Below are positions 1 through 64,000 of a stretch of DNA of 64,000 bases, in pieces; the stretch's first letter is position 1, and every line of letters starts with the position of its first letter. The translations under genes and the position numbers were made by a program. This stretch comes from Verrucomicrobiales bacterium (GTDB taxonomy: Bacteria > Verrucomicrobiota > Verrucomicrobiia > Methylacidiphilales > JAAUTS01). Below the pieces are notes generated by a model that saw nothing but the letters and a program-made list of their open reading frames with translations, did not search any database and was not told where the DNA came from. The stretch lies in the NCBI GenBank assembly GCA_031256975.1, contig JAIRPN010000010.1, positions 1-64,000 on the forward strand. The letters are read 5' to 3'.

Positions 1-213
1 AAGGGACCGGCCGAGGGAGTGGACATCGAGTGTGACCACGGCAATACCGTGCTGATCCCGCTGGGCACCGCGCTGCGCACGCCGTTCATCGATCCGACGG
101 CGCTGCCCAAGCAACCGCAAGTGTGGAAATACCGCATCCAATATCGCAAGGGCGACCTGTCGGTGGGCAACTGGAGTTCGGTGATGGAAATCACCGTCAA
201 GGAACAATCCTGA
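1..213 (+). CDS. C-terminal end of a truncated hypothetical protein (starts before the window)
   Basis: Open frame runs from base 1 through the GTG at 19 to the stop at 211-213 (KGPAEGVDIECDHGNTVLIPLGTALRTPF...WKYRIQYRKGDLSVGNWSSVMEITVKEQS). No start is visible upstream. Confidence 0.55.
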   Translation, partial: KGPAEGVDIECDHGNTVLIPLGTALRTPFIDPTALPKQPQVWKYRIQYRKGDLSVGNWSSVMEITVKEQS

Positions 214-626
214 AACAATCAATATCGGCACCAACGGTTACATCGTCACAACCACGATAAAACAGATCTAACTATACCAGTCGGGTATGAAAGAGAGCAA
301 AATCAGTATTAGACCACAATAGTGGTGTTACATATATTTTTGGTTGGATAATTTATACAAACTACATCGACTATCACAGTGAATAAAAGGGATTATTCTA
401 ACAGATTGGATGTGCCAACCGTCAGGTTCTTTGGCGGTGCCGGACTGCTGTCGTTTGATAGTGCTGCTTTGGGGAATTACGCAGTTTCGCCGGTTGCTTC
501 AAACAATAAATCCGGCAAGCGAAAATGCCCCGTGTCCTCCCGCGTTTCATTTGCAATTAAGTCGGCATGCAAATTTCACCTCTTTCACCATTCAAATATA
601 ATCCAACTTTAAACCAATCATCCCCT

Positions 627-3600
627 ATGAAAATCCACGTAATCCACATGTCCTTCACATTGCGCCGATCAATGATCTTGGCGTTCATGCTGCTTTCCCT
701 CTGCGCCTCCGCGTTGAATGTCTTTGCCCAATCCACCTGGACGGTCAACGGGGATGGGGACTGGTCGAACGGGGCCAACTGGTCGGCGGGGGTGCCGAAC
801 GGGGTCGGGGCGCAGGCTTCGTTCAACGCGGCGGGGCTGACTTCCAATAAGACCATCACGCTGGATGTGCCGGTCACGGTGGGATCATTTTTCGTGTTCG
901 GCGCGCCGTCGGTCAATACCACGTTGTCGTTCACCGGCAACGACCTGACCTTTAACCAAAGCGGCGGGTCGCTGCTGAGCATCCAGGATTATCATGCGGT
1001 GACTTTTGCCAACAACCTCGTGCTCGGCTCGGACTTGCAGATTCATCTGCCCGCCGACGGCGCGGAAGGGCCGTCGTCGCTGACCTTGAACGGCAATCTG
1101 GCGGGCAACGGCTACGCGCTGAACATCGAGACCGGCTTCCAGACCGGGCAGGTGGTCATCAACGGCGCGATCAGCGGGGCGGGCACGCAGGTCAACAAGA
1201 CCAGCCTGGGCATTTTGCAGCTCAACAGCGGGAACAATTCGTTTGATGGCGGGCTGAATGTCAGCGGCGGGTCGGTGCTGACAAATATCACCAGCAGCGG
1301 CGGCATCGTCCTCGGCAACGCGGTTGCGGGCAGGAACAACCTGGGCGCGGGGGATGTCAGCGTCAGCGGCAACGGGACCTTGCTGCAGATTCGCAGCTCG
1401 GCGGCGAACCAGACGGTGGACCTGCAATCCGGCACGCTGGGTATTGGTTCCGGTGCGCGGGTGGAAGTGATCAAGAACGCCACGGGTCACACGGGCGGCG
1501 CGTTCACCGTCAGCGGCGGCAGCCTCATCGGTTCCGGCACCCTGTATCTTTCCGGCCTGGATTTCAACATGACCGGCGGTTCCATCAGCGGCGCGCCGAA
1601 CTTGTACCTCGACAGCGGCACCGGCGCGACGGCGGCCACGGTGCAGAACATCGGCGGCAACACCGCCATCACCGGTCTGGGCGACATCACCAAGGAAGGT
1701 CCCGGCACCCTGAAAGTCGCCGACACGGTCACCGCGTTGTCAGCGGACAACTTGTTCTTCCGCAGCGGCACCTTGAACTTCGGCAGCGGTGCGGATGTCA
1801 CCCTCAGCGGCACGCTGGCGCTGGGTAATAGCGGCACCGGCGCGCTGGCGCAAAGCATTGTGCTGGGCAAGGCCGGCCAGCTTGACAACGTCAACAACAT
1901 CGTGGTGCTGGACGGTTATGACGACAGCTTCACCAAATACTACAACGTCGCCACGCTGAACCTCGGCGGTTTCGACCAGGGCATTAACAACATCAGCGTC
2001 GGCAATCTCGCCGCCATCCGCCTGGACATGGGCGCGGCAAGCGGGGCGAACACGCTGACGTTGACCGGCAATAACTCCGGTGACGTCAACATCATCAACT
2101 GGCAGGGTAATCCCACCTCGCACCTTGGCGACGGCAACGCGACGGTGTTTGACAAAATCATCCTCACCGGCGGTGTCAATCCCGCCGATGTCTGGGTCTA
2201 TGGCTATGAAAAAGGCGTCGTCGCCGACGGCGGCGCGGGCGAATACAAACCCACCGCCTTCCTCACCGCCGCGTGGAACACCGCCGCCGCCGGCAACTGG
2301 TTCGATTATAAAAACTGGGGATCCGGCACGAACATCGCCGGCATGGAAATCCCCAATCACCCCGGCGCCGTCGCCAACCTCGGCAGTTGGAACAGCGGCA
2401 ATTCCTACATCACTCTCGGCGGCACCATCACCCTCGGCACCTTGCACCGGGGAGATCGGACTGGTGGCGTTTTATCGGGCGGCACCATCATCTGGGACAG
2501 CGGCGTGACTGGCGAGACGGCAAAGTTGATCAATAGCACATACATGTATTTCAACGTCGTCCCGTGGGTTCTCAACAGTGATCTGGAGGTGAACCTGGGG
2601 AGCGTTTTCACCTACAACGATGGGTTGATTAGCGGCACTGGAGGGCTGATTTTCAACGGCGGTTACATGATACGCAATGGCGGCAACACCTACAGCGGCG
2701 GCACGGTTATCAATCCGGGGTCAACCGTCGGCATTTATAATGCCACCGCCAACACCGCGCAAAGTTTTCTCGGCACCGGCACGCTGACCATCAACGGCGG
2801 GTGGCTGCTGGGCGGTGATCGGAACAACGGCACCTCCCGTGCCATCACCATCGTCACCAACCCGCTAACCATCAACGGCGACTTCACCAGCAGCTATCTC
2901 ACCTTCGGCTACGGCGGCGACGTGACCCTCAGCGGCACCCGCACCATTACCGTTAATGAAGGGGCGAACAACGTTACCAGCAATCCATCCGTCGCTTTCA
3001 GTGCCACTACGAATTTAGTCGGCACCGGCGGGCTGATTAAAGCAGGAGCTTATCGCATGGATTTGTTCAGCCCGAACAACACCTTCAGCGGCGGGCTGAC
3101 GGTTAACCAAGGCTATCTCTACACCACGATTGGCGCGGGCGGCTATGTTATCGGTGAACTCGCGCCCGGGCAAAACTACCTTGGCAGCGGCACCGTCATT
3201 GTCAACAGCGGCGCCAACATTTGGAATTACATGGCTGCTGGCAGCGTGGGAGAATTGCGCGGCACGTTGGTGGTCAATGGCGGTTACTTTGGCAACTATG
3301 GCGGTTCCGGTACGATGTTGCTGCAAAATACGGGCACGATCATCGGCGCCAACAACAGCGGCGGCCTCCAATTTCAAAATAACCAGGTGGTGGTGAACAA
3401 CGGCATTACGCTGGTCAACCGTCCGAACCTCAGTTTCAATACCAATGCCTCTGGGAATGAGCAGGTGCTTGCCGGTTTGCCTTTCACGGGGGTTGGTATA
3501 ATTTCCAAAAGCAGCGCTGGCACTCTCCATGTGAACACGCAGGTGAACGGTCAAACCGTGAACCTCGGCGGCGGTGTTTTGCAGCTGAACGTCAACGGCA

Positions 3601-6600
3601 ATTACTTTAACACCGTCTCGCTCAGCGGCGGCATCTTGCGCACGGGCACGGCGACGAATAACAGCTTGGGGGTGCTGAACCTCACCGGCAACGCGGGCAT
3701 TTACATGGAGACGGACAGCGTGCTGACCTTCAGCGGCTTCAGCGGCACTGCCTCGTCCGCTTGGACTTCGGCGATGCAGTTGAGCCTCGCCAACGACGAC
3801 GGCGTGTGGAACACACTGGCCACTCCGGGCGTGACCAACAATTATATTTACATCACCAACACCGCCAACACCACGCAGCTTAACAACATCGCCTTCACCG
3901 GTTACGCCCCCGGCGCAACTTTTTTGACCAACGACGGCGGCACAACATGGTATCTCGCGCCCGACAGCGTGCAAATCAAAGAATGGACCGGCAACCCCTC
4001 CGCGAGTTTCACGGGCACAACGTGGAGCGCGTCCGCCGACTGGCTGAACGGTGTGCCGAACGCCAGCGGTGATTACGCCGCCATTCGCGACGTCGATGAA
4101 AAGCTCCATAACAAGACCATTTTAGTGGACGATTTATTCACCGTCGGCACGCTGGAAATCAGCAACGCCAGCGCGACGTTCACCCTCGGCGGCAGCGGCA
4201 CGCTGGGGTTTAGCGACCCGAGCGGCACGGCGCGTTTGAACCTCGCCAACGGCAACACGCCGATTTTCACGGCCGCCTGGCAACTGGACAGTGACCTGAA
4301 CTTCAGTGGCTTGAACTCCGGCAACATTTTATTAAAAAACAAAATCAGCGGCACCGGCGGCATCACTTACACCAGTGCAAACAATTATAGCTCCTTGCAA
4401 CTGAGCGACAGCGGCACGGCGAATGATTTTTCGGGCGGCTTCCGCTGGATCGGCAGCGTCGCCACTGGCGCCAATGCCACCAATAGCCAGCGCATTGGCT
4501 TTATGAACGACGGCACGCTGCTCGGCACCGGCACGTTCACCATCGGTGACGGCACGGCGGGGCGTTGGTACGTCATCGAACTCGGCGCGGCTAACGTGAG
4601 CCGCGTGGTGACCCTCGGCGGTCTGGAAATCGCAGGCAATATTTTCTTCGGCCAGTACACCGCCAACACTACCGGTACGCTGACACTGCAAAGCACGACG
4701 GGCGTCGGCACCATTACCAGCGGCACGTGGACACTTGGTGGCAGCGGGGGAAATGCGGGTGGCTGGAGCGGCATGTCCACGCTCAACCTCAATATGGATC
4801 TCACAGGGCCGGGCACCCTCAATATCGGCGGCTACACATACGTGGGACTGTCTGGCAACAACACCTTCACCGGCGGGGTTCGCTTCGGCGGCGTTGGTTC
4901 GGTCGTCATCATCGGCGCTGACAACGTCCTCGGCACCGGCACGGCCACCCTTACCGGCGGTGAGATGGGCGTCGGCATCGCGAACGGCGCCAACCACACC
5001 CTCGACAATCCGTGGCTGTTCGGCGGCGCCGACAGTCTGTTCACGCAGCGGACCGCCAACAGCACCCTCACCCTGGGCTACTCGGGCAGCAGCCAGCTCG
5101 CCACCACGACGGGCTTCCTGATGGTCGCCGTCAGCAGCACGCTCATTTTTGGGGAAAACCATGTGCTTTACGGGCCGGGCGGAGTCAACGTCGGCTATAA
5201 CGCCAGCACCTGGCAAGGTACGCTGGTGTTGCAGGGCACGAACACCTACCTGGGCGACACCACCATCCTCTCGGGCCGACTGGTCGTCGGCAACGACGCA
5301 GCCTTGGGCGCCGGACGGCTCGTGTTCTATGCGGGGGACCTGGCGGGTTCGTTGGCCTCCTACAGCGCGCCCGTGACGCTCAGCAACGCGGTGGCTTTTG
5401 ATGGTAACACCATCAGACTTGATGGTACTGCCGGGCTGCTGACGCTGGCGCCGACGGTTTCCCAAACAACAGCCTTGGCGAACAACAAGACGTTCAGCGT
5501 GACCGGCACGGCGAAACTGGGATCGACCATTTCCTTCACCGGCGCGGGCGGCCTGATCAAAACCGGCGCGGGGACGCTGCTGGTGAGCAGCACCAGCAGT
5601 GATTACACCGGCGCGACGCAAATCGCGCAGGGCACCCTGTCGGCGAACGCGGGCGGCGGCAACATCACGCTGGGCAAAGTGGTGGCGGGCGAGAACTATT
5701 TCGGCAGCGGTAATGTGTCCTTCGTCAGCGGCAATTACGTGCGGACTTTGGAACTGATCACCACGGGCAGCGTGACGCTGGCGGGGAATTTGCAATTGAA
5801 CGGCAACAGCGCGGTGAACACGGCGAACATCAACGTGACGGAAACCAGCGGCACGGTGGCGGGTAGCAGCGTGACGCTGTACCTGGACCCCGACGGCAGT
5901 GCGAATCTGCTGGGCAACGACTACGGCTACCTGCGGGCGGCGGGGGACATCGTGAAGATCGGCAGCGGCACCGGCAACATCATGGGCGCGAATATCGTGG
6001 CGGGCGGCGAGTTCCGGATGACCGACGGCGTGTTGAACTGGACCGGCGGCAGGATCAGCGCCACCAATTTGGATTACAGCGGCGGCACCTTGAACCTGGG
6101 CAGCATCAACAGCCCCGGACTGCAAAAGCTGACGTTGGGCGGCGGAGTCATCCTGAACGTCAACGCCGGGGCCAACGCCATGCTGACCGGCGCGGCGCTG
6201 GACCTGGCGGGCAACGCGACGATTGATTTGCACGGCACTGGCGTGCTGACCTTGAACCGGGCGGCCAGCTCCTGGGCCGGTGCCCTGACGGTGGCGAACT
6301 GGGACGGCATCCTGGCGGGCGGCGGCAACACGCGCCTGCAACTGACCACCAGCAGCATCAGCGGCGCGCAACTGGGCAGCATCACCTTCCAGAACGTTGA
6401 CCCCGGCATCCAGTATTTGCAGGGTTCGCGGTTGACCAAGAACTACCTGGGCTACTACGAGCTGGTGCCGCTGGGCGCGGGCGCGACCTGGAGTGGCAGC
6501 AACGGCAACGATTTGTGGGACGCGGCGACGGTGGACAACTGGGAGCCGAACACCATTCCCAACGCGCAGGGGGCCAACGCGGTGTTCGCCGACCTGGACC

Positions 6601-9600
6601 CGGGCCTGAACGGCAAGACGGTGACCATGCAGAACAACGTGACCCTGGGCGGCCTGTTGCTCTCCAGCACCACGGCGGACCATTACACCATCAGCGGCAA
6701 TCCGTATGTGTTGTATTTCAACCAGACGCCGGGGGCGGGCAACGCCTATATCCAGGTGGGCAGCGACAACTCGGTGACGCTGGACATGCTGGTGGGCTTG
6801 CAGAGCAACCTGGACATCGGGCAGTTCGGCAGCGGTACGTTGACCTTCAACAAGACCATCAGCGGCAACTACGGCGTGACCAAGCTGGGTGACGGCGTGG
6901 TGGTGTTCAACGGCACCAACACCTACCTGGGCGGTTTCTCGCTGGAAGCGGGCGAGGTGATCATGGGCAGCGACGGCGCGCTGGCGGGCGGCCTGTTGTC
7001 GTTCAACGGCGGCACGCTGAACACCGGCGGCACCAGCCGCACTTTGTCCAACGCCTACGTGGTGGGCGGCACGGTGGGCTTCACCGGCACCGCAACCCTG
7101 ACCGGCAACGGCCTGGTGAACACGGCGGGCGGGCTGAAGGTGAATGACCGGGTCATCGCCAGCGGCCCGATCAGCGGCACCGGTTCGCTGTCCAAGAGCG
7201 GGACGGGCGAACTGTTGCTGACCGGCAGCAACACCTTTTCGGGCGGTTTCGCCGCCAGCGAGGGCGTGACCGGCATCAACAACAACAACGCGCTGGGCAC
7301 CGGCACCGCGACGCTGGGCGCCAGCGGCACCCTGCGGCTGGACGCGGACGGCCTGAACCTGGCGAACAACGTGAACGCCGACGGCGGCGAACTCAACACC
7401 GGAGTGAACAGCGGGACCTTGAGCGGTACCATCAGCGGCAGCAACGGCTTTGCCAAGGGCGGCAGCGGCACGCTGACCGTGACGCAGAGCAACAGCTACA
7501 GCGGCACGACCCACATCAACGGCGGCAATCTGGTCGCCGCCAACGCGGACGCGCTGGGCGAATCGACGGCCAACATCAGCTCGACGCTGACCCTGGATTT
7601 CACCGGCACCCTGGACAACACCCTCGAGGGCAGCGGCGCCCTGGTAAAAGCGGGCAGCGGCACGGCGACGGTCAGCGGCTCCAACAGCGGTTTTTCAGGC
7701 GACAGCCGGTTGCAACAAGGTACGCTGGTGGTGGCGAACGATGACGCGTTGGGCAGCGGCACGCTGACCATGAATGATGCGACCACGCTGGGTTACCTGG
7801 ACGGCATTAACCTGGGCAACATCATCAACGTGCTGGCCGGCGGCACCTTCAACGTGGCGAGCGGCACGGCGACGCAGTCGGGCGTGATCAGCGGCTCGAA
7901 CATCTGGAAGACCGGCACCGGCAATTTGACTCTGACCGCGGCGAACGATTACAGCGGCACGACCACCGTCAGCGCGGGCGAACTGCAACTGGGCGACGGC
8001 GGCACCACCGGCAGCATTCTGGCGCTGAGCGACACCACCAAAAACGTGACCATCAACGCCGGCGCGGCGCTGGTGTTCAACCGCAGCGACACGGTCACCT
8101 ATACCGGCAACAACCTCACCGGCGCGGGCCGGGTGATCCAGCGTGGCGACGGCACACTGCTGTTCGACGGTCCCGCGGCGCAACAGGCTTTCACCGGCGG
8201 CGTCATGGTCGAGAGCGGCACGATGAAGGTGGCGCACACCGCCGGCGTCAGCGGCACCATCACCATCGAGAGCGACGGCACCTTCGTGTTCGGCGAAACC
8301 AGCGAGGACGGCAGCTACGCGAGCAATTACGGCCTGACCAACGCCATCGCGGGCGACGGCACCCTGCGGATTGACCTTTCCGAGGAATCGTACCTGGTGG
8401 ACACCCCGGCGACCATCACCTTCGGCAACAACGCGGGGCAGGCGGCGACTTACGGGCAGAACTTCCACGGCACGGTGGAGATCGGTCACGCGACCTACGT
8501 GGTCAACCCGTTGATGGAGACTTTCCTCAACAGCGGCACCTCCTCGCTCAAGACCACGGCGGGCAGCTACGGCACGATCGCCGGGACCGGCGGCACCATG
8601 CGGCGCATCGAGGGCGGGGTGGACTTCGCGGGCGGTATTTTCGAGTGGAAGTTTGACGCGGCCAACAACCCGACGGCGATCATTTCCACCGGCAGCCTGG
8701 GGATCACCGCCAGCTCGACCTTCCGGCTGAACTTGCAGAGCCAGTTGGAGACCAACACCAGCGGCAGCCAGGCCCTGGCCTCGCTGTTTGACACGGTGCG
8801 GACCGGGGCGGACTCGCTGCTGCTGGCGGAAAGCGACACGGCCATCACCGGCGCGATGAACTGGGCGGCCTTGCAGTACAGCGTCAACAACGGCGCGAGC
8901 TGGAATCCGCTGACCGAGCCGATCCGGCAGGGGATCTCCCAAAGCGGCACGGAAGTGGCCAAGGGCGTGTTCGACTGGACGGCGGTGGCGGTGGCCGGTG
9001 CGGGTGACAACGAACTGCGGGTGGGCTACGCGCTGGACAAATTGGAAGTGTTCAAGGACCAGACGCTGGAACTGGCGCTGGCGGCCAGTGATGCCAGCAA
9101 CAGTTTCCAAACCGAGATCACCGATTATATCTGGGCGGGCAGCGCGACCAACGACGGCGCGGCCTATGCGGCCAAACAGGGCAGCGGCAGCGTGCAGTTC
9201 ACCGACGTGACCGGCACGCGGGGCATCGTGCTCAATTCCGCCAACAGCTACACCGGCACCACCGGCATCAGCGGCAGCACGACCCTGACCCTGAGCAACA
9301 GCGGCGCGCTGGGCAGCGGCACGCGGCACACGGTGCTGGTGAGCGCGACTGATACCGGAGCTCTGCTCAATGTCAACGGACAAACGGCGAATGTGGGCGG
9401 CATTAACATCGCCAACGGTGCACAGATCAATTTGAATGGCGGCACGCTGAACATTATCGACAACGCCTCGGGCCAGACCGGGGTTACCGCCACCGCGCAG
9501 GGCGGCGGCAACGTCAGCGGCAACAACGCGCTGACCGGCAGCGGCGCCCTGAACGTGAACTTTGGCAACCTGGCCGTCAGCGGCAGCAACGGCACCTTGC

Positions 9601-12600
9601 ACGGCAGCGGCAGCATTGCAAGCACGGCGACCGTGACCTTGCAACACGTGGCCGGCCTGGGCGACTCCACGCTGACCGACAGCGGTCTGCTGATCTTCGA
9701 CGGCGCGACCGGCACCAACCTGAACAACATCGGCGGCGCGGGCCTGGTCAGTGCCACCAACGCGGCGAACGTCATCCTCGGCGGTAGCAACAGCGCCTTC
9801 ACCGGCACCTGGAGCATCGCCAACAACAGCAATTTGAAGGCGATCAGCGCAAACAGCCTCGGCAACGGGAAAATCACCGACAGTGGAACTCTCACGCTCG
9901 GCGGCACTTCAAACTTCACACTTAACACTGCAAACTTGATTTCCGGCACCGGCGTGCTGCTGAAAGAGGACGCCAACACTGTGACCGTCACGCACAATTC
10001 CGGCACGGCTGGCAGCCTGTTGATCAACAACGGCACCCTGGCTTTCACCAACAACGGCCGATTCACCAGCACCGGCAACGCCAATGTCAACGGCGGCGCG
10101 TTGGCGGTGAGCGGCAGCGGCCTGCTCAATGTCGGCGGCACCTACACCAACAGCGCCAACGGCACGCTGGCGGTGGACCTGCAAGATCGCGGCGCCAATG
10201 ACGCCTTTGTCATCGCGCAGTCGGCCACGCTCAGCGGCACCCTGGCGGTCGCCAACTTCAGCGGCAGCGAGGCCGGCGTGACCAGGGCCAGCGACCTGGC
10301 CAACGGCACGCAACTGGTCCTGCACACCACCGACACCATCCGCGGCGACTTCGGTACGGTCAGCGGCGTGGCGGCGAGCACGCGTAACTACATTTACGGC
10401 GGCGGCTACATTGCCGGCGGCACCGATTACTATGTCGGTTACAAGCTGGCCTGGTACGGCGACGACACCCACGCGACCGGCCTGTTCGACGTGACCGACG
10501 GCAGCTTTGAAATCGACGACCTCTACGGCATCGAAAACGAAGTCACCGTCAGCGGCATCGGCTTGCAGGATCGCCCGACCTCGCCGATCAACGGCTGGGA
10601 CGGCAAGAGCCTGACCAAGACCGGCAGCGGCACCTTGATCCTGAGCGCTTCCAACACCTACACCGGCACCACCACCGTCAACGGCGGCGTGCTGGCCATC
10701 ACCAACCACACCGGCAGCAACGCGGCGGGACTGGTGAACGGCGGCACGGTCAGTGTCAGCGGCTCCAATGCGCTGTGGCAGACGGGCGCGTTTAGCGTCG
10801 GTTCGACCGGCGAGGGCGTGGTGAATCTCGGCAACAGCGGCACGCTGTTGACCAAGGGCTCGGTGGCGTCCGGTGACGCGGCAAACAAATACCGGGTCTA
10901 TATCGGCGAACAGGCCGGCTCAGCCGGCAGCGTCACGTTGACCGGCTCGTCGGTGTGGATCAACAGCACCGGCGTCGCCGCCAGCGGCACCGACTCGCGG
11001 CTGACGGTGGGCGCGCTGGGCAGCGGCACCCTGAACGTGCTTGACGGTTCACGCGTGGTCACCGACCGCCTCATCCTCGGCGCGGGCGACGGCAGCGAAG
11101 GCACGGTCGTCATCAGCGGCAGCGGCTCGAAGATTAGCGCCGACGCGGGCGGGGCGAAGACCGCGCTGACAGTGGGCTTTTCCGGCAGCGGCAACCTGCT
11201 GGTGGCAAACGGCGGCGAGTTGAACACCAATTCGGCGACCGTCGGCGGCTACATCATCAACGAACCGCCGTTCCTGGGCGTCGAGCGGGGCACCGGCCTG
11301 GTCACGGTCAGCGGCAGCGGCTCGCGGTGGGTGTTGAAGAACCAACTGGCCATCGGCGACGGCGCGACGGGCTCGGTGCTGATTGAAAACGGCGCGAAAT
11401 TCAGCGGCTCGCAGGCGACCTATGTCATCATTGGCATGGGCGGCTGGGCCGGCGCGCAGACTGCCAATCAAAACACCGCCGGCAGCGGCACGTTGACAGT
11501 GACCGGCACCGGCTCTGAATTTTACACGGCCAGCGACATTTACGTCGGCTATGGCGGCGCTTACGGGGCAACCGGCACGGCACGCGGCGAAGGCACGCTG
11601 ACGGTGGCGGACGGCGCGGTGGTGACCAGCAGCGGCGCACTGGTCGCCGGCGTGGATAACCGCTCGACCGGCGCGGTGACGGTGACCGGTGGCACGCTGG
11701 CGAACAGCGACGCGGTGCTCGCCTATGGCGCCAACTCGGTGGCGAGCGGCACGGTCGGCGGCGACGGCGTGTGGGCGGTGGCGGGTGATTTTGTCAACGG
11801 CTACGGCGGCACGTCCGCGCTGAACGTCAGCCAGAGCGGCACGGTGACAGCGGGCGGGACCTATGCGCAAAACGCGGCCTCGACGCTGACGGTGGGCATT
11901 AGCGACGGCGCACGGACGGGCGCCTACGTGGTGGCGCAATCGGCGACCATCAGCGGAACCTTGAACGTGACCGGCACGACGCTGAACGTGACGGCGACCA
12001 CGGCGAGCGGAGTGCTGGCCAGCGGGACGACCTTGCTCATGCACACCACCGGCGGCATCGCCAATGACTTTACAACCAAGACCGGCGCGGCGCTGGACAG
12101 CGACGGCCGGGACTTCATCGTCAGCGGGGCGTTCAAGACCGCCGACGGGCTGGACTATGTGCTGGGGCAGGGGTTGGCGTGGTTCAGCAACACCAACTAC
12201 AGCCACGGCAACTTCACGCTGGCGGCGGGCGAGACGTTCAACGTGGACGTGACTTTGAGCAACACGACCAGTGGCAGCGGCGGCTGGAACGGCCAGACGC
12301 TGACCAAGCTGGGCGACGGCACACTGATTTTGAGCGCGAGCAATAATTACAGCGGCGGGGCGAACGTCAACAGCGGCACCCTGCGCTTGCAAAATCTGTA
12401 CGGCGCGGGCAGCGGCACGGTTGCGGTGGCCGCGGGCGCGGTGGCGGACCTGAGCGGCACGGGCGCGTATGCCAATACCACCACCGGCAGCGGCACGGCG
12501 GTCGTTAGCGGCAGCGTGCAACTCACCGGCAGCAACTCGATTGCCGACTGGCTGGTGACGGGCAACGGCCTGGTGACCTCGCAGAGCAACCTGGGCGGCG

Positions 12601-15600
12601 GAGTGGTGACGATTGACGACGGCAACCTCACGGTCAACGCGGCGAACTGGACCTGGACCAATTCGCTGACCGGCGACGGCACGCTGACCGCGAATCTGGG
12701 TGCTACGGGCACCTTTGCCTTCGCGCAGAGCGCGACCAACGCGACCGCCTTCAGCGGCACGGTGAACATGGCCAGCGGCTTCTTCCAGTTGGACAGCGTG
12801 GCGGGCGGTGTCGGCGGCAGCGCCACCAGCGGTACCGGCATTCTGCGGGACGCGACCCTGTCACTCGGCGCCAGCGGCACGACCCTGGCCGACAGCGGCA
12901 CCTATTATCTCGGCGGCCTGGCCTTCGACGGCGGCATGCTGAAAATCAACATGACCGACGCGACCCGTCCGGCGGGCACGCTGACGGTGGGCGACCTCTC
13001 CGCGCCGGCGCACAGCGCCATCGCGCTGGATAATTGGCACAAGGTCAGCGGCACCATGCCCGACGGCACGGATTTCTTCTACCAGGACAGCGGCACGGTG
13101 TTCCAGATGCTGGTCACCGCCACCGGCAGCGTTAACGACACCGGCGCGCAGCTCGACCTCTACGACTTCAGCGGTTCCTTGATCAGCGACGCCAGCCGGA
13201 AGCAGATCCACGAAAACGGCGGGGTCAGCGGCACGGCGACCTATGATTACGGCGCGGAAGTGGTGGACAGCGGCAGCAACCGCGGCATCGCCCTGGCCTA
13301 CATGCTGCGCGAATTGAGCGCCAACAGCGGCACCAACGTGACCCTCAACAACGCCGGCACGCAGGACAGCAGCAACACGCTGACGGCGAAACTGACCGGC
13401 AGCGGCGGCTTCATCATGAACGGCACCGGCGCGTATTACATCGGCGCCGCGGACAGTGATTACACGGGCACCACCGGCGTGGTCAGCGGCAGCCTTTACC
13501 TTTACAGCGACAACGCGCTGGGCAACACCGCGCAGTTGAGCATTTCCTCCACCGCGGCGGTGAACGTCAACGGCAAGACCCAGACCGTGGGCGGCTTGAA
13601 CAACGGCGGCGCGCTGGACTTTGCCGGCGGCAAACTGACCATCAGCGGCAGCAACGGCAACAGCACGTCAACCGGCGCGCTCAGCGGCAGCGGCGCCCTG
13701 GTGGTGCAGAGCAACACGCTGAGCATCAGCGGCAGCAACGCCACGACGGTCAGCGGCACCATTGACAGCGGCGCGGCCATTGTCATCAACAACGTCAGTG
13801 GCCTCGGCAGCGGCGCCATCACCGACAACGGCCTGTTTGTGTTCGACGGCGCAACCGGCACCAACGTCAATGTCATCAGCGGCAGCGGAGTGGTCAGCGC
13901 CACCAACGCGGCGAATGTCATCCTTGGCGGCAGCAACAGCGCCTTCAGCGGCACCTGGACGATTGCCAACAACAGCAATTTGAAGGCGATTACGGAAAAC
14001 AGCCTGGGCAGCGGGAAAGTCACTGACAGCGGAACTCTTACGCTTGGCGGTACTTCAAACTTCACACTGAACACTGCAAACTTGATCAGCGGCACGGGTG
14101 TATTGGTCAAGACCGACACCAACAGCGTGACCGTTTCCCACAGCAACTCCTACACCGGCGGTTCGCTGATCGAAAGCGGCGAATTGAATCTCGCCAACCT
14201 CGATGGCGCTGGCAGTGGCAACATCCTAAACTCCGCGACTCTGCGCCTCAGCGGTTCAGGCCTCTTCGACAATAACGTCAGCGGCACGGGCGTCAGCATT
14301 ATCAGCGGCAACGGGGTTACTGTCAGTGGCAGCAATACGCTGTTCACCGGCACCTGGGATGTGACCGGCAGCGGCACCATGACTTCGCAGCAAAACCTGG
14401 GTGCCAGCGGCACCACCGCCGTCAATATCGCCAGCAACGGCAATTTGTCGCTCATTCTGGGCGCGATTGATTATGACTTCAACCAGCCCCTGACCGGCAG
14501 CGGCACGCTGCGGGTTAACAACACCGGCACCTTCAACCTGGTCGGCGCCACCGGCACCAACTTTGCGGGCAACCTGGTGCTGGAAAACAACCGCTTCGCC
14601 TTGAGCGGCAGCAACACGCTGGCGCTGGGCAATGCCACCCTGACGGTGGGTGAGGGCAATCACACGGTGGTGGGTTCCGGCACACAAAACATCGGCAATT
14701 TGACCCTCAATAGCGGCACCATCCAGTTCACCCTCGGCACCAATCCCGCGCAGGCCGACGGCATCATCGTCACCAACGTGCTGGCGGTGACCGGCAGCAC
14801 GTATGTCATGGTCAACACCGGCAGCTTCAGCGCCGCGCTGCCGCTGTTGCAGCAGGACGACCAGATGAGCCAGGTGTTGCTGGTGCAAAGCAACACCGTG
14901 GCGGCGGGCAGCGTCGCCAGCATCGATGCCGCGCATCTGGTGGACCAGAGCGGCAGCAGCATCAGCAACGCCACCCAGCGGGACATCGTGCAAAACAGCG
15001 CGACCACCGCACACGGCACCTACGACTTCGAAGCCACGGTCAGCAATACCGGCCTGTACCTGGGCTACCAACTGACCGCGCTCGACCTGCTGGCCGGGCA
15101 GACCACGGTGCTGGGCGAGGACAACGGCCTGCTGGCCGGCAGTGAACTGCACGCCGCCATCAGCGGCAGTGGCAACCTGCAAATCAGTTCGACCGGCGCG
15201 CTGGGTATCACCCTCAACGGCACCAACAACACCTACAGCGGCACCACCTTCGCCAACAGCGGCACGTTGATTGTCGGCAAGGACAACGCGCTGGGCAACA
15301 CCGCGCAGTTGAATATTTCCTCCACCGCGGCGGTGAACGTCAACGGCAAGACGCAAACCATCGGCAGCTTGAACAACGGCGGCGCGCTGGACTTTGCCGG
15401 CGGCAAACTGACCATCAGCGGTTCCAACGGCAATAGTGTGAGCAACGGCAGCTTGAGCGGCAGCGGCGCCCTGGTGGTGCAGAGCAACACGCTGAGCATC
15501 AGCGGCAGCAACGCCACGACGGTGAGTGGCACCATTGACAGCGGCGCGGCCATCGTGGTGAACAATGTCAGCGGCTTGGGCAGCGGTAATATTACCGACA

Positions 15601-18600
15601 ACGGCTTGTTCGTATTCGACGGCGCAACCGGCACCAACGTCAATGTCATCAGCGGCAGCGGCGTGGTCAGCGCCACCAACGCGGCGAATGTGGTGCTGGG
15701 TGGCAGCAACAGCGCCTTCAGCGGCACCTGGACCATCGCCAACGACAGCAATTTGAAGGCCATCAGCGCCGACAGCCTGGGCAGCGGCCAAGTCACCAAC
15801 AGCGGCACCTTGACCCTGGGCGGAACTACTAACTACTCCCTACTCTCTACTAACTCCATTTCCGGCTCCGGCAAATTGGTGAAGGACGACAACAACACGG
15901 TGACGATCAGCCACAGCAACAGCTACACGGGCGGCAGCATCATCAACGGCGGCACGCTCAAGTTGACCGACCTGAACGGCACCGGCACGGGCAACGTGTT
16001 GAACAACGCCGGACTTGATCTCAATGGCAGCGGTACTTACGTCAATAACATCAGCGGCAGTGGCACAGCCACTCTTAGCGGTGCGGGGGTGAACATTACC
16101 GGTAGCAACAGTTTGTTTGTCGGAGCTTGGGACGTGACCGGCAGCGGCACCATGACTTCGCAGCAAAACCTCGGCGCCAGCGGCACCACCGCCGTCAACA
16201 TCACCGGCGACCTCTCACTGGTGTTGGGCGCGATTAATTACGACTTCAACCAGCCCCTGACCGGCAGCGGCACACTGCGGGTTAACAACACCGGCACCTT
16301 CAATCTGGTCGGCGCCACCGGCACCCACTTTGCGGGCAACCTAGTGCTGGAAAACAACCAGTTCGCCTTGAGCGGCAGCAACACGCTGGCCCTGGGCAAC
16401 GCCACCCTGACGGTGGGCGACGGCAACCACACGGTGGTCGGCAGCGGCACCCAGAACATCGGCAATTTGACCCTCGATAGCGGCACCATCCGCTTCACCC
16501 TGGACGCCAGCGGCACCAAAGCCGAGGGCATCGTCAGCACCGCTACCCTGGCCTTAAACGGTTCGACCGTGGTGGTGGTGGACACCGGCAGCTTCAACAG
16601 CACCCTCTCGCTCTTGCAGCAGGACGAGCAGCATGACATCCAACTGGTGGCCGGCACCGCGTACCGCGGCGCGACCCAGGTCAGCGGCACTAACCTGCTG
16701 GACCAGGACGGTAACCAGTTGACCGACGCGACGCAAAAGGACATCGTGCAAAGCGGGACCACCACGGCCAGCGGCACCTATGACTTCGCGGCCACGGTGA
16801 GCGGCAGCGGTTTGTATCTGGGCTATGAACTGACCGCCTTGGAACTGCTGGCGGGCCAGACCACCATCCTCGACAACGATATCGCCAACGCGGTGCTGGC
16901 GGGCGCGGACGAACTGCACGCCTTGGTCAGCGGCAGCGGCAATCTGCAAATCTCGGCCAGCAACTCGATCACCATCAACAACGGCGGCAACAGCTACAGC
17001 GGCACCACCTTCGTCAGCAGCGGTACCCTGGTGCTGGGCAACAGCGGGGCGCTGGGTAACACCGCCTTGCTGGACTTGGCGGAAGACACCACCGTTGACC
17101 TGAACGGCAGCAGCCAGAGCGTCGGCGCCTTCAGCGGTTCGGCCAACTCGACCTTGGACTTGCACGACGGCGAACTGACCATCAGCGGCAGCAACGGCAA
17201 CAGCGTGAGCAACGGCCTGTTGACCGGCAGCGGCACCCTCAACGTGGATGGCGCGGAGTTCACCGTCAGCGGTTCCAACTCAATCAGCGGCCAAGTGAAT
17301 ATCGCCAAGCCGGCCTTGGTGACGGTGGATGATGTGGCCGGTCTGGGCGGCAGCGACCTTGCCCTCAGCGGCAGCCTGGTGTTGAGCACCACCAACAGCG
17401 GGGTGCTGGCCAACGCGATCAGCGGTGACGGCGCGCTGGTCAAGCAGGGCGACGAGAGTGTGTATCTCACGCAGGCCAACGACGGCTTCAGCGGCAGCAC
17501 CGACGTGCAGGGTGGCCTGCTGGCGGTGACCGACATCGCCGGGGTCGGCACTTCGGATGTGACTGTCGGTGCCACCGGCACTTTCGCTTACCTGGGAGTG
17601 AGCGGCACCTTGCAGAACAACGTCAGCGGTGACGGCGAACTGGACATCCTGGCTTCCAATCTGACGGTGACCGACGACGCCACCGTGGACGTGGAGCAGA
17701 TTGTCCTGAACAGCGGCACGGTGGGTCTGGACACCGCCAATGTGTTCGGCCGCAACATCCGGGTGGATGCCGCCAGTCAGGTGGACTTCCTGCGCGACGG
17801 GGTGCGGCTGGGCAACGTGGAAAACCACGGCCTGTTGAACTTCGGCGACGGCAGCGGCGGTTTCAGGACCGCGACCATCGGCAACCTCTCCGGCGCGGGT
17901 TTCATCGCCATGAACGTCGATATCACTGCCGAACAGGGCGACCGGCTGGTTGCCGGCATCACCACCGGGACGCATGGCGTCATTCTCAACCGTCTGGATG
18001 CCCCCGGCGGCGTCACCGGCAAGGAGAAGATTTTGCTGGTCGAGACTGACGACAGCAGCAACGGGGCCTTTGTCAGCGGCACCCTGTCGGACGGCATCTA
18101 TCAATACAAGGTGGTGGACGGCGCCAGCAACCGCAATTTGGACGGCAACGCCAACAACTGGTGGTTGATGGGCAGCGGCCTCTCCACCGACGGCAAGGTG
18201 ATCATCAGCGTGGCCGGCGCTTCCAGCCTGGGGTGGTTCGCCCAGCAGGACAGCCTGTTGAAGCGCATGGGTGATTTAAGGCTGGACTACGAACAGCTCG
18301 GCGACAGGGTCAACTTCACCAAGCACGTCGAGGGCGATGTCTGGGTCAGGACTTACGGCCAGCAGGTCAACGCGGGTGGCGGTGCCAGCGGCGCGGCGTT
18401 TGAGGATACCCTGTGGGGCACCGACCTCGGTGCCGACAAGCTGTGGCAAATCGATCAAAATAACCTGCTCTACACCGGCGTGTTCGGCGGGTACGGCCAA
18501 AGTTCGCTGGACTTCCGGGGTCTGGCCGCCAACGCGGAGAGCAACAGCTATCAGGGCGGCGTGTATGCCACCTGGCTGCACGACAGCGGCTGGTACGTCG

Positions 18601-19139
18601 ATTTGGTCGGCAAGGCCGCCTATCTGGACAACAGTTTCGAGACCTTCGACCTGAGCGGCAAAAACCGCGGCGAGTATAACAACTGGGCGGCGGGCGTTTC
18701 CCTGGAGTTGGGCCGCAAGTTCCAGTTGCCCGACCAGTGGTTCGTCGAGCCGCAGGCGCAAGTGAGCTATGTGCATGTCTTTGGCAGCGACTACCAGACC
18801 GTGGGCAGCAACAACATCAGCGTCAGTCAGGGCGATGCGGATGTCCTGCAGGCGCGCTTTGGTTCATTGTTCGGCAAGAACATCAAGCTTGGCAACGGCG
18901 GTATCCTGCAGCCCTATGTGAAGGTGATGGGGGTGGAGCAGGTCAGCAGCGGCGGCACGGTCCGGGCCGACGACGGCCAGTGGCGGCCCAACTATGACGG
19001 TCCACGCGCGCAGGTCGGTGCCGGCCTGATCTGGCAGTTGGACGACCGGAACCAGATCCATCTGGATTACGAGGCGGAATTTGGCGACAAGTTTGACAAG
19101 CCTTGGGGTATCAACGCCGGATACAGGCACCAATTTTAG
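627..19139 (+). CDS. Giant autotransporter / autotransporter-associated beta-strand repeat adhesin with C-terminal outer-membrane beta-barrel
   Basis: Uninterrupted ORF; ATG at 627 (the track start at 567 is less likely) gives signal peptide MKIHVIHMSFTLRRSMILAFMLLSLCASALNVFAQ. Many repeats of the type 'GxGxLxKxGxGTLxLxxxNxYxGxTxxxxGxL'. C-terminus GDVWVRTYGQQVN...IHLDYEAEFGDKFDKPWGINAGYRHQF is typical of an autotransporter barrel with terminal Phe. Confidence 0.93.
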   Translation: MKIHVIHMSFTLRRSMILAFMLLSLCASALNVFAQSTWTVNGDGDWSNGANWSAGVPNGVGAQASFNAAGLTSNKTITLDVPVTVGSFFVFGAPSVNTTLSFTGNDLTFNQSGGSLLSIQDYHAVTFANNLVLGSDLQIHLPADGAEGPSSLTLNGNLAGNGYALNIETGFQTGQVVINGAISGAGTQVNKTSLGILQLNSGNNSFDGGLNVSGGSVLTNITSSGGIVLGNAVAGRNNLGAGDVSVSGNGTLLQIRSSAANQTVDLQSGTLGIGSGARVEVIKNATGHTGGAFTVSGGSLIGSGTLYLSGLDFNMTGGSISGAPNLYLDSGTGATAATVQNIGGNTAITGLGDITKEGPGTLKVADTVTALSADNLFFRSGTLNFGSGADVTLSGTLALGNSGTGALAQSIVLGKAGQLDNVNNIVVLDGYDDSFTKYYNVATLNLGGFDQGINNISVGNLAAIRLDMGAASGANTLTLTGNNSGDVNIINWQGNPTSHLGDGNATVFDKIILTGGVNPADVWVYGYEKGVVADGGAGEYKPTAFLTAAWNTAAAGNWFDYKNWGSGTNIAGMEIPNHPGAVANLGSWNSGNSYITLGGTITLGTLHRGDRTGGVLSGGTIIWDSGVTGETAKLINSTYMYFNVVPWVLNSDLEVNLGSVFTYNDGLISGTGGLIFNGGYMIRNGGNTYSGGTVINPGSTVGIYNATANTAQSFLGTGTLTINGGWLLGGDRNNGTSRAITIVTNPLTINGDFTSSYLTFGYGGDVTLSGTRTITVNEGANNVTSNPSVAFSATTNLVGTGGLIKAGAYRMDLFSPNNTFSGGLTVNQGYLYTTIGAGGYVIGELAPGQNYLGSGTVIVNSGANIWNYMAAGSVGELRGTLVVNGGYFGNYGGSGTMLLQNTGTIIGANNSGGLQFQNNQVVVNNGITLVNRPNLSFNTNASGNEQVLAGLPFTGVGIISKSSAGTLHVNTQVNGQTVNLGGGVLQLNVNGNYFNTVSLSGGILRTGTATNNSLGVLNLTGNAGIYMETDSVLTFSGFSGTASSAWTSAMQLSLANDDGVWNTLATPGVTNNYIYITNTANTTQLNNIAFTGYAPGATFLTNDGGTTWYLAPDSVQIKEWTGNPSASFTGTTWSASADWLNGVPNASGDYAAIRDVDEKLHNKTILVDDLFTVGTLEISNASATFTLGGSGTLGFSDPSGTARLNLANGNTPIFTAAWQLDSDLNFSGLNSGNILLKNKISGTGGITYTSANNYSSLQLSDSGTANDFSGGFRWIGSVATGANATNSQRIGFMNDGTLLGTGTFTIGDGTAGRWYVIELGAANVSRVVTLGGLEIAGNIFFGQYTANTTGTLTLQSTTGVGTITSGTWTLGGSGGNAGGWSGMSTLNLNMDLTGPGTLNIGGYTYVGLSGNNTFTGGVRFGGVGSVVIIGADNVLGTGTATLTGGEMGVGIANGANHTLDNPWLFGGADSLFTQRTANSTLTLGYSGSSQLATTTGFLMVAVSSTLIFGENHVLYGPGGVNVGYNASTWQGTLVLQGTNTYLGDTTILSGRLVVGNDAALGAGRLVFYAGDLAGSLASYSAPVTLSNAVAFDGNTIRLDGTAGLLTLAPTVSQTTALANNKTFSVTGTAKLGSTISFTGAGGLIKTGAGTLLVSSTSSDYTGATQIAQGTLSANAGGGNITLGKVVAGENYFGSGNVSFVSGNYVRTLELITTGSVTLAGNLQLNGNSAVNTANINVTETSGTVAGSSVTLYLDPDGSANLLGNDYGYLRAAGDIVKIGSGTGNIMGANIVAGGEFRMTDGVLNWTGGRISATNLDYSGGTLNLGSINSPGLQKLTLGGGVILNVNAGANAMLTGAALDLAGNATIDLHGTGVLTLNRAASSWAGALTVANWDGILAGGGNTRLQLTTSSISGAQLGSITFQNVDPGIQYLQGSRLTKNYLGYYELVPLGAGATWSGSNGNDLWDAATVDNWEPNTIPNAQGANAVFADLDPGLNGKTVTMQNNVTLGGLLLSSTTADHYTISGNPYVLYFNQTPGAGNAYIQVGSDNSVTLDMLVGLQSNLDIGQFGSGTLTFNKTISGNYGVTKLGDGVVVFNGTNTYLGGFSLEAGEVIMGSDGALAGGLLSFNGGTLNTGGTSRTLSNAYVVGGTVGFTGTATLTGNGLVNTAGGLKVNDRVIASGPISGTGSLSKSGTGELLLTGSNTFSGGFAASEGVTGINNNNALGTGTATLGASGTLRLDADGLNLANNVNADGGELNTGVNSGTLSGTISGSNGFAKGGSGTLTVTQSNSYSGTTHINGGNLVAANADALGESTANISSTLTLDFTGTLDNTLEGSGALVKAGSGTATVSGSNSGFSGDSRLQQGTLVVANDDALGSGTLTMNDATTLGYLDGINLGNIINVLAGGTFNVASGTATQSGVISGSNIWKTGTGNLTLTAANDYSGTTTVSAGELQLGDGGTTGSILALSDTTKNVTINAGAALVFNRSDTVTYTGNNLTGAGRVIQRGDGTLLFDGPAAQQAFTGGVMVESGTMKVAHTAGVSGTITIESDGTFVFGETSEDGSYASNYGLTNAIAGDGTLRIDLSEESYLVDTPATITFGNNAGQAATYGQNFHGTVEIGHATYVVNPLMETFLNSGTSSLKTTAGSYGTIAGTGGTMRRIEGGVDFAGGIFEWKFDAANNPTAIISTGSLGITASSTFRLNLQSQLETNTSGSQALASLFDTVRTGADSLLLAESDTAITGAMNWAALQYSVNNGASWNPLTEPIRQGISQSGTEVAKGVFDWTAVAVAGAGDNELRVGYALDKLEVFKDQTLELALAASDASNSFQTEITDYIWAGSATNDGAAYAAKQGSGSVQFTDVTGTRGIVLNSANSYTGTTGISGSTTLTLSNSGALGSGTRHTVLVSATDTGALLNVNGQTANVGGINIANGAQINLNGGTLNIIDNASGQTGVTATAQGGGNVSGNNALTGSGALNVNFGNLAVSGSNGTLHGSGSIASTATVTLQHVAGLGDSTLTDSGLLIFDGATGTNLNNIGGAGLVSATNAANVILGGSNSAFTGTWSIANNSNLKAISANSLGNGKITDSGTLTLGGTSNFTLNTANLISGTGVLLKEDANTVTVTHNSGTAGSLLINNGTLAFTNNGRFTSTGNANVNGGALAVSGSGLLNVGGTYTNSANGTLAVDLQDRGANDAFVIAQSATLSGTLAVANFSGSEAGVTRASDLANGTQLVLHTTDTIRGDFGTVSGVAASTRNYIYGGGYIAGGTDYYVGYKLAWYGDDTHATGLFDVTDGSFEIDDLYGIENEVTVSGIGLQDRPTSPINGWDGKSLTKTGSGTLILSASNTYTGTTTVNGGVLAITNHTGSNAAGLVNGGTVSVSGSNALWQTGAFSVGSTGEGVVNLGNSGTLLTKGSVASGDAANKYRVYIGEQAGSAGSVTLTGSSVWINSTGVAASGTDSRLTVGALGSGTLNVLDGSRVVTDRLILGAGDGSEGTVVISGSGSKISADAGGAKTALTVGFSGSGNLLVANGGELNTNSATVGGYIINEPPFLGVERGTGLVTVSGSGSRWVLKNQLAIGDGATGSVLIENGAKFSGSQATYVIIGMGGWAGAQTANQNTAGSGTLTVTGTGSEFYTASDIYVGYGGAYGATGTARGEGTLTVADGAVVTSSGALVAGVDNRSTGAVTVTGGTLANSDAVLAYGANSVASGTVGGDGVWAVAGDFVNGYGGTSALNVSQSGTVTAGGTYAQNAASTLTVGISDGARTGAYVVAQSATISGTLNVTGTTLNVTATTASGVLASGTTLLMHTTGGIANDFTTKTGAALDSDGRDFIVSGAFKTADGLDYVLGQGLAWFSNTNYSHGNFTLAAGETFNVDVTLSNTTSGSGGWNGQTLTKLGDGTLILSASNNYSGGANVNSGTLRLQNLYGAGSGTVAVAAGAVADLSGTGAYANTTTGSGTAVVSGSVQLTGSNSIADWLVTGNGLVTSQSNLGGGVVTIDDGNLTVNAANWTWTNSLTGDGTLTANLGATGTFAFAQSATNATAFSGTVNMASGFFQLDSVAGGVGGSATSGTGILRDATLSLGASGTTLADSGTYYLGGLAFDGGMLKINMTDATRPAGTLTVGDLSAPAHSAIALDNWHKVSGTMPDGTDFFYQDSGTVFQMLVTATGSVNDTGAQLDLYDFSGSLISDASRKQIHENGGVSGTATYDYGAEVVDSGSNRGIALAYMLRELSANSGTNVTLNNAGTQDSSNTLTAKLTGSGGFIMNGTGAYYIGAADSDYTGTTGVVSGSLYLYSDNALGNTAQLSISSTAAVNVNGKTQTVGGLNNGGALDFAGGKLTISGSNGNSTSTGALSGSGALVVQSNTLSISGSNATTVSGTIDSGAAIVINNVSGLGSGAITDNGLFVFDGATGTNVNVISGSGVVSATNAANVILGGSNSAFSGTWTIANNSNLKAITENSLGSGKVTDSGTLTLGGTSNFTLNTANLISGTGVLVKTDTNSVTVSHSNSYTGGSLIESGELNLANLDGAGSGNILNSATLRLSGSGLFDNNVSGTGVSIISGNGVTVSGSNTLFTGTWDVTGSGTMTSQQNLGASGTTAVNIASNGNLSLILGAIDYDFNQPLTGSGTLRVNNTGTFNLVGATGTNFAGNLVLENNRFALSGSNTLALGNATLTVGEGNHTVVGSGTQNIGNLTLNSGTIQFTLGTNPAQADGIIVTNVLAVTGSTYVMVNTGSFSAALPLLQQDDQMSQVLLVQSNTVAAGSVASIDAAHLVDQSGSSISNATQRDIVQNSATTAHGTYDFEATVSNTGLYLGYQLTALDLLAGQTTVLGEDNGLLAGSELHAAISGSGNLQISSTGALGITLNGTNNTYSGTTFANSGTLIVGKDNALGNTAQLNISSTAAVNVNGKTQTIGSLNNGGALDFAGGKLTISGSNGNSVSNGSLSGSGALVVQSNTLSISGSNATTVSGTIDSGAAIVVNNVSGLGSGNITDNGLFVFDGATGTNVNVISGSGVVSATNAANVVLGGSNSAFSGTWTIANDSNLKAISADSLGSGQVTNSGTLTLGGTTNYSLLSTNSISGSGKLVKDDNNTVTISHSNSYTGGSIINGGTLKLTDLNGTGTGNVLNNAGLDLNGSGTYVNNISGSGTATLSGAGVNITGSNSLFVGAWDVTGSGTMTSQQNLGASGTTAVNITGDLSLVLGAINYDFNQPLTGSGTLRVNNTGTFNLVGATGTHFAGNLVLENNQFALSGSNTLALGNATLTVGDGNHTVVGSGTQNIGNLTLDSGTIRFTLDASGTKAEGIVSTATLALNGSTVVVVDTGSFNSTLSLLQQDEQHDIQLVAGTAYRGATQVSGTNLLDQDGNQLTDATQKDIVQSGTTTASGTYDFAATVSGSGLYLGYELTALELLAGQTTILDNDIANAVLAGADELHALVSGSGNLQISASNSITINNGGNSYSGTTFVSSGTLVLGNSGALGNTALLDLAEDTTVDLNGSSQSVGAFSGSANSTLDLHDGELTISGSNGNSVSNGLLTGSGTLNVDGAEFTVSGSNSISGQVNIAKPALVTVDDVAGLGGSDLALSGSLVLSTTNSGVLANAISGDGALVKQGDESVYLTQANDGFSGSTDVQGGLLAVTDIAGVGTSDVTVGATGTFAYLGVSGTLQNNVSGDGELDILASNLTVTDDATVDVEQIVLNSGTVGLDTANVFGRNIRVDAASQVDFLRDGVRLGNVENHGLLNFGDGSGGFRTATIGNLSGAGFIAMNVDITAEQGDRLVAGITTGTHGVILNRLDAPGGVTGKEKILLVETDDSSNGAFVSGTLSDGIYQYKVVDGASNRNLDGNANNWWLMGSGLSTDGKVIISVAGASSLGWFAQQDSLLKRMGDLRLDYEQLGDRVNFTKHVEGDVWVRTYGQQVNAGGGASGAAFEDTLWGTDLGADKLWQIDQNNLLYTGVFGGYGQSSLDFRGLAANAESNSYQGGVYATWLHDSGWYVDLVGKAAYLDNSFETFDLSGKNRGEYNNWAAGVSLELGRKFQLPDQWFVEPQAQVSYVHVFGSDYQTVGSNNISVSQGDADVLQARFGSLFGKNIKLGNGGILQPYVKVMGVEQVSSGGTVRADDGQWRPNYDGPRAQVGAGLIWQLDDRNQIHLDYEAEFGDKFDKPWGINAGYRHQF
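9690..9965 (+). repeat. Additional partial copy of the same repeat module
   Basis: LIFDGATGTNLNNIGGAGLVSATNAANVILGGSNSAFTGTWSIANNSNLKAISANSLGNGKITDSGTLTLGGTSNFTLNTANLISGTGVL, near-identical to ~13840-14100. Confidence 0.8.
13511..15283 (+). repeat. Tandem internal repeat unit 1 of the giant autotransporter (~1773 bp, 591 aa)
   Basis: caacgcgctgggcaacaccgcgcagttga at 13511 recurs at 15284; the proteins share NALGNTAQL(S/N)ISSTAAVNVNGKTQT(V/I)G(G/S)LNNGGALDFAGGKLTISGSNGNS... and GTMTSQQNLGASGTTAVNI... at the same spacing. Confidence 0.85.
15284..17041 (+). repeat. Tandem internal repeat unit 2 of the giant autotransporter, followed by the start of a diverged third unit
   Basis: As above; a third diverged start 'NSGALGNTALLDL' occurs at ~17042. 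Confidence 0.8.
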
Positions 19140-19241
19140 GAGAAAAAGATTTGAGCACAGCCGGTACAATCCGCATGAGTCCCCACACCCACTCCCCCGA
19201 TGGTACCGGCTGTTGCTCTTCATTTTGGAGGTAAACGAACC

Positions 19242-19433
19242 ATGAAACCAAAAAACAAGTATGACAGTTCCCCGATTCCGATCCGGCTGGAAAATCGGCA
19301 GGACGAGTTGTTGAAACAGTACCGGGACAAGACCGGCTTGAGCCAAAGCTTCATCATCCGTCGCTGCATCGACTATGGGCTGGAACGATTCGTTAAGGAT
19401 CAGGTGGATATCCTGACGTTGAAGGAAAAATAA
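19242..19433 (+). CDS. Small ribbon-helix-helix-like protein (63 aa)
   Basis: ATG at 19242 preceded by ggaggtaaacgaacc; MKPKNKYDSSPIPIRLENRQDELLKQYRDKTGLSQSFIIRRCIDYGLERF resembles CopG/Arc RHH layout. Confidence 0.55.
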   Translation: MKPKNKYDSSPIPIRLENRQDELLKQYRDKTGLSQSFIIRRCIDYGLERFVKDQVDILTLKEK

Positions 19434-19455
19434 TTAATTGGTTAACAAAAGTCTT

Positions 19456-19479
19456 AGGCGGACAACCAGCTGTCCGCCT
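19456..19479. terminator. Strong hairpin (9-bp perfect stem AGGCGGACA/TGTCCGCCT, 6-nt loop)
   Basis: aggcggaca-accagc-tgtccgcct, 23 bp after the 19433 stop; no clear U-tract. Confidence 0.5.
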
Positions 19480-19498
19480 TCCGGCGGCTCGGGTCGGT

Positions 19499-19535
19499 CA
19501 TCCGGGGAGCCTCAATTTTCCTAGGCTCCCGGATG
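19499..19535. terminator. Second strong hairpin (CATCCGGGGAGCCT / AGGCTCCCGGATG, one bulge)
   Basis: Read directly; loop caattttcct. Confidence 0.5.
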
Positions 19536-19903
19536 GCCGATTCCGGGTTTGTTGCTGGGGTTGAAATGGAGTCATATCCTGTGGGTATGAACGAAGCCCA
19601 AACAGGTATTGGTTAAGGAGAGGGAATATAAATTACAATGAAATATGCGGAAAATCTGAAAAGGCCGTCTTTCGAGGGACTATTAATTTACGTAAAATGT
19701 AATGCAAAATGGTTGTAAAAAACTCCCCAGATAAAAAGGACTTGGAGTATGGGGCGATAGGGGCTGTCCCATGCTCCCGGATAAAGCTCGCGGCGGTTGG
19801 TTTTCCTTCCCCGTCGCGGGTTTTGTTCCGGGGTTCTTTGAAAATTTTGCCAGGGGAAAGGCATGACGCTCGCGTGACACCGAGGACCGAAACAATGTGG
19901 GTG

Positions 19904-20221
19904 TCATGACCGGATGGCCAGTTCGGCATAAACAGATGCCAGATTAGCCGGTTTCACCAACAACCGCGGCTTAACGGTTGAAGTGAGGGCACTGTTGCGG
20001 ACCGTGGCAGTAGACGTTTGCTTGAATGCCTCGTATTCTTGCAGGGAGACGACCTCGACCAGGAGGTTTAGCCTGACGTTGCGTTCCACGTCGCGGCAAA
20101 GGGCCAGCAGGCCGATGCGGGCCAGATTTTCCGGCGAGACTTCGCTGATCTGCTGGGCCTGTGCCACTGCGGCCCAGTGTTCCTCGCTTAGTTTGATGGT
20201 GATTTTATATGATGTTTTCAT
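19904..20221 (-). CDS. Hypothetical small protein, RHH-like (105 aa)
   Basis: MKTSYKITIKLSEEHWAAVAQAQQISEVSPENLARIGLLALCRDVERN...; N-terminus resembles Arc/MetJ-type proteins. Confidence 0.5.
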   Translation of the reverse strand: MKTSYKITIKLSEEHWAAVAQAQQISEVSPENLARIGLLALCRDVERNVRLNLLVEVVSLQEYEAFKQTSTATVRNSALTSTVKPRLLVKPANLASVYAELAIRS

Positions 20222-20288
20222 GCAAACCTACCCTAGCACCGGAATCAGAACCTGCCATGTGTTAGTGGCGACGGCACAACGATAATTT

Positions 20289-22088
20289 ATGACTGACACT
20301 GCCACCTCCTATAAAAACATCGCCGTGTTTTGTTGTCTCAACGCGTTAACCGCCATTTTGGCGGTAACCGCTTGTTTCAAGGCTTGCGGCATTGAACTTA
20401 ACGTCTGGGGATTGCTGTTTTCCATTGCCGCCAATTTTGGACATTTTGGAATAATCGCCCTGCTGGTTTTCGGTCTGCTAGCATTGGTTGGTTATTGCGG
20501 CAGGACAGTGACCAAACTTGTAGCCATCCTGCTGTGCACGGCATTGTTATCGGTTTTGGTATTGGATATTTTCGTTTATGTTCACTACCGGACACACTTG
20601 AATCCCGCCTTGCTCGGATTGTTTTTATCGCCTGCGGGCAAGGAATTGGTGACGATGGACACGGCCATGTGGTCGGTGGTGTTTGGGATGCCACTGGGCA
20701 TCGTGCTTTTGGAAATCGGTTACGTCAAGTTGGCTCCGCGTATCCATTTCAAGCCGGTTTTGTTCCTGATCGCGTTCTTCGCCGTATGTGTCCCCGCCTA
20801 CAATCTTATTTTTATCACGGCTAATTTTTACAATTACGCGCCGGTGTTAAGCCGGGCCGAGGCGGTGCCTTATTTGCAGGTGCTGACTGCCAACAAATTG
20901 TTGCGGAAAATGGGATTTAAGGAAAGGGATGCGCAGCGCGTACAAAGTTACACCGGGCACTTGAAGTATCCCGTTGTCCCGCTCCGGTTGCACAACATGC
21001 GGTCAAAGCCGAACATCCTGGTCATTTTAATAGATTCCTGGCGGCCTGACTCGCTTGACCGGCAAACCATGCCGCTGCTTCATCGGCGTTCAGCCAAGGC
21101 GGTTCGTTTCGACCAGCATTTTAGCGGCGGCAATGCGACCCGTTGCGGGGTGTTCGCATTTTTTTACGGCATACCGGCTTCCTATTGGCACAGCTTTCTG
21201 GCAGTAAGCCGAGAGCCGGTGTTGATGAATGTAGCGGCCCGAAACGGCTACGAATTCGCCATTTATGCCTCGGCAAACCTGACCTCGCCGGAATTTGACC
21301 GCACAGTGTTTTCAAGTGTGCCGAATTTAAGGACGGCATCCAAGGGGTCTACCAAAGTGACGCGCGATCTTGACGCGCAAAATGGTTTTCTGGATTTTTT
21401 GGCCAATCGCCAGGAAGACCGCCCATTCTTCGGTTTTATGTTTTATGACGCCCTGCAGGGAATTGAAGTGCCGAAAAACGGGGTGAGTCCATTTCCTACC
21501 GACCTGAAGGTCATGAACTATTTCTCACTGACCAATGACACCAATCAGGAACCAATTCGGAATTTGTACAAAAACGCCGCTTACAACGTGGATTTGATGC
21601 TGGACAGGGTTTTCGAAACCTTGGAACGACAGGGCCTGATGGGAAATACCATTGTCATTGTCAGCGGAGACCATTCGCAGGAACTAAACGATTCCCATAC
21701 CAACAGTTGGGGGCATAACGTCAATTTTTCAAGATATGAGACCCAAGTGCCGTTGCTTGTTTTCTGGCCGGGCAAGACTCCCGCACAATACAGCCACCGG
21801 ACAACGCACCTTGATGTGGTGCCGACGCTGATGCAAAGGGTGTTCAATTGTGAAAATCCCGCAGCGGATTACAGTGTTGGGGCTGACTTGTTTGATGCCG
21901 GCGAAAGACCTTATACGATTCTGGCCAGTTACTCAAAAACGGCAATTATGATTGGTGACGAGGTGTTCGTACTGGATAAATACGGTTTGAATCAAGGCTG
22001 GGACTTGGATTACTCCAAGAAAGCCGACCGCCTGCCGCCCAAGGTGCTAAAGTCCGCCTTGCTGGAAATGCGCCGTTTTTACGAGTAA
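20289..22088 (+). CDS. Membrane sulfatase / phosphoethanolamine-transferase-like protein, YejM (PbgA)-like
   Basis: N-terminal ~5 TM region, then PNILVILIDSWRPDSLDRQTMPLLHRRSAKAVRFDQHFSGGNATRCGVFAFFYGIPASYW... and IVIVSGDHSQELND..NSWGHNVNFSRYETQVPLLVFWPG, typical of the DUF3413/YejM sulfatase fold. Confidence 0.85.
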   Translation: MTDTATSYKNIAVFCCLNALTAILAVTACFKACGIELNVWGLLFSIAANFGHFGIIALLVFGLLALVGYCGRTVTKLVAILLCTALLSVLVLDIFVYVHYRTHLNPALLGLFLSPAGKELVTMDTAMWSVVFGMPLGIVLLEIGYVKLAPRIHFKPVLFLIAFFAVCVPAYNLIFITANFYNYAPVLSRAEAVPYLQVLTANKLLRKMGFKERDAQRVQSYTGHLKYPVVPLRLHNMRSKPNILVILIDSWRPDSLDRQTMPLLHRRSAKAVRFDQHFSGGNATRCGVFAFFYGIPASYWHSFLAVSREPVLMNVAARNGYEFAIYASANLTSPEFDRTVFSSVPNLRTASKGSTKVTRDLDAQNGFLDFLANRQEDRPFFGFMFYDALQGIEVPKNGVSPFPTDLKVMNYFSLTNDTNQEPIRNLYKNAAYNVDLMLDRVFETLERQGLMGNTIVIVSGDHSQELNDSHTNSWGHNVNFSRYETQVPLLVFWPGKTPAQYSHRTTHLDVVPTLMQRVFNCENPAADYSVGADLFDAGERPYTILASYSKTAIMIGDEVFVLDKYGLNQGWDLDYSKKADRLPPKVLKSALLEMRRFYE

Positions 22089-22093
22089 CGGGA

Positions 22094-22330
22094 TTATTTT
22101 TTGACCTTTGCGGGGAATGAGGATGGCGGCATTTTGCTGCGGGGGATGATTTCAAAGGGAGTGGTCAGTTGCCCGTACCGTTCCACATAGCGGCACAGTG
22201 CTTCCATCGTCAGGTTGACCAAATCGCTTTCAGCGATGCCGGAAAGTTGGTGGATGTGTGCGAGTCGTTTTTTGAGTTCGACGGGAATGCGGGCGGTGAC
22301 TCTGGATTCCTTGGCGTTTTGGGGTTTCAT
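22094..22330 (-). CDS. Small ribbon-helix-helix-like protein (78 aa)
   Basis: MKPQNAKESRVTARIPVELKKRLAHIHQLSGIAESDLVNLTMEALCRYVERYG... Confidence 0.5.
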   Translation of the reverse strand: MKPQNAKESRVTARIPVELKKRLAHIHQLSGIAESDLVNLTMEALCRYVERYGQLTTPFEIIPRSKMPPSSFPAKVKK

Positions 22331-22612
22331 CGGTGGGCATCATGCCGTTTTAGTGAAAAAGGAAAAGCTTTATTTTGACGAATGGCAACGATGTTATCCG
22401 ATGGTATTTAGGTGCCCGAAATCCCGGAAAAGCACTTTTTTGGGCGGAACAAAACCATTGTCATTGAAAAAATTCGCCTGTTTCGCTGTTGAGCAAAATG
22501 CCATTCAATCAATTAATAATCAGGCAGAACACGGTATAGTAATTAAAAGTTAGTGAGAAAACGCGCCCGACCCATTGACAAAAACCCGAAAATGTAATTC
22601 CATTGTTACCCG

Positions 22613-22771
22613 ATGGAACACAATGTGATTAATGAAGGCAACGCAAGCGCGACCGAAATGGCGGAGGTTGCCACCGTGATTTGCAAGGAACAACCTCTGC
22701 GGCAGTCGCTGGGCGAAAAACTGGCGGCGGTCTTGCCGACCGGCCGGGAAGGGAACGGGGACCATGAATAA
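22613..22771 (+). CDS. Short ORF (52 aa) at the head of the T4SS operon, below the track's size cutoff
   Basis: ATG at 22613: MEHNVINEGNASATEMAEVATVICKEQPLRQSLGEKLAAVLPTGREGNGDHE*; its stop overlaps the VirB2-like start at 22764. Confidence 0.4.
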   Translation: MEHNVINEGNASATEMAEVATVICKEQPLRQSLGEKLAAVLPTGREGNGDHE

Positions 22772-23078
22772 AACCGGGGTTTGGATTATTTGCGCGTGGC
22801 TGGTGCTGCAATCCCGCCTGCTGGCCGCCACCGGTTACACTGGCGACGCGCGTAGCGAGTTCAAGGAGGGAATGCTGCTGGTGTTCGAGATCGGCAGCAT
22901 CATCTTCTTCGTGCTGGGGGTATTCGGCATCGGTTACGCCGGACTCAATTACAAAAAGGACGAGGAACAGTCCAAGAAAGCCATGATCGGCTGCGCGATT
23001 GCCGCCGGTTGCGGGTTGATCGGCGCGGCCATCTTCCAGGCTTTCCGCATGGACAACGCGATTATCGCCTTTCGTTAA
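22764..23078 (+). CDS. VirB2/TrbC-like pilin subunit
   Basis: Signal peptide plus two hydrophobic segments in ~104 aa; first gene of a VirB-ordered operon. Confidence 0.6.
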   Translation: MNKTGVWIICAWLVLQSRLLAATGYTGDARSEFKEGMLLVFEIGSIIFFVLGVFGIGYAGLNYKKDEEQSKKAMIGCAIAAGCGLIGAAIFQAFRMDNAIIAFR

Positions 23079-23082
23079 ACTT

Positions 23083-23403
23083 ATGGAACACCTTCGCTAC
23101 ACCCCGACCCATTCCGCCGACGAGAACGCCGGCAGGATTTGGGGTATTCGTAACGAATACCTGCTGATTGCGGTGGGTGGCGGCATCGCCGGCATCTGCG
23201 TGATGATGGTTTGCCACATGGCGCATTGTCCGGTGATCGTTTCGGTGCTGGCCGGCTTGGTGCCGCTGACGCTGACCCTGGTTTACATTTTTACGTTCAA
23301 ACACAACCGTCCGCCGTCCTTTGATCTGGACTGCCTGGAACTGCTGATCCACGGCAACCACTGGGGCCGTCATCCGGGGAAAGGGAAGCATGAGCAATCC
23401 TGA
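23083..23403 (+). CDS. VirB3/TraL-like T4SS membrane protein
   Basis: Short protein with a pair of TM segments directly upstream of and overlapping the VirB4-like ATPase. Confidence 0.65.
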   Translation: MEHLRYTPTHSADENAGRIWGIRNEYLLIAVGGGIAGICVMMVCHMAHCPVIVSVLAGLVPLTLTLVYIFTFKHNRPPSFDLDCLELLIHGNHWGRHPGKGKHEQS

Positions 23404-26065
23404 CGGTTATTTCATGGAGGATTTGCTGGTGTGGCAGGAACTTGACCGGCGCGGGTTCATCGCCAAGGGGTTTGCCTTTGACCCCGCCGATTTCCGCAAT
23501 GCTTCGGTGTCCATGCTGAATGAATGGCAGGAAAAATTATGCCGGATGTTCCGTTCACTGGAACAGGCCGTGCACTTGCAGATCAAATGGTCGGTGGATG
23601 CGAACTACCGGGAGGTGTTGGAATATTACCGGCAGCAGACCGGACTGCTGGTAAAGAACGACTTTACCCGTCTGGTGAGGGAAGAACGCTACCAACGCTA
23701 CTGGCAGGGGATGATTGACCGCAAATTGCGCCGCGAGCGTCTTCATCTGTACCTGGCCAAGGCCATCACCGTCACACCGGACGGGCAACACGATTTAGAG
23801 CAAGATAGCAAGCTCCTGCAAGCTTACGCCAACAGCTTCGCCTTGCATGGCGAAGCATTCAATACCATTGCCGGTGAAATGGCCGCATTGGCTCCCATGA
23901 GCGATGCCGACCATTTCCGGCAACTGGCGTATTTTCTCAATCCGTCATTCCACGGGCGCTTCGACTTCGACCCGCTTGACCAGTTCGACCCGCTGAAAAG
24001 CATCCAGGAGAACTGCTGGCAATCGGAGTGTATTGCCGACAAGGGGGTGTTCAAACTGGATGGTTACTACAACCAGTTAATCGTGTTGAAGCGCCTGCCG
24101 AAACACACCTTCCCCGGCATCATCAACGGGTTGACCAGCCTGCCGTTGCTGGATTATTCCATCACGGTCAATTTGTATCCGCTGCCGGTGCAAAAACTGG
24201 TGGACAAACTGGAGAAGGAAATTGACGCCTTGAAAACCGCCTACCGCGCCCAGGGCAAGCGTTCGATTTTGACCACCATCCAGAAGAAGGAGCAGCAGGT
24301 CACCGAATTGACGCAGGGTTATCACTATCCCTTCAAGATGGATTTTGTGGTGCAGGCGTGGGATGCGGAGTTGCAAAAACTGCAAGCCAAGTGCGGAGCC
24401 ATCAAGGCGGCGATCAACGGCATGGGCGGGGCGCAATACTGGGAGGTGAATCATCCGATCACCGCGAAAAAACTCTGGTACCAGACCTGGCCCGGCTGGA
24501 TACACGGTTCATATCGCGCCCACGCGCTGGACGTCAGCGACGTGCACGCCGCCGATTTGCTTCCCAGTAGCAGCACTTTTTCCGGCCATCTATTGGGAGC
24601 GGAAGCGTTGTATGAGGGTTCCAACCGGAATCTTATCGGGGTGAAAAACTTCATTAATGACACGCCTCAGTCGGCGGTGTTGTTCGGTGACACGGGCGCG
24701 GGCAAATCGGCCTTGTTGTGTGATTTGCTGGCGCAGACCGAACCGTATTACGCCTACACCGTCATCATCGAAGAAGGACTTTCCTACGGCATCTACACGC
24801 AGTTGATGGGAGAAAGACCGATCATCATCCAACCGGACGGCGATTTGACCCTGAATTATTTCGATACGCAAGGCTTGCCGCTGTCGTCATTGCAACTGGC
24901 GACTTGCACGGCCCTGGTGTCGCAGATGGCCGGGAAAATGGCCGATGAGGACAAGCAGAATCTGCGTTCCTCATTGATCTACCAATACATCGATGAGTTG
25001 TACAACGCAGTGTACGAGGACTGGCAGCAGTCGCACAGCGACCTATTGCCTGAAATTGCCCGCCGTGCTTACGCGGTGAATCAATTCCGCCTGAAACGGA
25101 TGCCGGTTGGCAGCACCTACCTGGAAGCGTGGGCGGAGTTGCGGGACTTGTTGGTCGCCAACGATGAATTTGCTTCTGAATTATTGGCAAAGGTTTCGGA
25201 GGAAAACATTTCGCAGATGCTGAAGGATTTTTCCCAGGGGAAAATCATGCGCAACACGGCCCTGGCTTGGTTCAAGCCGGAGGACTACCCGCAGCACACC
25301 CACCTGTATGAAATCATGCGCCATACCCCGATGCGCCAGCATGACAAGAACGTGGTGGGGGACTTGGCTTCACTCCTGGCACCGTGGTGCGCGGGCGGCC
25401 CCTACGGAAAATTATTCGACGGTATCAGCAATTTGTCGCTGACCGGCAGGCTGGCGCATTTTGAACTGGGTTACATTCCCGATGCGGCGAAGGAATTGAA
25501 GGCGTTGGCCGGTTTCCTGATCAGCAACCACATGCGCCAGCACATTGTCACCCTGCCAAGGGGGTTGTGGAAACGGAAGATCGACGAGGAAATGGTGCGT
25601 CGCTTGTCGGTGCCCGGCGCGGAGAAAATCGTCGAGGAAGAATATTCGGGCTTCCGCAAATACAACTGCTGGAACATCTCGGTGATCCAGCAATATGCCA
25701 AGTTCAAGCAGTCGCCTGTCAGGCCGGTGGTGATGGGAAACTCGAAGCAGTTCTTTTTCCTGAAAATGGCGGATCTGGGCGACCTGGAGGATATTTCCCA
25801 TGACGTGGCCCTGCCGGAAATCACCAAGCGGGCCATCAACACCTATCCGTCGCCGGAGAATCTGCCCGCACAGAACCGCTATTCGTCACTGACTTATCTG
25901 CACCGTACCGGTGGCAGACCGGTTTGCGGCACGGTGCATCACCGGGCCAGCCGTCCGATGCTCTATGTGTCGTCCAGCACCGGCGCGGATTTTGACCGGC
26001 GGGCCAAGGCTCTGAAAAGGTATCCCTCGGTGTTGGAGGGGGTGTTGGCGGAGTCAGGCAAATAA
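23390..26065 (+). CDS. VirB4/TrbE/TraC-like conjugation ATPase
   Basis: 891 aa; Walker A SAVLFGDTGAGKSALLCDLL; long N-terminal VirB4-type domain. Confidence 0.88.
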   Translation: MSNPDGYFMEDLLVWQELDRRGFIAKGFAFDPADFRNASVSMLNEWQEKLCRMFRSLEQAVHLQIKWSVDANYREVLEYYRQQTGLLVKNDFTRLVREERYQRYWQGMIDRKLRRERLHLYLAKAITVTPDGQHDLEQDSKLLQAYANSFALHGEAFNTIAGEMAALAPMSDADHFRQLAYFLNPSFHGRFDFDPLDQFDPLKSIQENCWQSECIADKGVFKLDGYYNQLIVLKRLPKHTFPGIINGLTSLPLLDYSITVNLYPLPVQKLVDKLEKEIDALKTAYRAQGKRSILTTIQKKEQQVTELTQGYHYPFKMDFVVQAWDAELQKLQAKCGAIKAAINGMGGAQYWEVNHPITAKKLWYQTWPGWIHGSYRAHALDVSDVHAADLLPSSSTFSGHLLGAEALYEGSNRNLIGVKNFINDTPQSAVLFGDTGAGKSALLCDLLAQTEPYYAYTVIIEEGLSYGIYTQLMGERPIIIQPDGDLTLNYFDTQGLPLSSLQLATCTALVSQMAGKMADEDKQNLRSSLIYQYIDELYNAVYEDWQQSHSDLLPEIARRAYAVNQFRLKRMPVGSTYLEAWAELRDLLVANDEFASELLAKVSEENISQMLKDFSQGKIMRNTALAWFKPEDYPQHTHLYEIMRHTPMRQHDKNVVGDLASLLAPWCAGGPYGKLFDGISNLSLTGRLAHFELGYIPDAAKELKALAGFLISNHMRQHIVTLPRGLWKRKIDEEMVRRLSVPGAEKIVEEEYSGFRKYNCWNISVIQQYAKFKQSPVRPVVMGNSKQFFFLKMADLGDLEDISHDVALPEITKRAINTYPSPENLPAQNRYSSLTYLHRTGGRPVCGTVHHRASRPMLYVSSSTGADFDRRAKALKRYPSVLEGVLAESGK

Positions 26066-26097
26066 TTTTTAGGAACAATCAAACCAAAGGACAGAAG

Positions 26098-27018
26098 ATG
26101 AAGAAGATAATCGGAAAATTACTGGCCGCGCCCCTGTTGGGCGCGGCGTTAAGCGCCAACGCATGGGCCGGGGGCTGGACCAGCGTCAGCGGCACGGGGC
26201 AGGCGGCCAGCGACGGGTTGTTGCTGGTCACTTCCAACTGGAACACCACCCTCACCGGGGCGATTTCCACGGACGGCAGCACCTACACTCAGCGCTTTGA
26301 AGTGTCCAAGCGTGACGAATACGGGCAGGGCTACACCAGCGCGACCATGCCGGTGTGCAAGGACGAATACTGGAAAATCACCGGCGCCAAAAGCGTCTGG
26401 TTTTTCAAGCTGGAAGGCAGCGACGGCGCGGACGGGCTGGACGGCCAGGTGGCGGTGATCGAGACGGCAGTCAACGATTTGGAGCGTGAAATTGACCGCA
26501 TCCAGGACGACATCAATGCCATCGGCGGGGGCCTGGATGCGATCAACGGCAATCTGGCCGGACTGGGCAATGACCTGGCTTCCATCAGGAGCGAGTTGAT
26601 TACCTACGGCGACACGCTGGTCTGGTTGCAGCAGCAGTTAAGTGATTTACAGAATCAGGAACAGTCCCATGTCGCGGACTTGCAGGAAAAAATCGACGCC
26701 TTGACGGTGACGATGGACGGATTGCGTGACGAGGTAAATGGGCAGATCGTGGCGCTGACCAAGCGGCTGGACGGTTTTGACAGCCGGTTGACCGACTTGG
26801 AGCAAAAAGTCGCTACGCAAGGTTCCGGCAAACAATCCTCCTCCGACTGGTGGGGCAAGGCGGGGGCCGGTCTTGGCGTGGCCGGGGTTGGCATTGCGGT
26901 CGGGCATTTGGTTTCGGACGAAGACAATGCGGATGAAAAAGAGCCGGCAGAAGGTTGCGGTGCTCCCGTGCCCGCCGCTCACACCCGTCCGGGCTATCAG
27001 GAAGCTACCGGGAATTAA
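26098..27018 (+). CDS. Secreted coiled-coil protein with C-terminal hydrophobic segment, T4SS operon accessory
   Basis: Signal peptide MKKIIGKLLAAPLLGAALSANAWA; GSDGADGLDGQ linker; heptad-rich region; C-terminal GKAGAGLGVAGVGIAVGHLV. Confidence 0.6.
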   Translation: MKKIIGKLLAAPLLGAALSANAWAGGWTSVSGTGQAASDGLLLVTSNWNTTLTGAISTDGSTYTQRFEVSKRDEYGQGYTSATMPVCKDEYWKITGAKSVWFFKLEGSDGADGLDGQVAVIETAVNDLEREIDRIQDDINAIGGGLDAINGNLAGLGNDLASIRSELITYGDTLVWLQQQLSDLQNQEQSHVADLQEKIDALTVTMDGLRDEVNGQIVALTKRLDGFDSRLTDLEQKVATQGSGKQSSSDWWGKAGAGLGVAGVGIAVGHLVSDEDNADEKEPAEGCGAPVPAAHTRPGYQEATGN

Positions 27019-27020
27019 CA

Positions 27021-27428
27021 ATGACTGTTCCACGATTTTTACCCCTGTTGCTGGTGGTGCTGTCCCTGGCCGCGTGTTCCAGCCGTGCCTTGTACGATAC
27101 GGCGGGAGCCGGGGCGGGGGCGGTGATTGCCAACCAATTGAGCGACGGCGACGCGATGATGACCGCCGTCGGCGCGGGCGGCGGGGTGTTGGCCTCGGAG
27201 TTGTTGCAGGGCGCCGCCGAGAACGGGCGACGGGAACAGTACAACCGGGGCTATGACCGGGGCGCGTCGGACGCCGCCAAGCGGATGTACTGGGTGACGC
27301 AGAATTTGCAGCAGCCCGATGCCAGGCGGGAAACGAAACTCCGTTATTACACCTTTCCGGCGGGCGGCATGGCGGCGGACGGCGTGAACGAACAACCCTA
27401 TGAGGTGACCGTGCCGGTGGAGGAATAA
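27021..27428 (+). CDS. Putative lipoprotein in T4SS operon
   Basis: ATG at 27021 (track start 26955): MTVPRFLPLLLVVLSLAACSSRALYDTAGAGAGAVIANQL, lipobox LAAC. Confidence 0.65.
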   Translation: MTVPRFLPLLLVVLSLAACSSRALYDTAGAGAGAVIANQLSDGDAMMTAVGAGGGVLASELLQGAAENGRREQYNRGYDRGASDAAKRMYWVTQNLQQPDARRETKLRYYTFPAGGMAADGVNEQPYEVTVPVEE

Positions 27429-27431
27429 ACC

Positions 27432-28166
27432 ATGCACTATTTTTTATCAACGATGGCGGCCTTGTGGCTGGCTGGCAATTTATTGCATGCGCAATATGCC
27501 ACCAGCGACGCGTTGACCCACGCCTTGATTGAGCAAAAGACTGCCCAGGATTTGGACAAATGGGCTGAACAACTGGCCCGGATGAACGACCAGTTGACAC
27601 AGGGAAAACGGATCATTGACCTGACCGGCGACCCGGCGCAGGCGGTCGGGGCCGTGGGTGCGGTGGCGGGCGTAGACCCGACCGTCAAATCCGGTGTCAC
27701 CTCGTCACTGGCGTCCCTGCAAAAGAGTATCAATGCCGGACAATCCTTGTACTGGAACGGCAACGGCTTGTACCAACAGTTGCCCAATACCTTGCCGGAT
27801 GGCGGGAAAATCACCCGCGACCTTGACTCGTACAAGTCAATCGCCGCCTTTGAAAACACTTATGACCGTTATGTGCTGGGAGCGGACAAGTTGCAGGGGG
27901 CACGGGACAAATTGCTCAGGGATATCGAGGTGACCCAGTCGCTTGCCGTTACCACCGAGAGCCAGCAGCGTGAGAAGCAGGCAAAGCTTGCCGTGCAGCA
28001 GGCACAGTTGGCGGCCTTGGACCAGGAACGGGCACGGCTTTATGAGGAAGCGGCAATCCAGAAAGCCGCCAACGACGAGCAACGCATCAAGCAGGAACAG
28101 GCGCAGCGCGAGGGCAACCACAGCGAACGGCAAAACTTCTGGGAACAACAGGCACAGCAGAATTAA
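27432..28166 (+). CDS. VirB5/TrbJ-like T4SS protein
   Basis: Signal peptide, helical region (LDKWAEQLARMNDQLTQGKRIIDLTGD), coiled-coil C-terminus; position in operon. Confidence 0.6.
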   Translation: MHYFLSTMAALWLAGNLLHAQYATSDALTHALIEQKTAQDLDKWAEQLARMNDQLTQGKRIIDLTGDPAQAVGAVGAVAGVDPTVKSGVTSSLASLQKSINAGQSLYWNGNGLYQQLPNTLPDGGKITRDLDSYKSIAAFENTYDRYVLGADKLQGARDKLLRDIEVTQSLAVTTESQQREKQAKLAVQQAQLAALDQERARLYEEAAIQKAANDEQRIKQEQAQREGNHSERQNFWEQQAQQN

Positions 28167-28175
28167 GCCAATGAT

Positions 28176-29369
28176 ATGAAGGATTTAACCGACCAACTTT
28201 ATCAATTTTTGCTCAGCGACCTGCACTCGGCGGTGATGGCCTTTGCCGACACGCTTTTGCAACTGGCCTTCGTGATTATCGTGCTGGGCATCGGTTGGAG
28301 CGCGTTGAAGCACCGTTTCCGCCATGATACCGGCGATTTGCTTTGGGCGGTTGCGGCGGCGGGCATCATTGCCGGGCTGATTGCGGTGTGGCCGGCCCTG
28401 GCGGAACCCCTGGGGAATTTTCACCGGATTGTCGAGGGGCTTTCAGGGCAAATCCGCCAGAACGTGATGGGCGCTTATTCCGGGGCGCTGGCTGCTTTTG
28501 AAAAAGGCAGCCTGCGCTGGTCGCTGCTGGTTGACCCGGTGGACTGCATCACCGGGGTGATCGTGTACTTCATGTCCTGGGCGGGCTTCATCGTGATGAG
28601 TTGTGCCAAGCTGTTGCAGTTTTTCCTGATTGAATTGTCGCTGGCGTTTTCATCGGTGTTTTTGTCGCTGTTCGCGTTCCAGGCTACCCGCAGCATCGGG
28701 GTCAATTTCGTGAGCGGCTCCATCGGCTTGTTTTTGTGGCCGCTGACCTGGAACTTTGTCGATCTGGCGCTGATGCCGATGGCGAAGTATGCCGCCGCGC
28801 AGGCGGCCGCTCCGATGGTCATGCTCAATACCATGGGCTGCCTGGCGGCCTGCACCCTGCTTGGGTACATTCTGGCCCCGTTCTGGCTGACCCACAAGCT
28901 GAAGACCGGCGGCGATCCGGGTTCCGCATTGGTGGGAGCCAGTGTCGGGTTGACGGCGGCGCTGGCCGCCTTTGCCGCCAAGATCGGTTTGTCGCTGGCC
29001 TTGGGTAATCCGGTCCCCGCAGTTGAAGGTGCGGCCTCGCTTGGCAAGGAAACGAAAGACGGGGGAGGCAAGGAGCCGCCGCCCCCGTCCTCTGGCGGTG
29101 GTAGTGACCCGTTACCGCCCGTTGACCCAGCACCGGTGCCACTGGCACCTGTTTCTTCCGGTGGTTCGTCAAGCGGTGGCGGAGCGGCAGTTTCCTATCC
29201 CGGCGGTGTTTCATCGGGCAACAAGGCAAGTGTCAGCGTCCCCATGGCGGACTTGGTGGAACCGCCGCCCTTGCCGGCTGTTGTCAAGATGACCCCGCCC
29301 GAAGGCGTGGCGTTGACCCCGACTTTTACCCCGCATCCGAACACCCTGATCGGACAAACCATCAACTAA
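28176..29369 (+). CDS. VirB6/TrbL-like polytopic T4SS channel protein
   Basis: Multiple TM segments with Pro/Gly/Ser-rich C-terminal tail, TrbL-like. Confidence 0.7.
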   Translation: MKDLTDQLYQFLLSDLHSAVMAFADTLLQLAFVIIVLGIGWSALKHRFRHDTGDLLWAVAAAGIIAGLIAVWPALAEPLGNFHRIVEGLSGQIRQNVMGAYSGALAAFEKGSLRWSLLVDPVDCITGVIVYFMSWAGFIVMSCAKLLQFFLIELSLAFSSVFLSLFAFQATRSIGVNFVSGSIGLFLWPLTWNFVDLALMPMAKYAAAQAAAPMVMLNTMGCLAACTLLGYILAPFWLTHKLKTGGDPGSALVGASVGLTAALAAFAAKIGLSLALGNPVPAVEGAASLGKETKDGGGKEPPPPSSGGGSDPLPPVDPAPVPLAPVSSGGSSSGGGAAVSYPGGVSSGNKASVSVPMADLVEPPPLPAVVKMTPPEGVALTPTFTPHPNTLIGQTIN

Positions 29370-29385
29370 TTGAAAGACCACCCCC

Positions 29386-29865
29386 ATGCGCAGAATCATT
29401 GACCAATTGTTCGCCGTCAACCTGAAGAAAGTATTGGAAGCCTACGGACATCTACCCGCTTTCGAGCGGGCCCTTGCCAAACCCGACCCTGACAACGTTT
29501 TTGCGGTTGGCCTTGACAACCCGCCCTATCAAAAACTGCATGTCGAGGTGCTGCCGCCGGAAATGAACCGGTTCAACGTGCCCGCCGTGGCGGTGTCGCA
29601 CACCTTCGTGCAGAACGGCGACCTGATGCGCGATCCCGAGATTGTTTTTGCCGTCAAACCGGAAGGCTGGGTGCCCTATGAATGTACCCAGGACCCGCTG
29701 GGCCATTATGCGAGCGCCTTTGATGCGGACGGAAAATTTGACGAAAAAATCAGCGCTGACATGCGGCAATTGTCCGTGGTCTGGGCAAGAAACCTGATCG
29801 GGCAGGGCTGGGCCGGACAGCAGGCCGACCAGTCCCAATCCCGATCCATAAAACCCGGACTCTGA
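29386..29865 (+). CDS. Hypothetical protein, mobile-element associated (resembles the DUF6908 family by memory)
   Basis: VSHTFVQNGDLMRDPEIVFAVKPEGWVPYECTQDPLGHYASAF; family label unverified. Confidence 0.45.
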   Translation: MRRIIDQLFAVNLKKVLEAYGHLPAFERALAKPDPDNVFAVGLDNPPYQKLHVEVLPPEMNRFNVPAVAVSHTFVQNGDLMRDPEIVFAVKPEGWVPYECTQDPLGHYASAFDADGKFDEKISADMRQLSVVWARNLIGQGWAGQQADQSQSRSIKPGL

Positions 29866-29871
29866 CTCTTT

Positions 29872-30489
29872 ATGCAACCCAATCCCATTCAAATTTTCAC
29901 CAACAACCGGCAGGCGGCGCGGTTCTGGTTCTTTACCTTCCTCTGCACGCTGATGGCGCTGGCGGTAATGCCGTATTTATTGGTGCGCGCCTGCCGGGTG
30001 CCGGAACGGGCGGTCATTTTGAACACGGCCACCGGCAGCATGGTGTACGCGCCGGTCATAGGCTTCATGGAGGCGGACGAGTTGCACGCCTATCACGCCA
30101 GGCTGGCAACCCTGGCGTTGCTGCAAACCAATCCCAACGGGCCCGATTTTTCCGAACTGATCGACCGCCTGTTCCTGGCCGGTGCGCGGAAACAGGTGCG
30201 CAATGCCTTTGCCGCCGGCGAGGATTTGTACAAATCCAAGCAACTGCGCCAGAAACCGGAAATTGCCGAGATCAAGATTTTGCACGGCAGCGGCAAGGTC
30301 GGCGGCCTGCCCGCCGTGGACGTGCAGGTCAGCGGCCAATTGATCCGCAGCGGTATCAGCAACGGCATGAGCTTTGCCGAGCCGGTGAATTTTACCATCC
30401 GTTACGCGCTGGTGCGCAATCCCGATTTATTGAACAACAACCTGTTTCCGCTCGCCGTGGGAACTTACCGCTATCAGGAGCAGCCATGA
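29872..30489 (+). CDS. VirB8/TraE-like T4SS protein
   Basis: ~205 aa with a single N-terminal TM and soluble periplasmic domain, between the B6- and B9-like genes. Confidence 0.6.
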   Translation: MQPNPIQIFTNNRQAARFWFFTFLCTLMALAVMPYLLVRACRVPERAVILNTATGSMVYAPVIGFMEADELHAYHARLATLALLQTNPNGPDFSELIDRLFLAGARKQVRNAFAAGEDLYKSKQLRQKPEIAEIKILHGSGKVGGLPAVDVQVSGQLIRSGISNGMSFAEPVNFTIRYALVRNPDLLNNNLFPLAVGTYRYQEQP

Positions 30490-31310
30490 GAATCATCAGT
30501 TATTTAACCGTCAGTTTATTGTTGTGGCTGCCGCCGCTAATGGCGGGGCCGTCGGTCAGGCAGTACCCGCTGGATGAAAACCTTGTGCACGAGGTGCCGG
30601 TGGCGCTTGACGAGGGAACCACGGTATTTTTGTTCCCGTCGAAAATCAACGGCATCTATGCGCGGAAGGTGTCGCTCGATTTGAGCGACGCGGCGGATTT
30701 CACCATGACTTATCAGCCCGGACAGTTTTATTTCACTATCAATGCCAGGAGAGAGGGGGTGCGGGATGTCGTCAGCGTGGTGATGGGCAAGCGGGTTTAT
30801 CAAATCCGCATCAGGGCCGAGCGGGAAAAACCGGTGCTGACCGCTTCCTTTTACCAGGTTGCCCGGCAGGGGAAGGCGGCGGCAGTTTCGCCTGACAAAT
30901 TGCTGTCGCTGCTGGACAAGAGCAAGCTGTATTACCAGTTGCGGCAGCACTACCCGCAGGACGCGGAACAAATTGACCACATCTCCCCGAAGAATGTCCT
31001 CTGTTACCGCGACTTCACCGTGACGGTGCAGGATGTCTGGCGTTACGAGGCCGAGGATACCCTGGTGTTTCGCGTCCTGTTGAAAAATTTGAGCGACCTG
31101 CCCATTGACTACCTCGCCAATGAAATCGCCGTGCGGGTTGGGCAGCGCATTTATCCCGCCGCGTTGGTGGATGCCGCCGGGGTTATGCCGCCCCGCTCCG
31201 TTGTTCCCGTTTATTTTGCCATCAGCGGATCGCCGGAGGGCGGGCGCAATCATCTTTCAGTCAACAACCGCTGGAACATTCTGGTGCCAAGAAAGGACAA
31301 GGAATCATGA
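30486..31310 (+). CDS. VirB9/TrbG/TraK-like T4SS outer-membrane-complex protein
   Basis: Signal peptide; beta-rich; order immediately upstream of the VirB10-like gene; ATGA-type overlap on both sides. Confidence 0.65.
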   Translation: MRIISYLTVSLLLWLPPLMAGPSVRQYPLDENLVHEVPVALDEGTTVFLFPSKINGIYARKVSLDLSDAADFTMTYQPGQFYFTINARREGVRDVVSVVMGKRVYQIRIRAEREKPVLTASFYQVARQGKAAAVSPDKLLSLLDKSKLYYQLRQHYPQDAEQIDHISPKNVLCYRDFTVTVQDVWRYEAEDTLVFRVLLKNLSDLPIDYLANEIAVRVGQRIYPAALVDAAGVMPPRSVVPVYFAISGSPEGGRNHLSVNNRWNILVPRKDKES

Positions 31311-32296
31311 ACATTCATCGCATTTTGTTCTTTTTCAAGACCGGCACCGGCAGATTGCTGTTGTTCATGGCCTTGTTCGGCTTGGTGATCTGGCTGGTGA
31401 TTATGGGGCGGGTTGACGGCGGCAAGGTGGTTGAGAACGCCGTCGAAATGGAGAAGCAGGCGGTCGCGGCAGTGGGCAAGGTGACCACTTACGTCAATCA
31501 GACCACGCCCATGTCGGGTAGTGGCACGACGAATAGTAAGCTCAAGACAGAGGGAAAAGGGGCTATGCCACCACAGCCGCGTTCAACTGCGCTGTATGTT
31601 GATCCGCAAGTACAGGTCAGTGAGGACTATGCGCCCTTTGGCCGGTTGTTGGAATGCCAGTTGGTCATCACGCTGGATTCCAGCCGCACCCAGACCCCGA
31701 TCATCGGGCAGGTACTGAAGGATGTTTATCATGATGGCCGGTTGATTATTCCCGCCGGGGCCGAGATTCACGGCATGGCGCAGGTGGACCGTTCCCGCGA
31801 CCGCATTACCGCGCAGGAAAAATGGTCGCTGGTCTGGCGTTTTCCGCATGACCCGATGAACGGCTATGAGTTGCCGCTGACGGGGATTGCCCTGGCGCAT
31901 CTGCCCGATGCCAACGGCCAGGGTTGGAGCATCATCGACGGCAGCGCGGGCTTGCCCGGTGAGCTGATCAAGAGCGACAAGTGGGCGGAGATCAAATTGT
32001 TCGCCGCGACCTTTATTCAGGGAATCGGGCAGGGCTTGGGTTCCTCGGAAATGTTGTACACCGGCAACGGGGTGTACCAGTCGTCTGCCGGCACCATCAA
32101 GAACGGCCTGGCGAAGGGGGCCGAACTGATGACCCAGGCTTACGCCCAGCAAATCCAGCAGTCCATCCAGCGCGACGGCTTCTTTGTCCGGGTGGCGGCG
32201 GGAACGCCGTTTTATTTGTACGTCACCCAGACTATCGATTTGGCCGATGCCGGTTACGGCATGGCCGCAGTTAACCCTCAACGGAGAAAACCATGA
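31307..32296 (+). CDS. VirB10/TrbI-like T4SS protein
   Basis: Single TM, then AGTPFYLYVTQTIDL and QTPIIGQVLKDVYHDGRLIIPAGAEIHGMAQVDRSRDRI, matching the VirB10 C-terminal pattern. Confidence 0.85.
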   Translation: MNIHRILFFFKTGTGRLLLFMALFGLVIWLVIMGRVDGGKVVENAVEMEKQAVAAVGKVTTYVNQTTPMSGSGTTNSKLKTEGKGAMPPQPRSTALYVDPQVQVSEDYAPFGRLLECQLVITLDSSRTQTPIIGQVLKDVYHDGRLIIPAGAEIHGMAQVDRSRDRITAQEKWSLVWRFPHDPMNGYELPLTGIALAHLPDANGQGWSIIDGSAGLPGELIKSDKWAEIKLFAATFIQGIGQGLGSSEMLYTGNGVYQSSAGTIKNGLAKGAELMTQAYAQQIQQSIQRDGFFVRVAAGTPFYLYVTQTIDLADAGYGMAAVNPQRRKP

Positions 32297-33132
32297 ACAG
32301 AAAATTCAGCCTGCCCTTGTGGCTCAAGGAAGCGCGCAAGGAAAACGGCTATGTGAACGCCGCCGTGGAACTGGCCGCCGATGCCGGTTACAGCAAGGCG
32401 AAGTTTTGGGAGCAGTTCGCCCGCGGCCTCTACAACCGCATGAAATTCAGGGTGGAAGACCACAGCCAGACCGGAATTGTTGCTGTCCTGCCTCCGCCCC
32501 CGCGCAAGAAAACCCGCCGTGGCCGCTACGCGCTGCCGGTATTGCTGTTGTCGTTGACTGTTTCTGCGCTGGCAGCGTGCAGCGGCCCCAATGCGACACC
32601 GGGCACACCGTGCCTGCCCGCCTTGCCGGTGGACAGTCCCGGCACCCTGCTGGACAACGACCAACGCAACTGGGTGCGAAACGACGAGCAGTTGCGGCAG
32701 TACACCCTCAATCCCTACCGTGACCCGAACAACCCGAACCTGCGGCATGACGGGCACAACGTGCAGCGGTTGGAGCAGTCGGCGGATTGGAATCTGCGGC
32801 AAAATCCGCCGCTGGATTTGGCGGTGGGACCGGTGCCGGACCAGAACGTGCCCGCCTCGGTGCTCAATCCGGTCAAGGCCGAGCTTGAGCAGAAGCTGGC
32901 CGAACAGCAGAAGTATATGGCCCTCATCGTCGAGCAGAATGAACAGTTGTTGTTGCGGGACAGGGAACGGCAGGAGCAGGCCGCGCAGATGGAGACTCTG
33001 AAAGCGCAAACCACGGACTTGCAGCAACAGGTTGGAGCTTTGCATGAGCAGTTGGACTTGGAGCGTTCCTTGCGCGTGCAGGATCAACTGGAGGTGTACA
33101 CCGCCAAACCGTGGTGGAAGTTTTGGCAATGA
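32293..33132 (+). CDS. Hypothetical membrane-anchored coiled-coil protein in T4SS operon
   Basis: One TM (YALPVLLLSLTVSALAACSG), C-terminal coiled coil; overlaps neighbours. Confidence 0.6.
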   Translation: MNRKFSLPLWLKEARKENGYVNAAVELAADAGYSKAKFWEQFARGLYNRMKFRVEDHSQTGIVAVLPPPPRKKTRRGRYALPVLLLSLTVSALAACSGPNATPGTPCLPALPVDSPGTLLDNDQRNWVRNDEQLRQYTLNPYRDPNNPNLRHDGHNVQRLEQSADWNLRQNPPLDLAVGPVPDQNVPASVLNPVKAELEQKLAEQQKYMALIVEQNEQLLLRDRERQEQAAQMETLKAQTTDLQQQVGALHEQLDLERSLRVQDQLEVYTAKPWWKFWQ

Positions 33133-33437
33133 AGCAGCCGGTCAATATTTTCAGGGACGAGGCCGGCGGAATCACGCTGTGGCTGACCAATATCGGCAAG
33201 GATTCCTACGGCAATAAATCCGTCTGGATTGCCCGTGGCGACCATGCGGACGATTTGTGGCATAACCGGAAAATCCGACTGGCCCATATTCCCGAATGGA
33301 GACGCAAAACCTTGCCGACCGTGCAGGACATTAGCGGCAGTCCCCGACTGGTCGCCGCTCTGAAGAACTACTATTGCCGCTATTGCCTGGCGGAACGTCA
33401 GACACCGGTACCACAGCGCCGGGGAATCAGAATTTAA
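33129..33437 (+). CDS. Hypothetical protein
   Basis: ATG at 33129 overlaps the upstream stop (ATGA). Confidence 0.55.
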   Translation: MKQPVNIFRDEAGGITLWLTNIGKDSYGNKSVWIARGDHADDLWHNRKIRLAHIPEWRRKTLPTVQDISGSPRLVAALKNYYCRYCLAERQTPVPQRRGIRI

Positions 33438-33457
33438 CCAACCAAAGGAGCAAAAAC

Positions 33458-33889
33458 ATGGAAACACTGGCAGAAAAAATACGCCGCGCTAAGGCGGAAA
33501 ACCCGCAGGAAAAACCGATCCCGGAAAACTCGCTGAAAGTCGAGGGCTACTGGGAAAAGGACAACAAGGAAGGCAGTTCGTGGGTGGCCGAGGTCATCGG
33601 CGTCAGAGCGCAGGACAGCGACATGGTGCTGGACTTGCGGTTTGTGGAAAATCACTCGATCCGCTGGACGAGCAAAAAGAAGGAGAAAACCCCGGCCGGA
33701 ATCAAGACCTGGTACTTGCCGGACGGCGTGTACAAGGCGCGGCTGGTGGAAAAGAACGGCGCCGAACCGGCCTGGCATCACTTTGCCGTGGTGGACGGCG
33801 TTCGTGACGAGTTGACCGAGAACCAGGTGTTCGGGATTTTCACCGATCCGCTCACCCCGACCCCGGAGGAAATGAATCATCATGAGTAA
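33458..33889 (+). CDS. Hypothetical protein
   Basis: ATG at 33458 preceded by aaaggagcaaaaac (good RBS). Confidence 0.6.
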   Translation: METLAEKIRRAKAENPQEKPIPENSLKVEGYWEKDNKEGSSWVAEVIGVRAQDSDMVLDLRFVENHSIRWTSKKKEKTPAGIKTWYLPDGVYKARLVEKNGAEPAWHHFAVVDGVRDELTENQVFGIFTDPLTPTPEEMNHHE

Positions 33890-34109
33890 GCAAATTACCA
33901 TTGATGTCAGCGACGAAATCATGGGCAAATGCGAACAGGCCGCCGCGCGGATCGACAAGATGCTGCCGGTGGCCATCGGCGTGCCGCCCGTGTCGTTGCT
34001 GCAAATCAGTCTGGAAACGGCTTTTTTCAGGGAAAATGCCGAATCTATTGCCAGAAAATTCGTCAAGAGCCTCACCAGGGCCGATTTGGCGAAAGCTGGC
34101 GGCAAATAA
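33882..34109 (+). CDS. Hypothetical protein
   Basis: Overlaps the upstream gene; MSKQITIDVSDEIMGKCEQAAARIDKMLPVAIG... Confidence 0.55.
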   Translation: MSKQITIDVSDEIMGKCEQAAARIDKMLPVAIGVPPVSLLQISLETAFFRENAESIARKFVKSLTRADLAKAGGK

Positions 34110-34136
34110 ACCCCTAATCGAAAGGAATATCAAATT

Positions 34137-34523
34137 ATGCCATTAGTCAGAAATCCCGACAGAAACCGGAGACCGGACACGGCGGAATCGTTCGACGGGG
34201 ACGATTTTGAATTGCCGGTAAACCCCGAAATCGAGCGGAAAATCGCCGACTTCAAAAAGGAACACCCCCGTCTGGCGGTGTTTGTAAAAACCTTGCCCCG
34301 CGAACGTTTGGAGAACGCCTACGTGTTGCAGCACGTCGAGCGTAGCGAGCGTTTTGAAATCTACAAGCAGAAGGCGATTGCAGCGATGGATAAGCCGGAG
34401 AACGCCGAACTCAAGAAGCAGATCGAGGAAAAGCTGGCGAACGTCCTTGACCCCAGGGTCAGGGAAAGACTGTTTGGTCGCAAGGTCATGCAGGCCGTGG
34501 CCATCGGCTCGCTCAAAATCTAG
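34137..34523 (+). CDS. Hypothetical protein
   Basis: 128-aa ORF with upstream cgaaaggaatatc RBS-like sequence. Confidence 0.55.
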   Translation: MPLVRNPDRNRRPDTAESFDGDDFELPVNPEIERKIADFKKEHPRLAVFVKTLPRERLENAYVLQHVERSERFEIYKQKAIAAMDKPENAELKKQIEEKLANVLDPRVRERLFGRKVMQAVAIGSLKI

Positions 34524-34534
34524 TAAAATTGTGA

Positions 34535-34569
34535 CACCCGCACGGTGGCGCAGTGTCGCCGTGCGGGTG
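34535..34569. promoter_or_regulatory. 11-bp perfect inverted repeat (CACCCGCACGG...CCGTGCGGGTG) between the operon end and dcm
   Basis: Read directly; 13-nt loop; lies 11 bp upstream of the ATG at 34580. Confidence 0.6.
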
Positions 34570-34579
34570 GTTCGTCTTC

Positions 34580-35527
34580 ATGCAACCCACTCATGTCCTG
34601 GATTATCAGCCATGCGCTCATGCGCCGTTACGGGAACTCCATCTCTTTGCCGGAGGCGGGGGCGGCATCCTTGCGTCCAGGCTGCTCGGCCACCGGGTCG
34701 TCTGCGCCGTCGAAATCGCCCCCTATGCCGCAAGCATACTTGTCGCCAGACAAAATGACGGCTTTTTCGCGCCTTTCCCAATCTGGGATAACATTTGCAC
34801 CTTTGATGGCAGGCCATGGCGAGGCCATGTTGACGTGGTGGCTGGCGGCTTTCCCTGCCAGGACATCAGCAGCGCAGGCAAGGGGGCCGGCATTGACGGG
34901 GAACGCAGCGGGCTCTGGCGCGAATTTTCAAGAATCATTGGCGAGGTTCGACCGCTCTTCGCATTCGTGGAGAATTCGCCAATGCTCACTGTTCGGGGGC
35001 TTGGACGAGTTCTCGGCGACCTGGCCGCGCTGGGGTATGATGCAAGATGGGGTGTGCTGGGCGCTGCCGACCTTGGCGCCCCGCACCAGCGGGAGCGTAT
35101 CTGGATTGTGGCTGCCGACGCCATTGGCCAGCGATGCGAACAGCGGCAGGCTTTGTCGGCACGACCGCTTCTATCAAAACCAGACGGGATCGTTGTGCCG
35201 GATTACCCGCAATGGCAAACGCTGGACTGTGGGGCTGGGACGCTTGGTGCAATTATGGCCGACGCCAACCGCCTCCGATGCCACCAAGTGGAACAACATG
35301 ACCGCCGGGGAACGCTTGGCCAAGGGACAGATGGTGCGGCTGGGCAACTCGCTATCCACTACGGAGAACCGGGTTGGTGGCAAGCTGAACCCGCGCTGGG
35401 TCGAGTGGCTGATGGGGTGGCCAATCGGGCACACCGACTTAAAGCCCTTGGCAACGGACAAGTCCCTCTATGTGCCGCCACCGCCTGGCAAATCCTCGCA
35501 AACGACTTTCAATTTTTAAGGGCCTGA
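34580..35527 (+). CDS. DNA (cytosine-5) methyltransferase
   Basis: LHLFAGGGGGILASRLLGHRVVCAVE (motif I), AGGFPCQDISSAGKGAG (motif IV PCQ), FVENS (ENV-like), PHQRERIWIVA (QRR-like), LKALGNGQVPLCAATAW (motif X). Confidence 0.92.
   Translation: MQPTHVLDYQPCAHAPLRELHLFAGGGGGILASRLLGHRVVCAVEIAPYAASILVARQNDGFFAPFPIWDNICTFDGRPWRGHVDVVAGGFPCQDISSAGKGAGIDGERSGLWREFSRIIGEVRPLFAFVENSPMLTVRGLGRVLGDLAALGYDARWGVLGAADLGAPHQRERIWIVAADAIGQRCEQRQALSARPLLSKPDGIVVPDYPQWQTLDCGAGTLGAIMADANRLRCHQVEQHDRRGTLGQGTDGAAGQLAIHYGEPGWWQAEPALGRVADGVANRAHRLKALGNGQVPLCAATAWQILANDFQFLRA
34593..35519 (+). other. Full-length ORF overlapping dcm in another frame, protein-like (candidate dual coding)
   Basis: Track ORF 34545..35519 (GTG); internal ATG at 34593. 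ARTSAAQARGPALTG..SLFGGLDEFSATWPRWGMMQDGVCWALPT..LWPTPTASDATKW..LNPRWVEWLMGWPIGHTDLKPLATDK. Confidence 0.5.
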
Positions 35528-35554
35528 CGACCCAACCCAAAAGGACGAACAAAC

Positions 35555-36346
35555 ATGACATCGACTAAAAAAATCACCAAGGACCGTATTAAACCCGCCG
35601 TTCGCTGGCCGGGCGGCAAATCCCGCCTGCTCAAGGAATTGTTACCGCTGATTCCGCCGCATACCTGTTATGTGGAGCCATTCGCCGGTGGGTTGGCCAT
35701 GCTGTTGGCCAAGGCCCCGTCACCCATCGAGGTGATTAACGACATCAACCATGACCTGGTCGGCTTTTACCGCTGTGTGCGTTTCCACCGCGACGAACTG
35801 TTGACCGAATTGGAATTTGTGTTGAACAGCCGCGAGGAATTTAATGATTTTCGCCAGCAACCCGGCCTGACCGACATTCAGCGGGCCGCCCGTTGGTTCT
35901 TCCGCAACAAGACTTGCTTTGGCGGGGCAAACCTGGACGTGTTCGGCACCTCGGCCACCACCGCCATGAGTTCACGGGCCGCGCGTATGGAGGCTATTCG
36001 CGCCCTCAATTACCGCCTGGACAAGACCACTATTGAACACCGCGACTGGCAGCAGGTCATGAAGTTGTATGACCGTAGTGAGACGTTTTTCTTCATCGAT
36101 CCGCCCTACACCGGTTGCAAGATTCCGATGTACGACGAGTGGGAGATCAACGATGTCAGAAGAATGAGGGATTTTTTGTTCACGCTGAAGGGGAAGTGGC
36201 TGCTGACTTTTAACGATATCCCGGAGATTCGGCGAATCTTTGACGGTTGCGAGATCAAGGGCGTTGCCCGTCACCGAGGCGTTAATAACAAGCAGGGGGC
36301 CAAAATCTACCGGGAATTGATTATCCGGCCAGGCGGGCGTTTATGA
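35555..36346 (+). CDS. DNA adenine methyltransferase (Dam / D12 class)
   Basis: VRWPGGKSRLLKELLPLIPPHTCYVEPFAGGLAMLL and FFIDPPYTG (DPPY motif). Confidence 0.92.
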   Translation: MTSTKKITKDRIKPAVRWPGGKSRLLKELLPLIPPHTCYVEPFAGGLAMLLAKAPSPIEVINDINHDLVGFYRCVRFHRDELLTELEFVLNSREEFNDFRQQPGLTDIQRAARWFFRNKTCFGGANLDVFGTSATTAMSSRAARMEAIRALNYRLDKTTIEHRDWQQVMKLYDRSETFFFIDPPYTGCKIPMYDEWEINDVRRMRDFLFTLKGKWLLTFNDIPEIRRIFDGCEIKGVARHRGVNNKQGAKIYRELIIRPGGRL

Positions 36347-36366
36347 TGAAAAGAGGATGACAGTTT

Positions 36367-36573
36367 ATGACTGACCAAATTGAGAGATTATTAAACAAAA
36401 ACGAGGCGGCTAAATTTTTGGGAATTGCGGTCAGGACTTTGGACCACTGGATGCAGCAGCGCAAGATTCCATTTCATAAGATTGGAACCGCAAGAAAATC
36501 CATAGTGCGATTTAAATTGGCTGATTTGGAAGAATTGCTGCGCGCAAACAGGATACCAGCAATTCATATGTAA
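36367..36573 (+). CDS. Excisionase-like / MerR-type HTH small protein
   Basis: LLNKNEAAKFLGIAVRTLDHWMQQRKIPFHKIGTARKSIVRFKLADLEELL. Confidence 0.8.
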   Translation: MTDQIERLLNKNEAAKFLGIAVRTLDHWMQQRKIPFHKIGTARKSIVRFKLADLEELLRANRIPAIHM

Positions 36574-36588
36574 CCATATTTTGGGAAG

Positions 36589-36921
36589 TTAATTTATTGC
36601 CAAGATTTCGGGCTGTTTTTTGGCAATATGCAATAACTTTAATGCTGCGCCGCTGGGCTTTCTTTCGCCACGTTCCCAAGCTATGGCGGTTCGTTTGGGA
36701 ACATTCAATAATCGGGCAAAAACAGCTTGGCTAGCTCCCATGCGGGTACGAATGCGACGAATTTCAATTGGTGCAATTTTAGATACTGGGGTGGGTAGTT
36801 CCAATGTAGTAGTACGAAGATCATCAATCTTTCCAGCCCGTAATATGTCCAAGCCTTCTCTTGCCGAAGCAATCAGTTCTGATCCGCTAAACAGGTAATT
36901 TTTTTCAATCTTTTTGATCAT
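36589..36921 (-). CDS. HigA/NadS-like antitoxin, XRE HTH
   Basis: IRRIRTRMGASQAVFARLLNVPKRTAIAWERGERKPSGAALKLLHI; directly downstream of the RelE-like gene. Confidence 0.8.
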   Translation of the reverse strand: MIKKIEKNYLFSGSELIASAREGLDILRAGKIDDLRTTTLELPTPVSKIAPIEIRRIRTRMGASQAVFARLLNVPKRTAIAWERGERKPSGAALKLLHIAKKQPEILAIN

Positions 36922-37250
36922 AGCAGTTCCTTTTTAATTTCTGTGGCGATTTCACGTAACGTGATTCGCTCTTTCGCTGTTAAGTTCGTTTTATTTCCTT
37001 TGGTGTAAATCATCACAAAAACAATAATGGCAACTTCTGGCACGCGCAAATAAATGACCCTTGCTCCACCACTTTTTCCCCGTCCCACTATTTTCATTCT
37101 CACTTTGCGAAACCCACCACTGCCCTGTATAACATCCCCTTTGTCAGGTTGCTTCATCAGGTCATTTTGCAATTCTCTTAAAGCTTCATCATCTGTGATT
37201 TCCAATAATCGACGGGTAAATGCAGGAAACTCAATAAAGCTCAATTTCAC
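36918..37250 (-). CDS. RelE/HigB-like toxin
   Basis: MKLSFIEFPAFTRRLLEITDDEALRELQNDLMKQPDKGDVIQGSGGFRKVRMKIVGRGKSGGARVIYLR; 4-bp overlap with the antitoxin. Confidence 0.82.
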   Translation of the reverse strand: MKLSFIEFPAFTRRLLEITDDEALRELQNDLMKQPDKGDVIQGSGGFRKVRMKIVGRGKSGGARVIYLRVPEVAIIVFVMIYTKGNKTNLTAKERITLREIATEIKKELL

Positions 37251-37530
37251 TTAAAAAAATATTACACATTGTGTAATAGATTCAATAAAAATAATACCAT
37301 GCTTTTTCTTCTAATCATGGAAAAATTACAAGGCGATTGTCAGATTATTATTGCCCGAGCTTATTTATCATAGGCAACGGCAGAATATTGAACAAATACA
37401 GCGAATTTAAAAAACTTATCCGATTTCATAATTAATACCAATCTTGATATTGTATGCGGTGCTTTTTTTGAAAAAAACCAAAGGCGCTAAAAACCGCTAA
37501 AATTGCCTAACTTTTATTTAGAAGAAATTA

Positions 37531-37547
37531 GCACACAGTTGCACACA
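37531..37547. repeat. Direct repeat GCACACA-GTT-GCACACA
   Basis: gcacacagttgcacaca read directly, in the AT-rich stretch next to the att-like sequence. Confidence 0.5.
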
Positions 37548-37666
37548 AATTTTTGGCGTTTTGGGTCGTTTTCTTGCTTTTCGAGTATTTTATTAAATAA
37601 GTCATATCTTGTTTATAATAACATATTTATATCATAAATATGCCACTATGCGCCATGCTTGGTATG

Positions 37667-37688
37667 GATTCGAGTCCCACCGCCTCCA
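37667..37688 (+). other. tRNA/tmRNA 3'-end-like fragment, candidate integration (att) site
   Basis: gattcgagtcccaccgcctcca resembles a T-arm loop (TTCGAGT) plus acceptor strand and discriminator A; no complete tRNA is found upstream. Confidence 0.4.
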
Positions 37689-37982
37689 TGCCATATTGAT
37701 TAATATGGTGATTATGGATAATGCGTGTAAATTTTGCGGAATAAATCCTCTATAGAAAACAGGACGGAACGTTTCTCGTTTTATAATTTTTGATTAATTT
37801 GGTGGATCGAGGTGGATTAATCGAAACAATAAGACTCTGATTGGGCCACCCAAGTAGCATGTCGAAGGCGTAGTCGGGCTAATCTTTGATAGATTCAGAG
37901 ATAAATTGCTTTATTTCATATACCGAAAGAATTGTGGAACGTCTTATGCTTGCTGGTAGGGCTATAAGATGGACTAACGGTC

Positions 37983-39614
37983 ATGAATTTGGCAGCAGTA
38001 TGCTCGAGTACGGTCTGTAGTTTTTTCCAAGTTTCGGAAAAAGGCTCGGACCCCTGTCGTATCATTCAAGATCTCACGCTTTTATTGGAAATCTGTCAGG
38101 TTTTGGAGAGCAGCCTTGAGTCGGAAAAAGTTTTGCAGCCGGTTCTGAAGTTAATGGCTTCATCCATAGGCATGCAAAATGGTTCGATTACCATCTTAAA
38201 CCGGGATACTGGAAAGATCATCATTGAGGAGACCTTTGGTCTATCAAAGGAAGAATGCCATAATGGCCGGTCCAAGATCATGGATGGGCCGATTGCCAAA
38301 GTTATTCAAAACGGCCAACCTGTAGTCATTCATGATATCAGTAAAAGTGAGTATTTCAAACATCGCATCCCTTCTCAGGTAAACAAACATGCCGCTGTTG
38401 ACAATGGCTCTGTCACTTCTTTTATTTCGGTACCGATCAAATCAGGCAATAATACGGTTGGCGCATTGAGTGTTGAACGCTGCGTGTCATTTAAAGAGGG
38501 TTTTGAGCATGATCTGCGGTTGCTTTCGCTGATTGCTTCCGTATTGGTTCAGGCGGTAGGCCTCCGTCAGACGGCGCGCGAGCGGTTGCAGGCCTTGCAG
38601 GTGGAGAATGAGCGCCTGCAGGAGCAGATCAAAAATCACTTCAAGCCGGACAATATGATCGGCGGTTCCAGTGCGATGCGCAGCGTGTTTCATCATATCG
38701 AACAGGTGGCCGGCAGCCAGACCACGGTGTTCATCCGGGGTGAAAGCGGGGTCGGCAAGGAACTGGTGGCCTCCGCCATCCATCAGAACAGTCCGCGCAA
38801 GGACAAGGCCTTTGTCAAGGTGAACTGCGCGGCGTTGCCGGATTCCATCATCGAGAGTGAATTGTTCGGCCACGAAAAGGGGGCGTTCACCGGGGCCATC
38901 GCCATGCGCAAGGGGCGTTTTGAAATTGCCCACGGCGGCACGATATTTCTCGATGAAATCGGCGACCTTTCCCCGCCGACGCAGGTCAAGCTGTTGCGCG
39001 TGCTGCAGGAACGGGAATTTGAACGGGTCGGCGGCCAGTACCCCATCCGCTGCAATGTGCGGGTAATCGCCGCAACCAGCAGAAATGTGGAACAGTTGAT
39101 TGAAGAAAACAAATTCCGCTTGGATCTATACTATCGGTTGAATGTATTCCCTGTCTATGTGCCGCCGTTGCGCGAGCGCAAATCGGATATTTTGCAATTG
39201 GCGGATCATTTTGTTGAGAAATACACTGTTGCGGCCGGCAAGCGTATCCGCCGCATCTCCACTTCGGCGATTGATTTGATGATGATGTACCATTGGCCGG
39301 GCAATGTGCGGGAACTGGAAAATTGCATTGAGCGGGCGGTGCTGCTTTGCCGGGATGACGCGATTCACGCGCATCATCTGCCGCCCACGCTGCAGGCCAA
39401 GGATCCATCCAAGCCCGGCAGCAAGGGCGGCTTGGAAAGCGCGTTGAATGCGGTGGAATTTGAACTGGTGGTTGACGCCCTGAAGGAAACGCAGGGCAAC
39501 ATGGCCCAGGCCGCGCGCCAGCTGGGCATCAGCGAGCGCATCATGGGACTGCGTATCAAAAAACACCGGATTGACCCACTGCGCTATCGCGCCATCATTC
39601 CCGCCGAATCATGA
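37983..39614 (+). CDS. nifA: NifA, sigma-54-dependent nitrogen fixation activator (GAF-AAA+-Fis HTH)
   Basis: GAF-like N-terminus, GESGVGKELVASAIH, GAFTGA, HWPGNVRELEN, C-terminal QAARQLGISERIMGLRIKK; sits upstream of nifH. Confidence 0.88.
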   Translation: MNLAAVCSSTVCSFFQVSEKGSDPCRIIQDLTLLLEICQVLESSLESEKVLQPVLKLMASSIGMQNGSITILNRDTGKIIIEETFGLSKEECHNGRSKIMDGPIAKVIQNGQPVVIHDISKSEYFKHRIPSQVNKHAAVDNGSVTSFISVPIKSGNNTVGALSVERCVSFKEGFEHDLRLLSLIASVLVQAVGLRQTARERLQALQVENERLQEQIKNHFKPDNMIGGSSAMRSVFHHIEQVAGSQTTVFIRGESGVGKELVASAIHQNSPRKDKAFVKVNCAALPDSIIESELFGHEKGAFTGAIAMRKGRFEIAHGGTIFLDEIGDLSPPTQVKLLRVLQEREFERVGGQYPIRCNVRVIAATSRNVEQLIEENKFRLDLYYRLNVFPVYVPPLRERKSDILQLADHFVEKYTVAAGKRIRRISTSAIDLMMMYHWPGNVRELENCIERAVLLCRDDAIHAHHLPPTLQAKDPSKPGSKGGLESALNAVEFELVVDALKETQGNMAQAARQLGISERIMGLRIKKHRIDPLRYRAIIPAES

Positions 39615-40081
39615 ATGTCAATATCACCCTGGCCGAACCTGCCGACATTCCGGCCTTGGCCGGTTTGCTGGCCATGTTGTTCGAGCAAGAGTACGATTTT
39701 AATCCCGACCGGACCAGGCAGGAACGTGCCATTGCCCTGTTACTACAAGAGCCGGAACATGCCTGGATCTGGGTGGCACGCGCCGACAGTGTCCCGGTTG
39801 GCATGATCAGCCTGCAATCGGTGATCAGTACGGCGGAGGGCGGAAAGTCGCTCTGGCTGGAGGATTGGATTGTGCATCCGGCCTGCCGCGGCCGCGGGAT
39901 CGGCGGCCGGTTGCTGCGTTACGCCATCGAGCAGGCGCGGGCGCGGGGTTTCCGGCGCATCAGCCTGCTGACCGACCGTGACAATCTGTCCGCGCAAGGG
40001 CGGTATGCGGAACAAGGTTTCAAGCCGTCCGCCATGCTGCCCATGCGCCTGTTGCTGCCGGAAGATCCCACCAAAATGTAG
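39611..40081 (+). CDS. GNAT-family N-acetyltransferase, translationally coupled to nifA
   Basis: WLEDWIVHPACRGRGIGGRLLRYAIEQARARGFRRISLLTDRDNLSAQGRYAEQGF; ATGA overlap with the nifA stop. Confidence 0.85.
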   Translation: MNVNITLAEPADIPALAGLLAMLFEQEYDFNPDRTRQERAIALLLQEPEHAWIWVARADSVPVGMISLQSVISTAEGGKSLWLEDWIVHPACRGRGIGGRLLRYAIEQARARGFRRISLLTDRDNLSAQGRYAEQGFKPSAMLPMRLLLPEDPTKM

Positions 40082-40253
40082 GTTTACTTTCCGGGAACTA
40101 CCTGCGCGTAGGATTTTTTCCGGGTTTTTATCCCTAACCATTGATTAGTACAATCGCCAGCAAATAATATTTCTTTTGCTATCCCCCTTGGGGCAAGGCA
40201 ATTGCGCGTTTTGCCGGATGGGCGGCGAAAAATATTTTGAATTTTCAGCAAGC

Positions 40254-40270
40254 TTGGCATCCGCAGTGCA
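40254..40270 (+). promoter_or_regulatory. Sigma-54 (-24/-12) promoter candidate for nifH
   Basis: TTGGCATCCGCAGTGCA: GG and GC elements with exactly 10 bp between, ~86 bp before the nifH ATG. Confidence 0.7.
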
Positions 40271-40274
40271 ATAA

Positions 40275-41186
<912 letters not shown>

Positions 41187-41227
41187 CGGAATATTGGAAA
41201 AGGAAAATTAAATCCAGGAATAAAATT

Positions 41228-41554
41228 ATGATGATGGTGCAGTCAGTGGTGCGGCCGGAAAGGGTCCATGTAGTGATGAAAGCCCTGTTGGACGCGGGTT
41301 TTCCCGCCGTTACCAAGATGGATGTGTTTGGCCGCGGCAAGCAGCGCGGTCTGAAGGTCGGCGAAATCACCTACGACGAATTGCCCAAGGAGCAACTGAT
41401 CGTGGTGGTCAACGATGCGGACAAGGATCTGGTGGTGGACACCATCGTGAAGGCGGCGCGCACCGGAACCAAGGGGGCCTTCGGCGACGGCAAGATTTTC
41501 GTCATGCCAGTCGAGGAATCCTACACCGTCAGTTCGGGTGCCAAGGAGAGTTAA
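41228..41554 (+). CDS. nifI1: PII-family regulator NifI1
   Basis: PII-like protein between nifH and nifD: VVRPERVHVVMKALLDAGFPAVTKMDVFGRGKQRG...GAFGDGKIFVMPVEESY. Confidence 0.93.
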   Translation: MMMVQSVVRPERVHVVMKALLDAGFPAVTKMDVFGRGKQRGLKVGEITYDELPKEQLIVVVNDADKDLVVDTIVKAARTGTKGAFGDGKIFVMPVEESYTVSSGAKES

Positions 41555-41556
41555 GT

Positions 41557-41937
41557 ATGAAAAGGATCATGGCCATTATCCGGATGCAGATGATGAATCA
41601 GACCAGGCAGGCGCTGATCGAACAGGGTTTTTCCGGCTTTACGGTGCGCAAGGTGCTGGGGCGCGGCAAGGGGCAGGTTGATTTCCGGGTGCTGAGCGCC
41701 GCGGTGGAAGGGCAGCCCGAAGCGATTCCACACCTGCAGGATGACGGCCCGATGCTGGTTCCCAAGCGGTTGATCAGCATCGTGGTGCCGACGGAAAAGG
41801 CCGACATCGTGGTGCAAACCATCATCAAGACCAACCGAACCGGCAGGCCCGGCGACGGCAAGATATTTGTGCAGCCGGTTCTGGAAGCCCTGCGCATTCG
41901 CACGGGTGAACGCAATGAAAGCGCCCTGAAAGAATAA
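41557..41937 (+). CDS. nifI2: PII-family regulator NifI2
   Basis: MKRIMAIIRMQMMNQTRQALIEQGFSGFTVRKVLGRGKG...GDGKIFVQPVLEALRIRTGE. Confidence 0.93.
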   Translation: MKRIMAIIRMQMMNQTRQALIEQGFSGFTVRKVLGRGKGQVDFRVLSAAVEGQPEAIPHLQDDGPMLVPKRLISIVVPTEKADIVVQTIIKTNRTGRPGDGKIFVQPVLEALRIRTGERNESALKE

Positions 41938-41957
41938 TCACGACAGAGAATACCATC

Positions 41958-43682
41958 ATGAATACTCCGGAAAATTTCAACGAACCGCCCGTATTGGCCA
42001 TCCCGGCCGCGGAGGCACGGGCGCAAATGCTGCAAATCTACCCGCCGAAAACCCGCAAAAAACGGGAAAAGCAGCTGCTCATCAATGATCCGACGGCACC
42101 GCCGGAAATCAATGCCAACTCGCGTACCATTCCCGGCATTATCACCCAGCGTGGTTGTACCTATGCCGGTTGCCGTGGCGTGGTGATCGGGCCGATTTAC
42201 GACATTCTGCACATCACCCACGGGCCGATTGGCTGCGGCTTCTATTCGTGGTTGTCGCGCCGCAACTTGGTCAAGCCGCGCAATTCGGACGAGACCAATT
42301 TCATGCAATACTCCATGTCCACCGACATGCAGGAGGACCAGATTATCTTCGGTGGCGAGAAGAAGCTGCGCGCGGCGATTCAGGAGGCTTACGATATTTT
42401 TCATCCGAAGGCCATTTCAATCTATGCCACCTGTCCGGTTGGCCTGATTGGCGATGACATCCATACCGTCGCCCGAGAAATGAAGGAGAAACTGGGTATC
42501 AACATCTTTGCGTTCAGCTGTGAAGGTTACAAGGGGGTCAGTCAGTCCGCCGGCCATCACATCGCCAACAATGGCGTGTTCAAGCACATTGTTGGCCTTG
42601 ATGACACCCCGGTGGAGGCCGAGTTCACCATCAACATCCTCGGCGAATACAACATCGGCGGCGACGCCTGGGCGATCGACCAGTTGCTGCAAAAATGCGG
42701 CATCAAGGTGGTGGCCACACTGTCCGGTGATGTGTCTTACGACGACATCTGCCGTTCGCACACCGCGCAGCTCAACACCGTGATGTGTCACCGCTCGATC
42801 AATTATATGGCGGAGATGATGGAGGTCAAATTCGGTATCCCGTGGATCAAGGCGAATTTCATCGGCGCGGATGCCACCGCCAAGACACTGCGCAAGATCG
42901 CCACATATTTTGAAAGCCAAAAGCTCAAAGACCGTGTCGAAGAAGTGATCGCCCAGGAACAGGCCGAGTTGCGTCCGGTCCGTGAACAGGTCACGGCGCG
43001 GTGCCAAGGCAAGACGGCGGCGTTGTTCGTCGGCGGATCGCGCGCGCACCACTACCAGGACTTGTTCCGCGACATCGGCATGACCCCGATTTCCGCCGGT
43101 TACGAATTTGCGCACCGTGACGACTACGAGGGTCGCGCCGTGCTGCCGATCATCAAAATTGACGCCGACTCGCGCAACATTGAAGAATTGGAGGTGACAC
43201 CCGATGCGACTCGCTTCCGCCCCCGCAAGACGGAGGAGGAGAACGCGCGGCTGGCCGCCGCCGGATTCAGCTACAAGGATTACGACGGTATGATGCGCGA
43301 AATGAAGCGCGGCACGCTGGTGATCGATGACATCAGCCACCACGAAATGGAAAAGCTCATCGAGCTCTACCGGCCGGATGTGATTTGCTCCGGCATCAAG
43401 GACAAGTTTGTCATCGAGAAAATGGGAGTGCCGTGCAAGCAACTGCACAGCTATGACTATGGCGGGCCTTACGCCGCCTTCACCGGCGCGGCCAATTTTT
43501 ATCAGGAGATCGACCGGTTGGTGAACACCAAGGTTTGGCAATATGTCACTCCTCCGTGGAAGCGCGAGCCGCGCCTTGAGGCGCGCTTTACGCAACAGGA
43601 CAAGAGGGATAAAACCGCCGCCGGTGACGAGCCCAAGAAGTATGGCCGCAACAATGGCACGGCGGCTGCCAGCGAAGTGTGA
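41958..43682 (+). CDS. nifD: Nitrogenase molybdenum-iron protein alpha chain NifD
   Basis: RGCTYAGCRGVVIGPIYDILHITHGPIGCGFYSW; TCPVGLIGDDI; YEFAHRDDYEGR; contains an insertion after YEFAHRDDYEGR. Confidence 0.96.
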   Translation: MNTPENFNEPPVLAIPAAEARAQMLQIYPPKTRKKREKQLLINDPTAPPEINANSRTIPGIITQRGCTYAGCRGVVIGPIYDILHITHGPIGCGFYSWLSRRNLVKPRNSDETNFMQYSMSTDMQEDQIIFGGEKKLRAAIQEAYDIFHPKAISIYATCPVGLIGDDIHTVAREMKEKLGINIFAFSCEGYKGVSQSAGHHIANNGVFKHIVGLDDTPVEAEFTINILGEYNIGGDAWAIDQLLQKCGIKVVATLSGDVSYDDICRSHTAQLNTVMCHRSINYMAEMMEVKFGIPWIKANFIGADATAKTLRKIATYFESQKLKDRVEEVIAQEQAELRPVREQVTARCQGKTAALFVGGSRAHHYQDLFRDIGMTPISAGYEFAHRDDYEGRAVLPIIKIDADSRNIEELEVTPDATRFRPRKTEEENARLAAAGFSYKDYDGMMREMKRGTLVIDDISHHEMEKLIELYRPDVICSGIKDKFVIEKMGVPCKQLHSYDYGGPYAAFTGAANFYQEIDRLVNTKVWQYVTPPWKREPRLEARFTQQDKRDKTAAGDEPKKYGRNNGTAAASEV

Positions 43683-43695
43683 AAAGGGAAATATT

Positions 43696-45069
43696 ATGTT
43701 AAACGGAACCACTGCAGAAATCAAACCGCGCACGGCATTGCGGATCAATCCGGCCAAAACCTGCCAGCCCATCGGCGCCATGTACGCCGCGCTGGGCATC
43801 CATCGCTGCATGCCGCACAGCCACGGCTCGCAGGGCTGCTGTGCCTACCACCGCAGCCATCTCACCCGCCATTACAAGGATCCGGTGATGGCGACCACCA
43901 GTTCCTTCACCGAGGGTTCCTCGGTGTTCGGCGGCCTGTCGAACCTGACCCAGGCGCTGAAAAACATCTTCACCATTTACCAGCCGGACATTGTCGCGGT
44001 GCATACCACCTGCCTGTCCGAGGTCATTGGCGACGATATCCCGATGATGATCAAAAAGGCCACCGAGGACAACACCATCCCGGCCGGCAAGCATGTCATC
44101 CACACCAACACACCGAGCTTTGTCGGCTCGCACGTGACGGGCTACAGCAACATGGTGCGCTCCATCATCAAGTACCTGGCGCAATCCAGCGGCGGCACAC
44201 GCGACCAGCTTAACGTCATTCCGGGCTTCGTTGACCCGGCGGACATGCGCGAAATCAAGCGACTGTGCGCCATGATGGGCGTGAACATCGTCATGCTGCC
44301 CGACACCTCCGGGGTGCTTGACACCCCACAGGACGGCCATTACCAGATGTATCCCAAGGGAGGGACCACGATCGAACAGATCAAAGGGATGGGCGACAGC
44401 ATCGCCACGCTGGCGCTTGGGCATTTCGGCGCGCACCCGGCGGCGGCCGAACTGGAAGCCAAATGCAACGTTCCGGCGGGATTTCTGGAGTTGCCCATCG
44501 GCCTGACCTGCACGGACAAGTTCATTGACGCCCTGCGCCAGTACGGCTCGACCGACGTGCCGGAAAGCATCGAGGAAGAGCGCGGTCGGCTGGTCGATTT
44601 GATGAGCGACCTGCACCAGTACTTTTACCGGAAACGGGTGGCGATTGCTGGCGATCCCGATCACCTGATCAGCATGGTACAGTTCCTGGTAGAGCTGGAC
44701 ATGCAGCCTGCCTATGTCATCACCGGCACCCCGGGCCAGCACTTCGAACGTCGCATCAAGGATTTGCTCAAGGAGCATGCGCCAAACGCGGTGGTCAAGC
44801 AGAACACCGACCTGTTTGAATTGCACCAGCTGATGAAACAGGAGCCGGTCGATTTGCTGATCGCCAACACTTACGGGAAATACATTGCCCGCGCCGAAAA
44901 CGTGCCCTTTGTGCGGCTCGGTTTCCCGATCCTCGACCGCACCGGCCACCGGCTTTTTCCGGCAGTCGGTTACACGGGGGCGATGCGGTACATCGAAAAG
45001 ATCAACGACGCCCTGCTGGACCAGAAAGACCGCGAATGCGAGGAGGAGTGGTTCGAGCTGGTGCAATAA
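43696..45069 (+). CDS. nifK: Nitrogenase molybdenum-iron protein beta chain NifK (short form)
   Basis: ATG at 43696; CQPIGAMYAALGIHRCMPHSHGSQGCCAYHRSHLTRHYKDPVMATTSSFTEGSSVFGG. Confidence 0.96.
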   Translation: MLNGTTAEIKPRTALRINPAKTCQPIGAMYAALGIHRCMPHSHGSQGCCAYHRSHLTRHYKDPVMATTSSFTEGSSVFGGLSNLTQALKNIFTIYQPDIVAVHTTCLSEVIGDDIPMMIKKATEDNTIPAGKHVIHTNTPSFVGSHVTGYSNMVRSIIKYLAQSSGGTRDQLNVIPGFVDPADMREIKRLCAMMGVNIVMLPDTSGVLDTPQDGHYQMYPKGGTTIEQIKGMGDSIATLALGHFGAHPAAAELEAKCNVPAGFLELPIGLTCTDKFIDALRQYGSTDVPESIEEERGRLVDLMSDLHQYFYRKRVAIAGDPDHLISMVQFLVELDMQPAYVITGTPGQHFERRIKDLLKEHAPNAVVKQNTDLFELHQLMKQEPVDLLIANTYGKYIARAENVPFVRLGFPILDRTGHRLFPAVGYTGAMRYIEKINDALLDQKDRECEEEWFELVQ

Positions 45070-45088
45070 CCGGCTGGTTCTGAAGCGT

Positions 45089-45262
45089 ATGCCTTACCAA
45101 GTTGACAAGAAGAATTGCGAAGCCTGTGGGGCCTGTGTCGACGCCTGTCCGAACGGCGCCATCAAGCTGAAGGACCTGGCCGCCGAGGTGAACCCGGACT
45201 TGTGCGTGGACTGCGGCAGCTGCGAATCCATCTGTCCCGCCGGAGCGATCAAACCCGATTGA
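45089..45262 (+). CDS. 2[4Fe-4S] ferredoxin
   Basis: 57 aa, two CxxCxxCxxxCP-type motifs: CEACGACVDACPNGAI...CVDCGSCESICPAGAI. Shorter than the track's larger ORF. Confidence 0.9.
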   Translation: MPYQVDKKNCEACGACVDACPNGAIKLKDLAAEVNPDLCVDCGSCESICPAGAIKPD

Positions 45263-45273
45263 TTTTTCCTCCG

Positions 45274-46653
45274 ATGAAGATACTAGACGACCGCAAGCAG
45301 CAGATCATCCGGCACGGACTTCACACCGCGCCGATTGTCTGCGAAAAACACAGCGTGGCTGGCTCGGTGAGCCAGCGCGCCTGTGTGTTTTGCGGCTCCC
45401 GCGTGGTCTTGTATCCCATCACCGACGCCCTGCACTTGGTGCACGGGCCGATTGGCTGCGCCGCCTACACCTGGGATATCCGCGGCGCGCAATCCAGCGG
45501 GGAACAGTTATACCGCAACAGTTTTTCCACCGACCTGCGCGAGATGGATGTCATCTACGGCGGCGAGAAAAAATTGTACCACGCGCTGTGCGAATTGATC
45601 GACGCCCACCAGCCGCGGGCCGCGTTCGTGTATTCCACCTGCATTGTCGGCGTGATCGGCGACGATGTCGGGGCGGTCTGCAAGCGGGTGGCCGCCGAGA
45701 AAAACATTCCGGTGCTGCCAGTGCATTCCGAGGGGTTCAAGGGCACTAAGAAGGACGGTTACCGCGCGGCCTGCGAGGCGGTGTACCAGCTGATCGGCAC
45801 GGCGAAAGATAACGGGCCGATTCAGCACAGCATCAATATCCTCGGCGATTTCAACCTGGCGGGGGAAACCTGGATCATCCGCGATTATTACCGGCGCATC
45901 GGCATCAATGTCGTTGCCTGCATCACCGGCGACGCCCGCGTGGATGACATCCGCCAGGCACACCGCGCCAGGCTCAACCTGGTGCAATGCTCCGGTTCCA
46001 TGGCAGCGCTGGGCGCGATGATGGAGCGCGATTATCACATTCCGCTCAAACGGGTTTCCTACTTCGGCATCGAGGATATGTCCGCGGCGCTGTATGAGGC
46101 CGCCAAGTTCTTTGGCGACGACCCGGAAATCCTGCGGCGGGCCGAGAAACTGGTGCGCGACGAGGTCGGCAAGATCTACCCGCACTTGCGCGAGTTCAGA
46201 AAAAAACTGGCGGGCAAAAAAGCGGCCATCTACGTCGGCGGGGCATTCAAGGCGTTCTCCCTGGTGCGGGCGCTGAAGATGCTCGGCATGCGGACCGCCG
46301 TGGTTGGCTCACAGACCGGGGGACCGGAGGATTACCGCCAGTTGCAGGAAATTTGCGACCCGGGCACCGTTATCGTGGACGACGCCACGCCGCTGGAGCT
46401 GGCGCAATTTTGTCTGGAGCAGGACGTTGACCTGTTGATCGGCGGCGTCAAGGAGCGGCCGATCGCCTATAAGATGGGCATTGCGTTTTGCGATCATAAC
46501 CACGAGCGCAAGGAACCGCTGGCCGGATTTGTCGGCATGTTAAATTTTGCACGCGAAGTCTGCAATTCCGTCACTTCGCCGGTCTGGCAGTTTGCGCCGC
46601 GCCGCCGCGGCCGGTCCCTGTCCGCAACCGGCAACCGGGAGATGGCCGCATGA
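45274..46653 (+). CDS. nifE: FeMo-cofactor scaffold NifE
   Basis: ATG at 45274; SQRACVFCGSRVVLYPITDALHLVHGPIGCAAYTWDIRGAQSSG. Confidence 0.94.
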   Translation: MKILDDRKQQIIRHGLHTAPIVCEKHSVAGSVSQRACVFCGSRVVLYPITDALHLVHGPIGCAAYTWDIRGAQSSGEQLYRNSFSTDLREMDVIYGGEKKLYHALCELIDAHQPRAAFVYSTCIVGVIGDDVGAVCKRVAAEKNIPVLPVHSEGFKGTKKDGYRAACEAVYQLIGTAKDNGPIQHSINILGDFNLAGETWIIRDYYRRIGINVVACITGDARVDDIRQAHRARLNLVQCSGSMAALGAMMERDYHIPLKRVSYFGIEDMSAALYEAAKFFGDDPEILRRAEKLVRDEVGKIYPHLREFRKKLAGKKAAIYVGGAFKAFSLVRALKMLGMRTAVVGSQTGGPEDYRQLQEICDPGTVIVDDATPLELAQFCLEQDVDLLIGGVKERPIAYKMGIAFCDHNHERKEPLAGFVGMLNFAREVCNSVTSPVWQFAPRRRGRSLSATGNREMAA

Positions 46654-48047
46654 ATCCGTTGCCGTCTGCCAGTTTGCCGTTGATGGATGATGACGAACCC
46701 GTTTTTCATCACGCCGTCGCCACCCGCAACGCCTGCAAGCTTTGCACCCCGCTGGGCGCCTGCCTGGCTTTCCGCGGCATCGAGGGTTGCCTGCCCTTCC
46801 TGCACGGCTCGCAGGGCTGCGCGACCTATATCCGCCGTTATCTGATCAGTCATTTCCGCGAGCCGATGGACATTGCCGCGTCGAATTTTTCCGAACAGTC
46901 GGCGGTGTTTGGCGGCGCGTCGAATTTTCACCAGGGCATTCAAAATGTCGTCAAGGGTTACCGTCCGCGGCTCATCGGCGTGGCCACCACCTGCCTGAGC
47001 GAAACCATCGGCGAGGACCTGCGGCTGCTGTTTCACCAGTATTTCAGCAAGCATTGGGAGGAAGGGCATCCGGAAATGGTGCATGTCTCCACGCCGAGCT
47101 ACAGCGGCACCCATATGGACGGTTTTCACGCGGCGGTCCGGGTGGTGATTGAAACGCTCGCGGTCGGCGGCCCGCGCAGCCGCCGCGTAAATCTTTTTCC
47201 CGGCATGGTGTCCGCCGCCGACCTGCGTTACTTGAAGGAAATTCTCAGCGGCTTTAACCTGCCCCACACGCTGCTGCCGGATTATTCCGACAGCCTGGAC
47301 GGGCCGAGCTGGGGCGAGTATCACAAGCTGCCCGAGGGCGGCACGCCGCTGGACGCGATCCGGGCTGGTGGCTCCTCCCAAGTTTCCATTGAATTTGGGC
47401 GGACGCTGGCGGAGAAAAACACGGCGGGAACCTGCCTGGAAGAAAAGTTTTCTGTTCCCCGGCGCTTGCTGGGACTGCCGATTGGCATCAGGGAGAGCGA
47501 CGCGTTCTTCAAATTGCTGGAGATTGTCAGCGGCCATACCCTGCCCGCCCGGCACGAGGCGGAACGCGGCCGGCTGGTTGACGCGATGATTGACGGGCAC
47601 AAGTATGTCGCGAGGAAAAAGGCGGTGGTCTATGGCGAGGAGGACCTGGTGGTTGGCCTGGCGGCCTTTCTGGCGGAAATCGGCGTCGAGCCGGTCATTT
47701 GCGCGTCGGGCGGCCGCAGCGGCCGGCTGATCGAATCAATCCAGGCGGTGGCGCCGGAGCTGGCCGCCGGCTGCCGGATCATGTCCGGAGTGGATTTCAT
47801 GGATATTGCCGAAGCCGCGGCCGCGGCCAAACCCGATTTTATGCTCGGCAGCAGCAAGGGCTATTTGCTGGCGCGCAAGTTGCAGATTCCGCTTGTGCGA
47901 GTCGGCTTCCCGATCCACGACCGCATTGGCGGCCAGCGCGTGCTGCATCTTGGTTATCGCGGCGCGCAGCAATTGTACGACCGCATCGTCAACACACTGC
48001 TTGAACACAAACAGGAGCTTTCCCATGTCGGCTACAGCTACCTCTGA
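46650..48047 (+). CDS. nifN: FeMo-cofactor scaffold NifN
   Basis: NACKLCTPLGACLAFRGIEGCLPFLHGSQGCATYIRRYLISHFREPMDIAASNF; follows nifE with ATGA overlap. Confidence 0.93.
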   Translation: MNPLPSASLPLMDDDEPVFHHAVATRNACKLCTPLGACLAFRGIEGCLPFLHGSQGCATYIRRYLISHFREPMDIAASNFSEQSAVFGGASNFHQGIQNVVKGYRPRLIGVATTCLSETIGEDLRLLFHQYFSKHWEEGHPEMVHVSTPSYSGTHMDGFHAAVRVVIETLAVGGPRSRRVNLFPGMVSAADLRYLKEILSGFNLPHTLLPDYSDSLDGPSWGEYHKLPEGGTPLDAIRAGGSSQVSIEFGRTLAEKNTAGTCLEEKFSVPRRLLGLPIGIRESDAFFKLLEIVSGHTLPARHEAERGRLVDAMIDGHKYVARKKAVVYGEEDLVVGLAAFLAEIGVEPVICASGGRSGRLIESIQAVAPELAAGCRIMSGVDFMDIAEAAAAAKPDFMLGSSKGYLLARKLQIPLVRVGFPIHDRIGGQRVLHLGYRGAQQLYDRIVNTLLEHKQELSHVGYSYL

Positions 48048-48744
48048 ATCTTCCGGCGATTCCTGTCGGTGCGGCTGCGGGGCGCGTCAGCACGGATCTT
48101 CCGGTTGCCATCATCACAACCTGGCGAATTGCCGGAACATCCGCGCCCCGCGCCGTATTCATTCGCTGCTGGCCCTGCCGTTGGTGCTGTTTGTGCTGTT
48201 GCACCTGTCGATCCTCACTTTGGGCTGGTCGGTGCGGGATTATGATTCGGCGGCGGACTGGCTGCTGACGTTGGCGGAGCAGTTCAAACTGGTCGAGGTC
48301 GCCCTGTTGCTGCTGATTGTCGCCCAGGCTATCGTCGGTTTCCACCTGTTGCAGCGTAGCGGCCTGCGTTACCACGCGGAACATTGCCGGGAGGATCGTG
48401 TGCTGCCTTATTTTTTGCAGCGCTGGAGCGGCGCGGTCATCCTGTTGTTTTTGCTAGTGCACCTGCCGCTGGTCGAATGGCGGCTGGCCACCGCCACGTT
48501 CGCCGGAGCCCGTGACGCGCTGCTGATGCGGCAGCCGCTGATGGCGGGGTTCTATGCGCTGACCATCCTGGCCGTCGCCTGGCATGTGGGCAACGGTATC
48601 TGGACCGCGTCCGCCCTGTGGGGCTGGCGGCAGTCGCGAGTCTGGCCCTGGCTGGGCTTGTCGGTCAGCGCGGGACTGGCGATCCTCCTGGCCGGTGCCG
48701 TTGCGCTGGGCGCCTTTGTTTTTGAACGGAAGGGATTCCCATGA
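48025..48744 (+). CDS. SdhC-like (succinate/fumarate dehydrogenase cytochrome b type) membrane protein with Cys/His-rich N-terminus
   Basis: ATG at 48025: MSATATSESSGDSCRCGCGARQHGSSGCHHHNLANC then ~5 TM with His residues; AWHVGNGIWTASALWGW resembles the b558-type SdhC HxxNGxWxxxxxWG motif. Overlaps nifN and nifB. Confidence 0.75.
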   Translation: MSATATSESSGDSCRCGCGARQHGSSGCHHHNLANCRNIRAPRRIHSLLALPLVLFVLLHLSILTLGWSVRDYDSAADWLLTLAEQFKLVEVALLLLIVAQAIVGFHLLQRSGLRYHAEHCREDRVLPYFLQRWSGAVILLFLLVHLPLVEWRLATATFAGARDALLMRQPLMAGFYALTILAVAWHVGNGIWTASALWGWRQSRVWPWLGLSVSAGLAILLAGAVALGAFVFERKGFP

Positions 48745-50054
48745 ACGATTCTGTTGAAGAAGCGACTCCCGTTGCGGCTGTGGATCTGTCCAGGCATCCC
48801 TGTTTCAACCGCGAGGCGCACCAGCGGTACGGCCGCCTGCATCTTCCGGTGGCCCCGCGCTGCAATCTCCAGTGTAATTTCTGCAACCGCAAGTTCGATT
48901 GCATGAACGAAAGCCGGCCCGGTGTTACCAGCACCGTGCTCAAACCGGAACAGGCCGCCGCCTATTTGCATGAAATTGTGACCGAGCGGCCCGAGATCAC
49001 AGTAGTCGGTATCGCCGGGCCCGGTGACCCGTTCGCCAACGGAACTGAAACCATGGAAACGCTGCGGCTGGTGCGGCGGCAGCATCCGGAGATCATCCTT
49101 TGTCTCGCCAGCAACGGCCTCGGCATCGCCTCTTACATCCCGGAATTGGCTGAACTGCGGGTCAGCCATGTCACGCTGACCATCAATGCCGTCGATCCCG
49201 CCGTGGCCGCCAAAATTTACCCGTGGATCCGCAACGGCAAGCAGCCGCTGCGCGGGCTGGCCGCCGCCGAGCTGTTGCTTGAACGCCAATGGGAGGCGCT
49301 GCGGCTGCTCAAACAGCATGGCATCATTGCCAAAATCAATTCCATCATCATTCCCGGCGTCAATGACGAGCATATTCCCGAGGTCGCTCGGCGCGCGGCG
49401 CAACTCGGCGCGGACATCATGAATTGCATTCCGATGATTCCGGTCAGCGGCGCGTTTTTCGAGGATCTGCCCGCGCCGGACAATCTGATGACCTCGCGGG
49501 TGCGCCTGACCTGCGGGCAGCACCTGCCGCAGATGGCGCATTGCGCCCGCTGCCGCGCCGACGCGGTCGGCCTGCTGAATGAAAAAATGACCGACCGCCA
49601 TCTGGAGCGGCTCAACCGTTTCGCGCAGGGCGCCCTGCTCAAGGGCCGGGAGCGTCCCTACATTGCCGTGGCCTCACAGGAAGGCATGCTGGTCAACCAG
49701 CATCTGGGCGAAGCGGCGCGCCTGTTGATTTTCCGGCAGAGCGCCGACACCGAATCCGGTTTCAAGTTCGTCGAGATGCGCCCCGCGCCGGAGCCCGGTA
49801 CCGGCAGCCACCGCTGGCATGAACTGGCCGCGGTGCTGCACGACTGCCGCGCGTTCCTGGTCAATGCCGCAGGTCCCGCGCCGAAGAGCGCACTCGGGGA
49901 ACACGGCATCGAGGTGGTGGAAATGGAGGGATTGATCGAGGAGGGCCTGCGTGCGGTGTTCAACGGCCAGTCCATCCCGGCCTCCCTCAAGCGTCGTTTT
50001 ACCGGTTGCGGTTCCGGCAGCAGTTGCCGGGGTTCGGGAACCGGATGCGCCTGA
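48741..50054 (+). CDS. nifB: NifB radical SAM FeMo-cofactor biosynthesis protein with C-terminal NifX-like domain
   Basis: HLPVAPRCNLQCNFCNRKFDCMNESRPGVTS (CxxxCxxC); GIAGPGDPFAN; C-terminal IAVASQEGMLVNQHLGEAARLLIF. Confidence 0.96.
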   Translation: MNDSVEEATPVAAVDLSRHPCFNREAHQRYGRLHLPVAPRCNLQCNFCNRKFDCMNESRPGVTSTVLKPEQAAAYLHEIVTERPEITVVGIAGPGDPFANGTETMETLRLVRRQHPEIILCLASNGLGIASYIPELAELRVSHVTLTINAVDPAVAAKIYPWIRNGKQPLRGLAAAELLLERQWEALRLLKQHGIIAKINSIIIPGVNDEHIPEVARRAAQLGADIMNCIPMIPVSGAFFEDLPAPDNLMTSRVRLTCGQHLPQMAHCARCRADAVGLLNEKMTDRHLERLNRFAQGALLKGRERPYIAVASQEGMLVNQHLGEAARLLIFRQSADTESGFKFVEMRPAPEPGTGSHRWHELAAVLHDCRAFLVNAAGPAPKSALGEHGIEVVEMEGLIEEGLRAVFNGQSIPASLKRRFTGCGSGSSCRGSGTGCA

Positions 50055-50084
50055 CAATGAGGACAACCAACAGAAAGAACTGAT

Positions 50085-50387
50085 ATGAACAAACCCGACC
50101 ATCACATTCTGGTCTGCGGCAGCTTCCGCAACGGTGCGGTAAGCGGCGTCTGCAACAAACAAGCCGCCGGACTGTTTCAATACCTGACCGAGGAGGCTGA
50201 AGATCGCGGCCTTAACGTCATGGTCAGCAACACCGGCTGCCTGAACCTTTGCGTTCACGGCCCCGTGGTTATCGTTTATCCCGAAGGCCGCTGGTTCAAA
50301 CAGGTGACCGAGGAAGTTGCCGACGCGATTCTGGATTCGCTCGACGGAGAGGTAGAAGTGCCGGAAGCGAATGTATTGGCGGCTTGA
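50085..50387 (+). CDS. Thioredoxin-like [2Fe-2S] ferredoxin
   Basis: HHILVCGSFRNGAVSGVCNKQ...SNTGCLNLCVHGPVVIVYPEGRWF. Confidence 0.88.
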   Translation: MNKPDHHILVCGSFRNGAVSGVCNKQAAGLFQYLTEEAEDRGLNVMVSNTGCLNLCVHGPVVIVYPEGRWFKQVTEEVADAILDSLDGEVEVPEANVLAA

Positions 50388-50424
50388 GTCGCAAGCCCAG
50401 AGTCAAAATAGGAAGGAGAACGAC

Positions 50425-50634
50425 ATGAAAATCAGTGCAAGAAACATTCTCAAGGGCAAGGTGGTGCAGATTAAGAAAGGCCCCATCAACAGCTTGGTGA
50501 AAGTCGAGATCGTCCCCGGCGTGGTGGTCACTTCAGTGGTCACTGGCGAGGCCGCCACCGAATTGAAATTGAAAAAAGGCGCGGAAGTTTATGCAGTCAT
50601 CAAGGCATCCAGCATCCTGCTCGGCACCGATTGA
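50425..50634 (+). CDS. mop: Molybdopterin/molybdate-binding Mop (molbindin) protein
   Basis: ATG at 50425: [69 protein letters not shown]. Confidence 0.93.
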
Positions 50635-51754
50635 AGCGGTGCCGGCGTGGCTGGTGGACACCACTTTGCGCGATGGCGAACAGGCCGCCGGGGTCAGTTT
50701 TTCACGGGAGGAAAAGCTATCCATAGCCCGGCGGCTTGCCGCCATTGGCGTGCCGGAACTGGAAGTGGGTATTCCGGTCAGCGGATCGGAAGTGATCGAC
50801 GATATCCGCGCCGTGGCGGAGGCCAGTCTGGGAGTCCGGGTCATCACCTGGTGCCGGGCCAAGCCCGAGGATCTGGCCGCCGCCCGGCAGACCGGTGCAC
50901 ACGGGGCGCATATTTCTTTTCCGGTTTCCCCGCTGCACCAGCGCACCTGGCATCTGAAACCGTCGCAGGTGCTGAATTTGTTGCGCGAACTGGCCGCCGA
51001 GGCGGCGGAGCATTTCGCCTATGTCAGCATTGGCGCGCAGGACGCCACCCGCGCGGACGAGGGTTTTTTGCGGGAATTTACCGCCGCCATGGCGGAGAGT
51101 CCGGCGGTGCGGTTGCGGCTGGCGGATACGGTGGGCTGTTTCAGCCCGCTGCAAACGCAGTCCCTGGTGCGCCGGCTGTTGCCAGAACTCAACGGCAAGC
51201 TGCTGGAATTTCACGCCCACAATGACCTGGGCATGGCCACCGCCAACAGTATTACCGCCTGGCAGGCTGGCTGCCATTGCCTGAGTGTCACGGTCAACGG
51301 CCTGGGCGAACGCGCCGGCAACGCCCCGCTGGAAGAAGTGGCGATGGCGCTGCGGCTGGCGGCCGGCGCGGACTGCGGCATTGATTGTGCCGCATTGTCG
51401 GACCTGTCACAGTTTGTGGCCCGGGTTTCGGGACGGCAGTTGCCCGAAGACAAGCCGGTTACCGGCAGTGCCATGTTCCGGCATGAATCCGGCATCCATT
51501 GTGCCGGGCTGTTGCGCGACCGTGACACCTACGAACTGATTCATCCCGCCGACGTCGGCCGGACACCGCCGCCATGGCAGCTTGGCGCGCATTCGGGAAC
51601 CGCTGCGGTGATGGAACGCTGCCGCGAGTTGGGCATCCAACTCGACAAGGAGGAAGCCGCAGTCCTGTTGCAGCGCATCCGGGACTGGTCCCGGCAGAGC
51701 AAACGCGGCGTGAGTGCCGGGGAATTGCGACAGATGCTTGCGCCTATCCATTAA
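50591..51754 (+). CDS. nifV: Homocitrate synthase NifV
   Basis: [51 protein letters not shown]; overlaps mop by 44 bp. Confidence 0.93.
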
Positions 51755-51758
51755 ATTT

Positions 51759-52259
51759 ATGTTCTACCTTTATCAAATCCACAGTCTCAACGCGGCCGGC
51801 GAAAAATGGAGCTTCATCCGCAATGTCAAACTCTCCGGCCCGGCCGGTCCGCTGGCCCTGCACATCAGTCGGCTGCCGCAAACGGAGGCCGGAGCGTGGG
51901 CGGTTCCCGGCGTGGTGCTGGCCTCGCTGGTCACGGCCGGAGTCGGTAATTACAGTCTGGTGTACGATCCGGATCCTGACAATCAAACCCAGGTCACCTT
52001 GAGCCGGCTGACCAAGGTGGCAGGCAATACCGGTGAGAATCGCACCGATCTGTTGTTGGTGTTTGAACTGCTGTGGAGTGCCCGCCGGACCGAAAATCCG
52101 CAGGAATTTAAAAAGACCTTCTGGCTGGAAAAACACGCCAAAGGCCGGGAGCACAGCGAAGCGGTTGCCATTACCGGTGGCACCAATACCGAGGCTTCGA
52201 CGTGGAAACTGACCAATCCTGCGCTAAACTTGGGTATTGCCGTGGTCGGGCGACGCTAA
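51759..52259 (+). CDS. Hypothetical protein at the end of the nif operon
   Basis: ATG at 51759, 4 bp after the nifV stop; MFYLYQIHSLNAAGEKWSFIRNVKLSGPAGPLALHISRLPQ...; convergent 36-bp overlap with modC. Confidence 0.65.
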   Translation: MFYLYQIHSLNAAGEKWSFIRNVKLSGPAGPLALHISRLPQTEAGAWAVPGVVLASLVTAGVGNYSLVYDPDPDNQTQVTLSRLTKVAGNTGENRTDLLLVFELLWSARRTENPQEFKKTFWLEKHAKGREHSEAVAITGGTNTEASTWKLTNPALNLGIAVVGRR

Positions 52260-52955
52260 GGTATTCCTCAATACGTAGCGCGGCTCGTTGCTGAGGCGGA
52301 AGAGGTCTGATGGTTTGCCCAGCCCGGCGGCGCGGCCCGCGCGCAGCAGCAAGACTTCGTCGCAGAGTGAAACGATTTCCTCCGCCGAGTGGCTGACGTA
52401 CAGCATCGGCACTTGGAATTTTTCCTGGATTTTCCTGAGGTAAGGGATGACTTTCATTTTCAGCGTGCGGTCCAGGCTGGCCAGCGGTTCGTCCAGGATC
52501 AGCAACCGGGGAGATGCCAGTAGCGCGCGGGCGAAGGCGATGCGCTGTTTTTCACCGCCTGACAACAGCGTCACCGGCCGCTCCAGCAGCGCGCCGATTT
52601 CGAACAATTCGACAATGTCAGTAAAGCCGGCGCCGTCGGCATCCCGCCGGCATCCGTAGCGCAGGTTTTGCCGTACATTCATGTGCGGGAACAGCGCCAG
52701 GTCTTGCGGCACATAGCCGATGCCGCGTTGTTCAACGGGCACATGGATGCGTTTGCTGGTGTCCAGCAGCAGCCGGTCGTGGAATAAGATACGGCCTTGT
52801 GCTGCGGGGCGCAGGCCCAGGACAATTTCCAACAGGGTGGTTTTGCCGGAACCCGACGGGCCGAAAATGCCAGTCACCGGGCCGCTGAGATTCACGTTCA
52901 GTTCAAGATGGAACGTCCCGGCTGCCAGACTGAGGTTTTGCAGGGACAGGTTCAT
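52224..52955 (-). CDS. modC: Molybdate ABC transporter ATPase ModC-like, without an obvious C-terminal Mop/TOBE domain
   Basis: GIFGPSGSGKTTLLEIVLGL, LLSGGEKQRIAFARALLASPRLLILDEPLASLD; MNLSL start at 52955 (track start 52997). Confidence 0.88.
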   Translation of the reverse strand: MNLSLQNLSLAAGTFHLELNVNLSGPVTGIFGPSGSGKTTLLEIVLGLRPAAQGRILFHDRLLLDTSKRIHVPVEQRGIGYVPQDLALFPHMNVRQNLRYGCRRDADGAGFTDIVELFEIGALLERPVTLLSGGEKQRIAFARALLASPRLLILDEPLASLDRTLKMKVIPYLRKIQEKFQVPMLYVSHSAEEIVSLCDEVLLLRAGRAAGLGKPSDLFRLSNEPRYVLRNTLASPDHGNTQV

Positions 52956-53629
52956 AAGCCGTTCCTTTGCCGCCGCAACAGGCCTTCGCTCAACCACAGG
53001 AATAGAAAGGCGAAGAAGACCGAGACTCCCAGCAACTGGAAGGCATGCCCGTCCCGGCCCAGTTGGATTTCGTTGTAAATCGCCACCGACAGCACCGAGG
53101 TCCGGCCGGGAATATTGCCCGCCACCAGAAAGGTCGCGCCAAACTCGCCCAGTGCACGGGCGAAACTCAGCACAGTGCCGGCAATGATGCCCTTGGCGGC
53201 CAGCGGCAGCGAAATGGTGAAAAACACCCGCAGCCGCCCCGCGCCCAGCGTCCGCGCCACCTGTTCCAGGCGCGGGTTGGTCATTTCAAACGCCACCCGT
53301 GCCGAGCGGACCAGCAGCGGGAAGGCCATCACGCTCATGGCCAGTAGCACGGCCTTCCAGGTGAAGATGATTTCCAGACCGGCGTATTGTTCCAGCCAGC
53401 CGCCGAGGCCGTGCCGGCCGAACAATTTCAGCAGGATCAATCCGGTGGCCACCGGCGGCATCACTAGCGGCAGGGCTACCGCGGTTTCCACCAGGGATTT
53501 TCCCCGCCAGGATTTCTTGGCCAGCAGCCAGGCCAGTGCGATGCCCGGCACCAGGTTGGCCAGGGTCGCCAACCCGGCCACGCACAGGCTGAACCAGGTC
53601 ACCTGCCATTCGGCGGAGGAAAGCGGCAT
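52952..53629 (-). CDS. modB: Molybdate ABC transporter permease ModB
   Basis: VETAVALPLVMPPVATGLILLKLFGRHG; RALGEFGATFLVAGNIPGRTSVLSVAIYNEIQLG. Confidence 0.93.
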   Translation of the reverse strand: MPLSSAEWQVTWFSLCVAGLATLANLVPGIALAWLLAKKSWRGKSLVETAVALPLVMPPVATGLILLKLFGRHGLGGWLEQYAGLEIIFTWKAVLLAMSVMAFPLLVRSARVAFEMTNPRLEQVARTLGAGRLRVFFTISLPLAAKGIIAGTVLSFARALGEFGATFLVAGNIPGRTSVLSVAIYNEIQLGRDGHAFQLLGVSVFFAFLFLWLSEGLLRRQRNGL

Positions 53630-53632
53630 GCA

Positions 53633-54424
53633 TCATCTCCCGGTGGACAGGATCAGAAAGCCGTATTTTTCAAACACCGCCTTGCTGTGCGGTGTCTGGT
53701 AATACGCGATCAACGCCTGGGCGACGCCGGGTGATTTGCTGGCGCCGACCACCGCGACGGGATAGGAGATTTTCGGCCCTTCCGCCGCGGACACTTCATA
53801 GATGATTTTCACCTTTTTGGAGATGACTGCGTCGGTCTTGTACACGATGCCCGCGTCGACATCGCCACCTTCCACCGCGCCGAGCGAGGCGCGCACGTTC
53901 TGTGTCGGGATCATCTTGACGGCGATCCGGTCCCACAGACCTTTTTTTTGCAGGTAGGCCTTGGCGTAAACTCCCACCGGCACGGTCTGCGGTTCCGCCA
54001 GCGCCAGTTTTTTGATCTTCGGTTCCGCCAGTTCGTCAATCGAGTGTAGGGTCAGCTTGCTGTCCGCCGGCGCCACCACCACCAGCGTGTTTGACAGCAG
54101 GCTCACCCGGGTGTCTTTGAGGATCAGCCCGGCTTTTTCCAGCGCATCCATCTTGGCCTCGTCGGCGGAAAAAAACAGGTCGGCCGGGGCGCCTTGCTGG
54201 ATTTGCAGCGCCACCGCGCTGGACGCTCCCATGCTGAAGATGGTTTTATTGCCGGTTTCTTTTTCATAATCCACCGACAATTCCTTCAGCACGTCCGTCA
54301 GACTGGCGGCGCCGAACACTTTGAGTTCCGCGGCCGGAGACTGGGAAGACATCGCCAGGACCAGCAACCCGGCGGCCAGCAGGCAGCCGTACAACAGATG
54401 CTTCAACTGATTTTTGTTTTTCAT
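53633..54424 (-). CDS. modA: Molybdate-binding protein ModA
   Basis: Signal peptide; LKVFGAASLTDVLKELSVDYEKETGNKTIFSMGASSAVALQIQQGAPADLFFSADEAKMD. Confidence 0.94.
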   Translation of the reverse strand: MKNKNQLKHLLYGCLLAAGLLVLAMSSQSPAAELKVFGAASLTDVLKELSVDYEKETGNKTIFSMGASSAVALQIQQGAPADLFFSADEAKMDALEKAGLILKDTRVSLLSNTLVVVAPADSKLTLHSIDELAEPKIKKLALAEPQTVPVGVYAKAYLQKKGLWDRIAVKMIPTQNVRASLGAVEGGDVDAGIVYKTDAVISKKVKIIYEVSAAEGPKISYPVAVVGASKSPGVAQALIAYYQTPHSKAVFEKYGFLILSTGR

Positions 54425-54443
54425 ATTTTTCTCCGGTTAAGGG

Positions 54444-55985
54444 TTAAAACTTCCAGTTCAGGTCGATTTGAAACATGTCCACCTGCTTGATCAGCGAGGA
54501 TGCCGTGGTGCTTGACGCGGTCAGACCCTTGACCGGGGTGGCATTGCCGTCAATGGCATTGGTATGGTTGTAAGCGGCGGTCAGCCAAACGTTGTCGGTG
54601 AAGGCGTACGCGGCGCGCAGGATGAATCCCTGCTGGTTCAGGTAATTCAGGGAAAAGAAGTTGGAATCAGTCAGGAAACTGTCATAGGCCGCCGCTTCGA
54701 TAAAGCGGTATTCGGCGATGAACTGCCAGTGTCCTTTTTTCTTGGTGTCGCCAAGTTGATAACCGACATTGAACAACTGGTTGCCGCCGCCATCGCGCAG
54801 TCCGTACACCCGGGCGCGGTCATTGGCGGACAGATTGTAACCCCAGCTGCCATAGACCCGGTGCGGCAGGCCAAAAGCTTGCCAATTGACCTCGACGGGT
54901 AGGGTTACCACGTCGATCCGCCCGAAGTAGGTATAGCCGTTCACTTGCGGCAGCTGGCTGGTGTCGAACGCCGCGTTGCCGTCCTGCTGGTTGGCGGTGA
55001 TGTAGGCCGAACCATCGGTCTCGGTGATGAAGGAAGGGGCCACCGACACATAGGCGTTTTTGTCAAAATTGTACCGCGCCTCGGCCTGGCCGATGAACAG
55101 GAACTGGTCGCTGCTGGGGGTTTGCCCCGCCACCCAGGAACTGTCCTCGTTCACGTTGGAAATGATGAACTCACCGCCACGCAGGTTCAGATTCAAACCT
55201 TCCACGCCGACGTCCTTCCAGCCGATTTGTTCGGCAAAGCCTTCCGGGTTGATTTCAGAATAGAACAGCAGGTCGTTATTGAAGAAGGGCTGCAGAATTT
55301 TGCCCGCGCGAAAATCAATATAATCGCCAATGGAATTATTAAATAAACTGGGCGTTGCACTTTCATATTCCAAATAGGCCAGGCCTATGTTCATGCCCAT
55401 GTTGTCTTTGCTGAAGAATCCGCCAAAATCGGTATTAGCACTATCACTTTTGGTTCCGGTTTCCAGCCGGACGCCGGCTTTCCAGTTTTCTGCAAACTGA
55501 TAATCGACCCCCAAACGCACGCGTAAGCGGTATCGGTCCTGGTCATGATTTTGGTTGGCGGGACCTTCGGTGGATGCGTTATTCCATTGATAACGAATTC
55601 TTGCGTCACCGTATAATCTCAAGCCGGTGACGGCTTTTGAGCCGAGTTGCAGGAAACCGCCCGGGGCAGACTGGTTTTGTTTTTGCATGGTTGCCGCAAT
55701 ATTTTCTGCCTCAACCCCGCTCAAGATGCCTTTCTGCACCAATGCTTCGATCAAGGCGTTGTTGTCTCCGGTCATTTTTTCTGTTTTGGCGGTTGTCGAG
55801 GCAACTGGAATTGAATCAATTCCGGCCTGTGATTTTCCGGTGCTCAATGATAACAAGGCAATGATTAAGCCGGATTGAACACACCGTTTTATCCTGCCTT
55901 TTACGTCCCTGTACCGTAAGCAATTAATAACCTGTAAAACCGCCCGATTCAGGCGGACCGACCCATGAGGATGCCTCTTTCGCAT
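54444..55985 (-). CDS. Outer-membrane porin (putative-porin type), first gene of porin-modA-modB-modC
   Basis: 513 aa; GLRLYGDARIRYQWNNAS...DRYRLRVRLGVDYQFAENWKAGVRLETG; ends in WKF; 19 bp from modA on the same strand. Confidence 0.82.
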   Translation of the reverse strand: MRKRHPHGSVRLNRAVLQVINCLRYRDVKGRIKRCVQSGLIIALLSLSTGKSQAGIDSIPVASTTAKTEKMTGDNNALIEALVQKGILSGVEAENIAATMQKQNQSAPGGFLQLGSKAVTGLRLYGDARIRYQWNNASTEGPANQNHDQDRYRLRVRLGVDYQFAENWKAGVRLETGTKSDSANTDFGGFFSKDNMGMNIGLAYLEYESATPSLFNNSIGDYIDFRAGKILQPFFNNDLLFYSEINPEGFAEQIGWKDVGVEGLNLNLRGGEFIISNVNEDSSWVAGQTPSSDQFLFIGQAEARYNFDKNAYVSVAPSFITETDGSAYITANQQDGNAAFDTSQLPQVNGYTYFGRIDVVTLPVEVNWQAFGLPHRVYGSWGYNLSANDRARVYGLRDGGGNQLFNVGYQLGDTKKKGHWQFIAEYRFIEAAAYDSFLTDSNFFSLNYLNQQGFILRAAYAFTDNVWLTAAYNHTNAIDGNATPVKGLTASSTTASSLIKQVDMFQIDLNWKF

Positions 55986-56096
55986 AATTTATTTTCCTTT
56001 ATGCGCAGACGCCCGTCTTTCGGGTAAGTACCGCGAGAATTAATTCAAATCTTCCGGTCTGTCCGGTGATCTAAAAAATCCGCCAACTGGGGAAGT

Positions 56097-56396
56097 TCAT
56101 GATCCAAACTGGATTTTTTCGGTCTTGTGCACTTGAACCACTTTGCCCGCGTGCACCCGAACCACCACTTCGCCGTAATCAAGTTTCCGAACATAGTCTT
56201 TTACCGCACAGACCCATTGTCCTGCCTGAGTTTCACAATAAGAGCGTGACTCCTTATTACCGGCGTTTTTACTAATGTTCAGATCTACTGCCATCAATTG
56301 TGAAAAAGCATTTTTTATTCCAATGTTACTAATGTGCTGGGTAATTGAATGGATAGTAAAATTTAAAATGCCCATATAATTTTGGATTATATCCAA
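56097..56396 (-). CDS. DUF2292-like small protein
   Basis: LDYGEVVVRVHAGKVVQVHKTEKIQF matches the short DUF2292 pattern by memory; N-terminal extent uncertain. Confidence 0.6.
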   Translation of the reverse strand: MDIIQNYMGILNFTIHSITQHISNIGIKNAFSQLMAVDLNISKNAGNKESRSYCETQAGQWVCAVKDYVRKLDYGEVVVRVHAGKVVQVHKTEKIQFGS

Positions 56397-56790
56397 AAGA
56401 TAATTTCTACTTTGATTTGGGCGTTTTTCTGGTCCAAATGGAGGTTAAGTAAGAGTGGCGTGATGGTTCATTTGAAAAATCGGGTTCGGCCGTTAAAAAG
56501 TTTGATGTTGCATTACAAAACAGTACGGATTCTTCCGTAAGGATGGTTAAAACTGCGTAATGCATAAAATTGGAGTCGGACTACTTTCCTTGCCGGTATT
56601 TAAGCAAATTCGCGCAGGCTTTTTCTCGTTTCGAATTCCATTATCATTATCCCATAAAAATAAGGATAAATGGTTCTGTTTGTTTGGATTTTCAACAAAA
56701 AATGGAAACAACATCCGTTTAAAAGGCAATTTCTCCCTTTAAATTCTCTTAAATTCCGATTGGTAAAACGTTATTGACATTTTGTTTCAT

Positions 56791-56812
56791 TATTGGAACT
56801 ATAATTCCAATA
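56791..56812. promoter_or_regulatory. 8-bp-arm palindrome TATTGGAA-CTATAA-TTCCAATA, candidate autoregulatory operator of the IclR gene
   Basis: Perfect arms read directly; contains TATAAT and ends 5 bp before the ATG at 56818. Confidence 0.65.
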
Positions 56813-56817
56813 CTGAA

Positions 56818-57582
56818 ATGAATACCATTCCGAACCTATCCAAAGCCTGTCTTGTTCTCAGTGTTCTTGCTGTCCGTAGAGAAGGGGTCTCGCTGCTGGA
56901 ATTATCGCAAACGCTAAAGATTCCGCGCACGACCACTTTCCGGATATTGAATACTTTTTGTGAGCACGGGTTGGTGGCCAAGGAGGAAGGCAACTATGTG
57001 ACGGGCCCTGAATTGGCAAGAATCGGACTACTGTCGCTGAGCGGGATGGAAATTCGTGACCATGCACAGCCATTGCTGGCGGCCTTGGCACGGGACACGG
57101 GGGAGACGGCGCACCTGGCGATTCCTTCGGAACAGGCGTCGCTGATTTTGGAGGTTTGCGACAGCCCGAATCCGTTGCGCGCCGCCTCGCGGGCGGGAAC
57201 TCTGGCCGACCTGCATGCCTCGTCGACCGGCAAGGTGTTTTTGGCGTTCATGGATGAGGAGGAGCGCGAAACCTTATTAAAGTCATTGGCCTTAGATCAG
57301 CGCACCAAGAATACGATCACGACGGTGGCGGCCTTGCGGGAGGAATGTGAAAAAGTGCGCAAACAGGGTTATGGAATTGATGACGAGGAGTATTTCATCG
57401 GCATCCGCTGCCTTGCGGCGCCCGTGCGCAACATGTACGGAAAAGTAATCGCGTCGATCGGCATCACCGGGACAGCGAACCGTTTCGTGGCTTTGCGCAA
57501 CGAGGAAGTGGCGCAATTGGTTTTGCAGGCCGCGTCCGGGTTGTCGCGGAAGCTTGGATATACGGTAAAAAGCCCCGGTTAA
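56818..57582 (+). CDS. IclR-family transcriptional regulator (KdgR-like context)
   Basis: SLLELSQTLKIPRTTTFRILNTFCEHGLV HTH; IclR effector domain ASSTGKVFLAFMDEEE...GYGIDDEEYFIGIRCLAAPV. ATG at 56818 preferred over the track TTG start. Confidence 0.92.
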   Translation: MNTIPNLSKACLVLSVLAVRREGVSLLELSQTLKIPRTTTFRILNTFCEHGLVAKEEGNYVTGPELARIGLLSLSGMEIRDHAQPLLAALARDTGETAHLAIPSEQASLILEVCDSPNPLRAASRAGTLADLHASSTGKVFLAFMDEEERETLLKSLALDQRTKNTITTVAALREECEKVRKQGYGIDDEEYFIGIRCLAAPVRNMYGKVIASIGITGTANRFVALRNEEVAQLVLQAASGLSRKLGYTVKSPG

Positions 57583-57622
57583 GTATTTGAGTGTTAACAC
57601 AATCAACAAAAGGGAAGGTATC

Positions 57623-59311
57623 ATGAACAAAGTGAAGTCAATAATGGAAGTGGTGATATTGATGACAATTGGACTGGCTTGGGGGCACTTGGCATCCGCC
57701 GCGTCGTTTACCTGGGATCCTGCCAGTTCCGGAACAGGAAGCGATGGGAATGGCGTTTGGGATAATTCCGCTGCTTTTTGGTCGAATGGCTCCGGCGACC
57801 AAGTGTGGACATCGGGTACGGACAGTTTGCTCAATAGCGCTATTTTTGGCAAGGGAGGTGTCGCAGGTTCAGTGACAGTCAATGGTTCGCAATGGGTGCA
57901 AAGCATGACTTTTAATGCGGTTTCCAGCGGTACCTATGTAATCACTGGTGGAACGATTTTTATGAATGGTTCCGGTGCGGGGATCACAGCGGCCAACAAT
58001 ACCAATGTTGAACTGAACAGTACATTTGGGGCGAGTGGTACTTTTGGTTTGGCGGCTGCAACCTTTAGTGTTGGTAGTGGTGGCAGTTTGACTCTGTCCG
58101 GAGGCGCGGTTATTGCAAATAATCAGAATTTGCAGTTGCAAGGGGCGGGAACTTATTACATTACCGGTGGCACGTATAATGCGGTCAGCGGAAATTTCAC
58201 TTATTGGATAAAATCAAATGTGGTCCAGAGCGCGGGCAGTGTTAATGCAGGGACGGCCGGTGGTGGCGGAACGACTTGGATCGGTTACGGCGGTGACAGT
58301 GTCTATACGCTAACCGGCACCAGCGCCTCGCTAACCACCGGAATTTTGGCAATCTCGCGTGGAAATGTCGGGATGTTTGATTTGAAACAGGGTTTGGTTA
58401 CGGTTAGCAGTACTCTCGTGCGCATTGGTACCGACAACGCCGGCACTCTTACGGTGGAAGGCGGCACATTTAACGCCACTAACGCCGTGGCTAATATTAA
58501 TGAGGGCGCTGCCACCAAATTAGCGACAGCTAATATCCAGGGCGGTCTTACGCAGCTCAAGGGTATTCAATTTGGCGGTGTGGCGGCTACCACTTTTACC
58601 ACCGGGTCCGCAGTGCTGAACATGTCGAGTGGGACGCTTAATTTGGGAGCCAATGGCATTACCAATGCCTATAACGGGACGCTAACGACCAAAACCAATC
58701 TTTCCGGCGGTGTCATTGGCATGATTAGCGGCGTCAGTGCCTGGACTTCAACGGTGGACATGAACCTGTCCACGGGCGTTAATGGCAATGTGAGTTTTAA
58801 ACCCGACGTATCGGGCACCATTACCTTGCAGGGAAAGTTAACAGGCTCCGGCGGGTTTGATAAACTAGGCGCGGGCACGTTGTTGTTGACCGCAGCCAAC
58901 GACTATCAGGGCGGCACCGTCGTTAGCGCCGGGATTTTGCGGACTGACATGGTTGGCACGCTGGGCGCGGGCGATGTGTTTGTGGGTAGCGTGGGCACAT
59001 TAAGCCTGGGCAATAATTTGTCGATCAACAACCTGGCCGATCTTTCCTTTGATTTGGGAGCGGTGATCCAATTGGGTTACGACGGCACGCTAACGCTTAA
59101 TTCTTTGTCGATGAATGGCGTTTATATGGCTGCCGGGTTGCACAGTATTGACGAACTCAACAATTTTTTTGGCGGCACAACTTTTCAGCAAGTGAGCGGG
59201 TTCGCCAGCGAGATTTATATCAGCAGCATTCCTGAGCCCTCGGCACTGGCTTTGCTGTTGCTTGGAATGAGTGTGATGGCGGTTGGTGTCAGAAAGCGGT
59301 TTTTGTCATGA
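57623..59311 (+). CDS. Secreted beta-strand-repeat protein with PEP-CTERM sorting signal
   Basis: ATG at 57623; signal peptide; FTWDPASSGTGSDGNGVWDNSAAFWSNG; C-terminal SSIPEPSALALLLLGMSVMAVGVRKRFLS. Confidence 0.88.
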   Translation: MNKVKSIMEVVILMTIGLAWGHLASAASFTWDPASSGTGSDGNGVWDNSAAFWSNGSGDQVWTSGTDSLLNSAIFGKGGVAGSVTVNGSQWVQSMTFNAVSSGTYVITGGTIFMNGSGAGITAANNTNVELNSTFGASGTFGLAAATFSVGSGGSLTLSGGAVIANNQNLQLQGAGTYYITGGTYNAVSGNFTYWIKSNVVQSAGSVNAGTAGGGGTTWIGYGGDSVYTLTGTSASLTTGILAISRGNVGMFDLKQGLVTVSSTLVRIGTDNAGTLTVEGGTFNATNAVANINEGAATKLATANIQGGLTQLKGIQFGGVAATTFTTGSAVLNMSSGTLNLGANGITNAYNGTLTTKTNLSGGVIGMISGVSAWTSTVDMNLSTGVNGNVSFKPDVSGTITLQGKLTGSGGFDKLGAGTLLLTAANDYQGGTVVSAGILRTDMVGTLGAGDVFVGSVGTLSLGNNLSINNLADLSFDLGAVIQLGYDGTLTLNSLSMNGVYMAAGLHSIDELNNFFGGTTFQQVSGFASEIYISSIPEPSALALLLLGMSVMAVGVRKRFLS

Positions 59312-62300
59312 GATTGTTGGCGATAGTTTTGGGTTTATGCGGAATCTTGCAAACTTCGTCGTTAGCGGCGCAGGAAAAATTATTCGCTTATCCCGAACGG
59401 GAGGTGACCTTACTGCGGCAAAATTGGATGATGAGCAAGGCCGAAGCGGGGCAGAACGGGGCCGAACTTTCCAAGCCGAATTTCACTGTTAGCGGCTGGC
59501 AAAAAGCGATTGTGCCGGGAACGGTGTTGAACAGCCTCGTCGCCAACGGTGTTTATCCTGAGCCGTATTTCGGCAATAACAACCAACGCGGCAAGCGCAA
59601 GATTCCCGACATTTTTGACAAGGGCCCGGCATTTTACACCTACTGGTTTCGCAGCAATTTCCAGATCCCGGCATCGTTCAAGGGCAGGCAGGTTTGGCTG
59701 CAATTCGATGGCATCAATTACAAGGCCGACATTTGGCTGAATGGCAAGCAATTGGGGTCGATGGCGGGCATGTTCAACCGCGGATTATTCGATATTAGCG
59801 AGTCGGCGGTGGTTGGAGGCGAGAATGTGCTGGCGGTGCTGGTGCATCCGATTGATCCGCCGAACGGCTTCAAGACGCCGACCAATCCCGATCCCAATGC
59901 CAAGAATGAAAACCGCAACGGCGCGGACGGGCAAATCGGGCAATTTGTCACCATGCTGATGACCGCCGGCTGGGACTTCACGTTCAAGGACGGCATCCGC
60001 GACCGCAACACCGGCATCTGGCGCGACGTCAAATTGTTCGCCACGGGGCCGGTATTGTTGAGAAATCCCTTCGTCGTTAGCGAGTTGCCATTACCGGATC
60101 TTTCATCGTCGAAGGAAACGGTCAGCGTCGAATTGCGCAACGCCACCAGCCAGCCGCAGAAGGGGACGCTAACGGCGAAGATTGATGAGAACAACATCAG
60201 CATCAAGCAGGAAGTCTCGTTGAAACCGGGAGAGACGCTAACGGTGAAATTTTCGTCGGAGCAGTTCAAGGAACTGAATTTCAACAAACCACGCTTGTGG
60301 TGGCCCTTCAACAAGGGTGAGCAATTCCTGTATCACTTGTCGTTGAAATTCGAGCAGGGTTCCGCTGTTAGCGACCAATTGAAAACCCGTTTTGCGGTGC
60401 GTGACATTCGTTCCGATCGCAATACGCCGGACCAGAGCCGGATCTTTTACGTCAACGGCAAGCGCCTTTTCCTGCACGGCGCCAACTGGATTCCCGAGGC
60501 GATGTGTCGCAATTCCTACGAGCGCACTGAGGCGGAATTGCGTTACACCAAACAGTCCGGGGTTAATTTCCTGCGCTTCTGGGCGGGCGGTGTGACCGAG
60601 TCGGATGAGTTTTTTGATTTGTGTGATGAGCTTGGTATTCTGGTGTGGGTGGAGTTCTGGCAGTCGGGCGACACGATCATTCCGACAACGGACAAGGACA
60701 TCTACCTCGACAACGTGCGCGACACGGTGCTGCGCATCCGCAATCATCCGAGTCTGGCGTATTATGTTTCCGCCAATGAACGCGACAGAAAGGGCATTAT
60801 TTCGATCGAAGACATGCTCAAGGAACTTGACCCGACCATTGGTTACCAGCCCGGTTCGGAAACGGACGGGGTGCATGACGGCAGCCCCTACGGGACTTGC
60901 AATCCAATGTGGTATTACGAGGACACAGGCTCGGACCGTGGCAGCCGCATCAACGGTTTGTGTCCCGAATACGGCACGCCGATTACCCCGACCATTGACG
61001 CCCTGCGTGAGATGATGCCGGAGGAGGATTTGTGGCCGATCAACAAACCGGTGTGGGATTATTTGGACGGCGATGGTTTTCATGGCATGACCGGAGCGTA
61101 CCAGAATGCGGTGCGGCAGTATGGCGCGTCGGCCAACATCGAGGAGTACGCGTGGAAAGGCCAAATGTTCGGCGCCCTGGCCTACCGGGCCTTGTGGGAA
61201 TGCTGGAACGCCAACCGCTTCGAATACGGCGACCGTTTCAGCACCGGGGTGTTGTTCTGGTATTTGAACAGTCCGAACCGCCAGACTTGCGCGCGCATGT
61301 GGGATTGGTCGCTGGAGCCGACCGCGGCGTTGTATTTCAGCCAGAAGGCGCACGAACCGTTGCATATTCAGTACGATTTTCTGAAGAATACCGTTGGTGT
61401 TAATAACGAACTTCCACAAGCGTTTAACGGACTGACTGCTGCTATTAGCGTGTACAATTTTGACATGAGCGTGGCGTTGCAAAAATCGGCGAAGATCGAT
61501 GTGCCGGCGGATGTGTTTGTGAAGGATGCGCTAACGGTGAAATTGCCGGATAATTTAAGCGCGTTGCATTTCATCAAACTGACTCTGAGCGACGCTAATG
61601 GCAAGGTATTGTCGGACAATTTCTACTGGCGTTCCACCATGCCGTACAAGTCGGGACGCACTTGGACCGGGTCGCTGTATCAGGGCATGGGCAGCATCAA
61701 CCGGCTGCCAAAAGCGGAGATCAAGGCCGAGGTGAAACAGTCGGACGCCAATGGCAAACATTACTACGAAGTGGCGGTGAACAATCCGTCGAAGGCGCTG
61801 GCGTTCATGGTCTGGCTGCGCTTGCAGGACGCTAATGGCAAGCCGGTACGTCCGGCGTTTTACGACGACAATTTCTTTTCGCTGTTGCCGGGGGAATCGA
61901 AAACGGTGCGAATCGAATATGCCGCCAATGTCGATCCGTCGAAGACGAAATTGTTGGTGGATGGCTGGAACGTGTCGCGCAAGCAATTCGAAAACGGCAA
62001 ATTGACCGATCTGCCGGATATTCGCGCGGTACGACCATTGAGTCTTGCCCAGATGAAGCCGGTGACGGTGTCTGGCTTCGACGGTGAATACAAGCCGGAG
62101 TTTGCGGTGGATCTGGACGACAATACGCGCTGGGCTTCGCCCCGTGCCGACAACCAGTGGATCGCGATTGATCTGCAAACACCCACCCGCTTCAGTTCGG
62201 TCGGGTTGTCGTGGGAATCCGCCTATGGCAAGGAATTCAAGATACAGGTCTCCGACGACGGTTCGAACTGGAAGGACGTTGCCCATGTCACCGACGGCAA

Positions 62301-62418
62301 GGGCGGCATGGAAACGGTCAAATTTGACCCGGTGACGGCCCGTTATGTGCGGATGTTGGGTATCAAACGGGCGATTAATTATGGCTTTTCCCTATGGGAC
62401 TTCGCGGTGTATCCGTGA
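59308..62418 (+). CDS. Glycoside hydrolase family 2 enzyme (beta-mannosidase / exo-beta-glucosaminidase-like) with C-terminal F5/8 discoidin-like domain
   Basis: Signal peptide; FYTYWFRSNFQIPASFKGRQVWLQFDGINYKADIWLNGKQLGSMAGMFNRGLFDIS; HGANWIPEAMCRNSYERTEAELRYTKQSGVNFLRFWAGG; C-terminal FAVDLDDNTRWAS...ARYVRMLGIKRAINYGFSLWDFAVYP. Confidence 0.9.
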   Translation: MRLLAIVLGLCGILQTSSLAAQEKLFAYPEREVTLLRQNWMMSKAEAGQNGAELSKPNFTVSGWQKAIVPGTVLNSLVANGVYPEPYFGNNNQRGKRKIPDIFDKGPAFYTYWFRSNFQIPASFKGRQVWLQFDGINYKADIWLNGKQLGSMAGMFNRGLFDISESAVVGGENVLAVLVHPIDPPNGFKTPTNPDPNAKNENRNGADGQIGQFVTMLMTAGWDFTFKDGIRDRNTGIWRDVKLFATGPVLLRNPFVVSELPLPDLSSSKETVSVELRNATSQPQKGTLTAKIDENNISIKQEVSLKPGETLTVKFSSEQFKELNFNKPRLWWPFNKGEQFLYHLSLKFEQGSAVSDQLKTRFAVRDIRSDRNTPDQSRIFYVNGKRLFLHGANWIPEAMCRNSYERTEAELRYTKQSGVNFLRFWAGGVTESDEFFDLCDELGILVWVEFWQSGDTIIPTTDKDIYLDNVRDTVLRIRNHPSLAYYVSANERDRKGIISIEDMLKELDPTIGYQPGSETDGVHDGSPYGTCNPMWYYEDTGSDRGSRINGLCPEYGTPITPTIDALREMMPEEDLWPINKPVWDYLDGDGFHGMTGAYQNAVRQYGASANIEEYAWKGQMFGALAYRALWECWNANRFEYGDRFSTGVLFWYLNSPNRQTCARMWDWSLEPTAALYFSQKAHEPLHIQYDFLKNTVGVNNELPQAFNGLTAAISVYNFDMSVALQKSAKIDVPADVFVKDALTVKLPDNLSALHFIKLTLSDANGKVLSDNFYWRSTMPYKSGRTWTGSLYQGMGSINRLPKAEIKAEVKQSDANGKHYYEVAVNNPSKALAFMVWLRLQDANGKPVRPAFYDDNFFSLLPGESKTVRIEYAANVDPSKTKLLVDGWNVSRKQFENGKLTDLPDIRAVRPLSLAQMKPVTVSGFDGEYKPEFAVDLDDNTRWASPRADNQWIAIDLQTPTRFSSVGLSWESAYGKEFKIQVSDDGSNWKDVAHVTDGKGGMETVKFDPVTARYVRMLGIKRAINYGFSLWDFAVYP

Positions 62419-62440
62419 GAAAATTTTGGTAAACTAAGGT

Positions 62441-63268
62441 ATGAAAAATTTACGAGTGGCGGATGAAGTGCGTTATCAGACGATGACCACGGCGGAATTG
62501 CGCGAACATTTTCTGGTGAATTTGTTCACCGAGGGAAAACTGGAATTGGTCTATACCGATGCGGATCGTGCGGTGATCGGTTCGGCGGTGCCGACGGACA
62601 CGCCGCTAACACTGAACGCCGCGGACGCGTTGCGGGCGGAATATTTTCTGGAGCGACGTGAACTGGGTGTCATCAACGTGGGTGGCGAGGGCAAGGTCGT
62701 CGTTAGCGGCCAAAGTTATGAACTGGAGCATTGCGACGCGTTGTATGTGGGGCGAGGCAATCGCGAGGTGTCTTTTGCCAGTGTTGATCCCAAGCAACCG
62801 GCGTGCTTTTACTTGTTGAGTTATCCCGCGCACCGGGAATACCCGACGCTAATGGCGAAGAAGGCCGATGCCAAGGCGGTTCGGCTCGGCGAGCAGGCAA
62901 CCTGCAACAAGCGGACGATCTATAAATATATCCATTCGCAGGGCATCCAGAGCTGCCAGTTGGTGATGGGCTTCACGGTGCTTGACGAGGGCAGCGTGTG
63001 GAACACCATGCCGACCCACACGCATGACCGGCGTTCGGAGATTTATTTGTACTTCGACATGCAAGCGGAGACACGGGTGATTCACCTAATGGGCAAGCCG
63101 GATGAGACTCGTAATTTGGTGGTCGCTAACCGCCAGATGGTGGTGTCGCCGAGCTGGTCGATTCATTCCGGCGCAGGCACCGGCGCCTACACGTTTTGCT
63201 GGGGCATGGGTGGCGAGAACCAGGATTTCGACGACATGGACATGGTGGCAATCAAGGATTTGCGATGA
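62441..63268 (+). CDS. kduI: 5-dehydro-4-deoxy-D-glucuronate isomerase
   Basis: YLERRELGVINVGGEGKVVV.. ; NTMPTHTHDRRSEIYLYFDM; WSIHSGAGTGAYTFCWGMGGENQDFDDMD. Confidence 0.95.
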   Translation: MKNLRVADEVRYQTMTTAELREHFLVNLFTEGKLELVYTDADRAVIGSAVPTDTPLTLNAADALRAEYFLERRELGVINVGGEGKVVVSGQSYELEHCDALYVGRGNREVSFASVDPKQPACFYLLSYPAHREYPTLMAKKADAKAVRLGEQATCNKRTIYKYIHSQGIQSCQLVMGFTVLDEGSVWNTMPTHTHDRRSEIYLYFDMQAETRVIHLMGKPDETRNLVVANRQMVVSPSWSIHSGAGTGAYTFCWGMGGENQDFDDMDMVAIKDLR

Positions 63269-64000
63269 GCATTCTGGAGCAATTCAAGCTGGATGGCAAA
63301 ACAGCGCTGGTCAGCGGCTGCAAGCGTGGCATTGGCCGGGCGATTGCCGTGGCTTTGGCGGAAGCCGGGGCGGACATTATCGGCGTTAGCGCGACTCTGG
63401 ACGCTAACAGCGAAGTGGCCGGAGAAGTGCGCGCCTTGGGCCGCAAGTTCACGGCTTATGCCTGTGATTTCAGCAACCGCGAGGCGCTGTATTCATTCAT
63501 TGGGCAGCTTAATGCCAATCATCCGGTGATTGATATTTTGGCCAACAACGCCGGGACCATCAAGCGCAAGCCTGCGGCGGAACATGACGATGCGTTGTGG
63601 GATGAGGTGATTGAGACCAATTTGAACGCGCAATTTATTTTGTCGCGAGAAGTGGGCAAGGGGATGCTGCAACGCAAAAACGGCAAGATTATTTTCACCG
63701 CTTCGCTGTTAGCCTTCCAAGGCGGTGTCACGGTGCCCGGTTACGCCGCGAGCAAAGGCGGCGTGGCGCAATTGACCATGGCGTTGTCGAACGAGTGGGC
63801 CGCGCAGGGCGTGCAGGTGAATGCCATCGCGCCCGGCTACATTGGCACCGACAATACGCAAGCCTTGCGCGAGGACGCGGAACGCAGCCGGTCGATTTTG
63901 TCGCGGATTCCGGTGGGACGCTGGGGATCGCCGGATGACCTCAAGGGCGCGGCGGTGTTCCTGGCGTCGGCTGCATCGAATTATGTCACCGGCACGATAT
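63265..64000 (+). CDS. kduD: 2-deoxy-D-gluconate 3-dehydrogenase (SDR), truncated by window end
   Basis: FKLDGKTALVSGCKRGIGRAIAVALAEAGADIIGV; NNAGTIKRKPAAEH; YAASKGGVAQLTMALSNEWA; ATGA overlap with kduI. Confidence 0.93.
   Translation, partial: MSILEQFKLDGKTALVSGCKRGIGRAIAVALAEAGADIIGVSATLDANSEVAGEVRALGRKFTAYACDFSNREALYSFIGQLNANHPVIDILANNAGTIKRKPAAEHDDALWDEVIETNLNAQFILSREVGKGMLQRKNGKIIFTASLLAFQGGVTVPGYAASKGGVAQLTMALSNEWAAQGVQVNAIAPGYIGTDNTQALREDAERSRSILSRIPVGRWGSPDDLKGAAVFLASAASNYVTGTI

Follow-up and report, generated by a model that had tools for sequence, protein, structure and literature searches.

A same-strand gene overlap that very probably encodes both subunits of a split C5-cytosine DNA methyltransferase

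Introduction

Some C5-cytosine DNA methyltransferases are made of two polypeptides. In M.EcoHK31I, the small (β) subunit of about 176 aa is read from an alternative frame inside the large-subunit gene, and M.EaeI is another two-polypeptide C5-methyltransferase like M.EcoHK31I. Enzymes of the M.EcoHK31I type have the specificity YGGCCR and need both chains for methylation. The generic motif IX of C5-methyltransferases reads LTPRExxRLQGFP. In M.EcoHK31I, motifs I-VIII and X are on the large subunit and motif IX is on the small one, while the predicted target-recognition domain (TRD) was placed in the large subunit (PMC3404938). M.AquI also consists of two chains, with the split falling between motifs I-VIII and IX-X (PMC3404938).

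Here, we describe a locus in which two open reading frames of 324 codons each overlap in different frames on the plus strand of the window, which is the whole stretch of 64,000 nucleotides that was analysed. The D frame runs from 34553-35527 and the A frame (D+1) from 34545-35519, as in the initial annotation, where the pair had been put forward as a candidate dual-coding gene. Based on the comparison of relatives and on structure models, the locus is very probably dual-coding and specifies a C5-cytosine DNA methyltransferase that is naturally split, with an α subunit read from the D frame and a β subunit from the A frame.

Compared by motif layout, the locus is like M.EcoHK31I in having motifs I-VIII and X on α and motif IX on β, and also in that β is encoded in an overlapping alternative frame. 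In α, the segment from motif VIII to motif X is disordered and under almost no constraint, and a TRD-like region appears to be in β rather than in the large subunit as predicted for M.EcoHK31I; this placement comes from selection and models, of which the β model is weak, and the placement in M.EcoHK31I is itself a prediction. The β subunit in the window is also longer than that of M.EcoHK31I, with ~308 aa spanning nearly the whole α gene. A division after motif VIII like that of M.AquI (I-VIII/TRD-IX-X) is found in four relatives (L121, L132, L144 and L153) and in the gene pairs of phages Samy and Abidatro, whereas in the window motif X stays in α, in the D frame, and the genes overlap almost completely.

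In the PHROG library, the two frames are members of phrog_363 (α) and phrog_1008 (β), both labelled DNA methyltransferase; these are two separate entries, which do not mention the overlap of two frames in one gene. Both families are also found together in a single ORF, gp69 of Mycobacterium phage Yorick, which resembles the window pair in this respect but is an ordinary monomer with no overlap. The principle is known from M.EcoHK31I and M.AquI, and the novelty lies in how nearly complete the overlap is, in the TRD apparently having passed to β, in the paired starts and in the wide distribution. No description of the family was found in the literature on overlapping methyltransferase genes, taken as published papers readable without subscription.

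Methods

Relatives were collected with the A frame as query (80 viral and 80 genome loci) and, so as not to select for the A frame, with the D frame as query (80 viral loci). Dereplication to <75% identity in D left 117 loci, with 56% identity for the median pair. The null for the stop counts was obtained by shuffling the D codons synonymously. Regional rates were estimated from transitions only in 68 close pairs, and the ratio given is that of changes synonymous in D and nonsynonymous in A to changes nonsynonymous in D and synonymous in A. One row, L252, which came from a plasmid record, was left out for structure modelling.

Results

The D frame is a C5-cytosine DNA methyltransferase, in agreement with the initial annotation of one frame as a 5-mC methyltransferase. 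It matched PF00145 with E=5e-29, with residues D29-189 aligned to profile positions 4-162 of 324 only, and phrog_363 with 6e-68. The α subunit is located at 34580..35527 (+), where ATG 34580 is the likeliest start and GTG 34553 an alternative in the same frame. Motifs I-VIII are at 34628..35113 (+), as placed by alignment A2 and by a PDB alignment to residues 12-170 of M.HhaI. The catalytic PCQ is encoded at 34853-34861 (+) and the ENS containing the Glu-Asn of motif VI at 34970-34978 (+); P92, C93, E131 and N132 are all invariant in alignment A2. SAM motif I, the catalytic PCQ, the ENV-like motif VI and motif VIII of PF00145 are all present in the D frame, and its motif X (GN.V.P) is present as an invariant GNGQV (G291, N292, G293, Q294 and V295 in 34 relatives) in the region RLKALGNGQVPLCAATAW at 35429..35488 (+).

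Motif IX and a target-recognition domain were not found on the D chain, where the PF00145 alignment ends at profile position 162, and the match of M.HhaI to D in the PDB sequence alignment is confined to the catalytic half of M.HhaI. The structure model of α is confident at residues 11-200 and 290-310, the latter being the motif X helix, and disordered at 207-289. In a fold search, the best PDB match of this model was M.HhaI (E=1e-14, ~170 columns, TM 0.47). As the TRD and motif IX should be at 207-289, disorder in this region agrees with a small domain carried by a separate chain.

The missing motif IX is carried by the A frame, a feature absent from the initial annotation. The A-frame motif LNPxWVEWLMGWPxGW(T) resembles the generic motif IX, and the β motif IX, LNPRWVEWLMGWPIGHTDLK, is located at 35385..35444 (+), with W269, E271, L273, G275 and W276 invariant in 112 sequences. 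A target-recognition-like region of β with WPTPTASD repeats precedes it, at 35114..35384 (+) between motifs VIII and IX. The β subunit is encoded at 34593..35519 (+), giving 308 aa from ATG 34593, and belongs to the phrog_1008 family (E=3e-32, with residues 59-304 of the A frame aligned to profile positions 5-286). The pattern that the initial annotation described as recurring in phage proteins is indeed a known one, phrog_1008, labelled 'DNA methyltransferase'. In the domain library searches, there was no Pfam or NCBIfam match to the A frame.

A phmmer search of A against the PDB gave no match, and a search of the PDB with the A profile gave chance matches only, with no methyltransferase among them. 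The structure model is weak (pLDDT 60), being best at about 180-245 and in the motif IX helix and largely disordered in the N-terminal half, and Foldseek of this model against the PDB returned nothing below E=0.86. As there is no PDB fold match, the assignment of the TRD to β rests on homology with the split-gene cases and the single-chain enzyme. This enzyme has nothing that corresponds to the N-terminal half of A (~150 residues), and split-gene relatives such as Samy 50 lack this half too. The N-terminal half must stay open and is partly constrained, but it may be mainly a by-product of starting beside the α start.

The β ORF overlaps α everywhere except at the ends of α. The probable β start codon is at 34593..34595 (+), 13 nt past the α ATG, and ATG 34580 is the nearest D-frame ATG upstream of it. 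Homology of A to its relatives starts at residue 17 of the 324-codon ORF, which is ATG 34593, so the GTGs are less likely starts than the ATGs at 34580 (D) and 34593 (A). The GTGs, which give the 324 codons, sit in or beside a 15-bp perfect hairpin at 34535..34569 (+; z = -2.3), directly 5' of both likely starts. The hairpin could terminate transcription of the upstream gene or act in translational control. Compared with the relatives, the starts in the window are atypical, as the ATGs are 13 nt apart, the hairpin is 5' of them and there is no good Shine-Dalgarno sequence.

Most relatives begin with ATGAATGAGYTGG, in which D starts at the first ATG and A at the second; a distance of 4 nt from one start to the next was found in 81 of 106 relatives. 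The second ATG requires the Asn codon of D to be AAT. This codon was AAT in 93 cases and AAC in 1, compared with a background of 718 AAC and 500 AAT. A Shine-Dalgarno 4-mer was found within 20 nt 5' of the A start in 82 of the 106 relatives, against 24.9 expected, and its gap to the A start peaked at 7-9 nt. In some relatives, D starts further 5' and the Shine-Dalgarno sequence is inside D, for example AAGGAGAATTAAATG in L001.

The core of the A frame contained 15 stops in the 117 relatives compared with 512 expected, and was open in 112 of them compared with 1.1 expected, which supports the genuine dual coding suggested initially; interruption of A by stops in homologues, which would have spoken against it, is rare. 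The control frame D+2 had 1834 stops against 1502 expected. The depletion in A was found both in the zone of motifs I-VIII (11 stops vs 360) and between motifs VIII and X (0 vs 101). It was also seen in the 20 relatives with <50% GC, which had 12 stops vs 108 and of which 18 were open vs 0.03 expected. Among the usable loci found with the D query, 74 of 76 were free of stops in A once the first 10 and last 20 codons were set aside, and stops cluster only just 5' of the A start and 3' of the A end. The suggestion that the ORF is merely kept open by dcm is contradicted by these counts, since synonymous recoding of D would give ~4 stops per gene in A and almost none are seen. For the window by itself, an open A frame is only moderately unlikely (P about 0.04 by synonymous shuffling of D, at 61% GC).

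In a held-out HMM test, A outscored its synonymous shuffles in 117 of 117 relatives (256 vs 121 bits), and so did the control frame D+2 (181 vs 108 bits). This test was therefore not used as proof, and the argument for dual coding is carried by the stop counts, the start-codon lock and the regional rates.

Synonymous sites of D are strongly constrained, which was one of the checks proposed initially, with a mean codon homozygosity in conserved D columns of 0.57 compared with 0.34 expected. Under WVEWLMGW of the A motif IX, the D codons are frozen at Gly283 (GGT in 110 of 110), Val285 (GTG in 111 of 112), Ala286 (GCT in 95 of 95), Gly288 (GGG in 113 of 114) and Ala290 (GCC in 111 of 111).

An OLGenie-like estimate from all substitutions gave dNN/dSN of 0.31 and dNN/dNS of 0.49; as the doubly synonymous class was saturated by transition bias, the estimate was redone by region with transitions only. 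For motifs I-VIII the transition-rate ratio was 3.90 (3.38-4.53), compared with 0.55 (CI 0.46-0.64) between motifs VIII and X and 1.61 (1.24-2.07) for the X region; given the small size of the doubly silent classes, these ratios are approximate. Between motifs VIII and X, changes that are nonsynonymous in D and synonymous in A had the same rate as doubly synonymous changes (0.197 and 0.197), showing that D is nearly free there, and the rate of A-changing substitutions was halved (0.108). In motifs I-VIII, the rate was 0.135 for changes silent in D that change A and 0.323 for doubly silent changes, the latter at few sites. Selection alternates along the gene, with A constrained between motifs VIII and X and D dominant elsewhere.

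The two families occur in several arrangements. In the single ORF of Yorick gp69, phrog_363 matched over 1-404 (1.7e-70) and phrog_1008 over 249-407 (4e-49), and LAAAFPEWMMGWPAGW is at the position of the β motif IX, followed by IIGNGVVPQQA as motif X. An hhalign comparison of the A profile (A3) with this single-chain protein (P0014) gave E=3e-7, covering the TRD and motif IX. In Streptomyces phage Samy (49/50) and Arthrobacter phage Abidatro (40/41), the two are separate neighbouring genes, the second of which is a phrog_1008 member with motifs IX and X. The genes of Mycobacterium phage Phanphagia (65/66) overlap partially, likewise at +1, and in Paenibacillus phage Shelly gene 56 is nested in 55 at +1 and annotated as 'g55 internal gene'. 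In L121, L132, L144 and L153, motif VIII is the last motif of α, and it is the A frame that carries motif X, as in NRAKRLKAIGNGQVPQVVAIAF of L132. In the split, nested and shifted cases, each pair therefore still supplies motifs I-VIII, the TRD and IX, and X, while the boundary moves. The family is spread over phages, plasmids, many bacterial phyla and a few archaeal bins.

Two candidate groups were rejected. L123 and L140 were not taken as evidence of single-chain enzymes, as they look like frame-disrupted copies in which an indel joins A-like and D-like segments in one frame, and they are probably decayed or mis-assembled. Mycobacterium phage Llama 74/75 was not accepted as an A/D pair because its split falls inside the catalytic half.

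In a Pseudomonas phage record (L163:2488-3229, PP083311.1), only β is annotated, as 'hypothetical protein', and the intact methyltransferase frame was missed.

Discussion

Comparative sequence analysis establishes that this locus is dual-coding, and the proposed two-subunit mechanism is strongly supported. The alignments demonstrate that both frames are open and under purifying selection and that the regional constraint is shared between them as a split enzyme predicts. They also demonstrate that both families can be in one phage chain and that motif X is able to move between subunits. Most likely, ribosomes would start at either ATG of one message to give α and β. The α subunit from the D frame would bind SAM and hold the catalytic Cys, with motifs I-VIII and the helix of motif X, by which the SAM fold is closed. 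From its own ATG, a short way into the α gene, the A frame would give β, with the target-recognition-like region and motif IX. The α chain for chemistry and the β chain for DNA recognition and the motif IX scaffold would then join into one active enzyme. We infer that the A frame is expressed as protein, that α and β bind each other and that methylation depends on both.

Along the gene, the constrained segments (D, A, D) follow the single-chain order of motifs I-VIII, TRD, IX and X. This order could also be produced by programmed frameshifting, in which ribosomes leave D for A past motif VIII and return ahead of motif X to give one polypeptide, but that would take two opposite shifts. In addition, relatives with separate genes exist, A has its own conserved ATG and Shine-Dalgarno sequence, and it is open over 150 codons 5' of any shift site (the 11 stops vs 360 noted above). 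A pure frameshift product, which had been offered as one reading of the overlap, would leave the conserved ATG, the Shine-Dalgarno sequence and the lack of stops 5' of motif VIII unexplained, and we regard frameshifting as very improbable.

That A has no single-chain counterpart for its N-terminal ~150 residues, and forms a PHROG family of its own, could also mean that it is a real protein with an unrelated job, e.g. anti-restriction or regulatory, overprinted on an ordinary methyltransferase. However, D is without motif IX and a folded target-recognition domain and A supplies the matching segment, and where D loses motif X it is A that carries it, so that an unrelated job for A appears very improbable. 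It is extremely improbable that only Dcm is translated and that A is a spurious ORF, open and conserved-looking through the Dcm protein, codon usage or GC: the probability for the window only is about 0.04 at 61% GC and shared ancestry raises similarity in both frames, but stops in the relatives are far too few, also below 50% GC, from motif VIII to motif X it is A that is constrained, with D almost free, and phrog_1008 proteins exist as separate genes and fused in one chain.

Returning to the split enzyme, a broader version can be proposed, to which we give even chances. The locus would belong to a very widespread prokaryotic and phage family in which a whole recognition subunit (TRD and IX) is overprinted on the catalytic subunit over nearly its full length. 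The ATGs 4 nt apart would share one Shine-Dalgarno sequence and set the ratio of the chains, motif X would have moved between frames in some lineages, and a like split would have arisen separately in other C5-methyltransferase lineages, one of them in the same genome.

Long same-strand dual coding has rarely been established in prokaryotes, and gene callers exclude such overlaps. The family provides many independent examples of dual coding with a predicted joint function of both products. A split enzyme would also explain phrog_1008. Of the two subunits, public records annotate one and leave the other out, and an enzyme cloned as a 'DNA cytosine methyltransferase' from its annotated protein only would probably be inactive. 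The series from single chain to split genes to full overlap offers natural material on the origin of overlapping genes.

Upstream of the locus, there are conjugation-like genes (window 23390-32296), with matches to TrbI (1e-12) and DUF6908 (1e-20) and weak matches to CagX and a TraG P-loop. The methyltransferase seems to be in a conjugative element, not a phage. Directly downstream is a D12-class adenine methyltransferase gene (window 35555-36346; 4e-27), so that two orphan methyltransferases are found side by side. An orphan methyltransferase next to a D12 gene in a conjugative-type element would most likely protect the element from host restriction. Further downstream, on the minus strand, is a toxin-antitoxin-like pair (window 36589-37250) with a RelE-type toxin (2e-8) and a helix-turn-helix partner.

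The source genome has a second C5-methyltransferase (L244:1099-2001, minus strand; G000:C18 near 100945-101424), with a nested ORF at 1170-1808 (-). Its 300-aa α frame contains this nested +1 ORF of 212 aa, which bears a canonical motif IX, RRMLPSEYERLQGFPKNWT, and matched PF00145 at profile positions 174-297 (4.7e-5). A viral relative, L263, which is 65% identical to L244, keeps the nested ORF (RRLLPSECETLQGFPKGWT). L244 is apparently an independent overprinted split enzyme of the M.EcoHK31I kind, which suggests that the nested arrangement has arisen more than once.

In Gordonia phage Keitabear (L258:361-2184), a 607-aa ORF covers a whole single-chain-like methyltransferase. The record has a LAGLIDADG endonuclease in another frame within this ORF and calls only the C-terminal part a DNA methylase; this is possibly a homing-endonuclease insertion read in two frames.
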